64,000 nucleotides of DNA from Candidatus Schmidhempelia bombi str. Bimp (lineage in GTDB: Bacteria > Pseudomonadota > Gammaproteobacteria > Enterobacterales > Orbaceae): contig NZ_AWGA01000024.1 in assembly GCF_000471645.3 (NCBI RefSeq), positions 24,001-88,000 on the forward strand. The letters are read 5' to 3'. The position numbers and the translations under genes were made by a program. Shown in pieces: positions 1 through 64,000 of the stretch (the first letter of the stretch is position 1; each line of letters starts with the position of its first letter). The notes under the pieces are model-generated. The model did not search any database and was not told the origin of the DNA. It saw only the letters and a program-made list of their open reading frames with translations.

Positions 1-671
1 AGCGCTGCTTGGGAAGCAGGAAAATAGTAGATGGCAGTAGGTCGATCAAGTCCTATATGAGGTTCAACACCAAAGGTAAATAAAAATTGAAGCAGTGTAT
101 CATGATCGGCAGTATCTGTATTAAAACCTAAGTTTAATGTATCGACAGCTTTACAAAGCGTATCACGATCGGCGGTTAATGGATCAATATTTAAATGGCG
201 TTGAAACGCCTTTTGATAGCTAATTTGTTCAGCGGGTTCAGTGTCTAAAATAATTTGGAGTAAATCATCTACCTCATTCATCATCTGAATCATATCAAAT
301 TGGATCCGGTACCATTCAAGCATGGTAAACTCAGGATTATGGTAACGTCCAGCCTCTTCATTACGAAAACATTTAGTGATTTGATAAATGGGTCCACTGC
401 CTATCGCGAGTAAGCGCTTCATATGATATTCGGGACTTGTAATCAATGATAACGTTTGCCCTTGCTGATGAGCACTATCTCCAGGCGCGTAATAGTCAGT
501 ATGAAAGGAATTGAGGTGAACATCGGTCACGGCGGCATGGCTCAATATCGGTGTTTCTACTTCAAGAATACCCCGATCAGCAAAAAATTGCCTAATCTGA
601 TTAATAATTTTTGTTCTTTTTAATAAATTAGTGATTGGCGCGTTAGACTGCCAATTTTCCGTATTAGTCAT
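1..671 (-). CDS. epmA: Elongation factor P--(R)-beta-lysine ligase EpmA (5' part only)
   Basis: EpmA (PoxA/GenX) is a class II lysyl-tRNA synthetase-like enzyme that attaches beta-lysine to elongation factor P instead of charging tRNA. The gene starts at ATG 671 and reads left off the window, so about 223 N-terminal codons of a protein usually near 325 residues are visible. The translated segment contains the class II motif 2 region [19 protein letters not shown], preceded by [13 protein letters not shown], which is the standard start of the catalytic domain. No anticodon-binding domain precedes it, which separates it from LysS. It is divergent from the prepilin genes. The C-terminal part, including motif 3, is not in the window. 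Confidence 0.93.
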
Positions 672-915
672 GAAATCTTTAAACCCTGTGGTTACTCATA
701 AAAAGCATGCAAATAGCTGATCTATTATCGCAACTAAATAGATCTAAATATAATGATGTCTTTTTTAGTTATTATATTTATGCATTTTAACATTTAATAA
801 ATGTAACCGATTCTAACAATTTTCGTGATTTCTCACAATTGAAGTTTTTTTATGTTTCCCTAACGATAGTATAGGCTAAAGTACTATATGATTAATCTGA
901 GTAGGGCAACAAGGT

Positions 916-1428
916 ATGATCAAGAAATTATTTTTTAATATAAAAAACTGCCAAGGCTTTACATTGATTGAATTAGCCATCGCTATGGCGATATTAGCTA
1001 TCATATCAACAACCGGAGTCAGTTATTGGCAAAATATCAAACAACGCTCCGAACTTAAAGCAACGACATTATTATTGGCAAAGTTTATGCAGCAACTCTA
1101 TGCACAAGCAAATTGGCAAAATAAAGCCATGATAGTTTGGTTGATAAAGAAAGATCAATCATGGTGCGTGGTGGCGACAGAAGCCCCCATTTTCCCCACT
1201 GATTGTCATTTGGCCATGTTATCATTCACTCCACTTTCGCCTTCAGTACAAGCGATAGGTTTAACTGAGGAAAAACCTATTGTATTTTATGGAAAAAGAG
1301 GGATGGCGCAAGCAGGTACTATTCAATTAAGCAATAATCAGGGAATAGCTAAAATCATTGTTTCTTGGCGTGGGCGTATTCGTTATTGCAGCCAAAATAT
1401 TTTTTTTATGGGTATACCGCAATGTTAA
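916..1428 (+). CDS. ppdA: PpdA/ComN-like minor prepilin
   Basis: A 170-residue type IV pilin-like protein. After a short basic leader it has the prepilin peptidase site and hydrophobic helix GFTLIELAIAMAILAI (about residues 15-30), with Glu at position +5 of the mature protein as pilins require. The rest is a small periplasmic domain with Cys residues near residues 84 and 97 and near the C-terminus. It is the first of four overlapping genes that match the ppdA-ppdB-ygdB-ppdC cluster of enterobacteria and comNOPQ of Pasteurellaceae, minor pilins used in pilus priming and DNA uptake. The individual name rests on position and pilin features, not on strong sequence identity. Confidence 0.75.
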   Translation: MIKKLFFNIKNCQGFTLIELAIAMAILAIISTTGVSYWQNIKQRSELKATTLLLAKFMQQLYAQANWQNKAMIVWLIKKDQSWCVVATEAPIFPTDCHLAMLSFTPLSPSVQAIGLTEEKPIVFYGKRGMAQAGTIQLSNNQGIAKIIVSWRGRIRYCSQNIFFMGIPQC

Positions 1429-1982
1429 AACAACAGGGATTTAGTTTATTCGAAATGCTACTCGTTTTAGCTTTATCATCTATTTTGATACTGACGATTA
1501 TCCAGTTCTTTCCTATTTTTCAGCGACAATGGTTATCTTTATATCAAAAACAGTACATCATGCATATAGTAAATAATACCTTATTACCGTTTTATAAAGA
1601 TATTAAACGCGCTGGATTTATGGCTAAAATCAATTCGCAACCGATAGTAGCTGCTTTACAGGTTAATCCAAAAGGGGACTGTATTATTATCCATTATGAT
1701 CTTAACCGCAAAGGAATCTGGGTAATAGATGAAAAAGATCCATCCAAAGTCAATACTTTTGTTTATCGTTATGCTAAAAATAATGTGGAATATCGTTCTG
1801 GCGTACCAAATTGTGGCGGTATAGGATGGGAAAAACTCTTTGATAACAAAGAGATAAATATTATACAGTTTCAGTTATTTGATCATCAGTTATATTTGGA
1901 AATAAAAATAATGGGGACTTTAGTTACCGCACCGAATATTAGTTACTCATTATCACGAATGATTCGATATGAAAATCGATAA
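1422..1982 (+). CDS. ppdB: PpdB/ComO-like minor prepilin
   Basis: A prepilin of 186 residues if started at ATG 1422. This start overlaps the stop of the preceding gene (ATGTTAA) and puts the cleavage motif GFSLFEMLLVLALSS within ten residues of the start, as expected for a class III leader. An in-frame upstream extension to 1365 would place a long unlikely leader before the pilin signal. One hydrophobic helix is followed by a periplasmic domain with Cys residues near the middle (KGDC) and at PNCGG. It probably acts with its neighbours as an initiating minor pilin complex exported through a PilQ/PilD-type machine encoded elsewhere. Confidence 0.72.
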   Translation: MLKQQGFSLFEMLLVLALSSILILTIIQFFPIFQRQWLSLYQKQYIMHIVNNTLLPFYKDIKRAGFMAKINSQPIVAALQVNPKGDCIIIHYDLNRKGIWVIDEKDPSKVNTFVYRYAKNNVEYRSGVPNCGGIGWEKLFDNKEINIIQFQLFDHQLYLEIKIMGTLVTAPNISYSLSRMIRYENR

Positions 1983-2397
1983 TACTAATGCGCAATCAGG
2001 GGCCATATTATTGGCTATGGTCTTAAGCTTTCTAATATTAAGTTCATTATTTATGGTCTTCTTTCTACGCTTAGAGACGCAATGGCAACAACAACTGTTT
2101 TATGAAAAACGTTATTATCACCATTTTAATCAAGCGAGATCGGCATTAAATTGGGGATTACAACAACGCTGGCCATCGCCATCCCAGCATTGGTATTGCC
2201 AAGCGTTTACTGATTCTCAAATTATGAGTTGTATAAAACAATCAAAACACACTGGATTTACAGTGATTAAGGGCATCAGTGCTTCACTGCCCTTATATGC
2301 TTTAGTCATATACTATCCAGATGGACGCTTATATTTTACTAAAGGGCAATGGCTAGATTTTTGTCCAGAGCCGAATGAGGTCGATTGTGAATCATAA
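1969..2397 (+). CDS. ygdB: YgdB/ComP-like pilin-associated membrane protein
   Basis: A 142-residue protein starting 14 bases inside the end of the previous gene. It has an N-terminal hydrophobic helix (SGAILLAMVLSFLILSSLFMV, about residues 10-30) but a PilX-like rather than canonical G-F-T-L-I-E cleavage site. This fits the YgdB/ComP position, third in the quartet. The periplasmic part contains four Cys residues (near 69, 80, 124 and 140), compatible with two disulfides. Function is inferred from position: a minor or pseudopilin component co-assembled with the neighbouring prepilins. The family is poorly characterised. Confidence 0.6.
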   Translation: MKIDNTNAQSGAILLAMVLSFLILSSLFMVFFLRLETQWQQQLFYEKRYYHHFNQARSALNWGLQQRWPSPSQHWYCQAFTDSQIMSCIKQSKHTGFTVIKGISASLPLYALVIYYPDGRLYFTKGQWLDFCPEPNEVDCES

Positions 2398-2728
2398 ACG
2401 CCTATTCACTCAATCAGGTAGTAGCACCATTGAATTTTTATGTGCCGCTCTTTTATTATCGATTACTATTACTATTTTATTGCGTTTTCACCAACAAATT
2501 GTATTGCGATTAGCGCAACACACCTATATTCTTGAGACAGAGCGCTTGATTTTTGAACAGCTTGATAATTATCCGCTCACTATTCCTTATGATAAGCAGC
2601 ATTGGTCTTGCCAAACCTATACCGTAAACCACCAAGGTAATTGCGCGTTAATTGAAGTAAGTTGTCAATTTCAATATGGGCAGCTTCTTCGTCAACAACG
2701 TTGGTTTTGTTCACCTCAAAACGATTAA
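2375..2728 (+). CDS. ppdC: PpdC/ComQ-like minor prepilin
   Basis: A 117-residue prepilin overlapping the preceding gene by 23 bases (ATG 2375; GTG 2387 is an alternative start). The pilin signal is SGSSTIEFLCAALLLSITITILL, with the conserved Glu five residues after the likely cleavage point. The short C-terminal domain has Cys at TYTVNHQGNC, VSCQF and WFCS. It is the last gene of the quartet. In E. coli and Haemophilus this cluster is directly followed by recC, but here the next gene is rpsF. Confidence 0.65.
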   Translation: MRSIVNHKRLFTQSGSSTIEFLCAALLLSITITILLRFHQQIVLRLAQHTYILETERLIFEQLDNYPLTIPYDKQHWSCQTYTVNHQGNCALIEVSCQFQYGQLLRQQRWFCSPQND

Positions 2729-2817
2729 CTTTATTTGCTACGCTGTGGTGTAGTAAACATTCTATTTAGCGCTTCTAATTGAGTTGATCAACGCTATTAA
2801 ATAATCCATGATCCACC

Positions 2818-2846
2818 TAGCATAATAATTTTAGATAAGCTATAAT
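2818..2846 (+). promoter_or_regulatory. Probable promoter of the rpsF operon
   Basis: A perfect -10 hexamer TATAAT lies at 2841-2846, about 97 bases upstream of the rpsF start. The -35 region at about 2818 (TAGCAT) matches poorly. The space before it has no coding potential. The 5' leader downstream is GC-richer than the surroundings and carries the ribosome binding site TAGGGAGC just before ATG 2943. An S6:S18 autoregulatory leader structure is known for this operon in several bacteria, but I could not fold the RNA. Confidence 0.4.
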
Positions 2847-2942
2847 ACGCCGTCAATTTCAACCGCCACTTTTCACGTTCCTTGCTTTCATTGGGCTGCG
2901 GTTGACCCAGACAGAAAGCTGATTAATCCGTAGGGAGCTATA

Positions 2943-3359
2943 ATGCGTCATTACGAAATTGTTTTTATGGTTCATCCAGACCAGAGCGAACAAGTCGCTG
3001 GTATGATTGAACGTTATACCGGTATATTAACCAATGCCGGTGGTACTATCCATCGTTTAGAAGACTGGGGTCGTCGCCAGTTGGCTTATCCTATCGAAAA
3101 ATTGCATAAAGCGCATTATGTTCTTATGAACGTAGAAGCGAAGCAAGAAGCGGTTGACGAGTTAGAAGACAGCTTCCGCTTTAACGACGCAGTGATTCGT
3201 AGTTTAATTATGCGTACAAAACACGCTGTTACTGAAGCATCTCCAATGTTAAAAGCAAAAGATGAGCGTAAATCTCATGACAGTTTTGCTGATGACGCTG
3301 ACGTGAATAATGACGTGCAGGGTGATGAAGAAGTGGCTGCTGAGGAATCAGAAGATTAA
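2943..3359 (+). CDS. rpsF: 30S ribosomal protein S6
   Basis: Ribosomal protein S6 binds S18 and the central domain of 16S rRNA in the small subunit platform. The 138-residue protein begins with the typical [18 protein letters not shown] and contains the [10 protein letters not shown] segment shared by all S6 proteins. The C-terminus is an acidic tail ending [10 protein letters not shown], comparable with the E. coli S6 tail that RimK extends with glutamates. First gene of rpsF-priB-rpsR-rplI, the standard gammaproteobacterial order. Confidence 0.98.
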
Positions 3360-3365
3360 TTCATT

Positions 3366-3900
<535 letters not shown>

Positions 3901-3922
3901 TTAGTAACAAGAGGAAAATATA

Positions 3923-4375
3923 ATGCAAGTTATTCTACTCGATAAAGTTGCTAATTTAGGCAGCTTAGGTGACCAAGTACAGGTTAAAGCCGGTTATGCA
4001 CGTAACTTCTTAATCCCTCAGGGTAAAGCTGTACCTGCGACTAAACATAACATCGCGTTTTTTGAAGCACGTCGTTCTGAATTAGAAGCTAAATTAGTTG
4101 ACGTATTAAAAGCGGCTGAAGCGAAAGCGGCTGAAATTGCTGAATTAGCTCAAGTTACTATCGCAACTAAAGCGGGTGACGAAGGTAAATTATTCGGTTC
4201 TATCGGTACTCGTGATATTGCTGATGCGCTTAAAGCAAAAAATATTGATGTTGTTAAAAGCCAAGTACGTTTACCTAACGGTGTTTTACGTGTTGTTGGT
4301 GAACATGAAGTGATGTTACAACTTCACAGCGAAGTATTTGCAAAAATCATTGTTAATATTATTGCTGAAGCTTAA
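3923..4375 (+). CDS. rplI: 50S ribosomal protein L9
   Basis: L9 has an N-terminal 23S rRNA-binding domain, a long connecting helix and a C-terminal domain extending from the L1 side of the 50S subunit. The 150-residue sequence shows the N-terminal signature [19 protein letters not shown] with [14 protein letters not shown], the Ala/Glu/Lys-rich helix around residues 45-75, and a normal C-domain. Strong ribosome binding site AAGAGG before ATG 3923. Last gene of the operon, closed by the terminator at 4393. Confidence 0.98.
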
Positions 4376-4392
4376 TTGATTTTTATTTATGT

Positions 4393-4416
4393 AAAACCCG
4401 CTTAGGCGGGTTTTTT
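4393..4416 (+). terminator. Rho-independent terminator of the rpsF-rplI operon
   Basis: Stem AAAACCCGC / GCGGGTTTT with loop TTAG, followed by T residues. It begins 18 bases after the rplI stop codon. Confidence 0.92.
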
Positions 4417-4533
4417 ATTATTAGTGGTTTTGAATATCAACTATTTGCTGTTGTCATTTGTGGTTAAGCAGGGTGTTTAATCTATGCTTAATAAACAGCG
4501 ATCAAATTTATTAAAAAGAGAGAAACAAAAGCT

Positions 4534-5154
4534 ATGGCAAAAATTCAACTTGAAACTCAACAGGCGCAGGCAAGTTATGGGATCGGTTTACAAATTGGTC
4601 AACAATTGCAAAGTTCTGGTTTAAAAGATTTAGATGCGCAAGCGTTGGCTGCTGGCATTCATGATGTGTTGGCTGGTAATCCGCCCGCTGTTTCATTAGA
4701 AGTATTACATAACGCATTGCGTAAAATGCATGAAGAAGCGGAACAACAGCGCCAGTCGCAAGCACAAGCAGCAGCACAAGCAGGGAAAGATTATTTAGCG
4801 AATAATCTTACGCAAGATGGTGTTAAAAGTACCGAATCTGGATTGCAATATAAGATAATTAAACAAGGTGAGGGCAAACTTGCCAGTGCCAGTGATCGTG
4901 TACGAGTTCATTATACTGGACGCTTAATTGATGGTACCGTATTTGATAGTTCGGTCGAACGTGGACAACCAGCAGAATTCCCTGTGAATGGGGTTATTGC
5001 CGGTTGGATTGAAGCGTTACAATTAATGCCAGTAGGTTCAAAATGGGAACTCTATATTCCACAAGAGTTAGCTTATGGCGAACGTGGGGCTGGTAGCAGC
5101 ATTCCTCCTTATAGTGCATTAATCTTTGAAGTCGAATTATTAGATATAGTGTAA
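4534..5154 (+). CDS. fklB: FKBP-type peptidyl-prolyl cis-trans isomerase (FKBP22)
   Basis: FklB catalyses cis-trans isomerisation of prolyl bonds. Its 206 residues equal E. coli FklB. Residues 1-70 form the FkpA/FklB N-terminal dimerisation domain, followed by an Ala/Gln-rich helix (about 70-90). The C-terminal FKBP domain includes [34 protein letters not shown] and the final [12 protein letters not shown], keeping the pocket residues of the family (Y, F, D, W, Y). No signal peptide is seen, so a cytoplasmic location is likely. It has its own transcription unit between two hairpin terminators. Confidence 0.93.
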
Positions 5155-5171
5155 TTAGTTTTGATAGTGTA

Positions 5172-5215
5172 AGTGCATATTGTGATGGATTACATTAACA
5201 TATGCACTATTTTAA
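5172..5215 (+). terminator. Hairpin downstream of fklB
   Basis: Inverted repeat AGTGCATAT (5172-5180) / ATATGCACT (5200-5208), followed by ATTTTAAATTT. The loop is long (19 bases) and the T tract interrupted, so termination is plausible but not certain. Confidence 0.5.
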
Positions 5216-5293
5216 ATTTGCCATGCTGTTCTACCTATATTTATCTATTTTCAATAACGTAGCATAATGACGATGGTTTTATTATCAGGATAA

Positions 5294-6187
<894 letters not shown>

Positions 6188-6214
6188 CATTATTTTGTTG
6201 TAGGATTAAAATAG

Positions 6215-6257
6215 ATAGGAAAATCAATAAATGATCTTATATTGACTTTCCTATTTG
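6215..6257. terminator. Bidirectional terminator between convergent dapB and hemN
   Basis: A 15-bp inverted repeat with one mismatch, ATAGGAAAATCAATA (6215-6229) against TATTGACTTTCCTAT (6240-6254), in the 95-base gap between the convergent genes. It has A-rich sequence on the left and T-rich sequence on the right. Confidence 0.6.
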
Positions 6258-6282
6258 TTGAATTAATTTTAACGGTAAACGG

Positions 6283-7662
6283 TTAGATCACTCTAGAAAA
6301 CTGTTGTTGTCTTGCTAAATTACGCATATAACGATCAAAACACATACAAATATTGCGAATAAGCAGCCGTCCTTTAGCGGTAACGACTATTGTCTGCTGT
6401 TCGATATTGACCAGATTATCTTGAATAAATGGCGTGAGTAAAGCGATATCTTCAGCAAAATAGTCATCAAAATGAATTTGATAACGTGCCGCAATGGACA
6501 TTTTATCTAAAGTGAAATGGCAAATTAATTGTTTAATAACATCCCGTCGAATAAGATCATCTCGAGTCATAACAAGCCCTTTCCAAGGCGTATGTTGACC
6601 GACAGAATTGGTATAAGTGCTAAGATCCTTATGATTTTGAGCATAGCTATTGCCTAACATACTAATAGCGGACACCCCTAAGCCTAATAAATCATTTTCG
6701 GCTAAGGTGGTATACCCTTGGAAATTCCTATGTAATAGCCCTTGTTCTTGAGCAATAGCCAATTCATCCGTAGGCTTGGCAAAATGATCCATCCCTATAT
6801 AGCGATAATCTGCATGGATCAAGGTTTCAATCGTTTTTTGTAAAATTGCTAATTTCGTCTTGGCATTTGGCAGATCTTGATCTTTAATTTTACGCTGAGC
6901 GGCAAAGCGTTGCGGTAAATGCGCGTAATTAAAAATACTTAAACGATCAGGAGCGAGTTCAATAATTTTGTCTAAGGTATAAATAAAGCTATCTACAGTT
7001 TGAGTAGGCAAGCCATAAATAAGATCGAGATTAATCGACTGAAAATGGTTAGCTTTAGCTCGTTTAATTAAATCGGTAATAAATTGCTCATCTTGCTCAC
7101 GATTAATAAGTTTCTGTACTTGTTTATCAAAATCTTGAATCCCGATACTTAAACGATTAAATCCCTCCTTGGCTAAGTGATCGATGGTGCTTAATTCAAT
7201 CTCACGTGGATCAATTTCAATCGACATTTCGGCTTGTTTGGCAAACGTGAAATGTTTTTTTAACATAGCCATGAGTTGGCTAATTTCTTCTTCATTTAAA
7301 AAAGTAGGCGTACCGCCCCCCCAGTGTAATTGCGTGACTTGGCGTGTTTTAAAGTAGGCACTGCGGGCAATTATTTCTTGTTCTAAACTATTTAAGTAAC
7401 GAGCAACTTTATCTCTTTGTCGAGTAATAATTTTATTACAGCCACAGAAATAACAAAGTTTGTGACAAAAAGGAATATGTACATATAAAGAAAGATTACG
7501 TTCAGGATAGCATTCTGCAGCCTGTCTGAAATCAACTTCAGTAAATTGTTCATTAAATTCTAGCGCCGTTGGATATGAAGTATAACGTGGTCCGGAATAG
7601 TTATACTTTTCAATCAGTGATTGATCCCATTCGATTCGACTAAAAGGATGATTATCTGACAT
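6283..7662 (-). CDS. hemN: Oxygen-independent coproporphyrinogen III oxidase (dehydrogenase)
   Basis: HemN is a radical SAM enzyme that decarboxylates coproporphyrinogen III to protoporphyrinogen IX without oxygen. The 459-residue protein carries the CxxxCxxC cluster motif in HIPFCHKLCYFCGCNK (about residues 58-73), the GGGTPTFL motif of the SAM-binding loop, and a C-terminal HemN domain ending in the CFDRYMRNLARQQ helix. Length matches E. coli HemN (457). It lies downstream of yihI as in E. coli. With hemCDXY at 19.5-23.5 kb, it shows that this organism makes haem and can do so anaerobically. Confidence 0.97.
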   Translation of the reverse strand: MSDNHPFSRIEWDQSLIEKYNYSGPRYTSYPTALEFNEQFTEVDFRQAAECYPERNLSLYVHIPFCHKLCYFCGCNKIITRQRDKVARYLNSLEQEIIARSAYFKTRQVTQLHWGGGTPTFLNEEEISQLMAMLKKHFTFAKQAEMSIEIDPREIELSTIDHLAKEGFNRLSIGIQDFDKQVQKLINREQDEQFITDLIKRAKANHFQSINLDLIYGLPTQTVDSFIYTLDKIIELAPDRLSIFNYAHLPQRFAAQRKIKDQDLPNAKTKLAILQKTIETLIHADYRYIGMDHFAKPTDELAIAQEQGLLHRNFQGYTTLAENDLLGLGVSAISMLGNSYAQNHKDLSTYTNSVGQHTPWKGLVMTRDDLIRRDVIKQLICHFTLDKMSIAARYQIHFDDYFAEDIALLTPFIQDNLVNIEQQTIVVTAKGRLLIRNICMCFDRYMRNLARQQQFSRVI

Positions 7663-7685
7663 AGCGTTTCCGGTTTGTGAAGTTA

Positions 7686-7823
7686 TTATTGCTTCTTATG
7701 AGATGACATTCTATTGTTATTCGTTTTATTGATTTTATATCTTAATCTGTTTAGCTTATTGATAACGAGAAATGTGGCTACAATTAAGCCACAATAAAAT
7801 CCTAGCATAATAAGTAGTAACAT
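7686..7823 (-). CDS. Small membrane protein between yihI and hemN (45 aa)
   Basis: Starting at ATG 7823, a 45-codon frame reads MLLLIMLGFYCGLIVATFLV and then a strongly basic, Asn/Lys/Arg-rich tail, stopping at 7686. The first 21 residues form one clear transmembrane helix. It starts 9 bases after the yihI stop and ends 23 bases before hemN, on the same strand, so it would be cotranscribed. Many gammaproteobacteria carry a DUF2489 membrane protein of about 150 residues at this exact place with a similar N-terminal helix. This could be a shortened relative or remnant, or an independent microprotein. No strong ribosome binding site is visible. Confidence 0.5.
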   Translation of the reverse strand: MLLLIMLGFYCGLIVATFLVINKLNRLRYKINKTNNNRMSSHKKQ

Positions 7824-7832
7824 AATAAAACG

Positions 7833-8312
7833 TTATTGCCTTAATAATTTCATTATATCTTCATGTTCGCTTTCTTCTGATTGATCATCATACTCATAGC
7901 CTAATAAATTCATTAATTCATCAATACGGGCTAAGTTACGCTCAAGATAGTGTTGTTCTTGCTTAGTAAGCGTTTCGCCTAAATCAACGCGATCTAATAG
8001 CTGTTCAAGTTTAGGATCATTTTCTAATTTTTCTAATTCTTGCTCTGGGGGCAACGCTATTTTAGCCGATTTATTGGTATTGATCGATGATATGGTTGCT
8101 ATGTTATCAACAATTAATGGAATAGGTTTCTTACTACCAATACGCCTATCTGACTTAGGTAATTGATTCGGTTTACGTTGCTGATTTTCATCCGCGACTT
8201 GGCGATGACCACTTGGTAAACCTTTATGTTTACGTTTCTTTTTTAATAAACGACACTCATCATTGATTTCTTGGCGAGTTTTCTTTTTTTTACGGGTATT
8301 TAATTTTGTCAT
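7833..8312 (-). CDS. yihI: Der GTPase-activating protein YihI
   Basis: YihI stimulates the GTPase activity of Der (EngA), a 50S subunit assembly factor, and so tunes ribosome biogenesis. The 159-residue protein has the family layout: a very basic Lys-rich N-terminal half (RKKKKTRQE, KKKRKHKGLPSGHR), a linker, and an acidic C-terminal domain beginning near LPPEQELEKLENDPKLEQLLDR and ending in Glu/Asp-rich sequence. Its position upstream of hemN on the same strand is the E. coli arrangement. Confidence 0.9.
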   Translation of the reverse strand: MTKLNTRKKKKTRQEINDECRLLKKKRKHKGLPSGHRQVADENQQRKPNQLPKSDRRIGSKKPIPLIVDNIATISSINTNKSAKIALPPEQELEKLENDPKLEQLLDRVDLGETLTKQEQHYLERNLARIDELMNLLGYEYDDQSEESEHEDIMKLLRQ

Positions 8313-8491
8313 ACTTATCTACAACTTATATAGAATTAATAACTTATAAAGTTATCATGTTGATATTTAGTACGAAATGTAACAGAAAGCAGAAAAAAAG
8401 TATAGGATGATTGGAAAAAGCTTGCGATTTTATTCGATAATTGGTAAAAGAAGTGGCACAGTTACTGTTACTAACCAGCGAAATAAGAGAT

Positions 8492-9427
8492 ATGACAATG
8501 CCTAGCAGTCCCTATATGCAATTTAATCGAGAGCAATGGGCTATTTTACGCAATTACCTGCCTATGACATTAACCTCAGCAGATATTGAAGCATTACAAG
8601 GGATTAATGACGATCTGTCTATTGAAGAAGTAAGTGATATTTATCTCCCACTTTCTCGTTTAATTAATTATTATATCAGTGCCAACATTAGTCGACAGAC
8701 AGTATTAGATAAATTTTTAGGTCGAACGCAAAAAGTGCCTTATATTATTGGGATTGCTGGTTCTGTTGCCGTTGGGAAAAGTACCACAGCCAGAGTGATG
8801 CAAGCATTATTAAGTTGTTGGCCGGAACATCGTAATGTTGCTTTAGTCACTACTGACGGTTTTTTATATCCGAATAAGGTATTAAAAGAGCGCGGTATTA
8901 TGAACAAGAAAGGCTTTCCGCAATCTTATGATATCAAAAAGTTATTACAATTTGTTGCCGATGTTAAATCAGGAAAACCGCATATTAAAGCGCCCGTCTA
9001 TTCTCATCTTGTTTATGATATTGTTGAAGATGAGACATTAACTATCGAATGTCCCGATATCCTTATTTTAGAGGGGCTTAATGTGTTACAGGGGGCGACC
9101 AACTGTTCACTTCCTGAAAAGCGCGTTTTTGTCTCAGATTATGTTGATTTTTCTATCTATGTTGATGCCGAAACCGAGTTATTACATAACTGGTATATTA
9201 GCCGTTTTCTAAAATTTAGGCATGGTGCGTTTAGCGATCCGAACTCCTATTTTCATCATTATGCGACGTTGCCTGAAGATGAAGCTATCGCGATCGCCAA
9301 TAAACTTTGGAAAGAGATTAATGAGTGTAACCTTGTGGAAAATATATTACCTACGCGTGAGCGAGCTAATTTAATTTTAACGAAGGGTGATAGTCATAAA
9401 GTAAAAAACGTTTATTTAAGAAAGTAG
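8492..9427 (+). CDS. coaA: Type I pantothenate kinase
   Basis: CoaA phosphorylates pantothenate, the committed and feedback-regulated step of coenzyme A synthesis. The P-loop is [13 protein letters not shown], followed by TTDGFLYPN and [13 protein letters not shown], all diagnostic for the bacterial type I enzyme, and the C-terminus [15 protein letters not shown] is conserved. I place the start at ATG 8492 (311 residues). ATG 8498 is equally possible and is better spaced from the AAGAGA ribosome binding site. An in-frame extension upstream to 8441 is unsupported by homology. A DUF1090 gene follows 17 bases later. Confidence 0.94.
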
Positions 9428-9444
9428 TGAATTGAGATGATATA

Positions 9445-9867
9445 ATGAAAATCACATTAATAAAATTTGTTATTGCGGTGGTTTGTTTCTTTTCATCGCT
9501 AAATATATACGCGGCTGAAGACGGGTATACTTGTGCGAGTAAAAAAGCCGTATTAGCAAAAAAGTTAGATTATGCAAAGCAAGCGAATAATCAATATGAA
9601 ATAGCCCATTTAGTTACAGCCCTTAATACAATAGATTCTCACTGTAGCAATGTTGAGTTAGAAAAAAAGTATCTAGATAATGTTTCTAAAAAAGTAAAAG
9701 AAGTCGCTAAATATCAAAAACAGCTCAATGAAGCTAAAATCAATAAAAATGAGAAGAAAATCATAAAAAAACAACATAAATTACAAGAGAAACAGGCTGA
9801 ACTGGATACCGCAAAAGCGGAACTAGCTAACTTTTATAAATTGTTACAGCTCGAACAGGCTAAATAA
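9445..9867 (+). CDS. DUF1090 periplasmic protein (YqjC-like)
   Basis: A 140-residue exported protein of unknown function. Residues 1-23 form a signal peptide (hydrophobic VIAVVCFFSSLNIYAA with an Ala cleavage site). The mature part has two Cys (TCASK and HCSN), probably disulfide bonded, followed by a long Lys/Glu-rich coiled coil from about residue 70 to the end. This matches the DUF1090 family (E. coli YqjC): a CAxK motif, helix pair and charged C-terminal helix. Expression with coaA is possible from spacing, but no functional link is known. Confidence 0.8.
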   Translation: MKITLIKFVIAVVCFFSSLNIYAAEDGYTCASKKAVLAKKLDYAKQANNQYEIAHLVTALNTIDSHCSNVELEKKYLDNVSKKVKEVAKYQKQLNEAKINKNEKKIIKKQHKLQEKQAELDTAKAELANFYKLLQLEQAK

Positions 9868-9883
9868 CGAAATGATTTTTACT

Positions 9884-9917
9884 AGCTAAAAAGCGTTATT
9901 TATAACGCTTTTTAGCT
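9884..9917. terminator. Bidirectional terminator between DUF1090 gene and dsbA-like gene
   Basis: A perfect 15-bp inverted repeat, AGCTAAAAAGCGTTA (9884-9898) and its complement (9903-9917), with loop TTTA. T runs inside the arms serve both strands, and it lies between convergent genes. Confidence 0.85.
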
Positions 9918-9945
9918 GTTTAAACTAACATTTAGTTTATCTAAG

Positions 9946-10608
9946 TTACCTTTTATACTTTCTTTTAGCTGTTCGTTCCAATCTTGCTTTATCAATTAAT
10001 TGATCAATTATTTCAGCAATATTATGAATAGGGGTGTTTCTGCCATAAATAACTTCATAACGACCATCTACAAAAATGATTGGTACACCTGTGACACCAT
10101 ACTGAGCGCCCAAATTTTCCCCATCTTGTAATCGTTTATTTATTGCCGCTTGTGAATTTAAGGCTTTAGCCAAGCTATCTTGATTTACCCCGTGTTTACT
10201 AGCCCATGCTAAAAATGTATCAGTATCATAAAGTCGTTGGTTATGTTTGTGAACAGCTTCAAAAATAAGTGGTGTTAGTTTTTCTGCTCGTTTGTGACTG
10301 AGTTGTTGTAATGCATAATAGGTTTTGGCATAGGCCAGCCAACTTCTTTTACTTTTACTTTTAACAGGAATTCGTTGAAAGATAACATCTTTTGGCTTTT
10401 GGGCTAACCATTTCTGTATGGCTGGTTCCAATTTATAGGCATAAGGGCAGCCATAGGAGAAAAATTCTACAACGACAATGGCAGAATTTTTTTGTTTAAC
10501 CGGATGGTCTAATACTATGTAATCTTCATTTTCAACTATAGTCGCTTGTGCTGTAGAGATAAATCTGAATATTAATAATAGTGCAATAATAATATAGCGT
10601 AGTTTCAT
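9946..10608 (-). CDS. DsbA-family periplasmic protein with a CPYA active site (single cysteine)
   Basis: A 220-residue DsbA-fold protein. It has a signal peptide (residues 1-22, ending AQA), the beta strand and active-site segment VVVEFFSYGCPYAYKLEP at about 46-63, an inserted helical domain, and the cis-proline loop GVTGVPIIFVDG near residue 178. In E. coli DsbA the motif is CPHC; here it reads C-P-Y-A, so the resolving cysteine is missing, and the protein has no other cysteine. It cannot act as a normal thiol oxidase. It may be a monothiol variant, a chaperone-like paralogue, or a decaying gene. A good ribosome binding site (AAGGGTGAT) precedes ATG 10608. Confidence 0.85.
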   Translation of the reverse strand: MKLRYIIIALLLIFRFISTAQATIVENEDYIVLDHPVKQKNSAIVVVEFFSYGCPYAYKLEPAIQKWLAQKPKDVIFQRIPVKSKSKRSWLAYAKTYYALQQLSHKRAEKLTPLIFEAVHKHNQRLYDTDTFLAWASKHGVNQDSLAKALNSQAAINKRLQDGENLGAQYGVTGVPIIFVDGRYEVIYGRNTPIHNIAEIIDQLIDKARLERTAKRKYKR

Positions 10609-10909
10609 TTCATATCACCCTTAATTTGCTTAAATCAGTAGCCTGTATAAGCAAATTTTATTTTATAAATAATAGAAAAATAGGATTACATCTAATTAAC
10701 CTATACTAAGTTAAAAATAATCAGTGTATTGTAATATTAAAAATGGTTTATAATAAGTTATTTTAGCACTAAAAATAATCTAAAAGATTAAATTTATTTA
10801 CTAAGTTAACAATTATTTTTCAGTATTATGCATAAAATCAATATTTTCTTTTATGCGTTATCCTTCATAATTACTGAAAATAATATTCTTTTGATGGGAT
10901 AAAGAGAGT
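10609..10909. other. AT-rich intergenic region with a nested inverted repeat
   Basis: No coding potential. Near its right end are two nested inverted repeats: outer arms TTTTCAGTA (10817-10825) and TACTGAAAA (10872-10880), inner arms GCATAAAA (10830-10837) and TTTTATGC (10849-10856). They lie about 30 bases before the next gene and could form a leader structure. Confidence 0.45.
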
Positions 10910-11602
10910 ATGTTTAAAAAGATAGTATTTTATTGGGTATTAGGCTGTTTTAGTTGCAGCCTTCTGGCCAAAGAAAACCAACAGACCTGTTCGATTCAGC
11001 CTAATTATGACATTATTGTTATGGATTCGTCCATTGAATTTATTGTACATGATCATATCATGACATTAATGAATAATGGCAAAATAAAAATGGATGATCA
11101 ATACTATCTTATCGACAATGATAATAAGCAGAAAGTGATGACATTTTTAACGTATTTACGTACCGAATTACCAGCATTTAAACAACTGTCACATCAACAA
11201 TTAAATAGCGTGCATAATAATTTTGCCGTGGCTATTGAAAAACAATTAGGTAATGATGCGCATTTATTGACCTCTCTTAATCAATTATATACTGAACTAA
11301 ATCTAATGTTGGAAGACGTGATTCATAGCGATAATAATCAACTAATTTTTAAACATACGGCATTTAATTCGCTTAAAGAAAAAGGCAGAAGCAGTGCAGT
11401 ACGAATTTTTAAATCGGCATTAGCTGACAGCTTTTTTCATTTTAAAGTTTTTAAAGATTATTCAGCGATTAAAAAAATTAGTGCTAATGAATGGAAAAAA
11501 CAAAAACCAGAATTAAAAGCATTTAATCTACAAGTATGTAAAATGATTGAAGAAATTGATAAGCAATATAAACAATTAGCCGCGATTAGCTATATTAAGT
11601 AA
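10910..11602 (+). CDS. DUF2884 (YggN-like) exported protein
   Basis: A 230-residue protein with a signal peptide (residues 1-20, GCFSCSLLA before the cleavage site). The mature protein is mostly helical, with Cys at NQQTCSIQ and LQVCKMIEE that could pair. Layout and length fit DUF2884, the family of E. coli YggN (about 239 residues): a short beta-rich start describing NGKIKMDDQYYLID, then helices. Function is unknown, and the assignment rests on pattern and length, so it is moderate. It is a single gene with an AT-rich promoter region and a possible structured leader. Confidence 0.6.
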   Translation: MFKKIVFYWVLGCFSCSLLAKENQQTCSIQPNYDIIVMDSSIEFIVHDHIMTLMNNGKIKMDDQYYLIDNDNKQKVMTFLTYLRTELPAFKQLSHQQLNSVHNNFAVAIEKQLGNDAHLLTSLNQLYTELNLMLEDVIHSDNNQLIFKHTAFNSLKEKGRSSAVRIFKSALADSFFHFKVFKDYSAIKKISANEWKKQKPELKAFNLQVCKMIEEIDKQYKQLAAISYIK

Positions 11603-11736
11603 ACCGGCATTACTCGCTAGCCATAATATGAACAAGCAGCCTATGCTTATCATAACTAATGGGTAATTTATATTTTTAATTAGGATGAATACCTCCAATT
11701 TAACTAATTACTTTTTTCATAAGGGCAACGATAAAT

Positions 11737-12588
11737 ATGACAGCAAAAATTATTGACGGTAAAGCATTAGCACAACAGATACGCCTCCAAGTAAAACAAC
11801 GGGTTGAGCAACGTTTATCACAAGGTTTACGTGCACCTGGTCTGGCGGTGATCCAAGTCGGTGCTGATCCTGCATCCGAAATCTATGTTAGAAATAAACG
11901 CCGCGCTTGTGAAGAAGTTGGATTTATTTCCTATGCCTATGATTTTGAACAAGCGACGACAGAGCAACTCATCGAGCTCATTACCCAATTAAATACCGAT
12001 CCGCATATTGATGGGATCTTAGTGCAACTTCCGTTGCCTGATAATATTGATAAAACAAGCGTCCTAGAACACATTGATCCCAATAAAGATGTGGATGGTT
12101 TTCATCCTTATAATATTGGCCATTTATGTCAACGCGATCCTAAATTACGACCATGCACACCATATGGTATTGTAAAAATGTTAGCTTCTACGGGGATTGA
12201 ACTCTCTGGTTTAAATGCGGTAGTGGTAGGTGCATCCAATATCGTTGGGCGACCAATGGCATTAGAATTGTTATTGTTAGGCTGTACCACAACCGTTACT
12301 CATAGCCGTACGGTAGATTTGGCCGCACATATTGCTAACGCTGATATTGTGATTGCTGCGGTTGGAATACCTCATTTCGTTAAAGGTGAATGGATTAAAT
12401 CTGGTGCTATTGTCATTGATGTTGGCATTAACCGTTTACCTTCAGGTAAAGTTGTTGGCGACGTAGAATTTGACTCAGCCGCTTTGCGTGCAAGTTGGAT
12501 TACACCAGTACCAGGCGGCGTTGGGCCAATGACCGTTGCGACGCTAATTAGTAATACATTAGAGGCGTGTGAAAAATTTCACCATTAA
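11737..12588 (+). CDS. folD: Bifunctional methylenetetrahydrofolate dehydrogenase/methenyltetrahydrofolate cyclohydrolase
   Basis: FolD interconverts 5,10-methylene-, methenyl- and 10-formyl-tetrahydrofolate with NADP. The 283 residues show the catalytic Tyr/Lys segment [16 protein letters not shown], the folate-site motifs VQLPLP and [15 protein letters not shown], the nucleotide loop [16 protein letters not shown], and the family signature [13 protein letters not shown] near the C-terminus. Ribosome binding site AAGGGCAACG. It precedes ppiB and lpxH on the same strand, but a 137-base gap suggests its own unit. Confidence 0.97.
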
Positions 12589-12725
12589 ACACCATTGGTG
12601 CAAGTTTATATCAATTAACGGTTAAATAAGCAAACAACGTGGTAAGACGCATAAAACAATGTTTTTAAATTGGTTTATGTATATAATATTAGCGATTTAG
12701 ATAAACAAAGCAAATAGAGGAAAAT

Positions 12726-13217
12726 ATGATCATTTTTCATACCAATAAAGGCGATATTAAAATTGAAACCTTTGATGACAAAGCACCACAAACGGTGAAA
12801 AACTTTATTGACTACTGTCAGGAAGGTTTTTATAACAATACTATTTTTCATCGTGTTATTGATGGTTTTATGATTCAAGGCGGAGGGTTTGAACCTGGTA
12901 TGAAACAGAAGAAAACCAAAGCGCCTATTAAAAATGAAGCGGATAATGGTTTGAAAAATGAACGTGGCACATTAGCGATGGCGCGTACGATGGATCCGCA
13001 TTCAGCAACGGCACAATTTTTTATCAATGTAAAAGATAATGATTTTCTTGATTACCGTTCACCTGATATGCATGGTTGGGGCTATTGTGTCTTTGCTAAA
13101 GTTATTGAAGGTATGGATGTGGTTGACACGATTAAAGGTGTCAAAACTGGTCGCAGTGGTATGCATGCCGATGTACCTGTTGAAGATATTATTATTGAAA
13201 ATGTAACCATTGTTTAA
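12726..13217 (+). CDS. ppiB: Cytoplasmic peptidyl-prolyl cis-trans isomerase B (cyclophilin)
   Basis: A cyclophilin of 163 residues, one shorter than E. coli PpiB, without signal peptide. Active-site motifs are present: [15 protein letters not shown] (catalytic Arg and Gln), ATAQFFINV and the [16 protein letters not shown] segment. It starts after a good ribosome binding site (AGAGGAAA) and is followed 15 bases later by lpxH, the pairing seen in E. coli. Confidence 0.96.
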
Positions 13218-13232
13218 GGTAGGCCCAACGCG

Positions 13233-13946
13233 ATGTTACGTTATTTTATTGCTGATATCCATCTTAATGAGTCTGAGCCAGAAATCTTAGCTTATTTTGA
13301 GCGTTTTTTGCAACAATTACCGGATCATTGCGAGCTTTACATCTTAGGGGATTTATTTGATTATTGGATCGGTGATGATGCCATCACTGATCTTCATATC
13401 AGTATTGCCAACCAGATAAAATCACTTACCCGTCGCGGTATTCGCACTTTTTTTATGGTGGGTAATCGCGATTTTTTGTTAGGTAAGAATTATGCGAAGC
13501 TGAGTGGGATGACGCTATTACCTGACATTCATATTATTACCCATCAACATAAACGTCTTATGATTATGCACGGCGATCTGCTCTGTACGGATGATAAAGG
13601 TTATCAGCGATTACGTCGTATTTTACATTGTGGGTTATTACAAAAGTTATTTGGTTTTTTACCCGTTTGGGTTCGTAATAAAATTGCGGCGCGTATGCGT
13701 GAGCGCAGTCAACGATCTAATGCCAATAAAAGTTTGCAAATTATGGATGTCAATCAGAAAACAGTAGATGAAATAATGCTTCATTACCAAGCGGATATTT
13801 TAATTCACGGGCATACGCATCGACCTGCACATATTCAATCGTTATTAGAGGCGAAAAACGTAGAGCGGTTTGTGCTGGGGGCTTGGCATGATAAAGCCGA
13901 TTATGTTGTCGCTGATGATACCATTATTATGCTTAAATTACGTTAA
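13233..13946 (+). CDS. lpxH: UDP-2,3-diacylglucosamine diphosphatase
   Basis: LpxH hydrolyses UDP-2,3-diacylglucosamine to lipid X and UMP in lipid A synthesis, as a peripheral membrane Mn-dependent metallophosphoesterase. The 237-residue protein shows the metal-binding motifs DIHL near residue 8, GDLFDYWIGDD (about 41-51), GNRDFLLG (about 79), MHGDLLCTDD (about 114) and HGHTHRPA (about 195). Translation is probably coupled to ppiB. The organism therefore makes lipid A by the gammaproteobacterial route. Confidence 0.96.
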   Translation: MLRYFIADIHLNESEPEILAYFERFLQQLPDHCELYILGDLFDYWIGDDAITDLHISIANQIKSLTRRGIRTFFMVGNRDFLLGKNYAKLSGMTLLPDIHIITHQHKRLMIMHGDLLCTDDKGYQRLRRILHCGLLQKLFGFLPVWVRNKIAARMRERSQRSNANKSLQIMDVNQKTVDEIMLHYQADILIHGHTHRPAHIQSLLEAKNVERFVLGAWHDKADYVVADDTIIMLKLR

Positions 13947-14244
13947 CTGATTTTACCCGCTAACAATCTACTATTGACCTTCATTAAGCGTTAACCAAGG
14001 TTGTTGCTATAGCAGATTGAAAAAATAATCACTTTATCTACTTAAAACAATACGTATATACTAGAGTACCATTTTAATAATGGTGATTAATTTATATCAA
14101 CAGTTATATTAACGCTGCGGTTATATATCGCATATGTATTTAATCTAGCTTCTTTTTTCAGCACTATTTTCTTATTTTGTAAGTAGGGCTTATAGTGGAT
14201 AGTAAAATATTAATGATGATCGGTTGATGTAAGTCTCGATAATA

Positions 14245-15135
14245 TCAATCCACGCAGTCTAATTTTTGCCAAAACGCGGCAATAATTTTATTAGCAAGTT
14301 GTTTTTTTTGTACACAAACCCCAATATCAAAACAAGTAATCGCATTGGTTGGCCATTCAATTATTCTTTGCTGAATACGTTCTGGACAATTCTCAACCAC
14401 TACTTTAGGTAAAAAAGCAACACCACAACCTAATGCCACCATTGGTGCAATCGCTTCATGACCAGCGACCGTTGCATAGATATAAGGTTGATACAATTTT
14501 TGTTGCGTAAACCAACGATCGATTTTACGGCGACTTGGACCATGTTGCGGCAAAATAAACGGGATGTGTTTCCAATCAGGTTTAGGGTGATGGAGCCGTT
14601 CACTAAAATAGGTTCGTAATTTGGGAATATAAAGGGCCATTTCTATTTCGCCAATCTTGGTAAATTCAATTCCTGCCGGTAACTGTTTAGGACGACCAGC
14701 AATCACTAAATCTGCTTCATTATTTTGGATTTTCATCACCGCATCAGCGGCATCACCGGTTGTTAATGTGATGTCGACGGCTGGATAACTAGCACGAAAT
14801 GAATCTAAAATTTCAGGCAGATGACTATAAGCAGCAGTAACTGAACAGAAAAGCCGTAACTCTCCGACTAAATGTGTTGCGTTAGCTTTAAACGTCTGTT
14901 CCAGTTGTTTATAACTTTGTATGGTTTGATTCGCAAACAGCTTGAAAATCATCCCTGCTTCGGTAATTTGTACTGTTCGATTATCACGAATAAATAAGCT
15001 TTGTCCTAATTTCTGTTCTAAACGTTGGATTTGCCGCGACAAGGTAGAAGGGCTTATATAGTTTGCTTTTGCTGTTGTATTGAAATTATGAGTTTCACAT
15101 AAGTGTAAAAAGAGGTGTAAATCACGTATCTTCAT
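14245..15135 (-). CDS. ilvY: LysR-type activator of ilvC
   Basis: IlvY is the LysR-family activator of ilvC that senses acetolactate/acetohydroxybutyrate. I place the start at ATG 15135 (296 residues), where MKIRDLHLFLHLCE aligns with the family start; an extension to 15210 would add 25 residues without homology. The helix-turn-helix is around residues 15-40 (SPSTLSRQIQRLEQKLGQ). The effector domain keeps ELRLFCSVTAAYSHLPEILD and GHEAIAPMVALGCGVAFLP, typical of IlvY rather than other LysR proteins. It is divergent from ilvC, so regulation from the shared 161-base region is expected. Confidence 0.95.
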   Translation of the reverse strand: MKIRDLHLFLHLCETHNFNTTAKANYISPSTLSRQIQRLEQKLGQSLFIRDNRTVQITEAGMIFKLFANQTIQSYKQLEQTFKANATHLVGELRLFCSVTAAYSHLPEILDSFRASYPAVDITLTTGDAADAVMKIQNNEADLVIAGRPKQLPAGIEFTKIGEIEMALYIPKLRTYFSERLHHPKPDWKHIPFILPQHGPSRRKIDRWFTQQKLYQPYIYATVAGHEAIAPMVALGCGVAFLPKVVVENCPERIQQRIIEWPTNAITCFDIGVCVQKKQLANKIIAAFWQKLDCVD

Positions 15136-15250
15136 TCTATAGCCCCTTAATTCGGTAAGAAGTAGTGCATTTTTTGCAACATAGTATGCTAAATATATCA
15201 ATTTAAGCAATATTAAATTGTGTGTATGATGGTAATGAGTTTCAAAAGTG

Positions 15251-15277
15251 GAGGTTAATCACCATAACCTCTTTTTT
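15251..15277 (+). promoter_or_regulatory. Terminator-like hairpin in the ilvC leader
   Basis: Perfect 7-bp stem GAGGTTA / TAACCTC with a seven-base loop, immediately followed by TTTTTT (15272-15277). It ends 20 bases before the ilvC start, between the ilvC promoter region and its ribosome binding site. The shape is that of an intrinsic terminator or attenuator. A ten-codon frame from ATG 15226 ends within the hairpin's left arm. Whether it controls ilvC is not known. Confidence 0.55.
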
Positions 15278-15296
15278 ATTGCAGGAAGGGGAAAAA

Positions 15297-16775
15297 ATGT
15301 CTAACTATTTCAATACATTAAATTTACGTCAACAATTGGCGCAATTGGGTAAATGTCGATTTATGGCGCGTGATGAATTTACCGCGGGCGCAGACTATCT
15401 TAAAGGAAAAAAAATTGTCATTATTGGTTGTGGTGCCCAAGGGCTTAACCAAGGGTTAAATATGCGCGATTCTGGTCTAGATATCGCTTATGCTTTACGA
15501 CCAGAGGCAATAAGTGAAAAACGTTTATCTTGGCGTCAAGCGACAGAAAACGGTTTTAACGTCGGCACTTATGAGGAATTGATTCCAACGGCTGATTTAG
15601 TGATTAATCTTACGCCAGATAAACAGCATTCAGCTGTAATACAAGCGATACAACCTTTAATGAAACAAGGTGCCGCTTTAGGTTATTCTCATGGATTTAA
15701 TATTGTTGAAGTCGGCGAAACAATACGTAAAGATATTACGGTGGTCATGGTGGCGCCAAAATGTCCGGGAACCGAAGTGCGTGAAGAGTATAAACGCGGT
15801 TTTGGCGTACCTACTTTAATCGCAGTTCATGCTGAAAATGATCCAAAAGGGGAAGGTCTAGCAATAGCTAAAGCTTGGGCATCCGCAACAGGTGGCGATC
15901 GGGCTGGCGTATTAGAATCGTCTTTTATTGCCGAAGTCAAATCTGATCTTATGGGCGAGCAAACTATTTTATGTGGTATGCTGCAAGCTGGTTCAATATT
16001 ATGTTTTGAAAAGTTAGTTGCTGATGATATTGATCCGGCTTATGCGGGTAAATTGTTGCAATTTGGATGGGAAACCATTACCGAAGCGCTAAAACAAGGC
16101 GGTATTACTTTAATGATGGATCGTCTTTCTAATCCTGCTAAATTACGGGCCAATGCGTTGGCGGAAAAATTAAAAGTTATTTTACGTGATCTGTTCCGTA
16201 AACATATGGATGACATTATTTCTGGTGAATTTTCCGCGACAATGATGGCGGATTGGGCTAATAATGATGCTAATCTATTAAATTGGCGTAAGCAAACTCA
16301 AGAGACCGCCTTTGAAAAGGCACCGCAATACCATGGGAAAATTGATGAACAGACCTATTTTGATCAAGGTGTAGTGATGGTTGCAATGGTGAAAGCGGGT
16401 GTTGAGCTGGCATTTGAAACCATGTTAGAGTCAGGTATTTTAGCGGAATCTGCTTATTATGAATCATTACATGAGTTGCCACTAATCGCGAATACCATTG
16501 CGCGTAAACGTTTATATGAAATGAATGTCGTTATTTCTGATACCGCAGAATATGGTAATTATTTATTTGCAAATGCCGCAATTCCATTATTACGTGAAAA
16601 ATTTATGCCCTTATTACAACAAGGTGACTTAGGTAAAGCACTTACGCAAACTCAGATTGATAATACGCAATTGCGTATCGTTAATGAAGCTATTAGTCAT
16701 CATCCAATTGAACAAGTAGGACGAAAATTACGTCGTTATATGACAGCAATGAAACGTATCAATGTTGCAAGTTAA
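15297..16775 (+). CDS. ilvC: Ketol-acid reductoisomerase (class II)
   Basis: IlvC converts acetolactate or acetohydroxybutyrate to the dihydroxy acid with NADPH and Mg in branched-chain amino acid synthesis. The start at ATG 15297 follows a strong ribosome binding site (AGGAAGGGG) and gives 492 residues, the long class II form of enterobacteria. The nucleotide loop is [18 protein letters not shown]. The metal and catalytic regions include [21 protein letters not shown] and [12 protein letters not shown], followed by the duplicated C-terminal knotted domain. Upstream in-frame codons from 15222 are leader sequence. Confidence 0.97.
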
Positions 16776-16789
16776 TATGTTATTGCATT

Positions 16790-16815
16790 AAAAAGGCGCG
16801 TTTAAGCGCCTTTTT
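16790..16815 (+). terminator. Rho-independent terminator of ilvC
   Basis: Stem AAAAAGGCGC / GCGCCTTTTT with a six-base loop, starting 15 bases after the ilvC stop codon. Confidence 0.92.
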
Positions 16816-17163
16816 AATGGAATTCGGTAATAGCAATCATCAGTTGGGTACAGCGATGAATCGACATCATCCCCCATTTTATGGGGATCGCACCCGATAT
16901 TCATATCCGCTTAAATAGGTTTTTATTTTAATCAAATAAGTGATAAAAAAGTCGACGTCCAGCTAAAAATAGCGATGTTAATTTTTTGTAATAAACAGAA
17001 GCATAAGGCATAATATATAAATCTAACTTATTGATTGATTTAGTAATGATGGTTTATTAACATAATTAAATGTTCAATAAATAGTCTGGATCTTTATTTT
17101 TTCTGTGGTATGTGGTAAATTGCGCCAAAAACTAATCCTATACATAGAGTAATAAGAATAATA
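16816..17163. other. Noncoding region between ilvC and zapC
   Basis: No credible gene. The only structure noticed is a short hairpin, CCCCAT TTT ATGGGG, at 16872-16886. The right half is very AT-rich and should hold the zapC promoter, but no clear -35/-10 pair stands out. Confidence 0.5.
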
Positions 17164-17751
17164 ATGAATGTGAGACCAACGGAAAATTGGTATTGGTATT
17201 TTGATCATAACCTCGATTCACTAATGTTGAATCTTTCGCAGGATATGGTGTTTCGTTCTCGTTTTACAAAAAAAATGTTAGTTGATGATGGGTTTATTGA
17301 GACTCGTTTTTCTATTGCTGATGCCGCTACTTATTACCAATTTTATGAAAACTGTGACTCATTTTTATTACCAGAGCCGTATAAGGTTCAGCTAGTTCTT
17401 AATGCCATTGCTGCACGTAATTACCTCAAGCCCCAAATGCCAAAGAGTTGGTACTTCTTGCCGCAAGCGACCCCCTATATGCCCGACATCGGCGAAGCGG
17501 TTTGTGTACAATTATGTGAGAATCATCAATTTATTGATCTACTAACTATCGATATCAGCGATAACGCTACATTGTGTGTTATTGCACAGAAAAGTGCGCC
17601 TTTAGCGGGGAAAACAGTGATCTTAGGTGATGTCATTAAAATTATGCATGACAGATTAATCCCTAAACGCTATGTTTCTGATATATTCAATCGTCAGGCT
17701 AAAGAGGAAGATAATTGGATAGTAAACGATAGTGTAAGCCACGTTTTCTAA
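17164..17751 (+). CDS. zapC: Cell division protein ZapC
   Basis: ZapC (YcbW) binds FtsZ and promotes lateral association of filaments at the division ring. The 195-residue protein begins with the family pattern NWYWYFDHNLDSLMLNLSQDMVFRSRF, and its centre holds VLNAIAARNYLKPQMPKSWYF; both align well with E. coli ZapC from memory. The C-terminus has GDVIKIMHDRLIPK followed by a tail about 15 residues longer than in E. coli. Facing ycbX is also the E. coli neighbourhood. With zapB at 29.7 kb and matP at 56.7 kb, it indicates an enterobacterial-style Z-ring positioning system. Confidence 0.92.
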   Translation: MNVRPTENWYWYFDHNLDSLMLNLSQDMVFRSRFTKKMLVDDGFIETRFSIADAATYYQFYENCDSFLLPEPYKVQLVLNAIAARNYLKPQMPKSWYFLPQATPYMPDIGEAVCVQLCENHQFIDLLTIDISDNATLCVIAQKSAPLAGKTVILGDVIKIMHDRLIPKRYVSDIFNRQAKEEDNWIVNDSVSHVF

Positions 17752-17794
17752 CAACTATGCCAACGACTATGGTTGAGGTTGTCTTCTTCTATTT

Positions 17795-18904
17795 TCAATC
17801 AATTTTTATATCCCCTTCAGGAATACAGCTACAAGCTAAAATCTGCTGGTTGCTTTGGATAGCATTGCTGGTTAACGGTTTTATTTTACCGGCGATTAAT
17901 CGAATGCGACATTTGCCACATAAACCGACACGGCATGAATAAGGTATACTTATATTGTGATGTTCTAATTGTTCTAGTAATGTTTGTTCGGTATTGCCTA
18001 TAAATGCTTGTTGATGGTACTCAATTGTTATTGGTTGTGAAGGTTGTCCCTGTGGTGTTTTTATTGGGGCTGTCTCCGTTTTAATAATATATGGTTTAGC
18101 GGGTTTTGTTGCTAATAGTTCCACTTTATCACCAACATGTAAAATACCTTCATTGAGCGCAACCATATTAATACCAAAATCAATCTCTCCTTGTTCATCA
18201 CGACGAAAGGTTGATAGTACACTAAGGGGTTCTTTATTTGGTTCTGGCTGAGCCGTTTTAACGTTAACCGTAGTAAGAACACAGCGCGAACAAGGTTTAG
18301 TGACTTCAAATATGATCTTACCTATTTTAATTGTTTTCCAACTATCTTCAGCGAAAGCGGGTGCGCCATCAATAATAATGTTTCCACGGAATTGAGATAT
18401 AGCGAGTGATTGACGACAACGCCGATCCACTTCATCAAAGGAAGATCGATTTAATAGGAGATAAGGGTAGCCATCGGCAAAGGAAAGCGGTAAGGTTGGA
18501 TAATGTTTAACCCGGCGGGTTGACGCATGTCCTAGCCAGCGTAATTGGACATCACGCTGTAAATAATCACTAAACCAACGATTAACGTTAATGGAAGCAA
18601 TATGTGAATAAAAATAGTTTCCCCAAACATTTGTCAATTCTAACTGGCTTGAAAATTCATTATAATTAACCACAATAGCCGATTTATTCGGCGCGGTAAC
18701 AATTAATCCAGTGTGAGTAAGTTTGGGGGTTAACAATAATAGCTGTGGGTATTGTCTCGCGGTAATAAACGTCCCATCTAACTGGCTAAGCATAAATTGT
18801 CGGTCAAATTCAAAACCACTTTCATTTACCTTGGCTTGCATCAGATTTAAACCTTGCATGGATTTAATAGGGTAAATGGATAGCTGTGAAAGGGTCATCG
18901 TCAT
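17795..18904 (-). CDS. ycbX: MOSC and 2Fe-2S ferredoxin domain protein YcbX
   Basis: YcbX belongs to the molybdenum-cofactor sulfurase C-terminal (MOSC) family and reduces N-hydroxylated base analogues and similar compounds. Residues 1-120 are the MOSC N-terminal beta-barrel (LSQLSIYPIKSMQGL), and 120-265 the MOSC domain with the cofactor-binding Cys in VTKPCSRCVLTTV. The last 85 residues are a plant-type ferredoxin with cluster ligands in YSCRVGLCGKCRIRL and ILACSC. The 369 residues equal the E. coli length. In E. coli zapC and ycbX are also neighbours. The molybdate transporter at 34-36 kb supplies the metal this protein needs. Confidence 0.93.
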   Translation of the reverse strand: MTMTLSQLSIYPIKSMQGLNLMQAKVNESGFEFDRQFMLSQLDGTFITARQYPQLLLLTPKLTHTGLIVTAPNKSAIVVNYNEFSSQLELTNVWGNYFYSHIASINVNRWFSDYLQRDVQLRWLGHASTRRVKHYPTLPLSFADGYPYLLLNRSSFDEVDRRCRQSLAISQFRGNIIIDGAPAFAEDSWKTIKIGKIIFEVTKPCSRCVLTTVNVKTAQPEPNKEPLSVLSTFRRDEQGEIDFGINMVALNEGILHVGDKVELLATKPAKPYIIKTETAPIKTPQGQPSQPITIEYHQQAFIGNTEQTLLEQLEHHNISIPYSCRVGLCGKCRIRLIAGKIKPLTSNAIQSNQQILACSCIPEGDIKID

Positions 18905-19503
18905 AATAAATAAACGCCAATACCAAAATAATGTTATGAAATTATCGTGATCAATTAAGTTGTTTGTGTTGTCATCTCTGCTTTGGATTTATTCGCTATA
19001 TGTTTTTTCGATAAAAATATAGCAATATCTCAAAATCAGTTTATACCTTTTAAACATGCTTACTTAGGTATATGTTTAATTTTAAACCACTGTTTGTCAT
19101 TTTAGCTAGTTTAAATAATAAAATATCAAAGAGTATTCATCCATCTAGCTATGTTTATAGGTTGCTTTAATTATGCTGCTGAATAAATTTTCTATTATTA
19201 CTATGCCACCATTTATTAATGGTTTAGATAAATATTAAAGGATCAATATCAACTCTTTTGCTGTTTATACTAATAGTGCTGTGATGGTTTTCTGTTTATC
19301 TTATCTATTTGCTGCTCTGTTTCGATAAAAAAGCGCTCTTTATATATTGTGATAAATATAAAACGATGATGTAAAAGCCGTTATAAACAGTTTTTACATC
19401 ATCAGTTAAAATTATTTTACTGTGATTGACTTATCTAGTATATCAGTATGTTGAAAGCATTATCAAAGTAATAAGATTAATGGTACTTAAAAGATAATGA
19501 ATT
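18905..19503. other. 599-base AT-rich gap between ycbX and hemY
   Basis: No gene is supported; rlmL, which follows ycbX in E. coli, is absent. A 32-codon frame at about 19072 has no homology signal. An inverted repeat near 19365-19403 is listed separately. Confidence 0.5.
19365..19403 (-). terminator. Hairpin downstream of the hem operon
   Basis: Perfect 12-bp inverted repeat GATGATGTAAAA (19365-19376) / TTTTACATCATC (19392-19403), about 100 bases beyond the hemY stop on the minus strand and followed there by GTTTTATATTT. Plausible terminator of the long minus-strand unit ending with hemY. The T tract is imperfect. Confidence 0.5.
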
Positions 19504-20394
19504 CTAATGCTTTTTATTTTTTGCGATTAAACGATTAACTTCCTCTGCTTCATCATATTGGCCTAATTCAGTAAAATGAAACGCCACCTGTTTTTGACAA
19601 AGTAGATTATGTTTAACTGCTTTAGATTGTGCTTGCCACCATTGTTGTAGTGCTCTTGGATTCGCATCCCTTGCCAGTTGTTGAATACGGGCAATGTATG
19701 AGGCTTGTAAATATTGATCTAACTTATTTTCTTCATAAGCATGCGCTTTATGCATCATAGGAATGTAATCAATAATTGCTTGATAATTTTCTAACTTAAA
19801 ATTAATTTGATAAGCAAGTCTAAGTATTTCGGCATTTTTTGGATATTTAGCTAATAGTGTCTCAACCTGTTGCTTAGCCACATTTAATTCGTTATTTTTA
19901 ATTTGTAACCGAATTTGTACAATATAAAAGGCTAATTTTTCGTTATCAGTACAAGTTAATGCGGCTTGTTCTAATAATTGATTGGCAGTAATAAGCTGAT
20001 TATCATCAATCGCGGCTTGGGCGGCGAATAAGTAGATTAATGTCTTATTGTTTGCGGTTTTAGCTGCTTGAGAGAATAGTTTTTCTGCTTTTGGATAATT
20101 TCCCTCTAATAATCGTAGTTGTCCCTTTTCCAGTTTCTTCGCGGATTGATTTGGGAACAACCATTGTGATAAACGGCTAAAAATATTGTGAGCATGAAGT
20201 ATTTCACGTAATAGCCAGTAACACCAATAAACGATTAAAAATAATAATAGATCGATAATAACAAAAGTAGTAAAACTCATGGTTAATCGATAACCAGCAA
20301 TTTTAAATAAAGCCACGCCTTGTTGTCCAGCGAGAGAGGGACCAATGATAATACCTACACCAATAATAAGAAATAATAGTAACATTTTAAACAT
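19504..20394 (-). CDS. hemY: HemY, TPR inner-membrane protein of the hem operon (short form)
   Basis: HemY is an inner-membrane TPR protein cotranscribed with haem biosynthesis genes; its exact role is unsettled. Residues 3-23 and about 40-62 are two membrane helices (LLLFLIIGVGIIIGPSLAGQQG, then FVIIDLLLFLIVYWCYW). TPR-like helices follow, including GNYPKAEKLFSQAA and YPKNAEILRLAYQ. The match with E. coli HemY runs through the NWWxxQSxxxRH-like segment (QQWWQAQSKAVKHN), but the protein stops there at 296 residues instead of about 398, lacking the last TPR helices. No frameshifted continuation is visible downstream. Confidence 0.9.
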   Translation of the reverse strand: MFKMLLLFLIIGVGIIIGPSLAGQQGVALFKIAGYRLTMSFTTFVIIDLLLFLIVYWCYWLLREILHAHNIFSRLSQWLFPNQSAKKLEKGQLRLLEGNYPKAEKLFSQAAKTANNKTLIYLFAAQAAIDDNQLITANQLLEQAALTCTDNEKLAFYIVQIRLQIKNNELNVAKQQVETLLAKYPKNAEILRLAYQINFKLENYQAIIDYIPMMHKAHAYEENKLDQYLQASYIARIQQLARDANPRALQQWWQAQSKAVKHNLLCQKQVAFHFTELGQYDEAEEVNRLIAKNKKH

Positions 20395-20404
20395 GGTTTA
20401 TCTC

Positions 20405-21769
20405 CTATTGTTCGCTTAATAGTGAGCGGACACGCGTTTGCATAAGACGTTCTAATATTGCCGCGCTCTCCAATTGTTCGGGAAGATGACGTTGATTAAT
20501 AGTTTGTTCTTGGAGCCGATCCAGTTGATCGATAAAACCTATCGTTATTGGTGCATCTGTATTAAAGTAAGCATAAACCCAGCTGGAAACATCTTTTAAT
20601 GCTTGTTGATAAATTTTATCCTGATGACGAGGTACGGCTTGTGCGGCGATATAAAGCTGTTGTCGTATATTTTCTCTGATATATAAAGCTTGATCAGGCA
20701 TAATCAACGCTTTATATACCTGACATTGATTAAAGGCTTGTTTTTTTGCTTTTGCTCTAGCGATACAATCCTCATACTCATTATATTTCTCGATAGAGAT
20801 AAAGTTTTTCAGCAGTGATTTAGATGAAGCTAATAAATTATCACCCCAACGTTTTAAACGCGCTTTAAAACGGTTTGATTCGCTCTGTTGTGGTGCATCA
20901 TTCGTTGGATCTACAAAAGAGTCATCGTGATCGTTAAGTGCGATATCGACTAATTGGTAATTATTAATTAACGGTAATTCGTTGGCTTGATTAGCTAATT
21001 CCATTAATGACATAATGACACCATCAACATCAATATGACTTACTAATAACAATGATGAAATATCTTTATTAATCGCTTGTCTTGCGGGTAATAAACTTGG
21101 ATCATTGGTTTCGGCTAAGCTGTGGTCAGCACTTTTAAGTAATAGGCTAGCAGTAACAAAATCCTGTTCATTCCATATTTTTCTGCCCGCTAAATTAACT
21201 AAATAATTAGCTTGTGAAATTAACCAATTATTGTAGTTACTAGTAGAAAGAGCAGATAGCTGTTCTTGAAGTTGATATAAACCATGTTCAGTCGTTTTAT
21301 TAATTTTTGTTACTTGAGCAATAAATTGTTGTTGTGCTGTTGATTGTTGTTTTATTTGTTGTTGTAACTGTTCTAACTGTTGATTATATGACTGAGTATT
21401 TTCATTGAGACTTTTTTGTAGATTAGCACTCAATGTATCAAGCTGTGCTTGTAAATGATTTATGGTTTGTTGCTGTAAATGGTTTTGTTGACGCTCGTAA
21501 TAGTAAATACCTCCACCAAGACCCAATGTTAATAGAATCGATAATAGTGTTAATTTAGATATAGGTGTTTGACTTTTAGAGGCTTTCTCTGTTTGTGTTT
21601 GTTGTGTGGTGTTTTTTTTCTTGTTGGTTGATTGATCAGCATTGTTTGTTGATTTCGTCTCTTTTAGCGCTGATTCCATATTAACCGCTGCCGCCTTAGC
21701 TTTTGTTTTTTTATTGGTATTTGATTGCTGAATATTTTCATTTTCCGATGATGATAGTTGTTCAGTCAT
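20405..21769 (-). CDS. hemX: HemX, uroporphyrinogen-III C-methyltransferase-like membrane protein
   Basis: Third gene of hemCDXY. Despite its historical annotation, the HemX family lacks the methyltransferase fold and its biochemical role is unproven. The 454 residues comprise a disordered, Lys/Thr/Asn/Gln-rich cytoplasmic region (1-72), one membrane helix (about 73-93, LTLLSILLTLGLGGGIYYY), a Gln-rich coiled coil (about 95-160) and a helical periplasmic domain including LINLAGRK-like YLVNLAGRKIWNEQDF. The layout equals the E. coli protein. It ends 10 bases before hemY. Confidence 0.9.
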   Translation of the reverse strand: MTEQLSSSENENIQQSNTNKKTKAKAAAVNMESALKETKSTNNADQSTNKKKNTTQQTQTEKASKSQTPISKLTLLSILLTLGLGGGIYYYERQQNHLQQQTINHLQAQLDTLSANLQKSLNENTQSYNQQLEQLQQQIKQQSTAQQQFIAQVTKINKTTEHGLYQLQEQLSALSTSNYNNWLISQANYLVNLAGRKIWNEQDFVTASLLLKSADHSLAETNDPSLLPARQAINKDISSLLLVSHIDVDGVIMSLMELANQANELPLINNYQLVDIALNDHDDSFVDPTNDAPQQSESNRFKARLKRWGDNLLASSKSLLKNFISIEKYNEYEDCIARAKAKKQAFNQCQVYKALIMPDQALYIRENIRQQLYIAAQAVPRHQDKIYQQALKDVSSWVYAYFNTDAPITIGFIDQLDRLQEQTINQRHLPEQLESAAILERLMQTRVRSLLSEQ

Positions 21770-21798
21770 GAATGATTCCTTTGCAAGTTTATATATTA

Positions 21799-22530
21799 TT
21801 ACTGTCCATTATGGCATAGTGTTATTAAGGTTTTAAACAATTTTCGATTATCTGCTGAATTGATGGTAATAATTTTATGCCAACCTAACGCATTTGCTTT
21901 TTCGCCAATTCTAGCACTGCTAACTAATAAAGTATTGGTTCTCTTCTGAGTTTCATTGATAAATTGTTCTAAGTATAACAAGCTTTCGGTATTGGTAATG
22001 ATGATGATTTTATCAATTGAATTATCTTGAATAACACTTAATATTGGTTTGATAGGTTGTCTTTGATAACAAGTGTAATATTCGGTGATGGCTCCACGCG
22101 CTTGTAACGTTGTTGCCAATAATTCTCGCCCTTTATCTCCTCTTAAGATTAAAATACGTCGTTGTCCAATATGCTGTAATCGCGGTAATGAGAGTAAAGC
22201 CTCACTATTTTCTTCGGTTAAAGGATAGATCACAGAGGTTGCTGTGTAGTGCTGTAATAACTTGGCCGTCTTTTGCCCTATGGCTGCATAGTGTAATGAT
22301 TTAGGAAAGTGAAGCTGATGTTCAAATTGCGCTATGACATTTAGCACTTGTGGGGAGACGACAATAACCATATCACCCGAAGCGAGCTGGTCGAGTTTTA
22401 ATTGCAAATCAATAGGATCGACCTTTGGTACAATGTTAAATAATGGGATGTGTTTTGCCGCTAAACCTACCGCATTAAGCTGTTTGACTAACTGTTCTCC
22501 ATAAGGTGTAGGGCGGGTAACAATGATCAT
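21799..22530 (-). CDS. hemD: Uroporphyrinogen-III synthase
   Basis: HemD cyclises hydroxymethylbilane to uroporphyrinogen III with inversion of ring D. The 243 residues begin [14 protein letters not shown], typical of the family, and contain [20 protein letters not shown] around residue 130, another conserved HemD segment. Sequence conservation in this family is low, so the operon position counts: the start overlaps the hemC stop (ATGA type overlap at 22527-22530), as in enterobacteria. Confidence 0.94.
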
Positions 22531-23456
22531 TGTGTGGCATATATCTCGTTTAAAATAGCGTCTGCACCATCATTAAGCAATAACGTAGCTAACTTTCGAC
22601 CTAATTGGTCGGCATCATTAGCTTTACCCGTTATTTCTGCTTTAATCGTCTTTGAGCCATCAAGGCAGCTAATTAACCCTCTAATATGGAGTGTGTCTTG
22701 ATTTAATGTAGCATGACAGCCAATTGGGACTTGGCATCCTCCTTGTAAGGTCTCATTAAATGCCCGTTCGGCAACAATACAAAAGCGTGTTGAGGGATCA
22801 TCTAATGGTGCAAGTAATGTTGATATAGCGCTATCATTGAGTCGACTTTCTATACCGATCGCACCTTGCCCAACGGCAGGTAACATGTCGGTTATCTCTA
22901 GTGCCTGAGTGATCCGCGCTGTTAATCCTAAACGAGTCAAGCCTGCGGCAGCGAGAATGATTGCGTCATACTCGCCATTATCTAGTTTTTGTAATCGTGT
23001 CCCTACATTACCGCGTAGGTCACGGATAGTTAGGTGGGGATAAGTTGCTCTTAATTGGCTCTGCCTACGTAAGCTTGATGTTCCAACTATCGCATTAGCA
23101 GGTAATTGCGCTAAAGATTGATAGTTGTTTGATACAAACGCATCGCGAGGGTCTTCACGGCAACAAATAGTGGTTAATGCTAATCCTTTTGGGAATTCCA
23201 CGGGTATATCTTTCATGGAGTGTACCGCAATATCCGCCTGATCATTTAATAGGGCATGTTCTAATTGTTTAACAAATAGCCCTTTGCCACCAATTTTAGC
23301 TAATGGTGTATCTAAAATAATATCACCCTGCGTCATGATCGGTATCAATTCTACCGTTAATCGTGGATGAAAATAGGTAAGCTGTTGTTTAATAAAATTA
23401 GCTTGCCAAAGTGCTAGTGGACTTTGGCGAGTAGCAATACGAATTATTTTTTGCAT
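22527..23456 (-). CDS. hemC: Porphobilinogen deaminase (hydroxymethylbilane synthase)
   Basis: HemC polymerises four porphobilinogens into hydroxymethylbilane using a covalent dipyrromethane cofactor. The 309-residue protein starts with [15 protein letters not shown]. It contains MTQGD and [14 protein letters not shown] (substrate-binding Asp region), [31 protein letters not shown], and the cofactor-attachment Cys in [12 protein letters not shown] near residue 242. It lies 52 bases downstream of purB on the same strand, so it may be read as one long unit with mnmA-hflD-purB. Confidence 0.97.
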
Positions 23457-23508
23457 ATTATTTTATGAGCAATAATAAAGTTCATTATTTGATGTTTTTA
23501 TATCAAAA

Positions 23509-24897
<1,389 letters not shown>

Positions 24898-24904
24898 TTA
24901 ATGA

Positions 24905-25540
24905 TTAAATGTTTGTTAATAATTCTTCTGCTGTTTGTAACAATTTTTTACGGGATAAAATAAATTGCCAGCGCGTACCGCCCATTTGAAACCATAATAT
25001 GCTTGCGCGGACACAAGCAAATAGTGTTGTACGTACTTTAGCTTGGATTAATGTATTTTGTAAGTATTCCATTTTACCCATTACTTTGACTTTAGTGGTT
25101 AAAGGGCTAATGATATCGGTATAAATTCCAGCAAGTGAATACGATATGGTATCTATAGACTGGGCTAAATCATCATCATTGGTAAAGGTATATAAAGTAC
25201 TTAATCGCGATAGACGTTGTGATAATTCATTTAGTGCAGTTTGGTTTTTACGTAAATGATTCGCAATAGTTAATGTAGCGAATAGATAACGTGTCGTCTC
25301 CATTACGTCTTGTTGTTTTTGCGTATTTAATATTTGAATGAGTATTTTTAAACCTCGTTTAATATTATTTATATCGCCAAAGACATCTGTTGCTGAAACG
25401 GGATTAGTATTAAAAATACTTTTTATTGCCGTAATGTAATCTTTTGGTTCAGTGGTACCATTATGACTCAATTCTGGTACTAAAGATGCGCTTTGGCAAG
25501 CACCTGCCAAAGCAATAACAATATCATGATATTTGCTCAT
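24905..25540 (-). CDS. hflD: High frequency lysogenization protein HflD homologue
   Basis: HflD is a small membrane-associated protein that in E. coli binds phage lambda CII and affects lysogenisation. Its normal cellular role is unclear. The 211-residue sequence has the family features: DIVIALAGACQSASLVPELSHNG at the N-terminus, an all-helical body, and the C-terminal RTTLFACVRASILWFQMGGTRWQFILSR. It is flanked by mnmA and purB at short distances, the conserved three-gene arrangement. Confidence 0.94.
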   Translation of the reverse strand: MSKYHDIVIALAGACQSASLVPELSHNGTTEPKDYITAIKSIFNTNPVSATDVFGDINNIKRGLKILIQILNTQKQQDVMETTRYLFATLTIANHLRKNQTALNELSQRLSRLSTLYTFTNDDDLAQSIDTISYSLAGIYTDIISPLTTKVKVMGKMEYLQNTLIQAKVRTTLFACVRASILWFQMGGTRWQFILSRKKLLQTAEELLTNI

Positions 25541-25570
25541 GTTTCACCGTATGATTGTTTTATTTCTATT

Positions 25571-26698
25571 CTATACACGTTGTTCAATAATGCCACCACC
25601 AAGACAAATCTCATCCATATAGAATACCGCCGATTGTCCAGGGGTTACTGCTGCAACAGGTGAATCAAATAGGACTTCTATTTTGTCATTATCTATAGGG
25701 TTAATAGTACAAGCGATATCTTGCTGCCGATAACGGGTTTTGACCGTACATCGTAATGGCTGCGTAAGTGGTTGTCTATTTACCCAATGCAATTGCTGGG
25801 CAATTAATCCGTTTGAGAATAAAGCAGGATGATCGTGTCCCTGAGCAACAATTAATTCATTATTAATTAAGTCTTTATCCACAACGTACCAAGGTGTTTC
25901 TGGCGTATTTTTTAATCCGCCAATCCCTAATCCTTTTCTTTGCCCAAGCGTATGATACATGAGTCCCTGATGTTCACCAATAATATGTCCATCAACAGTA
26001 CGTATATGTCCAGGTTGTGCGGGTAGGTATCTTGCTAAGAATTCACGGAATTTACGCTCACCAATGAAACAGATACCAGTTGAATCTTTTTTCTGGGCGG
26101 TAATTAATTGTAATTCTGCGGCTATTTTTCGTACCTGTGGCTTTTCTAGTTCACCGACTGGAAATAAACTTTTACTAATTTGTGCTTCACTTAATGTGTA
26201 GAGAAAATAGCTTTGATCTTTATTATTATCTAATCCGCGTAATAATTGAGTATGTGAACCACTGTCTCTACGTCGAACATAGTGTCCAGTAGCAATATAA
26301 TCTGCGCCTAAATCTTCGGCAGCATAATCTAAAAAAGCTTTAAATTTGATCTCTTTATTACATAAAATATCAGGATTAGGGGTACGACCAGCTTTATATT
26401 CGGAAAGGAAATGTTCAAATACATTATCCCAATATTCTGCGGCAAAGTTAATGGTTAATAATTCAATCCCTAGCTTATCACAGACTGCTTGCGCATCAGC
26501 GAGATCGGAAGCCGCACTACAATATTCTTGATCATCATCTTCTTCCCAATTTTTCATAAAAAGCCCCGTTACTTGATAACCTTGCTGTTGCAATAAGTAG
26601 GCGGATACTGATGAGTCAACCCCTCCGGACATACCAACAATCACTTTTTGGTCTGAAAGATTGGCTGTTTTTAATGGGCTATGTTTAGAGTCAAGCAT
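25571..26698 (-). CDS. mnmA: tRNA-specific 2-thiouridylase MnmA
   Basis: MnmA thiolates U34 of tRNA Lys, Glu and Gln using sulfur relayed by TusE. The 375-residue enzyme has the PP-loop [19 protein letters not shown], the first catalytic Cys in [15 protein letters not shown] (near residue 110), and the second in [13 protein letters not shown] (near 208). The C-terminal domain ends [25 protein letters not shown]. The N-terminus is some ten residues longer than E. coli. First gene of the minus-strand run; a gene-poor region lies upstream. Confidence 0.97.
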
Positions 26699-27921
26699 AA
26701 TAATATTTCTATCACTTTATCAGGAAAATTCAATCAACAACTTAGTGAGTTGGTGCTATTTAATCTTACTATTGATATAACGATTTGATCTCATTTATGT
26801 TATGGCTTACCAACAATAAAGCGGTGTTAACGATTACCGAGCACCATTATTTGTTATGCCGTTGCTAACCTAGCATTGGTAGAATCAATATAAATATTCA
26901 GTTAGCAAAATGAAATCAGTAATATCTCATTTTATGCATAATTTTAAGGATAACTTTAACGTTACGCATAATTTTTTAAGTAAAATGTCATTTTAACATA
27001 AGAAATAATAAATAGGTATGGTCGTTTAAGTTATTCCGTTGGCGATTACTTGAGGATCAACATGTTATCTTATTTCCATGATTTAATGGATTTTGGTTTA
27101 AATGAGGTGTTAATAATAAATATTGCTCAATAAATAATAGGATAATCAATATTTATTGATCGTGATCATAGATTATCGCTAATTAGTAGCCATTGTTGGT
27201 TTTTGCTTAAAATATAATAGTAATAAAAAATAATTTATATCTGATTATTGATGATTAAGCTATTTGTGTATTGATTATGAGTATCATTATGGCATTTTTT
27301 AGCTAAATAACCCTTTTAAGGGTTCTCAATATCGCGATCGGCATTTCAAACTATTTGATCGCATGAGAATTAAACTCTTGTGGAGTATGTGTTCGACAGT
27401 TGTATTCCGCTTATCGTAACGTTCAACGCTATTAATATATTTCAACATAAATGATCAGTGATGATGAATGCTTATTGCTATGCGCTATTTGGCAACGTTT
27501 GCCTTTAGCTTAACTGTTTTAGCAATATGGAACATTTACTTGTTATTAGGCAATTTCTATGATGAGTCATTATTAGCTAAAAGAGTAACGTTATTTGTGA
27601 TGTCTAACTGACTGGTTTAGAAATAGCTAAATCATTATCTATTTCATCGATGTTGAATCAGTGATTTTTGAGGATAGTGTGACGACTTTTATTGTACTTT
27701 ATGCCGTTATCAGCGTCGATATTATCTAAATGATCCGCGTTATTGAGCCCCATTTGATTGCCTTATCCAATCTGTAAGTAATGATTTTTTCACATAAAAA
27801 TAGTAAGTTAACTTGAATTCGTATTTTTGTGTGGTATTATATTACTAAAGTTCGCGTTTATATCGTGCGCAACTTTTTTAGGACCGATTATCTGTACAAT
27901 ATGAACAAAGAGGATCTCATA
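26699..27921. other. 1.2-kb gene-poor AT-rich region upstream of mnmA
   Basis: Apart from one weak small ORF (27468-27611), no frame has convincing coding features. A short hairpin AACCC/GGGTT occurs at about 27307-27322 without a T tract. rluE and nudJ, which lie upstream of mnmA in E. coli, are absent. The region may hold the mnmA promoter, decayed genes, or an RNA gene that cannot be recognised by eye. Confidence 0.5.
27468..27611 (+). CDS. Possible 47-aa hydrophobic protein
   Basis: ATG 27468 opens 47 codons with a membrane-like helix (about residues 6-27, YLATFAFSLTVLAIWNIYLLL) and a short polar tail, ending at TGA 27611. There is no good ribosome binding site and no recognised family. 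In a region this AT-rich, hydrophobic frames arise by chance, so this is only a candidate; it could also be a fragment of a decayed membrane protein gene. Confidence 0.2.
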   Translation: MLIAMRYLATFAFSLTVLAIWNIYLLLGNFYDESLLAKRVTLFVMSN

Positions 27922-28137
27922 ATGAGAGCACAAGAGCAAGACTGGTTACCATCTAGAGTTGTTGGTGAAATTAAAATTAGAGGCGGTAGTTTACGTGATT
28001 TATCACGTAAAAGCGGTTTACAAGCAGACACATTAAGAAATGCTTTATATCGCCATTGCCCTAAGTATGAAAAGATCATTTCTGAATACTTAAATGTGCC
28101 AGTAGAGAAAATTTGGCCTAGTCGTTATAAAAAGTAA
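27922..28137 (+). CDS. Ner/Nlp-family winged helix-turn-helix regulator
   Basis: A 71-residue DNA-binding protein when started at ATG 27922, which has an ideal ribosome binding site (GAGG, 8 bases upstream); ATG 27901 and non-ATG starts further up lack one. The sequence QDWLPSRVVGEIKIRGGSLRDLSRKSGL, followed by NALYRHCPKYEKIISEYLNV and the closing VEKIWPSRYKK, follows the pattern of phage Mu Ner and E. coli Nlp/SfsB (WHxADIxAxLRKKG...IWPSRY). Ner is a phage repressor. The chromosomal relatives have poorly known targets. It stands alone between two long noncoding stretches with its own terminator. Confidence 0.85.
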   Translation: MRAQEQDWLPSRVVGEIKIRGGSLRDLSRKSGLQADTLRNALYRHCPKYEKIISEYLNVPVEKIWPSRYKK

Positions 28138-28155
28138 TTGACTAAGTAATAAATT

Positions 28156-28201
28156 TTGAGCTAATCCGAATAACTATTTGAATTGGCTCAAATTTATTTA
28201 A
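28156..28201 (+). terminator. Hairpin after the Ner-like gene
   Basis: Ten-base-pair stem TTGAGCTAAT (28156-28165) / ATTGGCTCAA (28182-28191) with one G-T pair, followed by ATTTATTTA. Confidence 0.55.
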
Positions 28202-28830
28202 AATTATTAATACTATCTATAAAGTAAAATCACTGTTATAGAACCTAATTTTTCTTCGCTTTCTTTATCTGAATTTAAATCATTGACACTTAAAAAGCTT
28301 CTTGTATTTATATGACGGATTCGTGGTATTTATTTGTTCATTTGATATTATTGACTATCTCTTTTGATATCCTGTTAATCAACCCCCGAGTTATTTTGCT
28401 ATTGTTATTCTCCTTTCACCCATTTTAAAAACGTATCAATTAATGCTGTTTTTAGTTGTCAATGTGAGTCAGTATTAAAATTGAACAAAATAGTACGATT
28501 ATATTGTTATTAATTACTAAAGTGTGTAAAAAACGATAATTGTGTCTTATAAATGCATTTAATGGCATTCAGTGAAAAGATGAAAAAATGGATTTATAGC
28601 AAATAGCCTGCTTGTTGACCTATTTTAGGCAATAGCGTATAGACATAAGTTATTTTAGTTATTGTATAAATTAACAGAGATTGGTTCCATCGCGAGGGAA
28701 AGCGGGATAAAAATATGTAAAATAATATAAGCAAAATAAAAAATCCGTAATGTATGCTGATTATACAGAATAATTACGGATTTTTTATCTATTACTTAAA
28801 CTAAGGTCAATAAGCGTTATTAAAAACTAA
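28202..28830. other. Noncoding stretch between the Ner-like gene and tpiA
   Basis: No gene is supported. Most of it is featureless AT-rich DNA. The right end carries the tpiA terminator hairpin described separately. Confidence 0.5.
28738..28787 (-). terminator. Terminator of tpiA
   Basis: Long inverted repeat AAAAATCCGTAAT / ATTACGGATTTTT (arms at about 28739-28751 and 28773-28785), with A and T runs on both sides, 45 bases past the tpiA stop. It could work in either direction. Confidence 0.75.
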
Positions 28831-29598
28831 TTAATTTTTAGCATTGGCCGCTGCTTTGACGATTGCGGCAAACGCATTCGCTTTTAGTGATGCTCCACCG
28901 ACTAACGCCCCATCAATATCAGGTTGGGTAAACAATTCTGCGGCATTGCTATCATTGACTGAACCGCCGTATTGAATGATTACTTGTTCTGCAATCGCTT
29001 TATCTTGTTTAGCGATATGATCACGGATAAATTTGTGCACAGCTTGAGCTTGCGCTGGCGTGGCTGATTTTCCTGTGCCGATGGCCCATACTGGCTCATA
29101 AGCAATCACAGCATCTTTAAATGCAGAAACCCCTAAGATTGTGAGTACGGCATCGATTTGTCGTGCACATACGGCTTCGGTTTGGCCTGCCTCATTTTCA
29201 CTTTCTGTTTCACCAATACATAATACTGGGGTTAAACCATTTTCTTTCAATACCGCAAACTTTTTAGCAATGATAGCATCGCTTTCTTTATGGTAAGTTC
29301 GACGCTCTGAATGACCAATAATGATGTACTTTGCACCCACCTCTTTCAACATAGCTGCTGAAATATCACCCGTAAACGCGCCAGATAACTGAACGTCTAC
29401 ATTTTGTGCGCCAAGATGAATAATGCCATTATTAATTAATAATTGGTTAACAAAATCCAGATACATCACAGGGGGAGCAATAGCCACACGGCAGCCTTTA
29501 ACATCACTAAGCTCTTGTGTTAATTCAGTGATTAACGTTTTTGCCATTTCTTTACTACCATTTAACTTCCAATTACCCATAACTAACGGTTCACGCAT
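28831..29598 (-). CDS. tpiA: Triosephosphate isomerase
   Basis: TpiA interconverts dihydroxyacetone phosphate and glyceraldehyde 3-phosphate in glycolysis. The 255 residues have the active-site Lys in MGNWKLNGS, the catalytic His in [12 protein letters not shown] (about 90-101), the catalytic Glu in [15 protein letters not shown] (about 167), and the phosphate-binding IQYGGSVN and GALVGGASL loops. Length equals E. coli TpiA. It is divergent from zapB. Confidence 0.97.
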
Positions 29599-29691
29599 GA
29601 TTATTTCTCCAATAATATTTTATGAATTGTATTTAATTAGATATAATAATAGTATTGTAAATAAATAACCACCATAAATTAGGGATGAAGT

Positions 29692-29934
29692 ATGTCTTCA
29701 GAAATTTTAAATCAATTAGAAAGTAAAATTCAGCAAGCAATCGATACAATCGGTTTATTACAATTGGAAATTGAGGAATTAAAAGAACAAAAACAGTTAT
29801 TAGAGCATCAATTAGCCGGAGCTAACGCTATTTTAGTCACGCTACAAGAAGAAAATCAGCGTTTAAAACAAGAACAAGTTGTATGGCAAGAACGTTTACA
29901 AAGTTTGTTAGGTCGGATGGCTGATCTTAGCTAA
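29692..29934 (+). CDS. zapB: Cell division protein ZapB
   Basis: ZapB is a small coiled-coil protein that forms a layer on the inner side of the Z-ring and links ZapA/FtsZ to MatP at the terminus. The 80-residue sequence is essentially one coiled coil: LNQLESKIQQAIDTIGLLQLEIEELKEQ in heptads, ending ERLQSLLGRMADL as in the family. A small ribosome binding site (AGGGATG) precedes ATG 29692. The next gene starts only two bases after its stop, so it heads a three-gene unit. Confidence 0.93.
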   Translation: MSSEILNQLESKIQQAIDTIGLLQLEIEELKEQKQLLEHQLAGANAILVTLQEENQRLKQEQVVWQERLQSLLGRMADLS

Positions 29935-29936
29935 TC

Positions 29937-31274
29937 ATGGCATTAAGGTCGTCTTTTCAAGCTTTGTGGTTAGCAGAAACGATACGTTTGATTGAACAGA
30001 CTGATAGTTTTGCTGATAACCAAGCTAATCGACAAGCTCAATCCGCTCAAGATACATTATCTGGGCGGATTTTAGCTAGAGCGCAAGTTATTGGTCAACA
30101 AACTGGTTTGGCTACTACTTTGCAATATTATATAAAAACGTTATATGTGGTATTAGCATTCCTCGTGGTTTGTGCCCTTTTTATTGGGGCGGGGATGGCT
30201 TTTACTGCGCTTAGTCAGCAGCCAATTAATCTATTTTGGGCGTTAATTAGTTTATTAGGTTTACATCTAGTTACTTTAGTTATCTGGTTTTTTAGCTTTC
30301 TGTTTTTACCAAAAGAAGCAGGGAGTTTAGTTGTACCAATTTGGATTGGATTAACTAAGAGTATAACGCAGAAACGGACCCATCAGCAATTTATACCCGC
30401 TCTGATTTCTTTATGTGGTACTCATCTTCGTTGGGGAATTGGTTTTGTCGTCAATTTCTTTTGGACAATGATTCTTTTGTCTGCATTGCTCGTCCTTATT
30501 CTACTTTTTTCATGGAAATATTATAGTTTTGTGTGGCAAACCACATTGTTAAGCAACGATGATATCGTTGGTATAATTCAGCATTTAGGTAAGATCCCGA
30601 ATTGGTTTGGTTTTTCTATCCCTGATATTACGATGATTAGGCAAAGTGGCTTTATTCCGATGGCTGAAAACACTGTTCGGGCTGGTTGGGCTATTTGGCT
30701 TTTGGGTGTCTTTTTTGTCTATGGTTTCTGTGTTCGTTTTATACTAATGTTGTTTTGTGGTATTAATTGGTATCGCTATCAACAATCTTTACAACTTAAT
30801 CTCGATCTACCGGAATATCAATCTTTAGCCACGCGTCTTATGCCAAGATATTCTGAAGCAGAAGTTATTGATCCTGATTACGTTAACTATCAACCCAATT
30901 TAATTAATGAAAAGTATAAGAAGGGTATAGGACATTACTTGATTGCAATTGACATTGCCCCTGATTGGCATTATTCCGATGATAATAATGTCTGTTTTTT
31001 GGGCTTTATTAATGATCGTCAGCAAAGAGTCGCTATTCTAGATTTTTTACAAGCTAAACCAGCACAAAAATTATTGATTGCGATTGATAGTCAACGCGCC
31101 CCCGATCGTGGATTTCTTCATTTAATTACGGAACTTGCTGCTCTGTCTCAACAAACCGCTATTTGGCTAATTAATGACGGTAAGCAGTATCAAAATTGGT
31201 GTGAATCTCTTCACTCATTATCGATGATACCTACTCAATTGGATTGGTTGCTTGAGTGTCAACATGATGAATAA
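29937..31274 (+). CDS. DUF2868 inner-membrane protein
   Basis: A 445-residue membrane protein of unknown function. The N-terminal 60 residues are soluble. Hydrophobic segments are seen at about 70-92 (VVLAFLVVCALFIGAGMAF), 100-125, 170-198 and 255-280. The C-terminal 150 residues (from IAPDWHYSDDNNVCFLG) look like a soluble alpha/beta domain with repeated IAIDIAP / LIAIDSQRAPDRGF strands. This is the DUF2868 layout, which in many proteobacteria is encoded directly before a DUF3482 GTPase, as here (overlapping by 11 bases). I infer that the two form a membrane-bound GTPase complex. Confidence 0.72.
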   Translation: MALRSSFQALWLAETIRLIEQTDSFADNQANRQAQSAQDTLSGRILARAQVIGQQTGLATTLQYYIKTLYVVLAFLVVCALFIGAGMAFTALSQQPINLFWALISLLGLHLVTLVIWFFSFLFLPKEAGSLVVPIWIGLTKSITQKRTHQQFIPALISLCGTHLRWGIGFVVNFFWTMILLSALLVLILLFSWKYYSFVWQTTLLSNDDIVGIIQHLGKIPNWFGFSIPDITMIRQSGFIPMAENTVRAGWAIWLLGVFFVYGFCVRFILMLFCGINWYRYQQSLQLNLDLPEYQSLATRLMPRYSEAEVIDPDYVNYQPNLINEKYKKGIGHYLIAIDIAPDWHYSDDNNVCFLGFINDRQQRVAILDFLQAKPAQKLLIAIDSQRAPDRGFLHLITELAALSQQTAIWLINDGKQYQNWCESLHSLSMIPTQLDWLLECQHDE

Positions 31275-32643
31275 ACTTAATCTAGCTATTATTGGGCATG
31301 CCAATGCGGGTAAAACCTCCTTTTTACGTACATTAACACGCAATAGTGAATTTGGGCATGTGTCAAATAAACCTGGCTCCACGCGTCATGTAGAAAAAAT
31401 TAGTTTGTTTATCGATCATCGTCAATCCGTTATTTTTTATGATACGCCCGGTCTTGAAGACAGTACTGCTTTATATGATTACGTTTATACAACTATTGCA
31501 CCCGATTTACGGTTAGATGGTATTGATCGCTTACAGCGATTTCTGGGTAGTCCTGAAGCCGAACAACGTTTTGATCAAGAAGCGAAAGTCATTAGACAGT
31601 TATTAGCTAGTGATGCGGGATTATATGTGGTAGATGTCACGGAACCCGTGTTGGGAAAATATCATGATGAATTAGCTATTTTAGCGGAAAGTAATAAACC
31701 GCTACTAGCGATTTTAAATTTTACCGCAAGTCCTGTTAGTCAAGAGCAAGCTTGGCGAGAATTACTTTCTCGAGTCGGAATACATTCTATGATTCGATTC
31801 GATGCAGTCCTGCCGCCTATTGATGGTGAAGTACGGCTTTACCAATCTTTAGCACTGTTGATTGAACCAGCAAACGCGCTTATATCTAATTTGCAGCAGA
31901 CCTTATCTCAGCAACGTCAACAACGTTATCATAATGCCAATAACATTATTGCAGAAGCATTAGTCAACGTGGCGGCTTATATTAAATGGGGAGATCATCA
32001 ACATATAACTGAACTAGAACAACTACAACATCAAGTTAGGCGATATGAAGAAAAAACGATTAAACGTTTATTACAGCTTTATCAATTTGAACAAAATGCG
32101 CTTTCATTAGCTGATCTTCCATTATTACAAGGTCATTTAGACCAAGATCTTTTTAATGTTGAGGCCATGAAATTAATGGGCATACGTTTAGGTAAAGGCA
32201 TGGTATCTGGCGCATTAGCTGGTATTGGTGTTGATTTAGCGGTAGGCGGAATCACATTAGGTGCCGCAACGATGATAGGGGCGACTATTGGTGGTTTATC
32301 GCAGACAGTTAAACATTATAAACAAAAAGTGATTAACCAATTTTCGGGACAGGTGGCATTGCGTGTTGATACGCCAGTGATCTGTTTTATGGCACTCAGA
32401 TTACAATTATTACGTGATCAATTAGATATACGCGGTCATGCTAATAGGGAAAGATTAACTATAACTAAACCCGAACAAGATAGTTGGGTATTAGGTAAGC
32501 TCCCTAAACCATTGCAATCGGCAAGAGTACATCCTGAATGGTCCGTATTAAATAATGACGTTAAATTGCATGATGAAAAAAGGCAACGATTAATTGCACA
32601 TTTAGCAGCTACTTTGTCACATAATAATTATACTGACCGCTAA
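31264..32643 (+). CDS. DUF3482 GTPase (Era/YfjP-like G domain)
   Basis: A 459-residue protein starting at ATG 31264 or 31267 inside the end of the previous gene. The G domain shows G1 IIGHANAGKTSFLRTL (about 8-23), a G2 Thr within KPGSTRHVEK, and G3 YDTPGLEDS. A G4 of the form NKPLLAILNFTAS replaces the usual NKxD, so guanine specificity is unusual. The middle is helical, and residues around 310-345 hold a Gly-rich amphipathic or membrane-associated stretch (GKGMVSGALAGIGVDLAVGG). The family is DUF3482 and its function is unknown. Strict pairing with the DUF2868 membrane protein suggests joint action at the inner membrane. Confidence 0.75.
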   Translation: MMNKLNLAIIGHANAGKTSFLRTLTRNSEFGHVSNKPGSTRHVEKISLFIDHRQSVIFYDTPGLEDSTALYDYVYTTIAPDLRLDGIDRLQRFLGSPEAEQRFDQEAKVIRQLLASDAGLYVVDVTEPVLGKYHDELAILAESNKPLLAILNFTASPVSQEQAWRELLSRVGIHSMIRFDAVLPPIDGEVRLYQSLALLIEPANALISNLQQTLSQQRQQRYHNANNIIAEALVNVAAYIKWGDHQHITELEQLQHQVRRYEEKTIKRLLQLYQFEQNALSLADLPLLQGHLDQDLFNVEAMKLMGIRLGKGMVSGALAGIGVDLAVGGITLGAATMIGATIGGLSQTVKHYKQKVINQFSGQVALRVDTPVICFMALRLQLLRDQLDIRGHANRERLTITKPEQDSWVLGKLPKPLQSARVHPEWSVLNNDVKLHDEKRQRLIAHLAATLSHNNYTDR

Positions 32644-32674
32644 TATAATAGCCTATAGGATGGCTATTATATTA
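32641..32674 (+). terminator. Hairpin after the GTPase gene
   Basis: Perfect 13-bp inverted repeat TAATATAATAGCC (32641-32653) / GGCTATTATATTA (32662-32674), overlapping the stop codon. No T run follows directly, so it may instead stabilise the transcript end. Confidence 0.5.
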
Positions 32675-32683
32675 AAGTGGAAA

Positions 32684-32724
32684 AGATAAAAAAATAAACC
32701 AGTCCTGTTCCAAAATACTGGTTT
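32684..32724 (-). terminator. Terminator of the peroxiredoxin-DsbA-like pair
   Basis: On the minus strand, AAACCAGT / ACTGGTTT (arms 32717-32724 and 32696-32703) is followed by ATTTTTTTAT. It lies 35 bases after the stop of the DsbA-like gene. Confidence 0.8.
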
Positions 32725-32758
32725 ATTAAACTGTGATAACCGTGTTTTATAAAATAAG

Positions 32759-33274
32759 TTACAGCAATTTTTCTATATATTTGACTAAATATTCATAAGA
32801 ATAATCTTGTTCATACTTTTTGCCATTAATATAGATGGATGGCGTGCCGTTAACCCCACTTCTTAGGCCACTTTCTATGTCTTGCTGTATCTTTTCCATT
32901 AAAGCGGGATCATTATAATCGTTTCTAAATTGTTGTTCACTTATTCCCAACATGTTAGCGTACTCAATTAAACTAAAATCATCCAGTGATTGTTGATGTT
33001 CATATAAGATATCATGCATTGGCCAAAACTTATTATATTTAGTCATGGCCTCGGCCGCTAAGGCAGCATGTAAAGCGTTAGGATGGGCTTCTAATGGAAA
33101 ATGCCTAAAGACAAATCTAATTTTATCACCAAAATGTTGCTGTAATTTTTTGACAATATAATAGAATTGACCACAATAACCACATTGGTAATCGCCATAT
33201 TCAACTAAACTAATATGGGCTTGAGAATGACCTTGAATATGATCATGGTCGGACACAGGGGGTTTTAATGACAT
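32759..33274 (-). CDS. DsbA-family thioredoxin-fold protein without signal peptide
   Basis: A 171-residue DsbA/BdbD-like (Thioredoxin_4) protein. The active site is EYGDYQCGYCGQFYY with an intact C-G-Y-C pair near residues 31-34. RFVFRHFPLEAHPNALHAA and the cis-Pro loop GVNGTPSIYING near residue 145 are standard for this group. No signal sequence is present, so a cytoplasmic location is inferred. It starts one base after the stop of the peroxiredoxin gene, so the two should be cotranslated. A role in recycling the peroxiredoxin or repairing oxidised thiols is a reasonable guess, not shown. Confidence 0.85.
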   Translation of the reverse strand: MSLKPPVSDHDHIQGHSQAHISLVEYGDYQCGYCGQFYYIVKKLQQHFGDKIRFVFRHFPLEAHPNALHAALAAEAMTKYNKFWPMHDILYEHQQSLDDFSLIEYANMLGISEQQFRNDYNDPALMEKIQQDIESGLRSGVNGTPSIYINGKKYEQDYSYEYLVKYIEKLL

Positions 33275-33275
33275 G

Positions 33276-33740
33276 TTATGACTCCGTTGCTAATTTGTCT
33301 AAGGCTTCCAATACACCATCCACGCCAGGATTAATTTCATCGGGGGGAAGATAACTCCACTGTATGACACCATTTTCATCAATAATATAAATAGCTCTTT
33401 TACTATATCCTTGTTGTTGATTATAGACATCATATAATTGGGATACAGCACCTTTAGGTTCAAAATCGGATAATAAGGGAAAACGTAACTGCTGTTTTTC
33501 ACTAAATGCTTTATGTGACCATTTACTATCAACAGATATACCTAATACTACGGCATTATATTTTTCTAATAATGCTACTGACGTATTAATAATTGCCAGT
33601 TCACTGCCACATACGGCACTCCAATCAGCAGGGTAAAAAACTAAAATAACTTTTTTCCCAATGAATTCACTCAGTGATAATTGTTGATCCGGTGTTGCGT
33701 TTAGGGTGAAATTTGGCGCTTGACGCCCATTTTTCAACAT
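33276..33740 (-). CDS. Peroxiredoxin (AhpC/TSA family)
   Basis: A 154-residue peroxiredoxin that reduces peroxides through a cysteine. It begins with the typical GRQAPNFTLNATPDQQLSLSEF; the peroxidatic Cys is in VLVFYPADWSAVCGSELA (about residue 48) with the PxxxS/TxxC context. There is no other Cys, which fits a one-cysteine mechanism needing an external reductant. The adjacent CGYC protein is an obvious candidate. It is not AhpC proper (too short) and differs from Tpx. Confidence 0.87.
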   Translation of the reverse strand: MLKNGRQAPNFTLNATPDQQLSLSEFIGKKVILVFYPADWSAVCGSELAIINTSVALLEKYNAVVLGISVDSKWSHKAFSEKQQLRFPLLSDFEPKGAVSQLYDVYNQQQGYSKRAIYIIDENGVIQWSYLPPDEINPGVDGVLEALDKLATES

Positions 33741-34050
33741 GTTAAATATCCTTTTATTTCATGTAAGTTATTATTAGCATTTATGTTTGGCATTAAAGTG
33801 CTTTAGTAATAGCGTTGTGTTTTACTACCAATGATGGATAGTCATTCATTATCTATTCATCATTGCACACGACGGTTATGGAGGAATCTTATCTGTCGCT
33901 TATTCATTAAGCAATGCGCTTTTAGATATCTTTTTCCGCAACTTACATAGTTAATTAATTTGAATTTTTATCCAGTAAATTATTAATTATGTAAATAAAT
34001 GTGATGATTGTGGTAGAAAGTAAAAGTATGACACTAAGGGAGATTTAAGT
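33741..34050. other. 310-base gap between peroxiredoxin and modC
   Basis: AT-rich and noncoding as far as I can see. I looked for a displaced ModC C-terminal (Mop) domain on the minus strand and found none. Confidence 0.45.
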
Positions 34051-34731
34051 TTATAACCAATTTGTTAAATATGGACTACGCAATATATTGTCGGTTTTTC
34101 CATAGTCAATTAAACGACCCTGCTCCAAAATAGCAACATAATTAGCTATTTGCTTTGCTTCGTTGATATTGTGGGTAACATAGATGATAGGTATGTTAAT
34201 TTCGTGACTTAATTTGTTAATGTAATTAAGTAACTCTTGGCGTCGTGGCATATCTAATGCTGAAAGCGGTTCATCCATAAGTAATAACTGGGGATTAGTT
34301 AATAAAGCTCTAGCGATCGCGATGCGTTGTTTCTCTCCGCCAGATAACATTGACGGATAGCGATCTAATAAATGACCAATATTTAAAACAGTAATAATTT
34401 CATTAAATTTTTGATGCATACTATTATGTATGGCATAAGTAAGATTTTTGATAACCTTATAATGAGGAAAAAGTAACGCCTCCTGAAAAACGGTACCAAT
34501 ATTACGTTTCTCAGGCGGGATGAATATATGACGTTGTGTATCTATCAGTGGTGTGGAATGTAATACAATAGTACCGTGATCTGGTTTTTTTAACCCATTA
34601 ATTAAATGGATAAATGTTGATTTACCTGCTCCAGAAACCCCTAATATCGCCGTAATAGCTTGGCACGCAAATTGGTGCTCAATATCGAAGCAAAAATAGG
34701 GCAATCTTTTTTTAACATTAACGTATAGCAT
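34051..34731 (-). CDS. modC: Molybdate ABC transporter ATP-binding protein ModC (no Mop domain)
   Basis: ATPase of the ModABC molybdate importer. Walker A is GVSGAGKSTFIHLINGL, the Q-loop follows in GTVFQEALLFPHY, the signature is LSGGEKQRIAIARALL and Walker B is LLLMDEPLSALD. The protein ends at 226 residues just after the H-loop region (YVTHNINEAKQI), whereas E. coli ModC is about 350 and ends with a molybdate-binding Mop/TOBE domain. The short form lacks the part thought to sense intracellular molybdate. Last gene of modABC, two bases after modB. Confidence 0.9.
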   Translation of the reverse strand: MLYVNVKKRLPYFCFDIEHQFACQAITAILGVSGAGKSTFIHLINGLKKPDHGTIVLHSTPLIDTQRHIFIPPEKRNIGTVFQEALLFPHYKVIKNLTYAIHNSMHQKFNEIITVLNIGHLLDRYPSMLSGGEKQRIAIARALLTNPQLLLMDEPLSALDMPRRQELLNYINKLSHEINIPIIYVTHNINEAKQIANYVAILEQGRLIDYGKTDNILRSPYLTNWL

Positions 34732-34732
34732 A

Positions 34733-35422
34733 TTAACTCATTAGTTTTTTTTTATGCCAGCGCATTAACCATTCGGAAAGAAGTAATGCCGTCATTGAAA
34801 GTAAAATGGCAATAATACATAAACGCATGGTTTCATATTCTGATCCTGGGGTTTCTATTAAGCTGTACATTGCTAATGGTAGCGTTCGAGTTTGATCGGG
34901 GATATTCGATACAAAAGTAATCGTCGCACCAAATTCACCTAACGAACGCGCAAAAGCCAATACCATCCCCGTAAAAATACCTGGTAAAGCCAGTGGTAAA
35001 GTGATGGTATAAAAGACGCGCAATGGGCTAGCGCCTAAGGTTCTTGCCACGTTTTCTAAACGCGGATCGATAGCCTCTATCGCCAATCGAATTGAACGAA
35101 CTAAAAGGGGAAATGCTACTACAGCAGAGGCTAAGGCGGCACCTTTCCAATTAAAACTAAAGCTGATACCAAATAAAATATAAAGCCATTGTCCAATCAC
35201 GCCTTGTTTACCCATCGTTAGCAATAATAAATAACCTAAAACGACAGGCGGTAAAACTAAAGGCAGATGAATAAGACTGTCTAATAATGATTTGCCAATA
35301 AATTGCCGGCGAGCTAATAACCAAGCGATAAAAACACCCAATGGCAAGCTAAAAAAAATAGCTGCTCCCGCAATTTTTATACTGAGACAGATTACTTGCC
35401 ATTCATACTGACTTAATATCAT
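34733..35422 (-). CDS. modB: Molybdate ABC transporter permease ModB
   Basis: Membrane subunit of the molybdate importer, 229 residues as in E. coli. About five helices are visible. The EAA loop that docks the ATPase is ENVARTLGASPLRVFYTITLPLALPGIFTG, starting near residue 142. Its ATG overlaps the modA stop (35419-35422), so the genes are translationally coupled. Confidence 0.95.
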   Translation of the reverse strand: MILSQYEWQVICLSIKIAGAAIFFSLPLGVFIAWLLARRQFIGKSLLDSLIHLPLVLPPVVLGYLLLLTMGKQGVIGQWLYILFGISFSFNWKGAALASAVVAFPLLVRSIRLAIEAIDPRLENVARTLGASPLRVFYTITLPLALPGIFTGMVLAFARSLGEFGATITFVSNIPDQTRTLPLAMYSLIETPGSEYETMRLCIIAILLSMTALLLSEWLMRWHKKKLMS

Positions 35423-36159
35423 TCAGTGATAAATCCATATTTTTTAAAGATAACATTAGCTTGATCTGAAAGTATAAAGTTATAAAAAGCGTTAGCAGAA
35501 TTATTTATTAAGGTGATCGGATATTCAATTGGCGCGAAACTTTGGCTAGGAAATTGACCAATCACTTTGACTTTCTGGCTAATTTTCGCGTCGGTGCTGT
35601 AAACTATCCCTAATTTGGCTTCACCCATTTCGACTAACATTAATGCGCTTCTAACATTATTGGCTCGAGCAAGTTGCGGTTCAAGTCGATGATAACTGTT
35701 TAAATTTGTTAGCGACTGTTTTGCATATTTTCCAGCAGGGACATAGTCCGGATCACCTATAGCCATTCTTTCCCCTGCTGGTAATAAAACGTTCCAATCT
35801 GTTGCAGAATCAATCTTGATTTGGGGTAACGTTGAATTAGTTTGGGTAATTAATACAAGAGAATTGCGTAGCAGTAGTTGTTGATGTTTAATAACATGAT
35901 GATCAATTAGATAATCCATCGATGGTTGATCTGCTGAGATAAAAATATCTGCCGGTGCGCCTTGCGCAATTTGTTTCGCCAGCGTTGAGGAAGAGGCAAA
36001 AGAGAAAATAATCTGTTGATCATTATGTTGTTGCTGATAAATATGGCTAATCTCTTGTAAGGCATTTGTTAAGGACGCAGCGGCAAAGACAGTAATTTTT
36101 TGCGTTGCATTAACTGTAAATACAGATAATAAACCAATAGCAACAAGGAATTTTTTCAT
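35419..36159 (-). CDS. modA: Periplasmic molybdate-binding protein ModA
   Basis: Solute receptor of the ModABC system, 246 residues from ATG 36159, which puts a signal peptide (FLVAIGLLSVFTVNA) at residues 4-18; extension to 36192 would place a polar stretch before it. The mature start ITVFAAASLTNALQEI holds the oxyanion-binding Ala/Ser residues of the family. FSFASSSTLAKQIAQGAPADIFISAD and MAIGDPDYVPAGKYAKQSL are the other conserved binding-loop segments. First gene of modABC, divergent from modF. Confidence 0.95.
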   Translation of the reverse strand: MKKFLVAIGLLSVFTVNATQKITVFAAASLTNALQEISHIYQQQHNDQQIIFSFASSSTLAKQIAQGAPADIFISADQPSMDYLIDHHVIKHQQLLLRNSLVLITQTNSTLPQIKIDSATDWNVLLPAGERMAIGDPDYVPAGKYAKQSLTNLNSYHRLEPQLARANNVRSALMLVEMGEAKLGIVYSTDAKISQKVKVIGQFPSQSFAPIEYPITLINNSANAFYNFILSDQANVIFKKYGFITE

Positions 36160-36537
36160 TTTTTGCACCCTATACCAAATCGTTTCCATCATAGCAATTA
36201 GTTAGAACTGAGCAGCTTAAAACATTAATGGTGTTATATGTGACATATATGTACTAACGTTATTCATTATAGCCTAAAATGGGTGGTTATGAACGATTTA
36301 ATCGATCAAAAAATTATTTATAAATCATCTTGATATAAACACGTATTGTCACCATATTACTCATCATGAATATTGATGCTCATCAGAGACAGGTTATTGG
36401 TATCCATCAATCATGGTTAATCAACGCATTGTTTATCCATTACGTTTAACTATTTTTTATCTTATTATCATTTATGTTAAATCGTTTAGTGAGGTATAGT
36501 AGCAACTCTATACAATTAGCTAAACAGTGATGTGATT
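36160..36537. other. Divergent regulatory region between modA and modF
   Basis: 378 bases without coding sequence that must carry promoters for modABC and modF. A candidate ModE operator is listed separately; otherwise it is AT-rich. Confidence 0.5.
36233..36258. promoter_or_regulatory. Candidate ModE-type operator
   Basis: The segment GTTATATGTGACATATAT...TAAC is roughly symmetrical, with a perfect core palindrome ATATGT-G-ACATAT. Known ModE sites in gammaproteobacteria combine TATAT half-sites and flanking TAAC/GTTA. Position, about 75-100 bases upstream of modA in the divergent region, is right for molybdate repression. No modE gene is in the window, so this is tentative. Confidence 0.3.
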
Positions 36538-38004
36538 ATGATAATAGTCAATAATGGGATTTACCGTATTAGTGATTTTCAACTTCTTTCCATTCCTTCG
36601 TTAACCATCAAACAAGGTGAAAACTGGGCGTTTATTGGACGCAATGGGAGTGGCAAATCATCATTAGCAAAAGCCTTAATTGGTGAACTTATACTACAGC
36701 AAGGTCAGCAGATTAATCAATTTAAATCCATTGCTTATTTGTCATTAGAACGACTACAAAAATGGATAGATCAGGAATGGCAATATAATAATACTGATCT
36801 ATATCTTGAGGGAGAAGGTAATCATGGTCGTAAAGTTATTGATATTATTCAAGATAGTATTATTGACATCGATCGCTGTCGCTTGTTAGCTAAACAGTTT
36901 GGTATAGAAGATTTACTAGATAGGCATTTTAAATATTTATCGACAGGCGAGATGCGTAAAGTATTACTGTGCCGTTTATTTATGTTACCTGCCGATCTCT
37001 TTGTCTTTGATGAACCTTTTGATGGATTGGATGCCTTATCGCGTAAACAATTAACCATGATATTAGCAAATTTTGCTAAAAAAGGCATAACAACAATATT
37101 AATATTAAATCGTTTTAGTGATATTCCTCAATTTGTCCAATATCTGGGAATATTACGTGATAAGCAACTGGTTGAATGTGGTCTTAAACCGTCTATGTTA
37201 GAAGATAAAATGATCAAACCATCGCTAAATCCAGCATTATCTTCTGTTAATCAATTACCTTTGTTAGATGAGGAAATGATCCAATTAGATGATGATGTGC
37301 CGCGCATTATACTGAATCAAGGATATGTTCACTATAATGGTAAAGCGATTATTGATGGATTAAATTGGCGAGTTGAGGCAGGCCAACATTGGCAAATTAT
37401 AGGACCTAATGGGGCTGGTAAGTCGACATTGTTAAGTTTAGTAACAGGTGATCATCCACAAGGATATAGTAATGATCTCACTTTATTTGGGCGAAAACGC
37501 GGTAGCGGGGAGACTATTTGGGAGATCAAACGCCATATTGGCTATGTTAGTCATCAATTACACCTTGATTATCGGGTATCAAGTTCAGTACGAGAGGTTT
37601 TAATTTCAGGTTACATGGATTCAATTGGTATTTACACAACAATCAGCGATCGTCAATATACTTTGGCTAATCAGTGGCTAAAATTACTTAATCTTTTGGA
37701 TAAAGCAGAACAACCGTTTAGCGCTTTGTCATGGGGACAGCAGCGTTTGTTATTAATTACACGAGCTTTAGTCAAACATCCCACGTTACTGATTTTGGAT
37801 GAACCGTTGCAAGGTTTAGATCAAAATAGTCGTGATTTGATCAAAAGTTGGATTGATTTTGTCATGGCCGCAGGTCATAGCCAATTATTGTTCGTTTCAC
37901 ACTATGAGGACGATGCGCCAAGCTGTATCACTCATCGTTTGATTTTTGTACCGACGAAAGCAAATAACTATCAATATAAAAACGAAATTTTAGCAAAAGA
38001 TTAA
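36538..38004 (+). CDS. modF: ModF, tandem ABC ATPase associated with molybdate transport
   Basis: ModF contains two ABC cassettes and no membrane domain; it is linked to the mod locus but its role is unclear. ATG 36538 (or GTG 36532) starts 488 residues. Cassette 1 has Walker A AFIGRNGSGKSSLAKAL, signature YLSTGEMRKVLLC and Walker B LFVFDEPFDGLDA. Cassette 2 has IIGPNGAGKSTLLSLVTGD, LSWGQQRLLLITRALV and LLILDEPLQGLD. The middle segment HPQGYSNDLTLFGRKRGSGE is diagnostic for ModF. It is divergent from modABC as in E. coli. Confidence 0.94.
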   Translation: MIIVNNGIYRISDFQLLSIPSLTIKQGENWAFIGRNGSGKSSLAKALIGELILQQGQQINQFKSIAYLSLERLQKWIDQEWQYNNTDLYLEGEGNHGRKVIDIIQDSIIDIDRCRLLAKQFGIEDLLDRHFKYLSTGEMRKVLLCRLFMLPADLFVFDEPFDGLDALSRKQLTMILANFAKKGITTILILNRFSDIPQFVQYLGILRDKQLVECGLKPSMLEDKMIKPSLNPALSSVNQLPLLDEEMIQLDDDVPRIILNQGYVHYNGKAIIDGLNWRVEAGQHWQIIGPNGAGKSTLLSLVTGDHPQGYSNDLTLFGRKRGSGETIWEIKRHIGYVSHQLHLDYRVSSSVREVLISGYMDSIGIYTTISDRQYTLANQWLKLLNLLDKAEQPFSALSWGQQRLLLITRALVKHPTLLILDEPLQGLDQNSRDLIKSWIDFVMAAGHSQLLFVSHYEDDAPSCITHRLIFVPTKANNYQYKNEILAKD

Positions 38005-38421
38005 GATTACAGCTATCAATAATTTTTAATAGATAGGAAAAAAAATTGGTTAATGGCGATTAATTTACCATTTAACAAAAATAGAAAAATACGATAACTC
38101 ACCAATTTTATTTGATTTTTCCAATAGTAGCAAGGCGTTTAAAAGTTATCCCCGTTGGTTGTGGATAACTCTGTGAATAGATTATTTACAAACTTTGTTA
38201 TTACTAGAGACTACAGGTTTTGAGTTAATTTGGCTATAATGTCATCATTTAAGTTGATATATAATAAAATCAATTAGTTATAACAAATCAAGAGCGTATA
38301 TAAAAACAAATTTAATGAGGTTAACAATTTAAAAAATCGATAATAATAAAATGGTAAAGGTCAAGCTTTTTTGGGGATAATTTTTATTGATAGGCAAAAT
38401 TTAATAGTAGGAAGAAGTGGC
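38005..38421. other. Intergenic region upstream of uvrB
   Basis: No gene. It contains the inverted repeat and DnaA box described separately. No LexA box (CTGT-N8-ACAG) is visible; a CTGT...TACA pair at about 38171 has the wrong spacing. Confidence 0.5.
38144..38170. promoter_or_regulatory. DnaA box within an inverted repeat upstream of uvrB
   Basis: TGTGGATAA at 38160-38168 is an exact complement of the consensus DnaA box TTATCCACA. It forms the right arm of the inverted repeat AGTTATCC (38144-38151) / GGATAACT (38163-38170), about 250 bases before uvrB. From memory, a DnaA box has also been described at E. coli uvrB, so DnaA-linked regulation is plausible. Confidence 0.55.
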
Positions 38422-40425
38422 ATGAAAAAGTTTAAATTGTGTTCTGATTTTAAACCAGCGGGTGACCAACCAGAAGCAATTGATCAAATTAATCGAAATC
38501 TTGAAGATGGGATCGCACATCAAACATTACTTGGCGTCACGGGATCGGGAAAAACGTTTACCATGGCAAATGTGATCGCTAAACATAATCGACCTACGAT
38601 TATTTTGGCGCCTAACAAAACGCTTGCCGCTCAGTTATATGGTGAAATGAAAGCATTTTTTCCTGAAAATGCCGTAGAATATTTTGTCTCTTATTATGAT
38701 TATTATCAGCCAGAGTCTTATGTGCCAACAACTGATACCTTTATTGAAAAAGATGCATCGGTTAATGAGCATATTGAGCAAATGCGTTTATCCGCGACTA
38801 AATCATTACTTGAACGTCGAGATGTCGTGATTGTGGCCTCTGTATCGGCTATTTATGGGTTAGGCGCACCCGAAACCTATATGGCGATGATTTTGCATTT
38901 AGCCCGGGGTACCATTACCGATCAAAGAGCGATTTTGACTCGTTTGGCTGAGTTACAGTATACACGTAATGATTTTGATTTAACGCGTGGCACCTTTCGG
39001 GTACGGGGGGATGTGATTGATATTTATCCAGCTGATTCTGAGGCTAATGCAGTAAGAGTCGCGCTTTTTGATGATGAAGTTGAACGTATTTCAATTTTTG
39101 ATCCGCTTACGGGACAAGTATTAACGGATGTACCACGGATAACAATTCACCCTAAAACGCATTATGTTACGCCTAGAGATCGCTTAGATCTAGCCGTTGA
39201 TCAAATTAAGCAAGATTTGGCTATCCGACGAAAGGAACTACTGGATAATCATCGCTTACTTGAGGAGCAGCGATTAACTCAGCGCACCCTGTTTGACATT
39301 GAAATGATTAATGAATTGGGATATTGCTCAGGTATTGAAAACTATTCACGTTATCTCTCCCAGCGTCAACCGGGTGAACCGCCAGCGACTTTATTTGATT
39401 ATTTACCGGCAGATGGGCTACTTTTTATTGATGAGTCACATGTGGCAATTCCTCAAATTGGTGCAATGTATAATGGCGATCGCTCACGTAAATTAAATTT
39501 AGTTGAATATGGTTTTCGTTTGCCTTCTGCGTTGGATAATCGACCTTTAAAATTCAGTGAATTTGAAAATATCATGCCGCAGACCATTTATGTTTCTGCA
39601 ACCCCAGCTAAATATGAACTTGAGAAGTCAGGGGGAGAAATCGTTGAGCAAGTAGTAAGGCCGACAGGATTATTAGATCCCATTATTGAAGTTAGACCAG
39701 CCACCACGCAGGTTGATGATTTATTATCGGAAATTACTTCTCGTATTGATAAAAATGAGCGCGTTTTAGTTACAACCTTAACCAAACGAATGTCAGAAAA
39801 TTTAACCGATTACTTGGTTGAACACAATATCAATGTGAAATATGTGCATTCAGATATTAATACCGTGGAACGAATGGAGATTATTCGTGATTTGCGTTTA
39901 GGTGAAATTGACGTTTTAGTTGGTATTAACTTGTTACGTGAAGGGTTGGATATTCCAGAAGTCTCGTTGGTTGCTATTTTAGATGCCGATAAAGAAGGAT
40001 TTTTACGTTCAGAAAGTGCATTAATTCAAACGGTTGGGCGTGCTGCACGTAATGCAAATGGTAAAGCGATTTTATATGCAGATAAAATTACGCCGGCCAT
40101 GCAAAAAACCATTGATGAAACCGCCAGACGTCGTGCAAAACAAGAAGCGCATAATCTTACTCATGGTATTACACCAACATCGGTACGTAAACAAGTAAAA
40201 GATATTCTTGAAGTCACGATGAGCCATAAAAAAGCAGGGAATAAACGTCATTTGTATGAGCAAGGTCGCGAGTATCATTTATTATCAGCAGGTGAAGTAC
40301 AGCAGAAAATTCGTGAGTTAGAAGCGCAAATGTACGAAGCCGCTAAAAATCTAGAATTTGAGAAAGCAGGGGCTTTACGTGATGAAATTAAACAATTGCG
40401 TGAAGAATTTATTCAAGTGTCATAA
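38422..40425 (+). CDS. uvrB: UvrABC system protein B
   Basis: UvrB is the damage-verifying helicase-like subunit of nucleotide excision repair. ATG 38422, with AGGAAG upstream, gives [20 protein letters not shown] and 667 residues (E. coli 673). Walker A is [14 protein letters not shown], the beta-hairpin is [12 protein letters not shown] near residue 92, and helicase motif II is [15 protein letters not shown]. Later motifs include [30 protein letters not shown]. The C-terminal UVR motif ([24 protein letters not shown]) binds UvrC. Confidence 0.97.
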
Positions 40426-40894
40426 ATCATAACTAGCGGATTTAGCGCTATAATAGGATTAAATTTTCGACAAAATGATGGCTTAAATCCGCTCTGTTTA
40501 TTTTTAAGTGATAGCTCAGCTAAAAAAGCTTAAATAAACTCAATTCAGTTGATAAAAACTTATCTACCTACCGTGATATAGATAAATAATGAATTTTCGT
40601 CTATCGCATAAGGTTTAATGTCATTTATCAAATAAGACATTAATCACCAGACATTATCTTATGGATATCTATAGGATAGGTTTTAACTTATACTGAAACC
40701 TAATAAAGCAGGAGCAAGTTATACTGTTAGTAAAAATTACGCCATCAGTTTGATTAAATACGGTAATGCGATGATAATAAGCATAGGATAAATAACTAAT
40801 TTATTTTCATTAATTTTTAGTTTAGCGAGTAAACTCGATGCCTTTATCTAAGGCGTCATGATTAACAAATGGGGCTACTTGCCCCAATCGTTAA
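40426..40894. other. Intergenic region between convergent uvrB and fabA
   Basis: No gene. Ten-base inverted repeat AGCGGATTTA (40435-40444) / TAAATCCGCT (40484-40493) just after uvrB, followed by a T-rich tract, is a possible uvrB terminator with a large loop. The fabA terminator is at the right end. Confidence 0.5.
40868..40888 (-). terminator. Terminator of fabA
   Basis: On the minus strand, TGGGGC / GCCCCA with a five-base loop, followed by TTTGTTAAT, starting just after the fabA stop. Confidence 0.6.
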
Positions 40895-41416
40895 TTAGAA
40901 TGTCTGTGTATCTTGGAACAGCCCTACTTTAAGATCCGTTGCTTGGTAGATGAGCTTACCGTCGACATAAACTTCACCATCGGCTAATCCCATAACTAAT
41001 TTACGGTTAATTACACGTTTAAAATGAATTTTATAAGTCACTTTTTTTGCTGTAGGTAATACTTGACCTGTAAATTTCACTTCGCCAACGCCCAATGCGC
41101 GACCTTTTCCTTTACCACCCATCCAGCCTAGATAGAAACCAACTAACTGCCACATCGCATCTAATCCTAGACAACCAGGCATAACAGGATCATTTTTAAA
41201 ATGACATTTAAAGAACCATAAATTTGGATTGATATCTAATTCAGCCTCAATGAATCCTTTATTGAAATGACCACCATTTTCATTCATTTCTATAATACGA
41301 TCCATCATTAGCATTTGATCTGACGGTAATGGTGGCCCATCCTGACCAAATAATTGATTATTACCTGAAGCGATCAGGTCTTCTTTTGTATAGGAAGATT
41401 TTTTTTCAAATGACAT
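40895..41416 (-). CDS. fabA: 3-hydroxydecanoyl-[acyl-carrier-protein] dehydratase/isomerase
   Basis: FabA dehydrates 3-hydroxydecanoyl-ACP and isomerises the trans-2 to the cis-3 product, the branch point to unsaturated fatty acids. The 173-residue protein has the active-site His in [19 protein letters not shown] (about residue 72) and the Asp of the same stretch (about 86). It continues [28 protein letters not shown] as in E. coli, ending [11 protein letters not shown]. It is monocistronic and divergent from the OPT transporter gene. Confidence 0.97.
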
Positions 41417-41576
41417 AGTTTACCTTAGATATTTGGCTTGTTAATTTAGCGAACAAGTGTAAGCTCAATCAATTTGTTTTGCAAATAAATTCAATCAATA
41501 ACGATTATCTTGTAAGGATTATCTTTTTATGTTGATAAATATCATAATAGTAAAAAAATAGCTAATTCATCCTTAT

Positions 41577-41585
41577 TGTGGATAA
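41577..41585. promoter_or_regulatory. Exact DnaA box upstream of the OPT transporter gene
   Basis: TGTGGATAA, complement of TTATCCACA, lies in the fabA/OPT divergent region, 112 bases before the OPT start. It is the second exact box in the window; chance occurrence is possible. Confidence 0.4.
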
Positions 41586-41696
41586 GTACCTCATTAATTT
41601 TTATATTATTTAATCTTTTCGCGCTTATTTTTCATGAAAAAAATTGTTAAATCAGGTTATAATAAACAAATTTATCATACTGAGTTATAAATTATT

Positions 41697-43748
41697 ATGA
41701 ATAATATTAAAGAGTTGACATTAAGAGGCATGATTCTCGGTGCGCTAATAACCGTAGTCTTTACTGCCTCGAATGTCTATTTAGGGTTAAAGGTAGGATT
41801 AACATTCTCATCAGCTATTCCTGCGGCAGTTATATCAATGGCTATTTTACGGTCATTTTCTGGTTCTACCATATTAGAAAATAATATGGTACAAACGCAA
41901 GCTTCAGCAGCTGGGACATTATCATCGATTATTTTTGTATTACCTGGTTTATTGATGATCGGTTATTGGCAAAATTTTCCATTATGGACAACCATGGCAA
42001 TTTGCTCTGCTGGCGGAATGTTAGGCGTACTTTTCTCGATTCCATTACGTCATGTTATGGTTGTTAAAAGTGATTTACCTTATCCAGAAGGGGTGGCTGC
42101 GGCTGAAATTTTAAAAGCTAGCCATTCTGATGAAGAAAATAAGGATGGTACAACAAGTAATAAACAGTCTAATAATGGATTAAAAGATATTTTATTTGGT
42201 AGCGCCATTTCAGCTGTTGTTAGTGTTCTGACTAATGGCTTTCGCGTTATTTCTGATAGCACCGCTTATTGGTTTACTCAAGGTAAAGCGATTATTCAAT
42301 TGCCAATGGGCTTTTCTCTAGCTTTATTAAGTGCTGGTTATTTGGTCGGTATTGTGTCAGGAATTGCTATTTTGATCGGTAATCTTATCGCTTGGGGAGT
42401 GATCGAGCCTATCTTAAGTGCCTCCATGGTGTATTCATCCGATGCGTCTCTTTCTGATATAGGTATGGGATTATGGTCTCACGATCTTCGTTTTATTGGT
42501 GCTGGCACACTAGCTATTGCTGCGGTTTGGACGCTATTATCATTAATTAAACCTGTGATTGAAGGGTTAAAGGTTTCATTTCGTTCATTAAAGGCGGATA
42601 ACAATTCTCAAAAAATTGCTCGGGTTGAACAAGATTTATCACCAAAAACCATTTTAATGATTATGTTTGCCATGTTAGTTATCTTGGTATTTACTTTTCA
42701 TCATTTTGTTGCTGATAGTGGACTTTCCGCAAGTACTGGGTGGATATTGATTGGTAGCTCGGTAATCTTTGCCTTTGTTATTGGTTTTTTAGTTGCCGCT
42801 GCTTGCGGATATATGGCTGGATTAGTTGGCTCTTCGGCTAGCCCGATTTCAGGTATCGGTATTATCGCTGTTACAATTATTTCCCTTATCTTACTTGGAA
42901 TAGGTGAATTGGATGGCATGTTAGGTTCAGCTCAGGGTACCCAATTTGCTACCGCTTTATCACTGTTTACTACGAGTGTCGTATTGGCAATAGCCACCAT
43001 TTCGAATGATAATTTACAAGATCTAAAAACAGGTTATTTAGTTAAAGCAACACCATGGCGTCAACAAGTTGCATTATTAGTGGGTTGCGTTGTTGGTTCC
43101 ATCGTTATCGCACCAGTATTGGATATTCTATATCATGCTTATGGTTTCTCGGGTGCTTTACCTCGTGCGGATATGGACCCTTCTCAAGTACTACCAGCGC
43201 CACAAGCAACATTAATGACCACCATTGCTAAAGGGATTTTCTCCCATAAATTAGAATGGAATATGGTTATTATTGGTCTTATTCTTGGTGCTGTTATTAT
43301 TGCTATTGATCTAATTTTAGCTAAACGTCAATCTAAATTTCGTTTGCCAGCGCTTGCGGTGGGTATGGGTATCTATTTACCTCCAACGATTACGACACCA
43401 TTAATTGTTGGTGCGATTTTATCTTGGGTTATTCGTAAATTAGTACAGAAACAAACGACGCCAGCTGAATTTACCGAAATACATAAAAAAGTCGATCGTA
43501 AAGCAGCATTAATTTCTTCTGGATTTATTGTTGGTGAGAGTCTAATTGGTGTTATTTTAGCTGTATTTATTGTGATAAGTATCAGTAATGGCGGCGAAGA
43601 GGCACCATTATCATTAGAAAAGTATATGCAAGCTCTATTTGGTCAGAATACGAGTGTTATTGCACAATGTTTAGGTTTAGCTATTTTTGCATTGATCTGT
43701 TTCAACTTTGTGCGTCGCGCAATGAGTGCGATAAAACCTAACAAATAA
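41697..43748 (+). CDS. OPT-family oligopeptide transporter
   Basis: A 683-residue polytopic membrane protein of the OPT family (prokaryotic, TIGR00733-like), proton-coupled importers of peptides or metal chelates. It begins with LTLRGMILGALITVVFTASNVYLGLKVGLTFSSAIPAAVISM, a family hallmark. Other landmarks are LPYPEGVAAAEILKASH near residue 125, AGLVGSSASPISGIGI near 380, and VGMGIYLPPTITTPLIVG near 555. About 14-16 helices are apparent. It stands alone with its own terminator; substrate cannot be deduced. Confidence 0.9.
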   Translation: MNNIKELTLRGMILGALITVVFTASNVYLGLKVGLTFSSAIPAAVISMAILRSFSGSTILENNMVQTQASAAGTLSSIIFVLPGLLMIGYWQNFPLWTTMAICSAGGMLGVLFSIPLRHVMVVKSDLPYPEGVAAAEILKASHSDEENKDGTTSNKQSNNGLKDILFGSAISAVVSVLTNGFRVISDSTAYWFTQGKAIIQLPMGFSLALLSAGYLVGIVSGIAILIGNLIAWGVIEPILSASMVYSSDASLSDIGMGLWSHDLRFIGAGTLAIAAVWTLLSLIKPVIEGLKVSFRSLKADNNSQKIARVEQDLSPKTILMIMFAMLVILVFTFHHFVADSGLSASTGWILIGSSVIFAFVIGFLVAAACGYMAGLVGSSASPISGIGIIAVTIISLILLGIGELDGMLGSAQGTQFATALSLFTTSVVLAIATISNDNLQDLKTGYLVKATPWRQQVALLVGCVVGSIVIAPVLDILYHAYGFSGALPRADMDPSQVLPAPQATLMTTIAKGIFSHKLEWNMVIIGLILGAVIIAIDLILAKRQSKFRLPALAVGMGIYLPPTITTPLIVGAILSWVIRKLVQKQTTPAEFTEIHKKVDRKAALISSGFIVGESLIGVILAVFIVISISNGGEEAPLSLEKYMQALFGQNTSVIAQCLGLAIFALICFNFVRRAMSAIKPNK

Positions 43749-43768
43749 CAGTTTGTCTTTAGTTCAGA

Positions 43769-43802
43769 TAGCATCATAAATTAGTTATGATGCTATTTTT
43801 TT
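43769..43802 (+). terminator. Terminator of the OPT gene
   Basis: Perfect 11-bp stem TAGCATCATAA / TTATGATGCTA, loop ATTAG, then seven T residues. Confidence 0.92.
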
Positions 43803-43920
43803 GCCTTTTTTGTGCTCGATATAGTATTGCATTAGTGAACTATTTGGTAATAATCAAAATAGTGGGTAGCGTAATAGAAGTAATCGAAAAATGCAAAGTG
43901 GTAATATATTAACTATAACT

Positions 43921-43952
43921 ATGCACCAAATATAAAAGATAATTTGGTGCAT
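43921..43952 (-). terminator. Hairpin downstream of map
   Basis: Perfect 11-bp inverted repeat ATGCACCAAAT / ATTTGGTGCAT ending 11 bases before the map stop codon. The following minus-strand sequence is only mildly T-rich. Confidence 0.5.
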
Positions 43953-43962
43953 AATGGTAGGA

Positions 43963-44754
43963 TTAGTTATGTTCCGTAATACGTGGGAACGCCTCATTAC
44001 TACGCAAGGTTAATACTTCACAGCCCGTTTCGGTGACCAATAGCGTATGTTCATATTGCGCTGATAGACTACGATCTTTGGTTTTTACTGTCCAACCATC
44101 TTTCATGGTCCGCGTTTTCCAATCACCAGCATTGATCATGGGTTCAATAGTAAATGTCATGCCCGGTTGTAAAATTACCCCTCCATCATCGGCGGCATAA
44201 TGTAATACTTGTGGCTCCTCGTGGTAAACCTGACCGATACCATGCCCACAGTATTCTCGTACTGATGAATAGCCCTCGGATTCAACGTAACGTTGAATAA
44301 CTTTACCTATTTCACGTAAACGTAATCCTGGTTTCACTAAACGAATAGCACGATATAAGCTCTCTTGAGCGACTTGGCATAAGCGTTGTCCTAAGATAGT
44401 TGGTTTGCCAGCAATATACATTTTAGAGGTATCACCATGGAAACCATCTTTAATCACGGTAACATCAATATTCAAAATATCGCCGTCTTTTAGTTTTTTA
44501 TCGAAGCTAGGAATTCCATGGCACACGACATCATTGATAGATATACAACTAGTATGTTGATAACCATGGTAGCCAATATTAGCTGGAATGGCTTTTTGTA
44601 CATTAACAATGTAGTCATAGCAAATTTGGTCTAATTCGCCAGTGGATATACCTGGTTTTACATGAGATTCAATCATTTCAAGCACGTCTGCAGCTAATTT
44701 ACCTGCAATACGCATCTTTTCAATTTGTTCGGGCGTTTTAATGGTTATACTCAT
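43963..44754 (-). CDS. map: Methionine aminopeptidase, type I
   Basis: Map removes the initiator Met from nascent proteins. The 263 residues (E. coli 264) have the five metal ligands in place: Asp in LNIDVTVIKDGFHGDTSKM (two Asp), His in EYCGHGIGQVYHEEP, Glu in FTIEPMI and Glu in SAQYEHTLLVTE. The substrate His is in GYQHTSCISINDVVCHGIP. It is not next to rpsB, its E. coli neighbour. Confidence 0.97.
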   Translation of the reverse strand: MSITIKTPEQIEKMRIAGKLAADVLEMIESHVKPGISTGELDQICYDYIVNVQKAIPANIGYHGYQHTSCISINDVVCHGIPSFDKKLKDGDILNIDVTVIKDGFHGDTSKMYIAGKPTILGQRLCQVAQESLYRAIRLVKPGLRLREIGKVIQRYVESEGYSSVREYCGHGIGQVYHEEPQVLHYAADDGGVILQPGMTFTIEPMINAGDWKTRTMKDGWTVKTKDRSLSAQYEHTLLVTETGCEVLTLRSNEAFPRITEHN

Positions 44755-45004
44755 TTAGTCATTCCTTAGATATATTTTTTATCTATTCTAACACAGTTAA
44801 CGTATATTATCTCAGATTGATTTTATTTATGCTTTTGATTATTTGTAATAATAAATCAATAAGTTATAAAGCGTTTTTTGCCTTGAAAAAATTAAGATAA
44901 TAAAATAAATACTTACCTCTAATTAATCTCATAATTCTATCGCTCAACATTTTATCTTACTCAAAATACCTTATCGGCTTATATTGATTTACATCTATAA
45001 TAGA

Positions 45005-45787
45005 TTATACATTGATAAGTTGAGGGCGAGTAAAAATTAGTTCTGTTTTGGTTGAGCGATGTTTATCAAATCGATAACCGCCTAAATCAAATTCAGATAA
45101 TTGGTTTAGAGTGGTTATTTGATTTTTAATAATAAAACGACTCATTAAGCCACGCGCTTTTTTGGCATAAAAACTGATTACTTTATATTCCGCTCCTTTC
45201 TGATCAAGAAAAACGGGTTTAATGACAGGGAAATTTAAGCGTTTAATATCAATTGATTTGAAGTATTCATCGGAGGCTAAATTAATTAAGTAAGGAGTAG
45301 CTTGCTCAGCTAATTGTTGATTTAGCATAGTGGTTAAGGTATTTTGCCAAAACTGATAAAGGTTATTCCCTAACGGATTAACCAACCGGATCCCCATTTC
45401 TAGCCGATAAGGCTGGATGAGATCCAAAGGACGAAGTATTCCATAAAGACCTGATAATATACACATATGAGCTTGTGCAAAATTTAAATCTTGCTCACTA
45501 AAATCATCAACGTGCAAACCTTCGTAAACATCACCTTTAAATGCGAACACCGCCGCTCTGGCATTATTTGGCGTAAAAGGCGGTTGCCAATTTGCGAAAC
45601 GTTCATGATTTAATTGAGCTAACGTTGAACTAATTTTCATTAACGTAGCAATTTGCTCTTCGCTGAGCTGACGGCATCGTTCAATTAGAATTGAAGCCTG
45701 TTCCAAACATTGTGGTTGTGTAAACTTTTTTGTTGTGATTGGTGTCGTATAGTCCAACGTTTTTGCTGGAGAAAGAACGGTTATCAT
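45005..45787 (-). CDS. yaaA: Peroxide stress protein YaaA
   Basis: YaaA limits free iron and protects DNA during hydrogen peroxide stress; it has a DNA-binding fold with unknown chemistry. The 260 residues begin MITVLSPAKTLDYTTP and contain AVFAFKGDVYEGL (about 78-90), HMCILSGLYGILRPLDLIQPYRLEMG and YFKSIDIKRLNFPVI, all hallmarks of DUF328. Monocistronic with a noncoding region on both sides. Confidence 0.95.
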   Translation of the reverse strand: MITVLSPAKTLDYTTPITTKKFTQPQCLEQASILIERCRQLSEEQIATLMKISSTLAQLNHERFANWQPPFTPNNARAAVFAFKGDVYEGLHVDDFSEQDLNFAQAHMCILSGLYGILRPLDLIQPYRLEMGIRLVNPLGNNLYQFWQNTLTTMLNQQLAEQATPYLINLASDEYFKSIDIKRLNFPVIKPVFLDQKGAEYKVISFYAKKARGLMSRFIIKNQITTLNQLSEFDLGGYRFDKHRSTKTELIFTRPQLINV

Positions 45788-46190
45788 ATTTCGCCTCTGA
45801 TCAAATCCTGAAAAGTTGTGAATAAAATAATCTATAATAGTGATAATACTATAGGGCGATTATTTGCTTTAACAAGCTATTGGTTCGATAGTTACTGTAT
45901 TTTTAAAGTTATTTATGCACAGAATATCAGGCTAATAATGCCTAAGGGGGATTGAACAATTCTTAATCCAAAATTCAATATGATAAGTATTAAAGTATTG
46001 GGTTATCATCGATGACTTATAGAACGGTTGGCAATTTTCGAATTAGATTCTTTTTCATATAAATGCGTTAATCCTATTCTAATCTTATAAACTACTGTTA
46101 GTTTTTCGCCATTTTCATTTATTGTTTATTACCGAATAAATCATTATAATTTGCCCCTTTTTGTATAGTTTTATAACAGGTAAATCAACT
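45788..46190. other. 403-base intergenic region between yaaA and ybjN
   Basis: Divergent promoter region for the two genes. AT-rich; I see no hairpin, repeat or recognisable operator. Confidence 0.45.
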
Positions 46191-46658
46191 ATGATAAAGA
46201 TGTCACTTGATCTGCAATCTATTATGTATTGGTTAACGGAACTCAATACCGAATATTATCGCAGTCAGAGTGGGGAAGAGCTATACATAAAAAGATTAAC
46301 CAGCAATAATGACATTATTAATGCTAAGTTAACTTTGATAGATGATATTCTTTACTATTATGTTCGTATTGCCGTTCGGGCAAGTATGATTACTAACCTT
46401 ATCGCCGAAATGAGTGCGATTAATGCGGCTTCTCCAATTTTAAAAATCTATCTTGATATTCAAGATGAAGGTCATCCAAATTTAGTGTTAATGCATAGTG
46501 TGCTTTGTGGCGAAGGCGTGTCTCGGTCACAGTTTTTGCTATTTATGCAGCAAGTGGAAGAAGAAGCCTTACAAATAGTAAGTGAATTAAAACAGAGCGA
46601 GATACTTGTTACTAAACATAATAATGCTAGTGAGTTATCGTTAAAAATTTTTCATTAA
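46191..46658 (+). CDS. ybjN: YbjN family protein
   Basis: YbjN is a type III secretion chaperone-like fold protein that in E. coli affects motility, biofilm and stress traits when altered. ATG 46191 gives 155 residues (ACAGG upstream); a longer frame to 46161 has no ATG. From memory it aligns with E. coli YbjN over LQSIMYWLTELN, INAKLTLIDD, LIAEMSAINAASPILKIYLDIQDEG, FLLFMQQVEEEALQIVSE and the terminal Phe-His. Position directly upstream of potFGHI is exactly the E. coli order, which strongly supports the call. Its link with polyamine transport is only positional. Confidence 0.88.
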   Translation: MIKMSLDLQSIMYWLTELNTEYYRSQSGEELYIKRLTSNNDIINAKLTLIDDILYYYVRIAVRASMITNLIAEMSAINAASPILKIYLDIQDEGHPNLVLMHSVLCGEGVSRSQFLLFMQQVEEEALQIVSELKQSEILVTKHNNASELSLKIFH

Positions 46659-47122
46659 TTAGGGTTAATGTGTTTTTTAGCACGGTCCATTTTGATTTAA
46701 TCAATTCATATACACCCAAAATTTAAGATAAATTAATTTATAATTAATGATCAATTTTTACTGAACCTTTAGCTTTGAATGTTTTTCCTTCAGTTGTTGT
46801 AAATTTATGCTTGTTCGTCTTTTATCTATGGACATATTTTCTATTTAAGGTATTCTTTCGTTCGTAAAGCGAGGGTGGTGTCCTTGATTATAAAAAGTTT
46901 TTGTCTGTAATCTCTACTAGTACAAAAGCGTTATAATAAATCAGTTATATAGATAACTCTATACCGATTATTAGGTGGGTGATTAACGATAAGATAACTG
47001 ACTCGCGATTACTTCAATTTTGTATAACCAACAAAATTTGGGTGTTTGATATAAATTAACTATTTACTATCAAACATTATGTTCAACACTGTGTTTCACC
47101 CGAGAGAGTGGGAGTTGTGCGG
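46659..47122. other. 464-base intergenic region upstream of potF
   Basis: No gene. It should contain the potF promoter. AT-rich with no clear hairpin; a short GC-richer stretch (46865-46890) has no recognised meaning. Confidence 0.45.
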
Positions 47123-48256
47123 ATGTTTATTCAACGTAAAAAATGGTTTTCTAAAAAGCCGTTACTAGCGGTTCTTTCAATTGTTTTTGGTACAACATTA
47201 TCAGTATCAATGCCTGTTATGGCGAAAGAGGATGTAGTTAAAGTATATAACTGGGCCGGCCAAATTGGCTCCTCAACTATATCTGATTTCGAAAAAGCCA
47301 CCCATATTAATGTCATTTATGATGTGTTTGATTCTAATGAAGTATTAGAAAGTAAACTAATGGCAGGACATTCTGGTTTTGATGTTGTATCGCCGTCAGA
47401 TAGTTTTTTAGCTCGTCAGATTTTATCCGGTATCTATCTTCCATTAGATAAAAGTAAATTAACCAATTGGAACAATCTTGATCCGAATTTAATGAAATTA
47501 ATGTCTACCCATGATCCGGATAATAAATATGCTATTCCTTATGTTTGGATGACGACAGGGATTGGCTACAATGTTGATATGATTAAAGCCCGTTTAGGAG
47601 AGGATGCGCCTGTTGATAGCTGGGATTTAGTCTTTAAACCTGAAAATTTAGCCAAACTACAAGATTGTGGGGTTGCGTTCCTTGATGCGCCTTCAGAGGT
47701 GTTTGCTACTGCGTTAAATTATTTAGGACTTGATCCAAATAGTACCAAGGCTAGTGATTATTCGGGTCCGGCTTATGACTTGCTAAATAAATTGAGACCG
47801 CATATTCGCTATTTCCATTCTTCTCAATATATTAACGATATTGCTAATGGTGATATTTGCGTGGTGCTTGGCTGGTCTGGTGATATATTACAAGCGCGCG
47901 ATCGTGCCAATGAAGCGAAAAATGGCGTCAAAGTTCGCTATTATATTCCAAAAGAGGGCGCATTAGTGTTCTTTGATACGTTTGCTATCCCAAAAGATGC
48001 AGAAGATCCAGAAGCAGCGCATGCGTTTTTAAATTTTATTTTACGTCCTGAAATAGCCGCACAAGTGACGAATGATGTTAATTTTGCTAGTGCCAATAAA
48101 GCTGCCGATGCTTTTATACGTCAAGATGTTCGTAGTGATCCGGCTGTTTATCCATTACCTGAAACAATGGAAAAATTATTCACCCTAAAAGTACAGGATC
48201 CTAAGATAGAGCGTGTGATTACCCGTACCTGGACTAAAATTAGAACGGGTAAATAA
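47123..48256 (+). CDS. potF: Periplasmic putrescine-binding protein PotF (variant ligand site)
   Basis: Receptor of the PotFGHI putrescine importer. ATG 47123 has GGGAG eight bases upstream and gives 377 residues with a signal peptide (basic RKKWFSKK, then LLAVLSIVFGTTLSVSMPVMA). It follows E. coli PotF closely: VIYDVFDSNEVLESKLMAG, HSSQYINDIANGDICVVLGW, FTLKVQDPKIERV. In the ligand region Trp and Asp of GWSGD, FFDTF and the DAPSEVF Glu are kept. The N-terminal loop, YNWSDYI in E. coli, reads YNWAGQI, and the Tyr of VFYANANK is Phe (VNFASANK). Ligand preference may therefore differ. Confidence 0.93.
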   Translation: MFIQRKKWFSKKPLLAVLSIVFGTTLSVSMPVMAKEDVVKVYNWAGQIGSSTISDFEKATHINVIYDVFDSNEVLESKLMAGHSGFDVVSPSDSFLARQILSGIYLPLDKSKLTNWNNLDPNLMKLMSTHDPDNKYAIPYVWMTTGIGYNVDMIKARLGEDAPVDSWDLVFKPENLAKLQDCGVAFLDAPSEVFATALNYLGLDPNSTKASDYSGPAYDLLNKLRPHIRYFHSSQYINDIANGDICVVLGWSGDILQARDRANEAKNGVKVRYYIPKEGALVFFDTFAIPKDAEDPEAAHAFLNFILRPEIAAQVTNDVNFASANKAADAFIRQDVRSDPAVYPLPETMEKLFTLKVQDPKIERVITRTWTKIRTGK

Positions 48257-48335
48257 TATAAAATAAGTGTTGTAGGCAACCATATAGTGATTTATCGCGT
48301 TATATTGGTCTCCTATAACCATTAAAAAGATGAAA

Positions 48336-48370
48336 AGACGGAAGGTGATTACCTACCGTCTCGTTTTTTT
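48336..48370 (+). terminator. Intercistronic terminator between potF and potG
   Basis: Stem AGACGGAAGGT / ACCTACCGTCT (11 positions, one mismatch) with loop GATT, then TCGTTTTTTT. It lies between two genes of the same operon and may reduce transcription into potGHI relative to the binding protein. Confidence 0.8.
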
Positions 48371-48400
48371 GTGGCATGATGTTAGTAAGGAATGCTCGAA

Positions 48401-49534
48401 ATGAATGAAAATATAATTCAGACTCACCCAAATAAAAAGAAAATGATTACGCCGTTGTTAGAAATAAAGAATTTAACGAAAGTATTTGGTGATTATTATG
48501 CGGTGGATGATGTAAATCTGACCATTTATGAGGGAGAGATTTTTGCGCTATTGGGGGCTTCAGGTAGTGGTAAATCAACATTATTAAGAATGCTGGCTGG
48601 TTTTGAGCAACCGACATCAGGCCATATTGTACTAGATGGTCAAGAATTGTCCCAAGTTCCTCCTTATCAACGCCCAATTAATATGATGTTTCAGTCATAT
48701 GCACTATTTCCTCATATGACGGTCGAGGAGAATATTGCTTTTGGTTTAAAACAAGATAAATTAGATAAAGAGGAAATTAAAGCACGAGTGCATGAAATGT
48801 TGGCGTTGGTACATATGGAAGAATATGGCAGACGTAAACCACATCAACTTTCGGGAGGTCAACGTCAGCGCGTTGCTTTGGCGCGTAGTTTAGCTAAACG
48901 CCCACGTTTATTATTACTTGATGAACCAATGGGGGCATTAGACAAAAAGTTACGTGATCGTATGCAGCTTGAAGTGGTCGATATTTTAGAAAAAGTCGGG
49001 GCTACTTGTGTGATGGTGACCCATGATCAGGAAGAAGCGATGACAATGGCAGGACGTATTGCCATTATGAATAAAGGACAATTTGTTCAAATAGGGGAGC
49101 CAGAAGAAATTTATGAGCACCCAAATAGTCGTTATAGTGCTGAATTTATTGGATCTGTCAATATTTTTGATGGGATTTTGCAAGAGACACTAGAAGATGG
49201 GTTAATTATTAGTTGTCCGATGTTAAAGCATCCGATTAAGGTTGATTATGATTCGCCAGTTGTTGAAGGTGTGCCAGCGATGGTGGCTCTTCGTCCTGAG
49301 AAAATTAAAATATGTGAAGAAATTCCAGCGCAAGGTTACAACTATGCCGTTGGGGAAGTGGTTAATATTGCTTATTTAGGCGATCTTTCTATTTATCATG
49401 TCAAATTACGTAGCGGGCAAATTCTTATTGCACAGTTACAAAATGAAGATCGGTATCGAAAAGGAATGCCTACTTGGGGAGATGATATCTACCTAAGCTG
49501 GGATGTTGATAGCTGTGTTGTATTAACTGAATAA
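48401..49534 (+). CDS. potG: Putrescine ABC transporter ATP-binding protein PotG
   Basis: ATPase of the importer. ATG 48401, ten bases after TAAGG, gives 377 residues, the E. coli length; ATG 48392 lies too close to the ribosome binding site. Walker A is LLGASGSGKSTLLRMLAGF, the signature is LSGGQRQRVALARSLA, Walker B is LLLLDEPMGALDKKLRDRMQ and the H-loop is VMVTHDQEEAMTMAG. The C-terminal TOBE domain (from about residue 265) keeps VALRPEKI and VNIAYLGDLSIYHVKL. Highly conserved. Confidence 0.96.
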   Translation: MNENIIQTHPNKKKMITPLLEIKNLTKVFGDYYAVDDVNLTIYEGEIFALLGASGSGKSTLLRMLAGFEQPTSGHIVLDGQELSQVPPYQRPINMMFQSYALFPHMTVEENIAFGLKQDKLDKEEIKARVHEMLALVHMEEYGRRKPHQLSGGQRQRVALARSLAKRPRLLLLDEPMGALDKKLRDRMQLEVVDILEKVGATCVMVTHDQEEAMTMAGRIAIMNKGQFVQIGEPEEIYEHPNSRYSAEFIGSVNIFDGILQETLEDGLIISCPMLKHPIKVDYDSPVVEGVPAMVALRPEKIKICEEIPAQGYNYAVGEVVNIAYLGDLSIYHVKLRSGQILIAQLQNEDRYRKGMPTWGDDIYLSWDVDSCVVLTE

Positions 49535-49566
49535 TTTGTTCTGTTTTTGATAATAGGAGGCTATCA

Positions 49567-50739
49567 ATGCGCGCCATTGGGTCTTGTTTTTTATTAAATA
49601 CCCTTGTTTTGTTTTATGTATATCAAAAATTGATGGCACATCAACTTTTTGACGTGGTATTTATTGATTTATTTTTTAGTTTAATGATTATTAGCTACCT
49701 AATTTCATTATTAGGTTTATTGCTAACGCAATGTAAGGCATCTCGGTTTGCTTATAAATTGATGATTTTAGGCAGTATCCTATTTTTACCTGTAGGTGGA
49801 TTATTAATTTATTTTTCATACAAGAAAATAAAAAAACTGCATGACGATTCTGATTTAGTGACACTTTATGGGCGATTTTTCGTCATCGCCGTTCCTTATC
49901 TCTGGATGACATTGCTATTTTTATTGCCATTTTTAATTGTGTTTAAAATTAGTTTTGCTGAAATGATTAGGGCGATACCGCCTTATACACATTTAATTAA
50001 TTGGCAAGAGAAGATACTAAATATATCATTAAATTTTGAAAATTATTTCAACTTGTTTGATGATACACTCTATATTAGTGCTTATTTACAATCGCTCAAA
50101 ATTGCTTGTATATCAACAATACTCTGTATTTTAATCGGATATCCGCTGGCCTGGGCGATATCACAGTGTAAGCCTTCAGTACGTAATATTCTATTATTAT
50201 TAGTTATTTTACCATCATGGACATCATTTCTCATTCGTGTGTATGCTTGGATGGGTATCTTGAAAAATAATGGCTTATTAAATAATTTTCTTATTTGGCT
50301 TGGTGTGATTGATCATCCATTAGTTATGTTAAATACCAATTTAGCCGTTTATATTGGTATCGTTTACTCTTATCTTCCATTTGTAGTATTACCTATCTAT
50401 AACTCACTGATCAAAATAGATAACTCTTTGGTTGAAGCTGCTTTAGATTTGGGTTGCAAACCAATAAAAACCTTTTTCTCGGTTATCGTTCCTTTAACTC
50501 GTAGCGGTATGATCGCTGGAGGAATGTTGGTATTTATTCCTGCAGTAGGGGAATATGTAATTCCAGAATTGCTAGGTGGTTCTGATACAATTATGATTGG
50601 CCGCGTATTATGGCAAGAGTTTTTCAACAATCGGGATTGGCCAGCGGCAGCAGCGGTAGCATCGGTGATGTTATTGATATTAATCGTACCAATATTTTAT
50701 TTTAATAAATACCAAAATGATGAAATGAGAGGAAAATAA
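49567..50739 (+). CDS. potH: Putrescine ABC transporter permease PotH with extra N-terminal membrane domain
   Basis: First membrane subunit. Residues from about 100 on are a normal PotH: VPYLWMTLLFLLPFLIVFKISFAEM, RNILLLLVILPSWTSFLIRVYAWMGILKNNG, and the EAA loop VEAALDLGCKPIKTFFSVIVPL. Before this lie about 98 residues absent from E. coli PotH (390 against 317 residues overall, whose own leader is short), with hydrophobic segments at about 5-20, 30-53 and 65-86, and a charged linker KKIKKLHDDSD. A perfect AGGAGG seven bases before ATG 49567 shows that translation begins with this extension; no internal start with a ribosome binding site is seen near residue 98. Confidence 0.93.
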   Translation: MRAIGSCFLLNTLVLFYVYQKLMAHQLFDVVFIDLFFSLMIISYLISLLGLLLTQCKASRFAYKLMILGSILFLPVGGLLIYFSYKKIKKLHDDSDLVTLYGRFFVIAVPYLWMTLLFLLPFLIVFKISFAEMIRAIPPYTHLINWQEKILNISLNFENYFNLFDDTLYISAYLQSLKIACISTILCILIGYPLAWAISQCKPSVRNILLLLVILPSWTSFLIRVYAWMGILKNNGLLNNFLIWLGVIDHPLVMLNTNLAVYIGIVYSYLPFVVLPIYNSLIKIDNSLVEAALDLGCKPIKTFFSVIVPLTRSGMIAGGMLVFIPAVGEYVIPELLGGSDTIMIGRVLWQEFFNNRDWPAAAAVASVMLLILIVPIFYFNKYQNDEMRGK

Positions 50740-50741
50740 TA

Positions 50742-51803
50742 ATGAATAATGCGCTTATTATACGTTCAGCATTAAGTATATTTATTAGTACTTTGATTAT
50801 CTCATTTTTGCTAACGGTATTTATTTCATCAACTCCGATAATGGAACTACACTGCAGTTTTAACGAAAATTTAATATCAATATTCGATTTTCATTGCGAT
50901 GTTAATCTACATAAAGAAATAGTGTTAGGTATTTTACTCTTTTCTGTTATATTTACCGTGATTGTAACTATAGTATTAAAGTTAAAATGTTTAAAAGCAT
51001 TTATTTTAATGATAGCACTTTCATTTTTGTATATCCCTATGTTAATGCTTGTTATCTACTCATTTAACAGTTCAAGATTAGTCACCGTATGGGCTGGATT
51101 TTCAACTAAATGGTATTATGAATTATTAAATAATAGTGCTTTGATTAAAGCAGTATTATTAAGTCTAAGCATTGCCATAGCGTCAGCAACATGTGCAATC
51201 GTATTGGGGACATTAGCGTCATTAGCTATTGTTCGTTTTCGCCGTTTTAAAGGCTCAAATCTCTTTTCCTTTATGACAACTGCACCTTTAGTTATGCCAG
51301 ATGTCATTACTGGATTAGCCTTACTTTTACTCTTTGTTGCTATGGGACAAACATTAGGTTGGCCTAAAGATCGTGGTGCTATTACTATATGGCTTGCTCA
51401 CACCACATTTTGTGCTGCTTACGTTGCTGTTGTTATTAGCGCAAGATTACGTGAATTGGATAAATCTCTTGAAGAGGCGGCGATGGATTTAGGGGCTAAT
51501 CCATTAAAAGTTTTCTTTATTATCACTATTCCAATGATTGCCCCAGCCTTAGTATCGGGTTGGTTATTAGCATTTACGTTATCATTAGATGATTTAGTTA
51601 TTGCTAGTTTTGTGGCAGGACCAGGCGCAACGACCTTACCAATGCTTATTTTCTCTAAAGTACGCTTAGGGGTGGATCCACAGATTAATGCGTTAGCCAC
51701 CATTATTTTATTAATTGTTGGTATTATTGGCTTTATTTCTTGGTTATTGATTAGAAGAAAAGAGAGACGACAGTTACAATATATGCGTCGAGTTAAGCAA
51801 TAA
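50742..51803 (+). CDS. potI: Putrescine ABC transporter permease PotI with extra N-terminal membrane hairpin
   Basis: Second membrane subunit. From residue 85 it matches PotI: SFLYIPMLMLVIYSFNSSRLVTVWAGFS, TAPLVMPDVITGLALLLLF, EAA loop LEEAAMDLGANPLKVFFIITIPM and LSLDDLVIASFVAGPGATTLP. Between the usual MNN..RS start and the first core helix, about 72 residues are inserted, with helices at about 10-29 and 58-78. A loop of about 28 residues between them contains two Cys (near 38 and 52) that would face the periplasm and could pair. Total 353 residues against 281 in E. coli. It begins two bases after potH. Confidence 0.93.
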   Translation: MNNALIIRSALSIFISTLIISFLLTVFISSTPIMELHCSFNENLISIFDFHCDVNLHKEIVLGILLFSVIFTVIVTIVLKLKCLKAFILMIALSFLYIPMLMLVIYSFNSSRLVTVWAGFSTKWYYELLNNSALIKAVLLSLSIAIASATCAIVLGTLASLAIVRFRRFKGSNLFSFMTTAPLVMPDVITGLALLLLFVAMGQTLGWPKDRGAITIWLAHTTFCAAYVAVVISARLRELDKSLEEAAMDLGANPLKVFFIITIPMIAPALVSGWLLAFTLSLDDLVIASFVAGPGATTLPMLIFSKVRLGVDPQINALATIILLIVGIIGFISWLLIRRKERRQLQYMRRVKQ

Positions 51804-51822
51804 ATCAACAATCGATTTTTAT

Positions 51823-51853
51823 AAAAAACCGAATTAGACATTCGGTTTTTTTA
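51823..51853 (+). terminator. Terminator of the pot operon
   Basis: Stem AAAAAACCGAAT / ATTCGGTTTTTT with a five-base loop and a T run, 20 bases after potI. Confidence 0.92.
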
Positions 51854-52715
51854 TTATTTCTTATAGTAAATTTGTAGCTTATGTAATGAATATTTCACTT
51901 AGCATTGGCACACAATGTGGGTCAGGATTACTTAATAGTTTCTTTTTGGCGCTTTGCTGCTAGTTTATTGTTATTTTTTACTTTTTCTCAATTAATTGGT
52001 TAACTATTTTAAGTACGTTTAACCAAAATTTTTTACAACAGAGTTGATAAGCAAATACGCGTTATAATGGGTATTACGTGAACTATTTATTAGAGCAAAG
52101 GTTTCTTGTGTTAATTGTGCTAGTTCATTGTATTGATAAAGAAAGTGTTAGTGAATTAATGAGTTAGCTAGAGGATTATAACTGTAGACAACGATCTGAT
52201 TTAGGATTGACTAATTTCATTCGGTCGCTACATAAGTCAATAACATAACTTTTCTTAATCTTTATCGTCTTATATAGATTGATTTGCATAGACCATTATT
52301 CTTAATATTTTGTATTATTACTTGTTAATGAGCAGATAAAGTTACAATGTCGATAGGTTAAGGTTTATTCCACTATTTTTTAAGTAGTAGTTAATTTATA
52401 CCATCAGAAAAGCTGATTACTATACCAATATAAAATACTTTCAATGAAAACAAGTCTGATTTTCAACTGTTAGAAGTTATTCTATGCTATTGATATATGA
52501 AATTTTGTTGCTGTACGTGGTTTTTATCAAATTACGTTTTAATTCACAATAAACGGAATAACACATTTTTATCATTTTATATTTTATTTGATTTTTTGGG
52601 TATTAGTGTTGGAAAGAAAATGTTAACGCTATATTAGCATCGATTATACTAACAATTGTAGCGTATGATGGGTAACCTATTAAATATTATATGATTAGTT
52701 TGATTAAATAAATAT
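51854..52715. other. 860-base AT-rich noncoding stretch between convergent potI and the PuuP-like gene
   Basis: No gene can be supported. A 20-codon frame from GTG 52109 (reads LIVLVHCIDKESVSELMS) looks faintly protein-like but is too short to judge; it might be a decayed gene. Confidence 0.45.
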
Positions 52716-52756
52716 AATAAAAAACTACCACAAATCCATTATTGAACTTGTGGTAG
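52716..52756 (-). terminator. Terminator of the PuuP-like gene
   Basis: Minus-strand hairpin CTACCACAA / TTGTGGTAG followed by TTTTTTATT, 25 bases past the stop codon. Confidence 0.85.
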
Positions 52757-52780
52757 ATAAAGGGTAAGCTTAATGCACTA

Positions 52781-54148
52781 TTAATTAATGATATTTTTTA
52801 ATTCATCATCACTCATAGATGGCACTTTTTTGGTAAATAAACGGGTTAAAAATAACAGATAGCAAAAACCAATAATTAACCAAACAAGACCAATCGTCAT
52901 GGCCATTTTATCAAGACTGGTCCATAACCATATTGATAAGATAACACCTATTGTTGGCAATAAACCATATTTAAAGATATTAGCTGCGGTATAATTGTTG
53001 CGGTTAATTAAGTAACTCTTAATCACACATAAATTAACAAAAGTAAAAGCAACCAGCGCGCCAAAGCTTATCATCGAGACCACCAAACTTAGTGGTAGGA
53101 CTAAGGATAATGATGAAAAAATAGCAACAAATAAAATGGCTAAGTGAGGCGTATGAAAACGTTTATGAACCCGATAAAAGATTTTTCTTGGTAAAACGCC
53201 TTCACGTCCCATGGCAAATAAAATTCTTGAAATACTTGTTTGAGCTGTCATGGCAGAAGCAAAAACCCCTGTTAAATAAGCAGCTAAAAAGAAACTTGAA
53301 AGAAAATTTCCGCTAATAAGTTTGAGTTGACTTACTTCACCAACATGATGAACAACATCAAGACTTGCTGTATCTTCTTTACCCACAAAGGTTTGCCAAT
53401 GAGGAAAGGCAATATGAGCCGCATAAGATACGATTAAGAAAATACTGCCAGCAATAACCACTGTCCATAAAATTGCTCTAGGTAATGTTTTTGTTGCATT
53501 ATTGGACTCTTCAGCTAATGTGGCAATTGCATCAAAACCTAAGAATGCTAAACATAAAACGGCCGCGCCAGATAGTAATCCACCAATATCACCTTGATGG
53601 AATAATAATGGTTTGATTAAATTTTCAGGACTTAAATCGGCACCAGAAAAAGCTAAAATAATGAATAACACAATAAAGATTAATTGTAAAACAATTAACG
53701 TAAAGTTGACCGAGTTAATCAATTTTATGCCTAGATAATTTAAAATACTTACCCCAGAAAGGGAGGCAAGGATAAAGACCCATGCAGGAATAAATTCAAA
53801 GCACTCATGTAGATAAAGCCCTAGCACAATATAATTTAAAATTGGTAAGAATAAATAATCAAGCGTTTGTGCCCAACCAACTAGAAATCCCATTTGCCCA
53901 CCAAACGTATGTTGTACATAAGAATATGCAGAACCCGAAAGGGGGAGCAAATTGGTCATACGACAATAGCTTAAAGCGGTAAAAAATATCATAACAAGGG
54001 TAATAACGTAAGCAATAGGCAGATGACCTTGACTCAACGTGGTTACTTGTCCGTACGTAGTGAAAATTCCTAGGGGAACCATATAAGCAAGACCGAAGGC
54101 AACAAGTGCTGGGGTGGTCAAAACACGTTTCATTTTTATTGCGGACAT
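52781..54148 (-). CDS. APC-family amino acid/polyamine permease, PuuP-like
   Basis: A 455-residue APC transporter with about 12 helices. From memory it resembles the E. coli putrescine importer PuuP along its length: start LVAFGLAYMVPLGIFTTYG, PLSGSAYSYVQHTFGGQMGFLVGWAQTLDYLFLPILN, LCLAFLGFDAIATLAEESNNATKTLPRAI, TAQTSISRILFAMGREGVLP and FGALVAFTFVNL. Substrate is probably putrescine or an amine, but related APC proteins carry amino acids. Divergence is enough that I leave the symbol blank. It neighbours potFGHI and lies downstream of an amidohydrolase on the same strand. Confidence 0.8.
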   Translation of the reverse strand: MSAIKMKRVLTTPALVAFGLAYMVPLGIFTTYGQVTTLSQGHLPIAYVITLVMIFFTALSYCRMTNLLPLSGSAYSYVQHTFGGQMGFLVGWAQTLDYLFLPILNYIVLGLYLHECFEFIPAWVFILASLSGVSILNYLGIKLINSVNFTLIVLQLIFIVLFIILAFSGADLSPENLIKPLLFHQGDIGGLLSGAAVLCLAFLGFDAIATLAEESNNATKTLPRAILWTVVIAGSIFLIVSYAAHIAFPHWQTFVGKEDTASLDVVHHVGEVSQLKLISGNFLSSFFLAAYLTGVFASAMTAQTSISRILFAMGREGVLPRKIFYRVHKRFHTPHLAILFVAIFSSLSLVLPLSLVVSMISFGALVAFTFVNLCVIKSYLINRNNYTAANIFKYGLLPTIGVILSIWLWTSLDKMAMTIGLVWLIIGFCYLLFLTRLFTKKVPSMSDDELKNIIN

Positions 54149-54498
54149 GATTAATTTTGCTCTCCTTAGTCCAAAATGACAATAAAAAACGACTAACAGA
54201 GTTTATCGTTACAGTTATCAGCCAAAAAAGCGGCAGCGAATTGTCCCATAATTGGGTAATTATGCAAGTTTTTTTAACATTTTATTTAAATGTAGCTTAA
54301 ATTTTATTAAAAATGGTGAATAAAAAGTTAAATTTGCTAATTTATGACAAAAAATAGTCTAATCAAACAACACGGCTTAACGTAAATATAATATTACAGT
54401 GTTTAAGCGCATTATGATGATTTTAGGTGTTTGATTAACTTATTTGCTATTAAATAAAAATTCCTGCTTTTACACAGGAATTTTTGTAATAGTTACTG
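54149..54498. other. Intergenic region between amidohydrolase and PuuP-like permease
   Basis: No gene. It contains the promoter region of the permease, with ribosome binding site AAGGAG about 13 bases before ATG 54148, and the amidohydrolase terminator at the right end. Confidence 0.5.
54455..54486 (-). terminator. Terminator of the amidohydrolase gene
   Basis: AAAAATTCCTG / CAGGAATTTTT stem with an eight-base loop and flanking T run on the minus strand, just after the stop codon. The two minus-strand genes are thus separate units. Confidence 0.85.
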
Positions 54499-56217
54499 TT
54501 ACTCTGAACGACTAAAGACACATTTACCGCCAACGACTGTTGACAATACCGTGACATGCTCAATTTGTTCAGCGTTAATTAGGAATGGATTGCGGTCAAG
54601 AATAATGACATCGGCAAATTTACCGACTTCAATAGACCCAATTGAATCCTCACAACCTACCGCATAGGCGGCATCAATCGTCGCTGCTCGTAATACTTCA
54701 GTTATCGTTAAATTACGATCAGTATTTAGTCTTGGCGAATTAGCGCTAATCTGACGTGTCATCGCAACTTTAAAATCATACCATTCATTTAATGGATCAA
54801 TAGGCCAATCACTACCAAACGCAACTTTAGCCCCAGCATCAATAAATTTAGCAATTGGCTCTAGTTCAGCAAAACGCTGCTCGCCAATAATTTTTTTATC
54901 ATCATCCATTAACTCTTGGGTCATTCCTGCCCATTGGAATGAGAGTGAGGCAATAGTCTTTAATTCAGCAAAACGCTTATATTGATGTGGAGCAGCTAAT
55001 TCATTATGTACTAAAGCGGGACGGATATCTTTATCCCCTAAATGATTACGCATCGTTTCAATTGCATTGAGTGAGACCTCTATCGCACCTTCGGCAACAG
55101 TATGCATATGTGGATGGAAGCCTTCTTGACTGACCGCGGTCACTAATCCTGTTAATACTTCATTTGGATAATAAAGATCACCATACCGATCTGAAGCAAC
55201 CCAATTAGGTTGTTCTTCTGTTCCTCTATTTTCTAAGTAAGGACTGAGCAATGAGGCAGTCATGATTGGCATATGCAATACACCATCAATAAAGAATTTT
55301 GTATGCTTGATTGCAATACCCGGTTTTGGTTGCCAAGTGGTATCAGTATATTTTTGTGCAAAAGCTTTCATTGCCGCTACTGCATTTGGGATAGCGTCTA
55401 ATGTTGGTGCATCATCAGGGGTAATTTCGCGTGCACCTAATACGCGCATGGTTAATTTATCTTGTTGGCTTAGCTCACTAAAGGCGTCAAATTGGATATT
55501 AAGTGCTCGCGCATCCATTACAGTAGTAACACCTTGACGATTTAATACTTTCTGAACATTTTCAGCGATGACTACCGCTTGTTGATGATTAATACCAGGT
55601 ATGCTATCAAAAGCTCGCATTGCTGGCGCATCTTCTAGTATGCCATTTAATGAACCATCGGCATTACGACCTATTTTACCGTCAGTGGGCTCTGGTGTAT
55701 TATGATCAAGACCAAATAGTTCAAGTGCCCGGCTATTCGCCACTAAAGTATGACAGTCATTGGAGAATAAAATAACTGGACGGCAAGTACGTAAGCTATC
55801 TAAATCAGAACGTGTAATATCTGTACCACTTGGTATCATACCTTGTCTTAACCATGCTCTGACTTGCAACCAATCGTTTTCGCCAATAAACATATCTTTA
55901 TCCAAATGATTTTGTACACGTTCTAGCGTTTGTTCAATAGTTAGACTTTCATAATTGAGGTGACAACCCGATAATTGTAGTCCGCCCCAGAATGGGTGCA
56001 AATGCGAATCAATAATTCCTGGTATCATCGCTTTACCTTGCAAATCCGTTATTAATGTATTTTGATTCACGTATTGCTGGATTTCTTGAGTATTACCGGT
56101 GGCAATGATATAACCATCAGCGATTGCTATCGCTTCACACACGGTATCACTAGTGTTTGCAGTATAAATATAACCATTAATAAAAACGGAATCTGCGTAG
56201 GTATGATTAAAACTCAA
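54499..56217 (-). CDS. Metal-dependent amidohydrolase (Amidohydro_3, YtcJ-like)
   Basis: A 572-residue TIM-barrel hydrolase. I choose TTG 56217 as the start: AAGGA lies about 8 bases upstream, and the first domain strand (DSVFINGYIYTA) follows at once. The frame continues upstream to 56274 without an ATG that fits. Metal ligands: IDSHLHPFWGG (HxH, about 68-70), the barrel Lys in AIKHTKFFIDGVLH, His in HMHTVAEGAIE, His in ALVHNELAAPHQ and Asp in FGSDWPIDP. Family members hydrolyse amides, imides or formamides. The natural substrate is unknown. Proximity to polyamine transporters hints at an amine or amide substrate. Confidence 0.82.
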   Translation of the reverse strand: MSFNHTYADSVFINGYIYTANTSDTVCEAIAIADGYIIATGNTQEIQQYVNQNTLITDLQGKAMIPGIIDSHLHPFWGGLQLSGCHLNYESLTIEQTLERVQNHLDKDMFIGENDWLQVRAWLRQGMIPSGTDITRSDLDSLRTCRPVILFSNDCHTLVANSRALELFGLDHNTPEPTDGKIGRNADGSLNGILEDAPAMRAFDSIPGINHQQAVVIAENVQKVLNRQGVTTVMDARALNIQFDAFSELSQQDKLTMRVLGAREITPDDAPTLDAIPNAVAAMKAFAQKYTDTTWQPKPGIAIKHTKFFIDGVLHMPIMTASLLSPYLENRGTEEQPNWVASDRYGDLYYPNEVLTGLVTAVSQEGFHPHMHTVAEGAIEVSLNAIETMRNHLGDKDIRPALVHNELAAPHQYKRFAELKTIASLSFQWAGMTQELMDDDKKIIGEQRFAELEPIAKFIDAGAKVAFGSDWPIDPLNEWYDFKVAMTRQISANSPRLNTDRNLTITEVLRAATIDAAYAVGCEDSIGSIEVGKFADVIILDRNPFLINAEQIEHVTVLSTVVGGKCVFSRSE

Positions 56218-56667
56218 TGTGGTGTTCCTTCTATAGAAAATATAAGTAACTATTATGTAATAATAGCCGATCATTATCCTGAATTATGTTAGCAAAAGAT
56301 AGCAGATTTCTACGTTCTGGCAAGTAAAAACTATGATCAATTTACTTTGCTATTTAGTTATTAATTAGTGAGTTATCTGAAAAAGGAGTAGTTATAGCTG
56401 TAACACATTGATATGGTAAGAAGCTATTATTGGTTGATTTTAACGCCTATTAATACTATTACTATAAAAAGGTCATATATTTATGAATATGATTTGGGCT
56501 AATAAACTAATAAAGTAACGGTAAAATGTTTTTTAGCCAAGATTGAACAGCGATAAAACTAATTGCTTATTATTTATTTTATTAAATTTTTTTTACGGTA
56601 AAAGCATTGTGTTTATTTTTAAATCATGTTTAAAATGCAGTCCATGTTACAACGTCACTACAAAATT
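56218..56667. other. Divergent region between amidohydrolase and matP
   Basis: 450 AT-rich bases with no supported gene or hairpin. An in-frame extension of matP to 56626 is considered untranslated because homology begins at 56668. Confidence 0.5.
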
Positions 56668-57135
56668 ATGAAATATCAGCAATTAGAAAATCTGGAATGT
56701 GGATGGAAGTGGGCTTATTTAGTAAAAAAGCATCGAGAAGGTGAAACCATCACACGTCATCTAGATCGTGCCGCTGCTGAAGAGGCTGTTTCAGAATTAA
56801 TGGCGTTGCAAAGTCATCCTGTTGATGTCCTTGACTGGATTAATAAACATATGAATGATAGTTTGAATAATCGTTTAAAACAGACTATTAGAGCTAGACG
56901 TAAAAGATATTTTAATGCTGAACAGCAACACTTACGAAAAAAGTCAATTGATCTTGAGTTTTTAGTATGGCAACGTTTAGCTAATTTAGCTAAACGACGC
57001 GAAATTACTTTATCTGAAACGATCATACAATTATTAGAAGATGCCGAACAAAAAGAACAATATGCAAATCAAATGACAACATTGGAAGAAGATCTAGAAT
57101 CACAGCCTTTTATTTCTGAGCAACAGATTAATTAA
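56668..57135 (+). CDS. matP: Macrodomain Ter protein MatP
   Basis: MatP binds matS sites, compacts the terminus macrodomain and tethers it to the divisome through ZapB. ATG 56668 gives [26 protein letters not shown] and 155 residues (E. coli 150). The ribbon-helix-helix region [26 protein letters not shown] and the preceding [24 protein letters not shown] are nearly identical to the family. The C-terminal coiled coil ends with a slightly longer acidic tail. zapB is encoded at 29.7 kb. No matS palindrome (GTGAC-N3-GTCAC) was noticed in the window. Confidence 0.95.
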
Positions 57136-57214
57136 CGTAGTAACGAATTACATAATGGGATAAATCAATTAATCATATTAGCTGATTAAATTTAACAAGA
57201 TTATAGGTATAGAT

Positions 57215-59824
57215 ATGGGTAAATCCCTTGTTATTGTCGAATCACCAGCGAAAGCGAAAACAATTAATAAGTATCTAGGTAAAGAATTTATTGTTAAATC
57301 TAGTGTGGGTCATATACGCGATCTACCCGTTAGTGGTAGTAAACGAACAACACTTGCAAAGGATACTGAAGATAAAAAAGTCAAAGCCAAAGTTAAACGG
57401 ACACCTCAACAGGTGTTAGTTGATCGTATGGGGGTCGATCCCTATCATGATTGGCAAGCCAATTATGAAATTTTACCAGGCAAAGAACGGGTAGTGGCAG
57501 AACTGCAAAAGTTGGCTAAAGATGCCGATGCTATTTACCTAGCAACCGACCTTGATAGAGAAGGGGAGGCCATCGCTTGGCATTTAAAAGAGGTGATTGG
57601 CGGTAATGATGACAAATATCGGCGGGTTGTGTTTAATGAAATAACCAAAACCGCTATTCAAAATGCGTTTCATTCGCCAGCTAAATTAGATATTGAACGG
57701 GTAAATGCGCAGCAAGCTAGACGCTTTATGGATCGAGTGGTCGGCTTTATGCTATCACCGCTGCTATGGAAAAAAGTTGCTAGAGGCTTATCAGCAGGTC
57801 GTGTACAATCCGTTGCTGTGCGATTAGTTGTCGAACGCGAACGCGAGATTCGTGCATTTATTCCAGAGGAGTTTTGGGAGTTGCATGCTGATTTGTTAAC
57901 CGCAAATCAAGCAAAATTACCAATGCAGGTCACCCATTTTAAGGATGAGGCGTATAAACCGAAAAATAAGCAAGACATCGATTTAGCGTTGACTTTACTC
58001 GAAAATAAAGCTTATAAGGTTATTGATCGAGAATTTAAACCGACTAAAAGCCGTGCTTCTGCGCCATTTATCACCTCGACATTACAACAAGCGGCAAGTA
58101 CTCGACTTGGTTATGGTGTGAAAAAAACCATGATGTTAGCGCAACGTCTTTATGAAGCTGGTTATATTACTTATATGCGTACCGATTCGACTAATTTAAG
58201 TCAAGATGCACTTACTATGGCGCGAAGTTATATTGGTGAGCAATTTGGAGAGCGATATTTACCTAAGACAGCTAATTTATATTCCAGTAAACAAAACTCC
58301 CAAGAAGCACATGAAGCAATTCGCCCATCAGATGTTAACTTACTTTCAGAGCAAATTAGCGATATTGAACCAGATGCAAAAAAATTATATCAACTGATCT
58401 GGCAACAGTTTGTTGCTTGCCAAATGACGGAAGCTGAATATGATTTAACAACGATAACGGTGCAAGCAGGAGAATTTAAACTTAAAGCAAAAGGTAGAGT
58501 TTTACGTTTTGATGGATGGACAAAAGTTCAACCCGCTTTAAGAAAAAATGATGAAAACAATATACTACCGATGGTAGCGATCGATGAACAATTAACGTTA
58601 GCCGCGCTATTGCCAAGTCAGCATTTTACAAAACCACCAGCCCGTTTTAATGAAGCGTCATTAGTAAAAGAGCTTGAAAAACGCGGTATCGGGCGTCCAT
58701 CGACGTATGCTACGATTATCTCGACCATCCAAGATCGTGGTTATGTAAGATTAGAAAATCGTCGATTTTATGCTGAAAAAATTGGTGAAATTGTTACAGA
58801 CAGATTAACAGAAAATTTTGTTGATTTAATGAGTTATGACTTTACAGCTCGTATGGAAGATGAACTTGACGAAATTGCCAATAAAGAAGTTCAATGGAAA
58901 ACCGTTCTCGATCAATTCTTCGGTGACTTTTCGGCACATCTTGAATCAGCTGAAAAAGATCCACAGATCGGTGGAATGCGATTAAATCCATTAGTCATCA
59001 CCCCAGAAATTACCTGTCCTAACTGCCTGCGTCCAATGGGAATTAAAACTGCCAGTTCCGGTGTCTTTTTAGCTTGTACTGGATATACGTTACCACCAAA
59101 AGAGCGGTGTAAACAGACTATCAATTTAATTCCTGAACATGAGGCACTAAATATTTTAGAAGATGCTGATTCAGCCGAAACCGAGGCGTTACGTGCTCGT
59201 CATCGTTGTAAAATTTGCCATACTGCTATGGACAGTTATATCCTCGACAGTCAACGTAAGTTACATATCTGTGGTAACAATCCGATTTGTGAAGGTTTCG
59301 AAATTGAAGAAGGTCAATTTAAAGTTAAAGGTTACGAGGGCCCAATCATTGAATGTGATAAATGCGGATCAGACATGCATCTAAAATCGGGGCGTTTTGG
59401 TATTTACATGGGATGCACTAATCCAGATTGTAAAAATACGCGTAAAATTTTAAAAAATGGCGAAGTGGCACCGCCTAAAGAAGATCCAATTGAATTACCC
59501 GAACTTAAATGTAGTAAATCTGATGCCTACTTTGTGTTACGTGATGGCGCGTCGGGTATTTTTCTTGCAGCAAACACCTTTCCAAAATCTAGAGAAACTA
59601 GAGCGCCGTTGGTTGAAGAGTTGATAAGATTTAAAGATCGTTTGCCAGAAAAATTTATTTACCTTACACAGGCACCTACTGAAGATCCTGATGGCAATAA
59701 AACGATAGTCCGTTTTAGCCGTAAGAATAAAGTACAATATATTGGCTCAGAGCTAAATGGGAAAACAACAGGTTGGATGTTACATTATGTTGATGGAAAA
59801 TGGGTAAACGTTAAGAATACTTAA
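57215..59824 (+). CDS. topA: DNA topoisomerase I
   Basis: TopA relaxes negative supercoils by single-strand passage. The 869 residues contain the Toprim domain ([19 protein letters not shown], then [19 protein letters not shown] with the acidic metal triad), the active-site Tyr in [19 protein letters not shown] (about residue 320) and the core motif [16 protein letters not shown]. The C-terminus has Cys4 zinc ribbons ([29 protein letters not shown]) and the last domain without zinc. Length and layout match E. coli (865). Confidence 0.98.
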
Positions 59825-60506
59825 TTTAGTTAACAGCGTTTTTAATTATCGGTAGAACGTTATTTAGAGTAACTATCTACCGATTATAACGTACAACAGC
59901 ACATAGTCTTTAAAAATGGAAGTAATATTGTTTTTAAGCAATAAGGTTTTAAAGGTGTTATCGGTTTAAATTATGATTAAATTTAATAAATAAGATATTT
60001 TTCTAATCAAATGATTATACATTCTATATATACATATTTTTTCAGCTAAATAATTATTAATAGACTTTAAGTCAGTTTGATCTTATCAATACGTTATATT
60101 TGCTCATCAATTAAATTCTTTAATTATCAGAGATAAGACATTATCTCCATAAAGAAAAATTTTATCATAATGTACCGATTTTTCTCGATATTAACCATAT
60201 CGTTATTGTTGAGGTTTTTCATCAATAGTAGCCAAAATCGTTGATGTCAGCATGTAGCGCGTCATCCCTCTAAATATATCAGTATGATTAAAACAAGTTA
60301 ATATTGATTTTTCTGGTATCATGCTATACATTGGCGTCAACATAAGAAGAATAAGAGATTTTTTAATTAATCATAAGATTAGTTAATTGAGTTAACAGTA
60401 AAATATTTCCCATTTGTTGATAAGGATGGTCAACCAGCTTAGATAATGCAGAGGGATGTATACTGCATGGCTGATCAAATACGGAAAAGTAAGTAAAGGT
60501 GGTTAT
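59825..60506. other. 680-base noncoding region between topA and corA
   Basis: No gene. Directly after topA is a 9-bp inverted repeat ATCGGTAGA (59848-59856) / TCTACCGAT (59876-59884), possibly the topA terminator though without a T run. The long remainder forms the corA upstream region; no known Mg-sensing leader could be recognised. Confidence 0.5.
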
Positions 60507-61451
60507 ATGCTTAATGCATTTGAATTAAAAGATAAATATTTATTACGTTTAGGTAAAGACGATAGCCTAAAAAATGCTAAGTGGATCGATCTTATTGAGC
60601 CTGAAGCGCAAGAGCGGCAACGCGTACTCGATGATTTAGGACAAAATTTAGCCGACAGTGTGGAACTTGACGATATTGAAGCTTCAGCCCGTTTTTTCGA
60701 AGATAAAGATGGTTTACATATACACTCATTTTTCTTTTACGAAGATGCCGATGATCACGCGGGTAACTCGACAGTAGCATTTACTATTCGTGATAATCGA
60801 CTTTATACGTTACGTGAAAGAGAACTACCAGCTTTCCGTTTATACCGTATGCGTTCACGAAATCAAGAACTGCATGATGGCAATGCCTATGAAGTGTTAC
60901 TCGATCTTTTTGAAACTAAAGTTGAACAATTGGCGGATGAAATTGAAAATATTTATAGCCAGTTAGAGGCGTTGGGACGTGTAGTTATGAAAGGTACGGT
61001 AAAAGATGGATTTGATGAACCGATTTCAACGTTAGCTGAATTTGAAGATATCGGCTGGAAAGTTCGTCTCTGTTTAATGGATAGTCAGCGTGCACTCAAT
61101 TATTTAGTAAGACGTGCCAAAATGCCAGCTGAACAACTTGAGCAAGCAAGAGAAGTCATTCGTGATATTGAATCATTGATTCCTCATAACGAGTCTCTCT
61201 TTCAAAAAGTTAACTTTTTAATGCAAGCGGCGATGGGTTTCATGGATATTGAGCAAAATCGTATTATCAAAATATTCTCGGTAATGTCAGTGGTATTTTT
61301 ACCGCCAACGGTAGTTGCTTCTGCCTATGGGATGAACTTCGATTTCATGCCAGAAACACATTGGGAATATGGCTATCCTTTTGCTATTTTATTTATGATT
61401 GCCGCGGGGATTGCACCATATCTTTATTTTAAAAAGAAAAAATGGTTATAA
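60507..61451 (+). CDS. corA: Magnesium transporter CorA
   Basis: CorA is the pentameric Mg/Co channel of the inner membrane. ATG 60507, with AAAGGTGG upstream, gives [16 protein letters not shown] and 314 residues (E. coli 316). The cytoplasmic funnel carries [23 protein letters not shown] and [16 protein letters not shown]. The pore helix is [25 protein letters not shown] with the GMN selectivity motif, and the second helix is followed by the basic terminus YFKKKKWL. Confidence 0.97.
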
Positions 61452-61477
61452 GCCGAAGAATAAAAGGACATTAAGGG

Positions 61478-61503
61478 TGGGTATAATTTTATGCCCATTT
61501 TTT
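61478..61503 (+). terminator. Terminator of corA
   Basis: Stem TGGGTAT / ATGCCCA (one G-T pair) with loop AATTTT, followed by six T residues. Confidence 0.85.
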
Positions 61504-61828
61504 ACTTAAAATATTATTAATTCACTAAAGCAATTTATTATACCTTTCATTTATTGTTACTGATATTAGGTAATAGTTATCTCAGATTATTAATGGTATT
61601 AACCTTTATAGCGTTTAATTAGTTTTATCTCATAAGGTAGATATAACATATAGCAGAAAATAATAAATCCTATCTGGTTATTTCAACTCGTCATGTAAAG
61701 TGTTGTTACTTGTGCTATAGAATAGGGTTACTAGTTCAATAATAGCGAAGAATGTGTTATGGGCAAGCGCCTTGTCAATAATTTTAATGATATAATTGAT
61801 TCTATGGACAAGTGATGAGGTAAGTAAA

Positions 61829-61875
61829 TGGAGGCGCGTCCCGGAATCGAACCGAGGTCTACGGATTTGCAATCC
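61829..61875 (-). other. Displaced 3' half of tRNA-Cys: attachment site at the left end of an integrated element
   Basis: On the minus strand GGATTGCAAATCCG (anticodon loop with GCA), then the T-arm GGTTCGATTCC and acceptor CGCGCCTCCA match the 3' half of a bacterial tRNA-Cys including encoded CCA. The sequence 5' of it (AT-rich, 61876 onward) has no D-arm or acceptor 5' strand, so this is not a functional gene. Integrases of the P2/P4 type recombine within tRNA 3' halves. The broken integrase begins 114 bases to the right. The geometry predicts an intact tRNA-Cys at the element's other end, right of the window. Confidence 0.85.
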
Positions 61876-61989
61876 TTAACTTATATATTTAAAAACAATA
61901 ACTTACAAATAAATCAATATTTTACAATGTCAATAAAGGTCTTTAATAGTCAATAAGGGGCAACTCCGCTGCCATTTTACCGCCATTTT

Positions 61990-62998
61990 TTAGCGTTTAA
62001 TTAGTGGGTTTAATATAGCCGCTTCTTCCAAGTGATCGGGTGCAAAGTGAGCATAACGCATTGTCACTTTAATATCAGTATGCCCTAATATTTTTTGTAG
62101 TACCAGTATATTGCCGCCGTTCATCATAAAATGGCTGGCGAATGTGTGGCGTAGTACGTGCGTTAATTGGCCGTCTGGTAATTCAATACCGCACTTTTCA
62201 ATCATTTTACGAAAGTATTTATCACTAATAGTGCATTTAAACAGCTTGCCCTTGGTTCTGGGTAATTCATTTAATAGCTCTTGCGTTATCGGCACTGAAC
62301 GATTACGTCGCCCTTTTGTTTTAATAAATGTTATTCGGCTGTCTTTTATTTATGATGCGGTTAGATCACATATTTCAGACCAGCGAGCCCCAGTTGATAG
62401 CCCGATTTTTACTTTTAACAGCAATTCATTATCGGTACTTAATGCAGATTCAGCGAGTACAGCATCGATCTGCTCGGCTGTAAAGTACGCCATTTCTTGT
62501 TCTGTTGTTTTGAATTGCTTTATATTTTCTAACGGATTTGGCTTGTCCCATTCTCCCAGCCGTTTTAATTCATTAAATACAGAACGCAAATAAACAAGCT
62601 CTAGGTTCAATGTCCTTTTTGATACTACTTGTTTAGATTTTACTCTGTAAATTTCACCGCTTAATCGCTTTTGCCTATAATTTGTAAAATCTTTTGTAGT
62701 GAAGTTATCGGCAAGCGGATCCCCTAGGCTTTCACAAATAAAATCCAGTATCCGCTTTTCTCTTTCTCCGTCTGCTAGTGTTTTTCCATGTGATAAATAC
62801 CACGTATTCACTAAATCCGACAAACGCCTCCAATCCTGCTTTTCAGCAATCCAAGGCTTGGTTGTTGCTTGTTCTTCGATATAGTGTTCATAAGCAAGCG
62901 CTTCGCCTTTTGTTGCAAATGTTTTGCGAATGCGTCGACCGCCATCTAAATATTTTTCAAATAGCCATTTATTGTTTTTTTTGTTTTCTGACAGACAT
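61990..62998 (-). pseudogene. Tyrosine-type phage integrase, broken by a frameshift and a stop codon
   Basis: Reading from ATG 62998, the protein starts MSVRKQ and then loses frame in a run of eight A residues (62975-62982 on the complement). With seven A it continues NNKWLFEKYLDGGRRIRKTF, giving about 335 residues in total, normal for P2-type integrases. A second lesion is the TAA at 62350-62352, between EICDLTAS and IKDSRITFIKTKGRRNRSVP; a single base change from CAA (Gln) would explain it. The catalytic core is otherwise recognisable: Arg in GARWSEICDL, His-x-x-Arg in LTHVLRHTFASHF, and the final Tyr in MRYAHFAPDHLEE. The element is probably unable to excise by itself. Confidence 0.88.
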
Positions 62999-63202
62999 GC
63001 ATAATACTCGTAATCAAATTTATATAAATGATGATTTAGTGTTATACAGCTAGGTTAGTTGATTTGTTTGATGTGATTAGAAGGCCCTGCCATAACTGCT
63101 CTTTGCTCAATTAAGCACGTGAATCCGAGATTAGAGGACAGGGTACAATTGCACATAATACTAATACAAATTGCGATCTATGTCTAGCTGTGACGACTTA
63201 AT

Positions 63203-63961
63203 TTAGCCGATTTGTCTAAATATCATTAAAGGCGTAATACCAAAATTTTCGCGATGTTTCCCTACCATTGCTTTAAATTGATTGGATATGTCGCCTAAGC
63301 CAGCTATATGCTCCCTGTTTTCAACAAAACTCCTATTCACTTCACCTGGTAATGAATCTAATATTCCAATAACAGACCAAACCCCTTCTAAACTATTCCC
63401 GTATTTCAATAGAAGTTCACTAGAAGGCATAAGTAGGTTATGATCGGGTAATGTCATCCATGCCCTGTTTTCATTTTCATCTTTAAACGTGAATTGAACT
63501 GTTGCGGGAATAACTTTGATAAAACCAGCTATTTCTTTCCAGTATTTCTCTTTTTTAAGCACACCCAAAGCACCAGACTTAATTAGCTGTTGAAATGTGG
63601 ATATATCAAAAATCTCAACCAAGCCGGTAAACAAAATGATATCGCCGACTTTCGATTTATTGATATTTTTATTTATTCTTTGTTGTTCGCTTAATTTATG
63701 CAGTAGTCTCAAGTGAACAGATAAGGCTGTATCAAAAGATTGCTCTGTTGATTCCGTGTTTGAGTTATCTCTATTTTTTTCAAAACCAATGACCGTATTA
63801 AGAGCAGCTTTACTTTCGGATGTTTCTTGTTGCTCGTATCTGTTTTTGATTTGAGTAATAATCCCATTAGATTCAATTTGAGCTAAAAGGATTTTTGATT
63901 TGTGAGTGTCTATATAGATAAAATCATAAAGTGAATCGGTGAGTTGTTCCGAACGCTCCAT
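63203..63961 (-). CDS. Element-borne protein resembling DUF6414
   Basis: A 252-residue protein of unknown function, started at ATG 63961 with AGAGG eight bases upstream; a TTG start at 63979 is less likely. The N-terminus LYDFIYIDTHKSKILLAQIESNGI, the middle VGDIILFTGLVEIFDISTFQQLI and the strand-rich part VIPATVQFTFKDENENRAWM resemble the pattern of DUF6414 proteins found on phages and genomic islands. This is from memory and not certain. No membrane segment or catalytic motif is obvious. It is likely cargo of the tRNA-Cys element. Confidence 0.5.
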   Translation of the reverse strand: MERSEQLTDSLYDFIYIDTHKSKILLAQIESNGIITQIKNRYEQQETSESKAALNTVIGFEKNRDNSNTESTEQSFDTALSVHLRLLHKLSEQQRINKNINKSKVGDIILFTGLVEIFDISTFQQLIKSGALGVLKKEKYWKEIAGFIKVIPATVQFTFKDENENRAWMTLPDHNLLMPSSELLLKYGNSLEGVWSVIGILDSLPGEVNRSFVENREHIAGLGDISNQFKAMVGKHRENFGITPLMIFRQIG

Positions 63962-64000
63962 TTTTTTTAACCTCTTCAAACTTTTTGCGTTTTTGTTCTA
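63924..64000 (-). CDS. Possible 3' end of an upstream element gene
   Basis: A frame open at the window edge reads EQKRKKFEEVKKNGAFGTTH and stops at TGA 63924-63926, overlapping the start of the DUF6414-like gene by 38 bases. The charged composition and overlap suggest the C-terminus of a translationally coupled gene, but only 25 codons are visible. Confidence 0.3.
   Translation of the reverse strand, partial: EQKRKKFEEVKKNGAFGTTHRFTL

Follow-up and report, generated by a model that had tools for sequence, protein, structure and literature searches.

Orbaceae putrescine importers with extra membrane segments on both permease subunits, one probably derived from a small free-standing membrane protein

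The window analysed here, 64,000 nucleotides of Candidatus Schmidhempelia bombi str. Bimp (positions 24,001 to 88,000 of contig NZ_AWGA01000024.1), contains an operon that, judged from its gene content, codes for an otherwise ordinary PotFGHI putrescine importer in which both permease subunits have been remodelled. The segment added at the start of PotH appears by homology to be a fused copy of a ~100-residue membrane protein, whose family is seen only in Orbaceae as far as searched, and PotI carries a two-helix hairpin close to its N-terminus. The kind of transporter is already known; what is new is a PotFGHI variant with an apparently captured membrane module and a separate PotI hairpin. Many Orbaceae are bee-gut bacteria, and a literature search found no paper on polyamine transport in Gilliamella or on extensions of PotH or PotI.

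RESULTS

The potFGHI operon

The operon is organized as four genes on the forward strand (47108-51803) in the order potF-potG-potH-potI, which is also kept in relatives. The first gene, potF (47108..48256), codes for the putrescine-binding protein (SBP_bac_8 Pfam match, 8e-28) and potG (48392..49534) for the ATPase subunit, with Pfam ABC_tran and TOBE_2 matches; these are followed by potH (49567-50739; 390 aa) and potI (50742-51803; 353 aa). The PotH core permease (49861..50739) scores 526.4 bits with NF007963, above the curated cut-off of 489. The PotI core (50985..51803) matches NF007889 over profile positions 12-279 of 281 with 457.8 bits, which is below the curated cut-off of 476, so that the name PotI rests on operon position and best match; NF007889 is the best model by far, the PotC model reaching 248.6 bits. 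In 21 of 22 Orbaceae genomes the one match of the PotB model NF007044 is the PotH locus, and nothing exceeds the cut-off of this model; PotFGHI thus appears to be the sole PotB/PotH-type permease there, PotB-type permeases being what this search covered. Beyond potI there is nearly 1 kb (51804-52780) without an open reading frame of at least 80 aa, apart from an antisense one that overlaps the left end; this gap, possibly a decayed gene, separates potI from a convergent amino-acid permease gene.

The PotH extension

The NCBIfam PotH model aligns only to residues 99-388, and ~98 residues (49567..49860) with three hydrophobic segments and a DDSDLV tail therefore precede the core, just as the original prediction had proposed from the reading frame. 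That prediction also took a perfect AGGAGG before the extended start (49555..49560, 6 nt 5' of the ATG) as a sign of translation, and comparison with relatives bears this out, since an AGGA/GAGG-type site stands at the same place in nearly all of the relatives inspected and the upstream frame is under purifying selection. When close Gilliamella relatives are compared in pairs, the PotH extension has a dN/dS of ~0.12-0.15 and the PotI hairpin one of 0.17, against 0.03-0.04 in the PotH and PotI cores. The two extensions change at three to four times the rate of the cores, and the selection acting on both argues that both are translated.

Alignment of PotH and PotI from related genomes reveals the extensions as a shared Orbaceae trait, not a peculiarity of this genome. 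Thirty-six Orbaceae genomes were sampled (including Gilliamella, Frischella, and Orbaceae bacterium ESL0727), 35 of which have potFGHI, the locus being absent from G007. The PotH extension is present at 33 of these 35 loci, the exceptions being G002 and G008, which code for a short PotH; the extension is therefore not essential for the transporter. Conservation across the family argues that the two additions are not chance, and on these comparisons the remodelling is taken to be real and selectively maintained. The possibility that they are ordinary features of PotH and PotI in many unrelated gammaproteobacteria was checked in a class-wide sample of 369 genomes, and neither extension has a credible match outside Orbaceae; the matches inspected there are unrelated proteins or unconvincing and are treated as chance. 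Matches of the PotH module to named Pfam and NCBIfam families (PLDc_N, DUF4064, Claudin_2, and others) are all below threshold and were likewise judged to be chance. The G008 operon (L033, 2411-6781) is unusually divergent, with F, H, and I at 59-64% identity compared to roughly 75-88% in relatives, and its PotH, in addition to having no N-terminal extension, has extra residues in the first periplasmic loop.

The PotI hairpin

In PotI, the core match begins at residue 85, and residues 10-81 (50769..50984) are extra: 72 residues forming a pair of hydrophobic helices and a loop that holds Cys38 and Cys52, again as first described. Ahead of them is a leader, MNNALIIRS (50742..50768), which in alignments is the counterpart of MNNLPVxxRS in Gilliamella, itself similar to MNQLPYVRS of an unextended outgroup. 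An outgroup-like leader is thus kept before the hairpin, with core helix 1 after it, which points to an insertion and not a longer start. The hairpin is found at all 35 Orbaceae loci, including those of G002 and G008 with unextended PotH, and this weakens the earlier idea that the two subunits carry matching extensions.

The observation that the two extra parts do not resemble each other holds, since profile comparison detects no sequence relation between them and does not place the hairpin in the family from which the PotH extension appears to come; a common origin was rejected on this negative comparison. No homologue of the hairpin outside PotI was found in 60 relatives or in the 369 genomes across the class, and a profile search found no free-standing member. 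The cysteine pair is specific to the window genome, the aligned relatives lacking it; it is not conserved because the loop is 14-19 residues shorter in these relatives. In the window this longer loop (50853-50897) could form a disulfide.

A free-standing relative of the PotH extension between proB and proA

A profile built from the PotH extension only matches free-standing proteins of ~90-130 residues in six Orbaceae genomes (G002, G018, G010, G021, G009, and G019), with E values that include 1.8e-9, the lowest, and 3.4e-9, and hhalign aligns the extensions with these proteins over 87 columns (98.2%, E 3.8e-14). The alignment of fused and free-standing modules spans the start codon through the tail; in one G002 copy the tail reads KSLQDDDLV, against KKLHDDSDLV in PotH. 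On the basis of this full-length match, the PotH extension belongs to a three-segment family of Orbaceae. Each of the six genomes has the free-standing gene between proB and proA (L088:3995-4801, L089:4171-5044, L090:4064-4390, L091:3960-4256, L092:4208-4504, and L093:4074-4364), with two copies each in G002 and G018; the remaining matches, in G023 and G012, are interrupted by stop codons. A small two-helix protein (~140 aa) adjoins the free-standing gene in most of the six genomes; it was considered as a source of the PotI hairpin and rejected, as comparison shows nothing. No known Pfam family covers either the ~100-residue protein or this two-helix neighbour, and no plasmid match was found for the free-standing protein.

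The original prediction that PotH had captured a small membrane protein is therefore right in kind but not in its donor, YbjO, which is replaced by the proB-proA family. Neither a free-standing copy nor a proB-scale match (best E, 2e-4) was found in the window genome, a draft assembly of 131 contigs, whereas several relatives have proB-proA. This suggests that proline synthesis was lost in the window genome together with the free-standing membrane protein.

History of the two gains

The short PotH leader of G002, KHGRKFVIAVPYLW, resembles that of the outgroup, RHGRKLVIAVPYCW, and with this ancestral-type PotH and its two free-standing copies G002 looks, from its sequences, like the state before fusion. 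In both UvrB and Pot trees it is placed beside the genus of the window, inside the extended group, with moderate support, but a topology in which it branches outside every extended lineage survives the AU test (p 0.16). The simplest reading is a single fusion after the G002 split and later loss of the extension from the operon of G008, which is evolving fast; alternatively, G002 may have undergone a reversal or a transfer. As no homologue of the PotI hairpin was found and its distribution is different, the PotH and PotI parts were probably gained separately. In one step, a two-helix hairpin would have been inserted into PotI after its first nine residues; in another, a proB-proA-type module would have been joined in frame to the N-terminal end of PotH, taking the place of the earlier cytoplasmic leader.

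Predicted structure and topology

The AF2 model of the PotH extension (low-depth, mean pLDDT 72) has three helices, 2-24, 31-56, and 60-101, arranged as a generic three-helix bundle with the third segment as one long helix, and it has no significant match in the PDB; the full-length PotH model is poor (pLDDT 42). Loop 1 is acidic, loop 2 averages 3.0 K/R and 0.04 D/E, and the tail averages 4.5 K/R, and the K/R richness of loop 2 and the C-terminal tail favours a cytoplasmic side for both. This charge pattern is best met by two spans and a re-entrant third segment containing Pro-Gly, with the N-terminus predicted to be cytoplasmic; the alternative is three full spans with the N-terminus outside.

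Where the extensions would lie can be considered with PotABCD, in which PotB and PotC, each with six helices, are related by pseudo-twofold symmetry, and TM3-TM5 form most of the spermidine cavity (PMC11414716). By analogy, with the substrate path formed by TM3-TM5, extensions ahead of TM1 should sit at the edge, and the pseudo-twofold symmetry should put those of PotH and PotI on opposite sides.

DISCUSSION

Remodelling in two separate steps, with peripheral accessory helices that support or tune the importer, has about an even chance of being the correct account, given the sequence comparisons and the analogy with known importers. The extensions would be at the periphery of the heterodimer, off the substrate path and attached to core helix 1 in PotH and PotI alike, where they may act as built-in accessory helices that aid insertion, assembly, or stability or adjust the activity of the permease, in the manner of MalF, whose N-terminus carries two segments more than that of MalG (PMC3654945). 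A bolder proposal, which we think unlikely, is that an Orbaceae membrane regulator, normally found with proline-synthesis genes, has been hard-wired to the permease, where it would gate or tune the import of polyamines, the PotI hairpin adding a second point of control.

The additions might instead be passengers, a fused module and a hairpin that are tolerated, and are hard to lose cleanly or now guide membrane insertion, with transport unaffected. The faster evolution of the extensions, the lack of the PotH extension in G002 and G008, and the precedent of extra N-terminal helices in this importer class in MalF (PMC3654945) are all consistent with this, but the extensions are under clear purifying selection and are retained across several genera, with the motifs MRxI, Y-K-x-S-[KR], G-S, P-x-G, I-Y, and DLM conserved; we regard the passenger account as a real possibility, though somewhat less probable than not. 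That extra N-terminal helices are present on both subunits in most Orbaceae could also mean that they form a co-adapted pair, packing together or creating a place where a partner or PotF could dock. This is quite doubtful, since PotI has its hairpin where PotH is unextended, the two have no sequence relation, and PotB/PotC pseudo-twofold symmetry (PMC11414716) should put the N-termini on opposite sides.

The origin of the PotH extension in YbjO (PF10767) has next to no likelihood. In its favour, ybjO adjoins potI in E. coli, a ybjO-type gene lies 3' of potI at one of the loci compared (L035), ybjO is missing from the window locus, as originally noted, and both YbjO and the extension are small membrane proteins. 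Yet comparison of the extensions with the YbjO profile gives an hhalign probability of 0.2%, PF10767 has no match in any Orbaceae genome sampled and among a 198-genome sample of the order is found in only one family (f19), and the proB-proA proteins are the better donor (hhalign E 3.8e-14). It is also very improbable that the extension is an annotation artefact, in which the Met/Val codon within the SDLM/V motif is the true start of PotH and the frame 5' of it is non-coding. A start codon at this position, just ahead of the core, is conserved, being ATG in relatives and GTG in the window, but in every relative inspected it has no ribosome-binding site, and the conserved site at the upstream start, the dN/dS of 0.12-0.15 in the upstream frame, and homology to free-standing proteins that includes the start codon all speak for the longer protein.

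Across the family Orbaceae, an importer permease has thus probably absorbed a small membrane protein that is still encoded as a separate gene. A relative resembling the pre-fusion state makes possible a direct test of the role of extra N-terminal helices in type I ABC importers, and the free-standing partner, linked to proline-synthesis genes, represents an uncharacterised membrane protein family that is restricted to Orbaceae as far as searched.

Enterobacteriaceae PotFGHI shares the gene order, the PotH and PotI cores, the binding protein, and the ATPase with the Orbaceae systems, which differ in adding the PotH N-terminal module and the PotI hairpin and in having no ybjO; YbjO (PF10767), the small membrane protein linked to potI in Enterobacteriaceae, has no detectable homology to the free-standing or fused module. 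The PotABCD spermidine importer (8y5f) has permeases PotB and PotC that are homologous to PotH and PotI (E about 1e-56), although both have six helices and carry no extensions. A further likeness, in architecture only, is to MalF of MalFGK2, a permease of a type I importer that likewise has, compared with its partner, additional hydrophobic helices at the N-terminus, outside its six-helix core, whereas in Orbaceae the extras are on both subunits, three hydrophobic segments in PotH and two in PotI, with those of PotH apparently drawn from a free-standing family.
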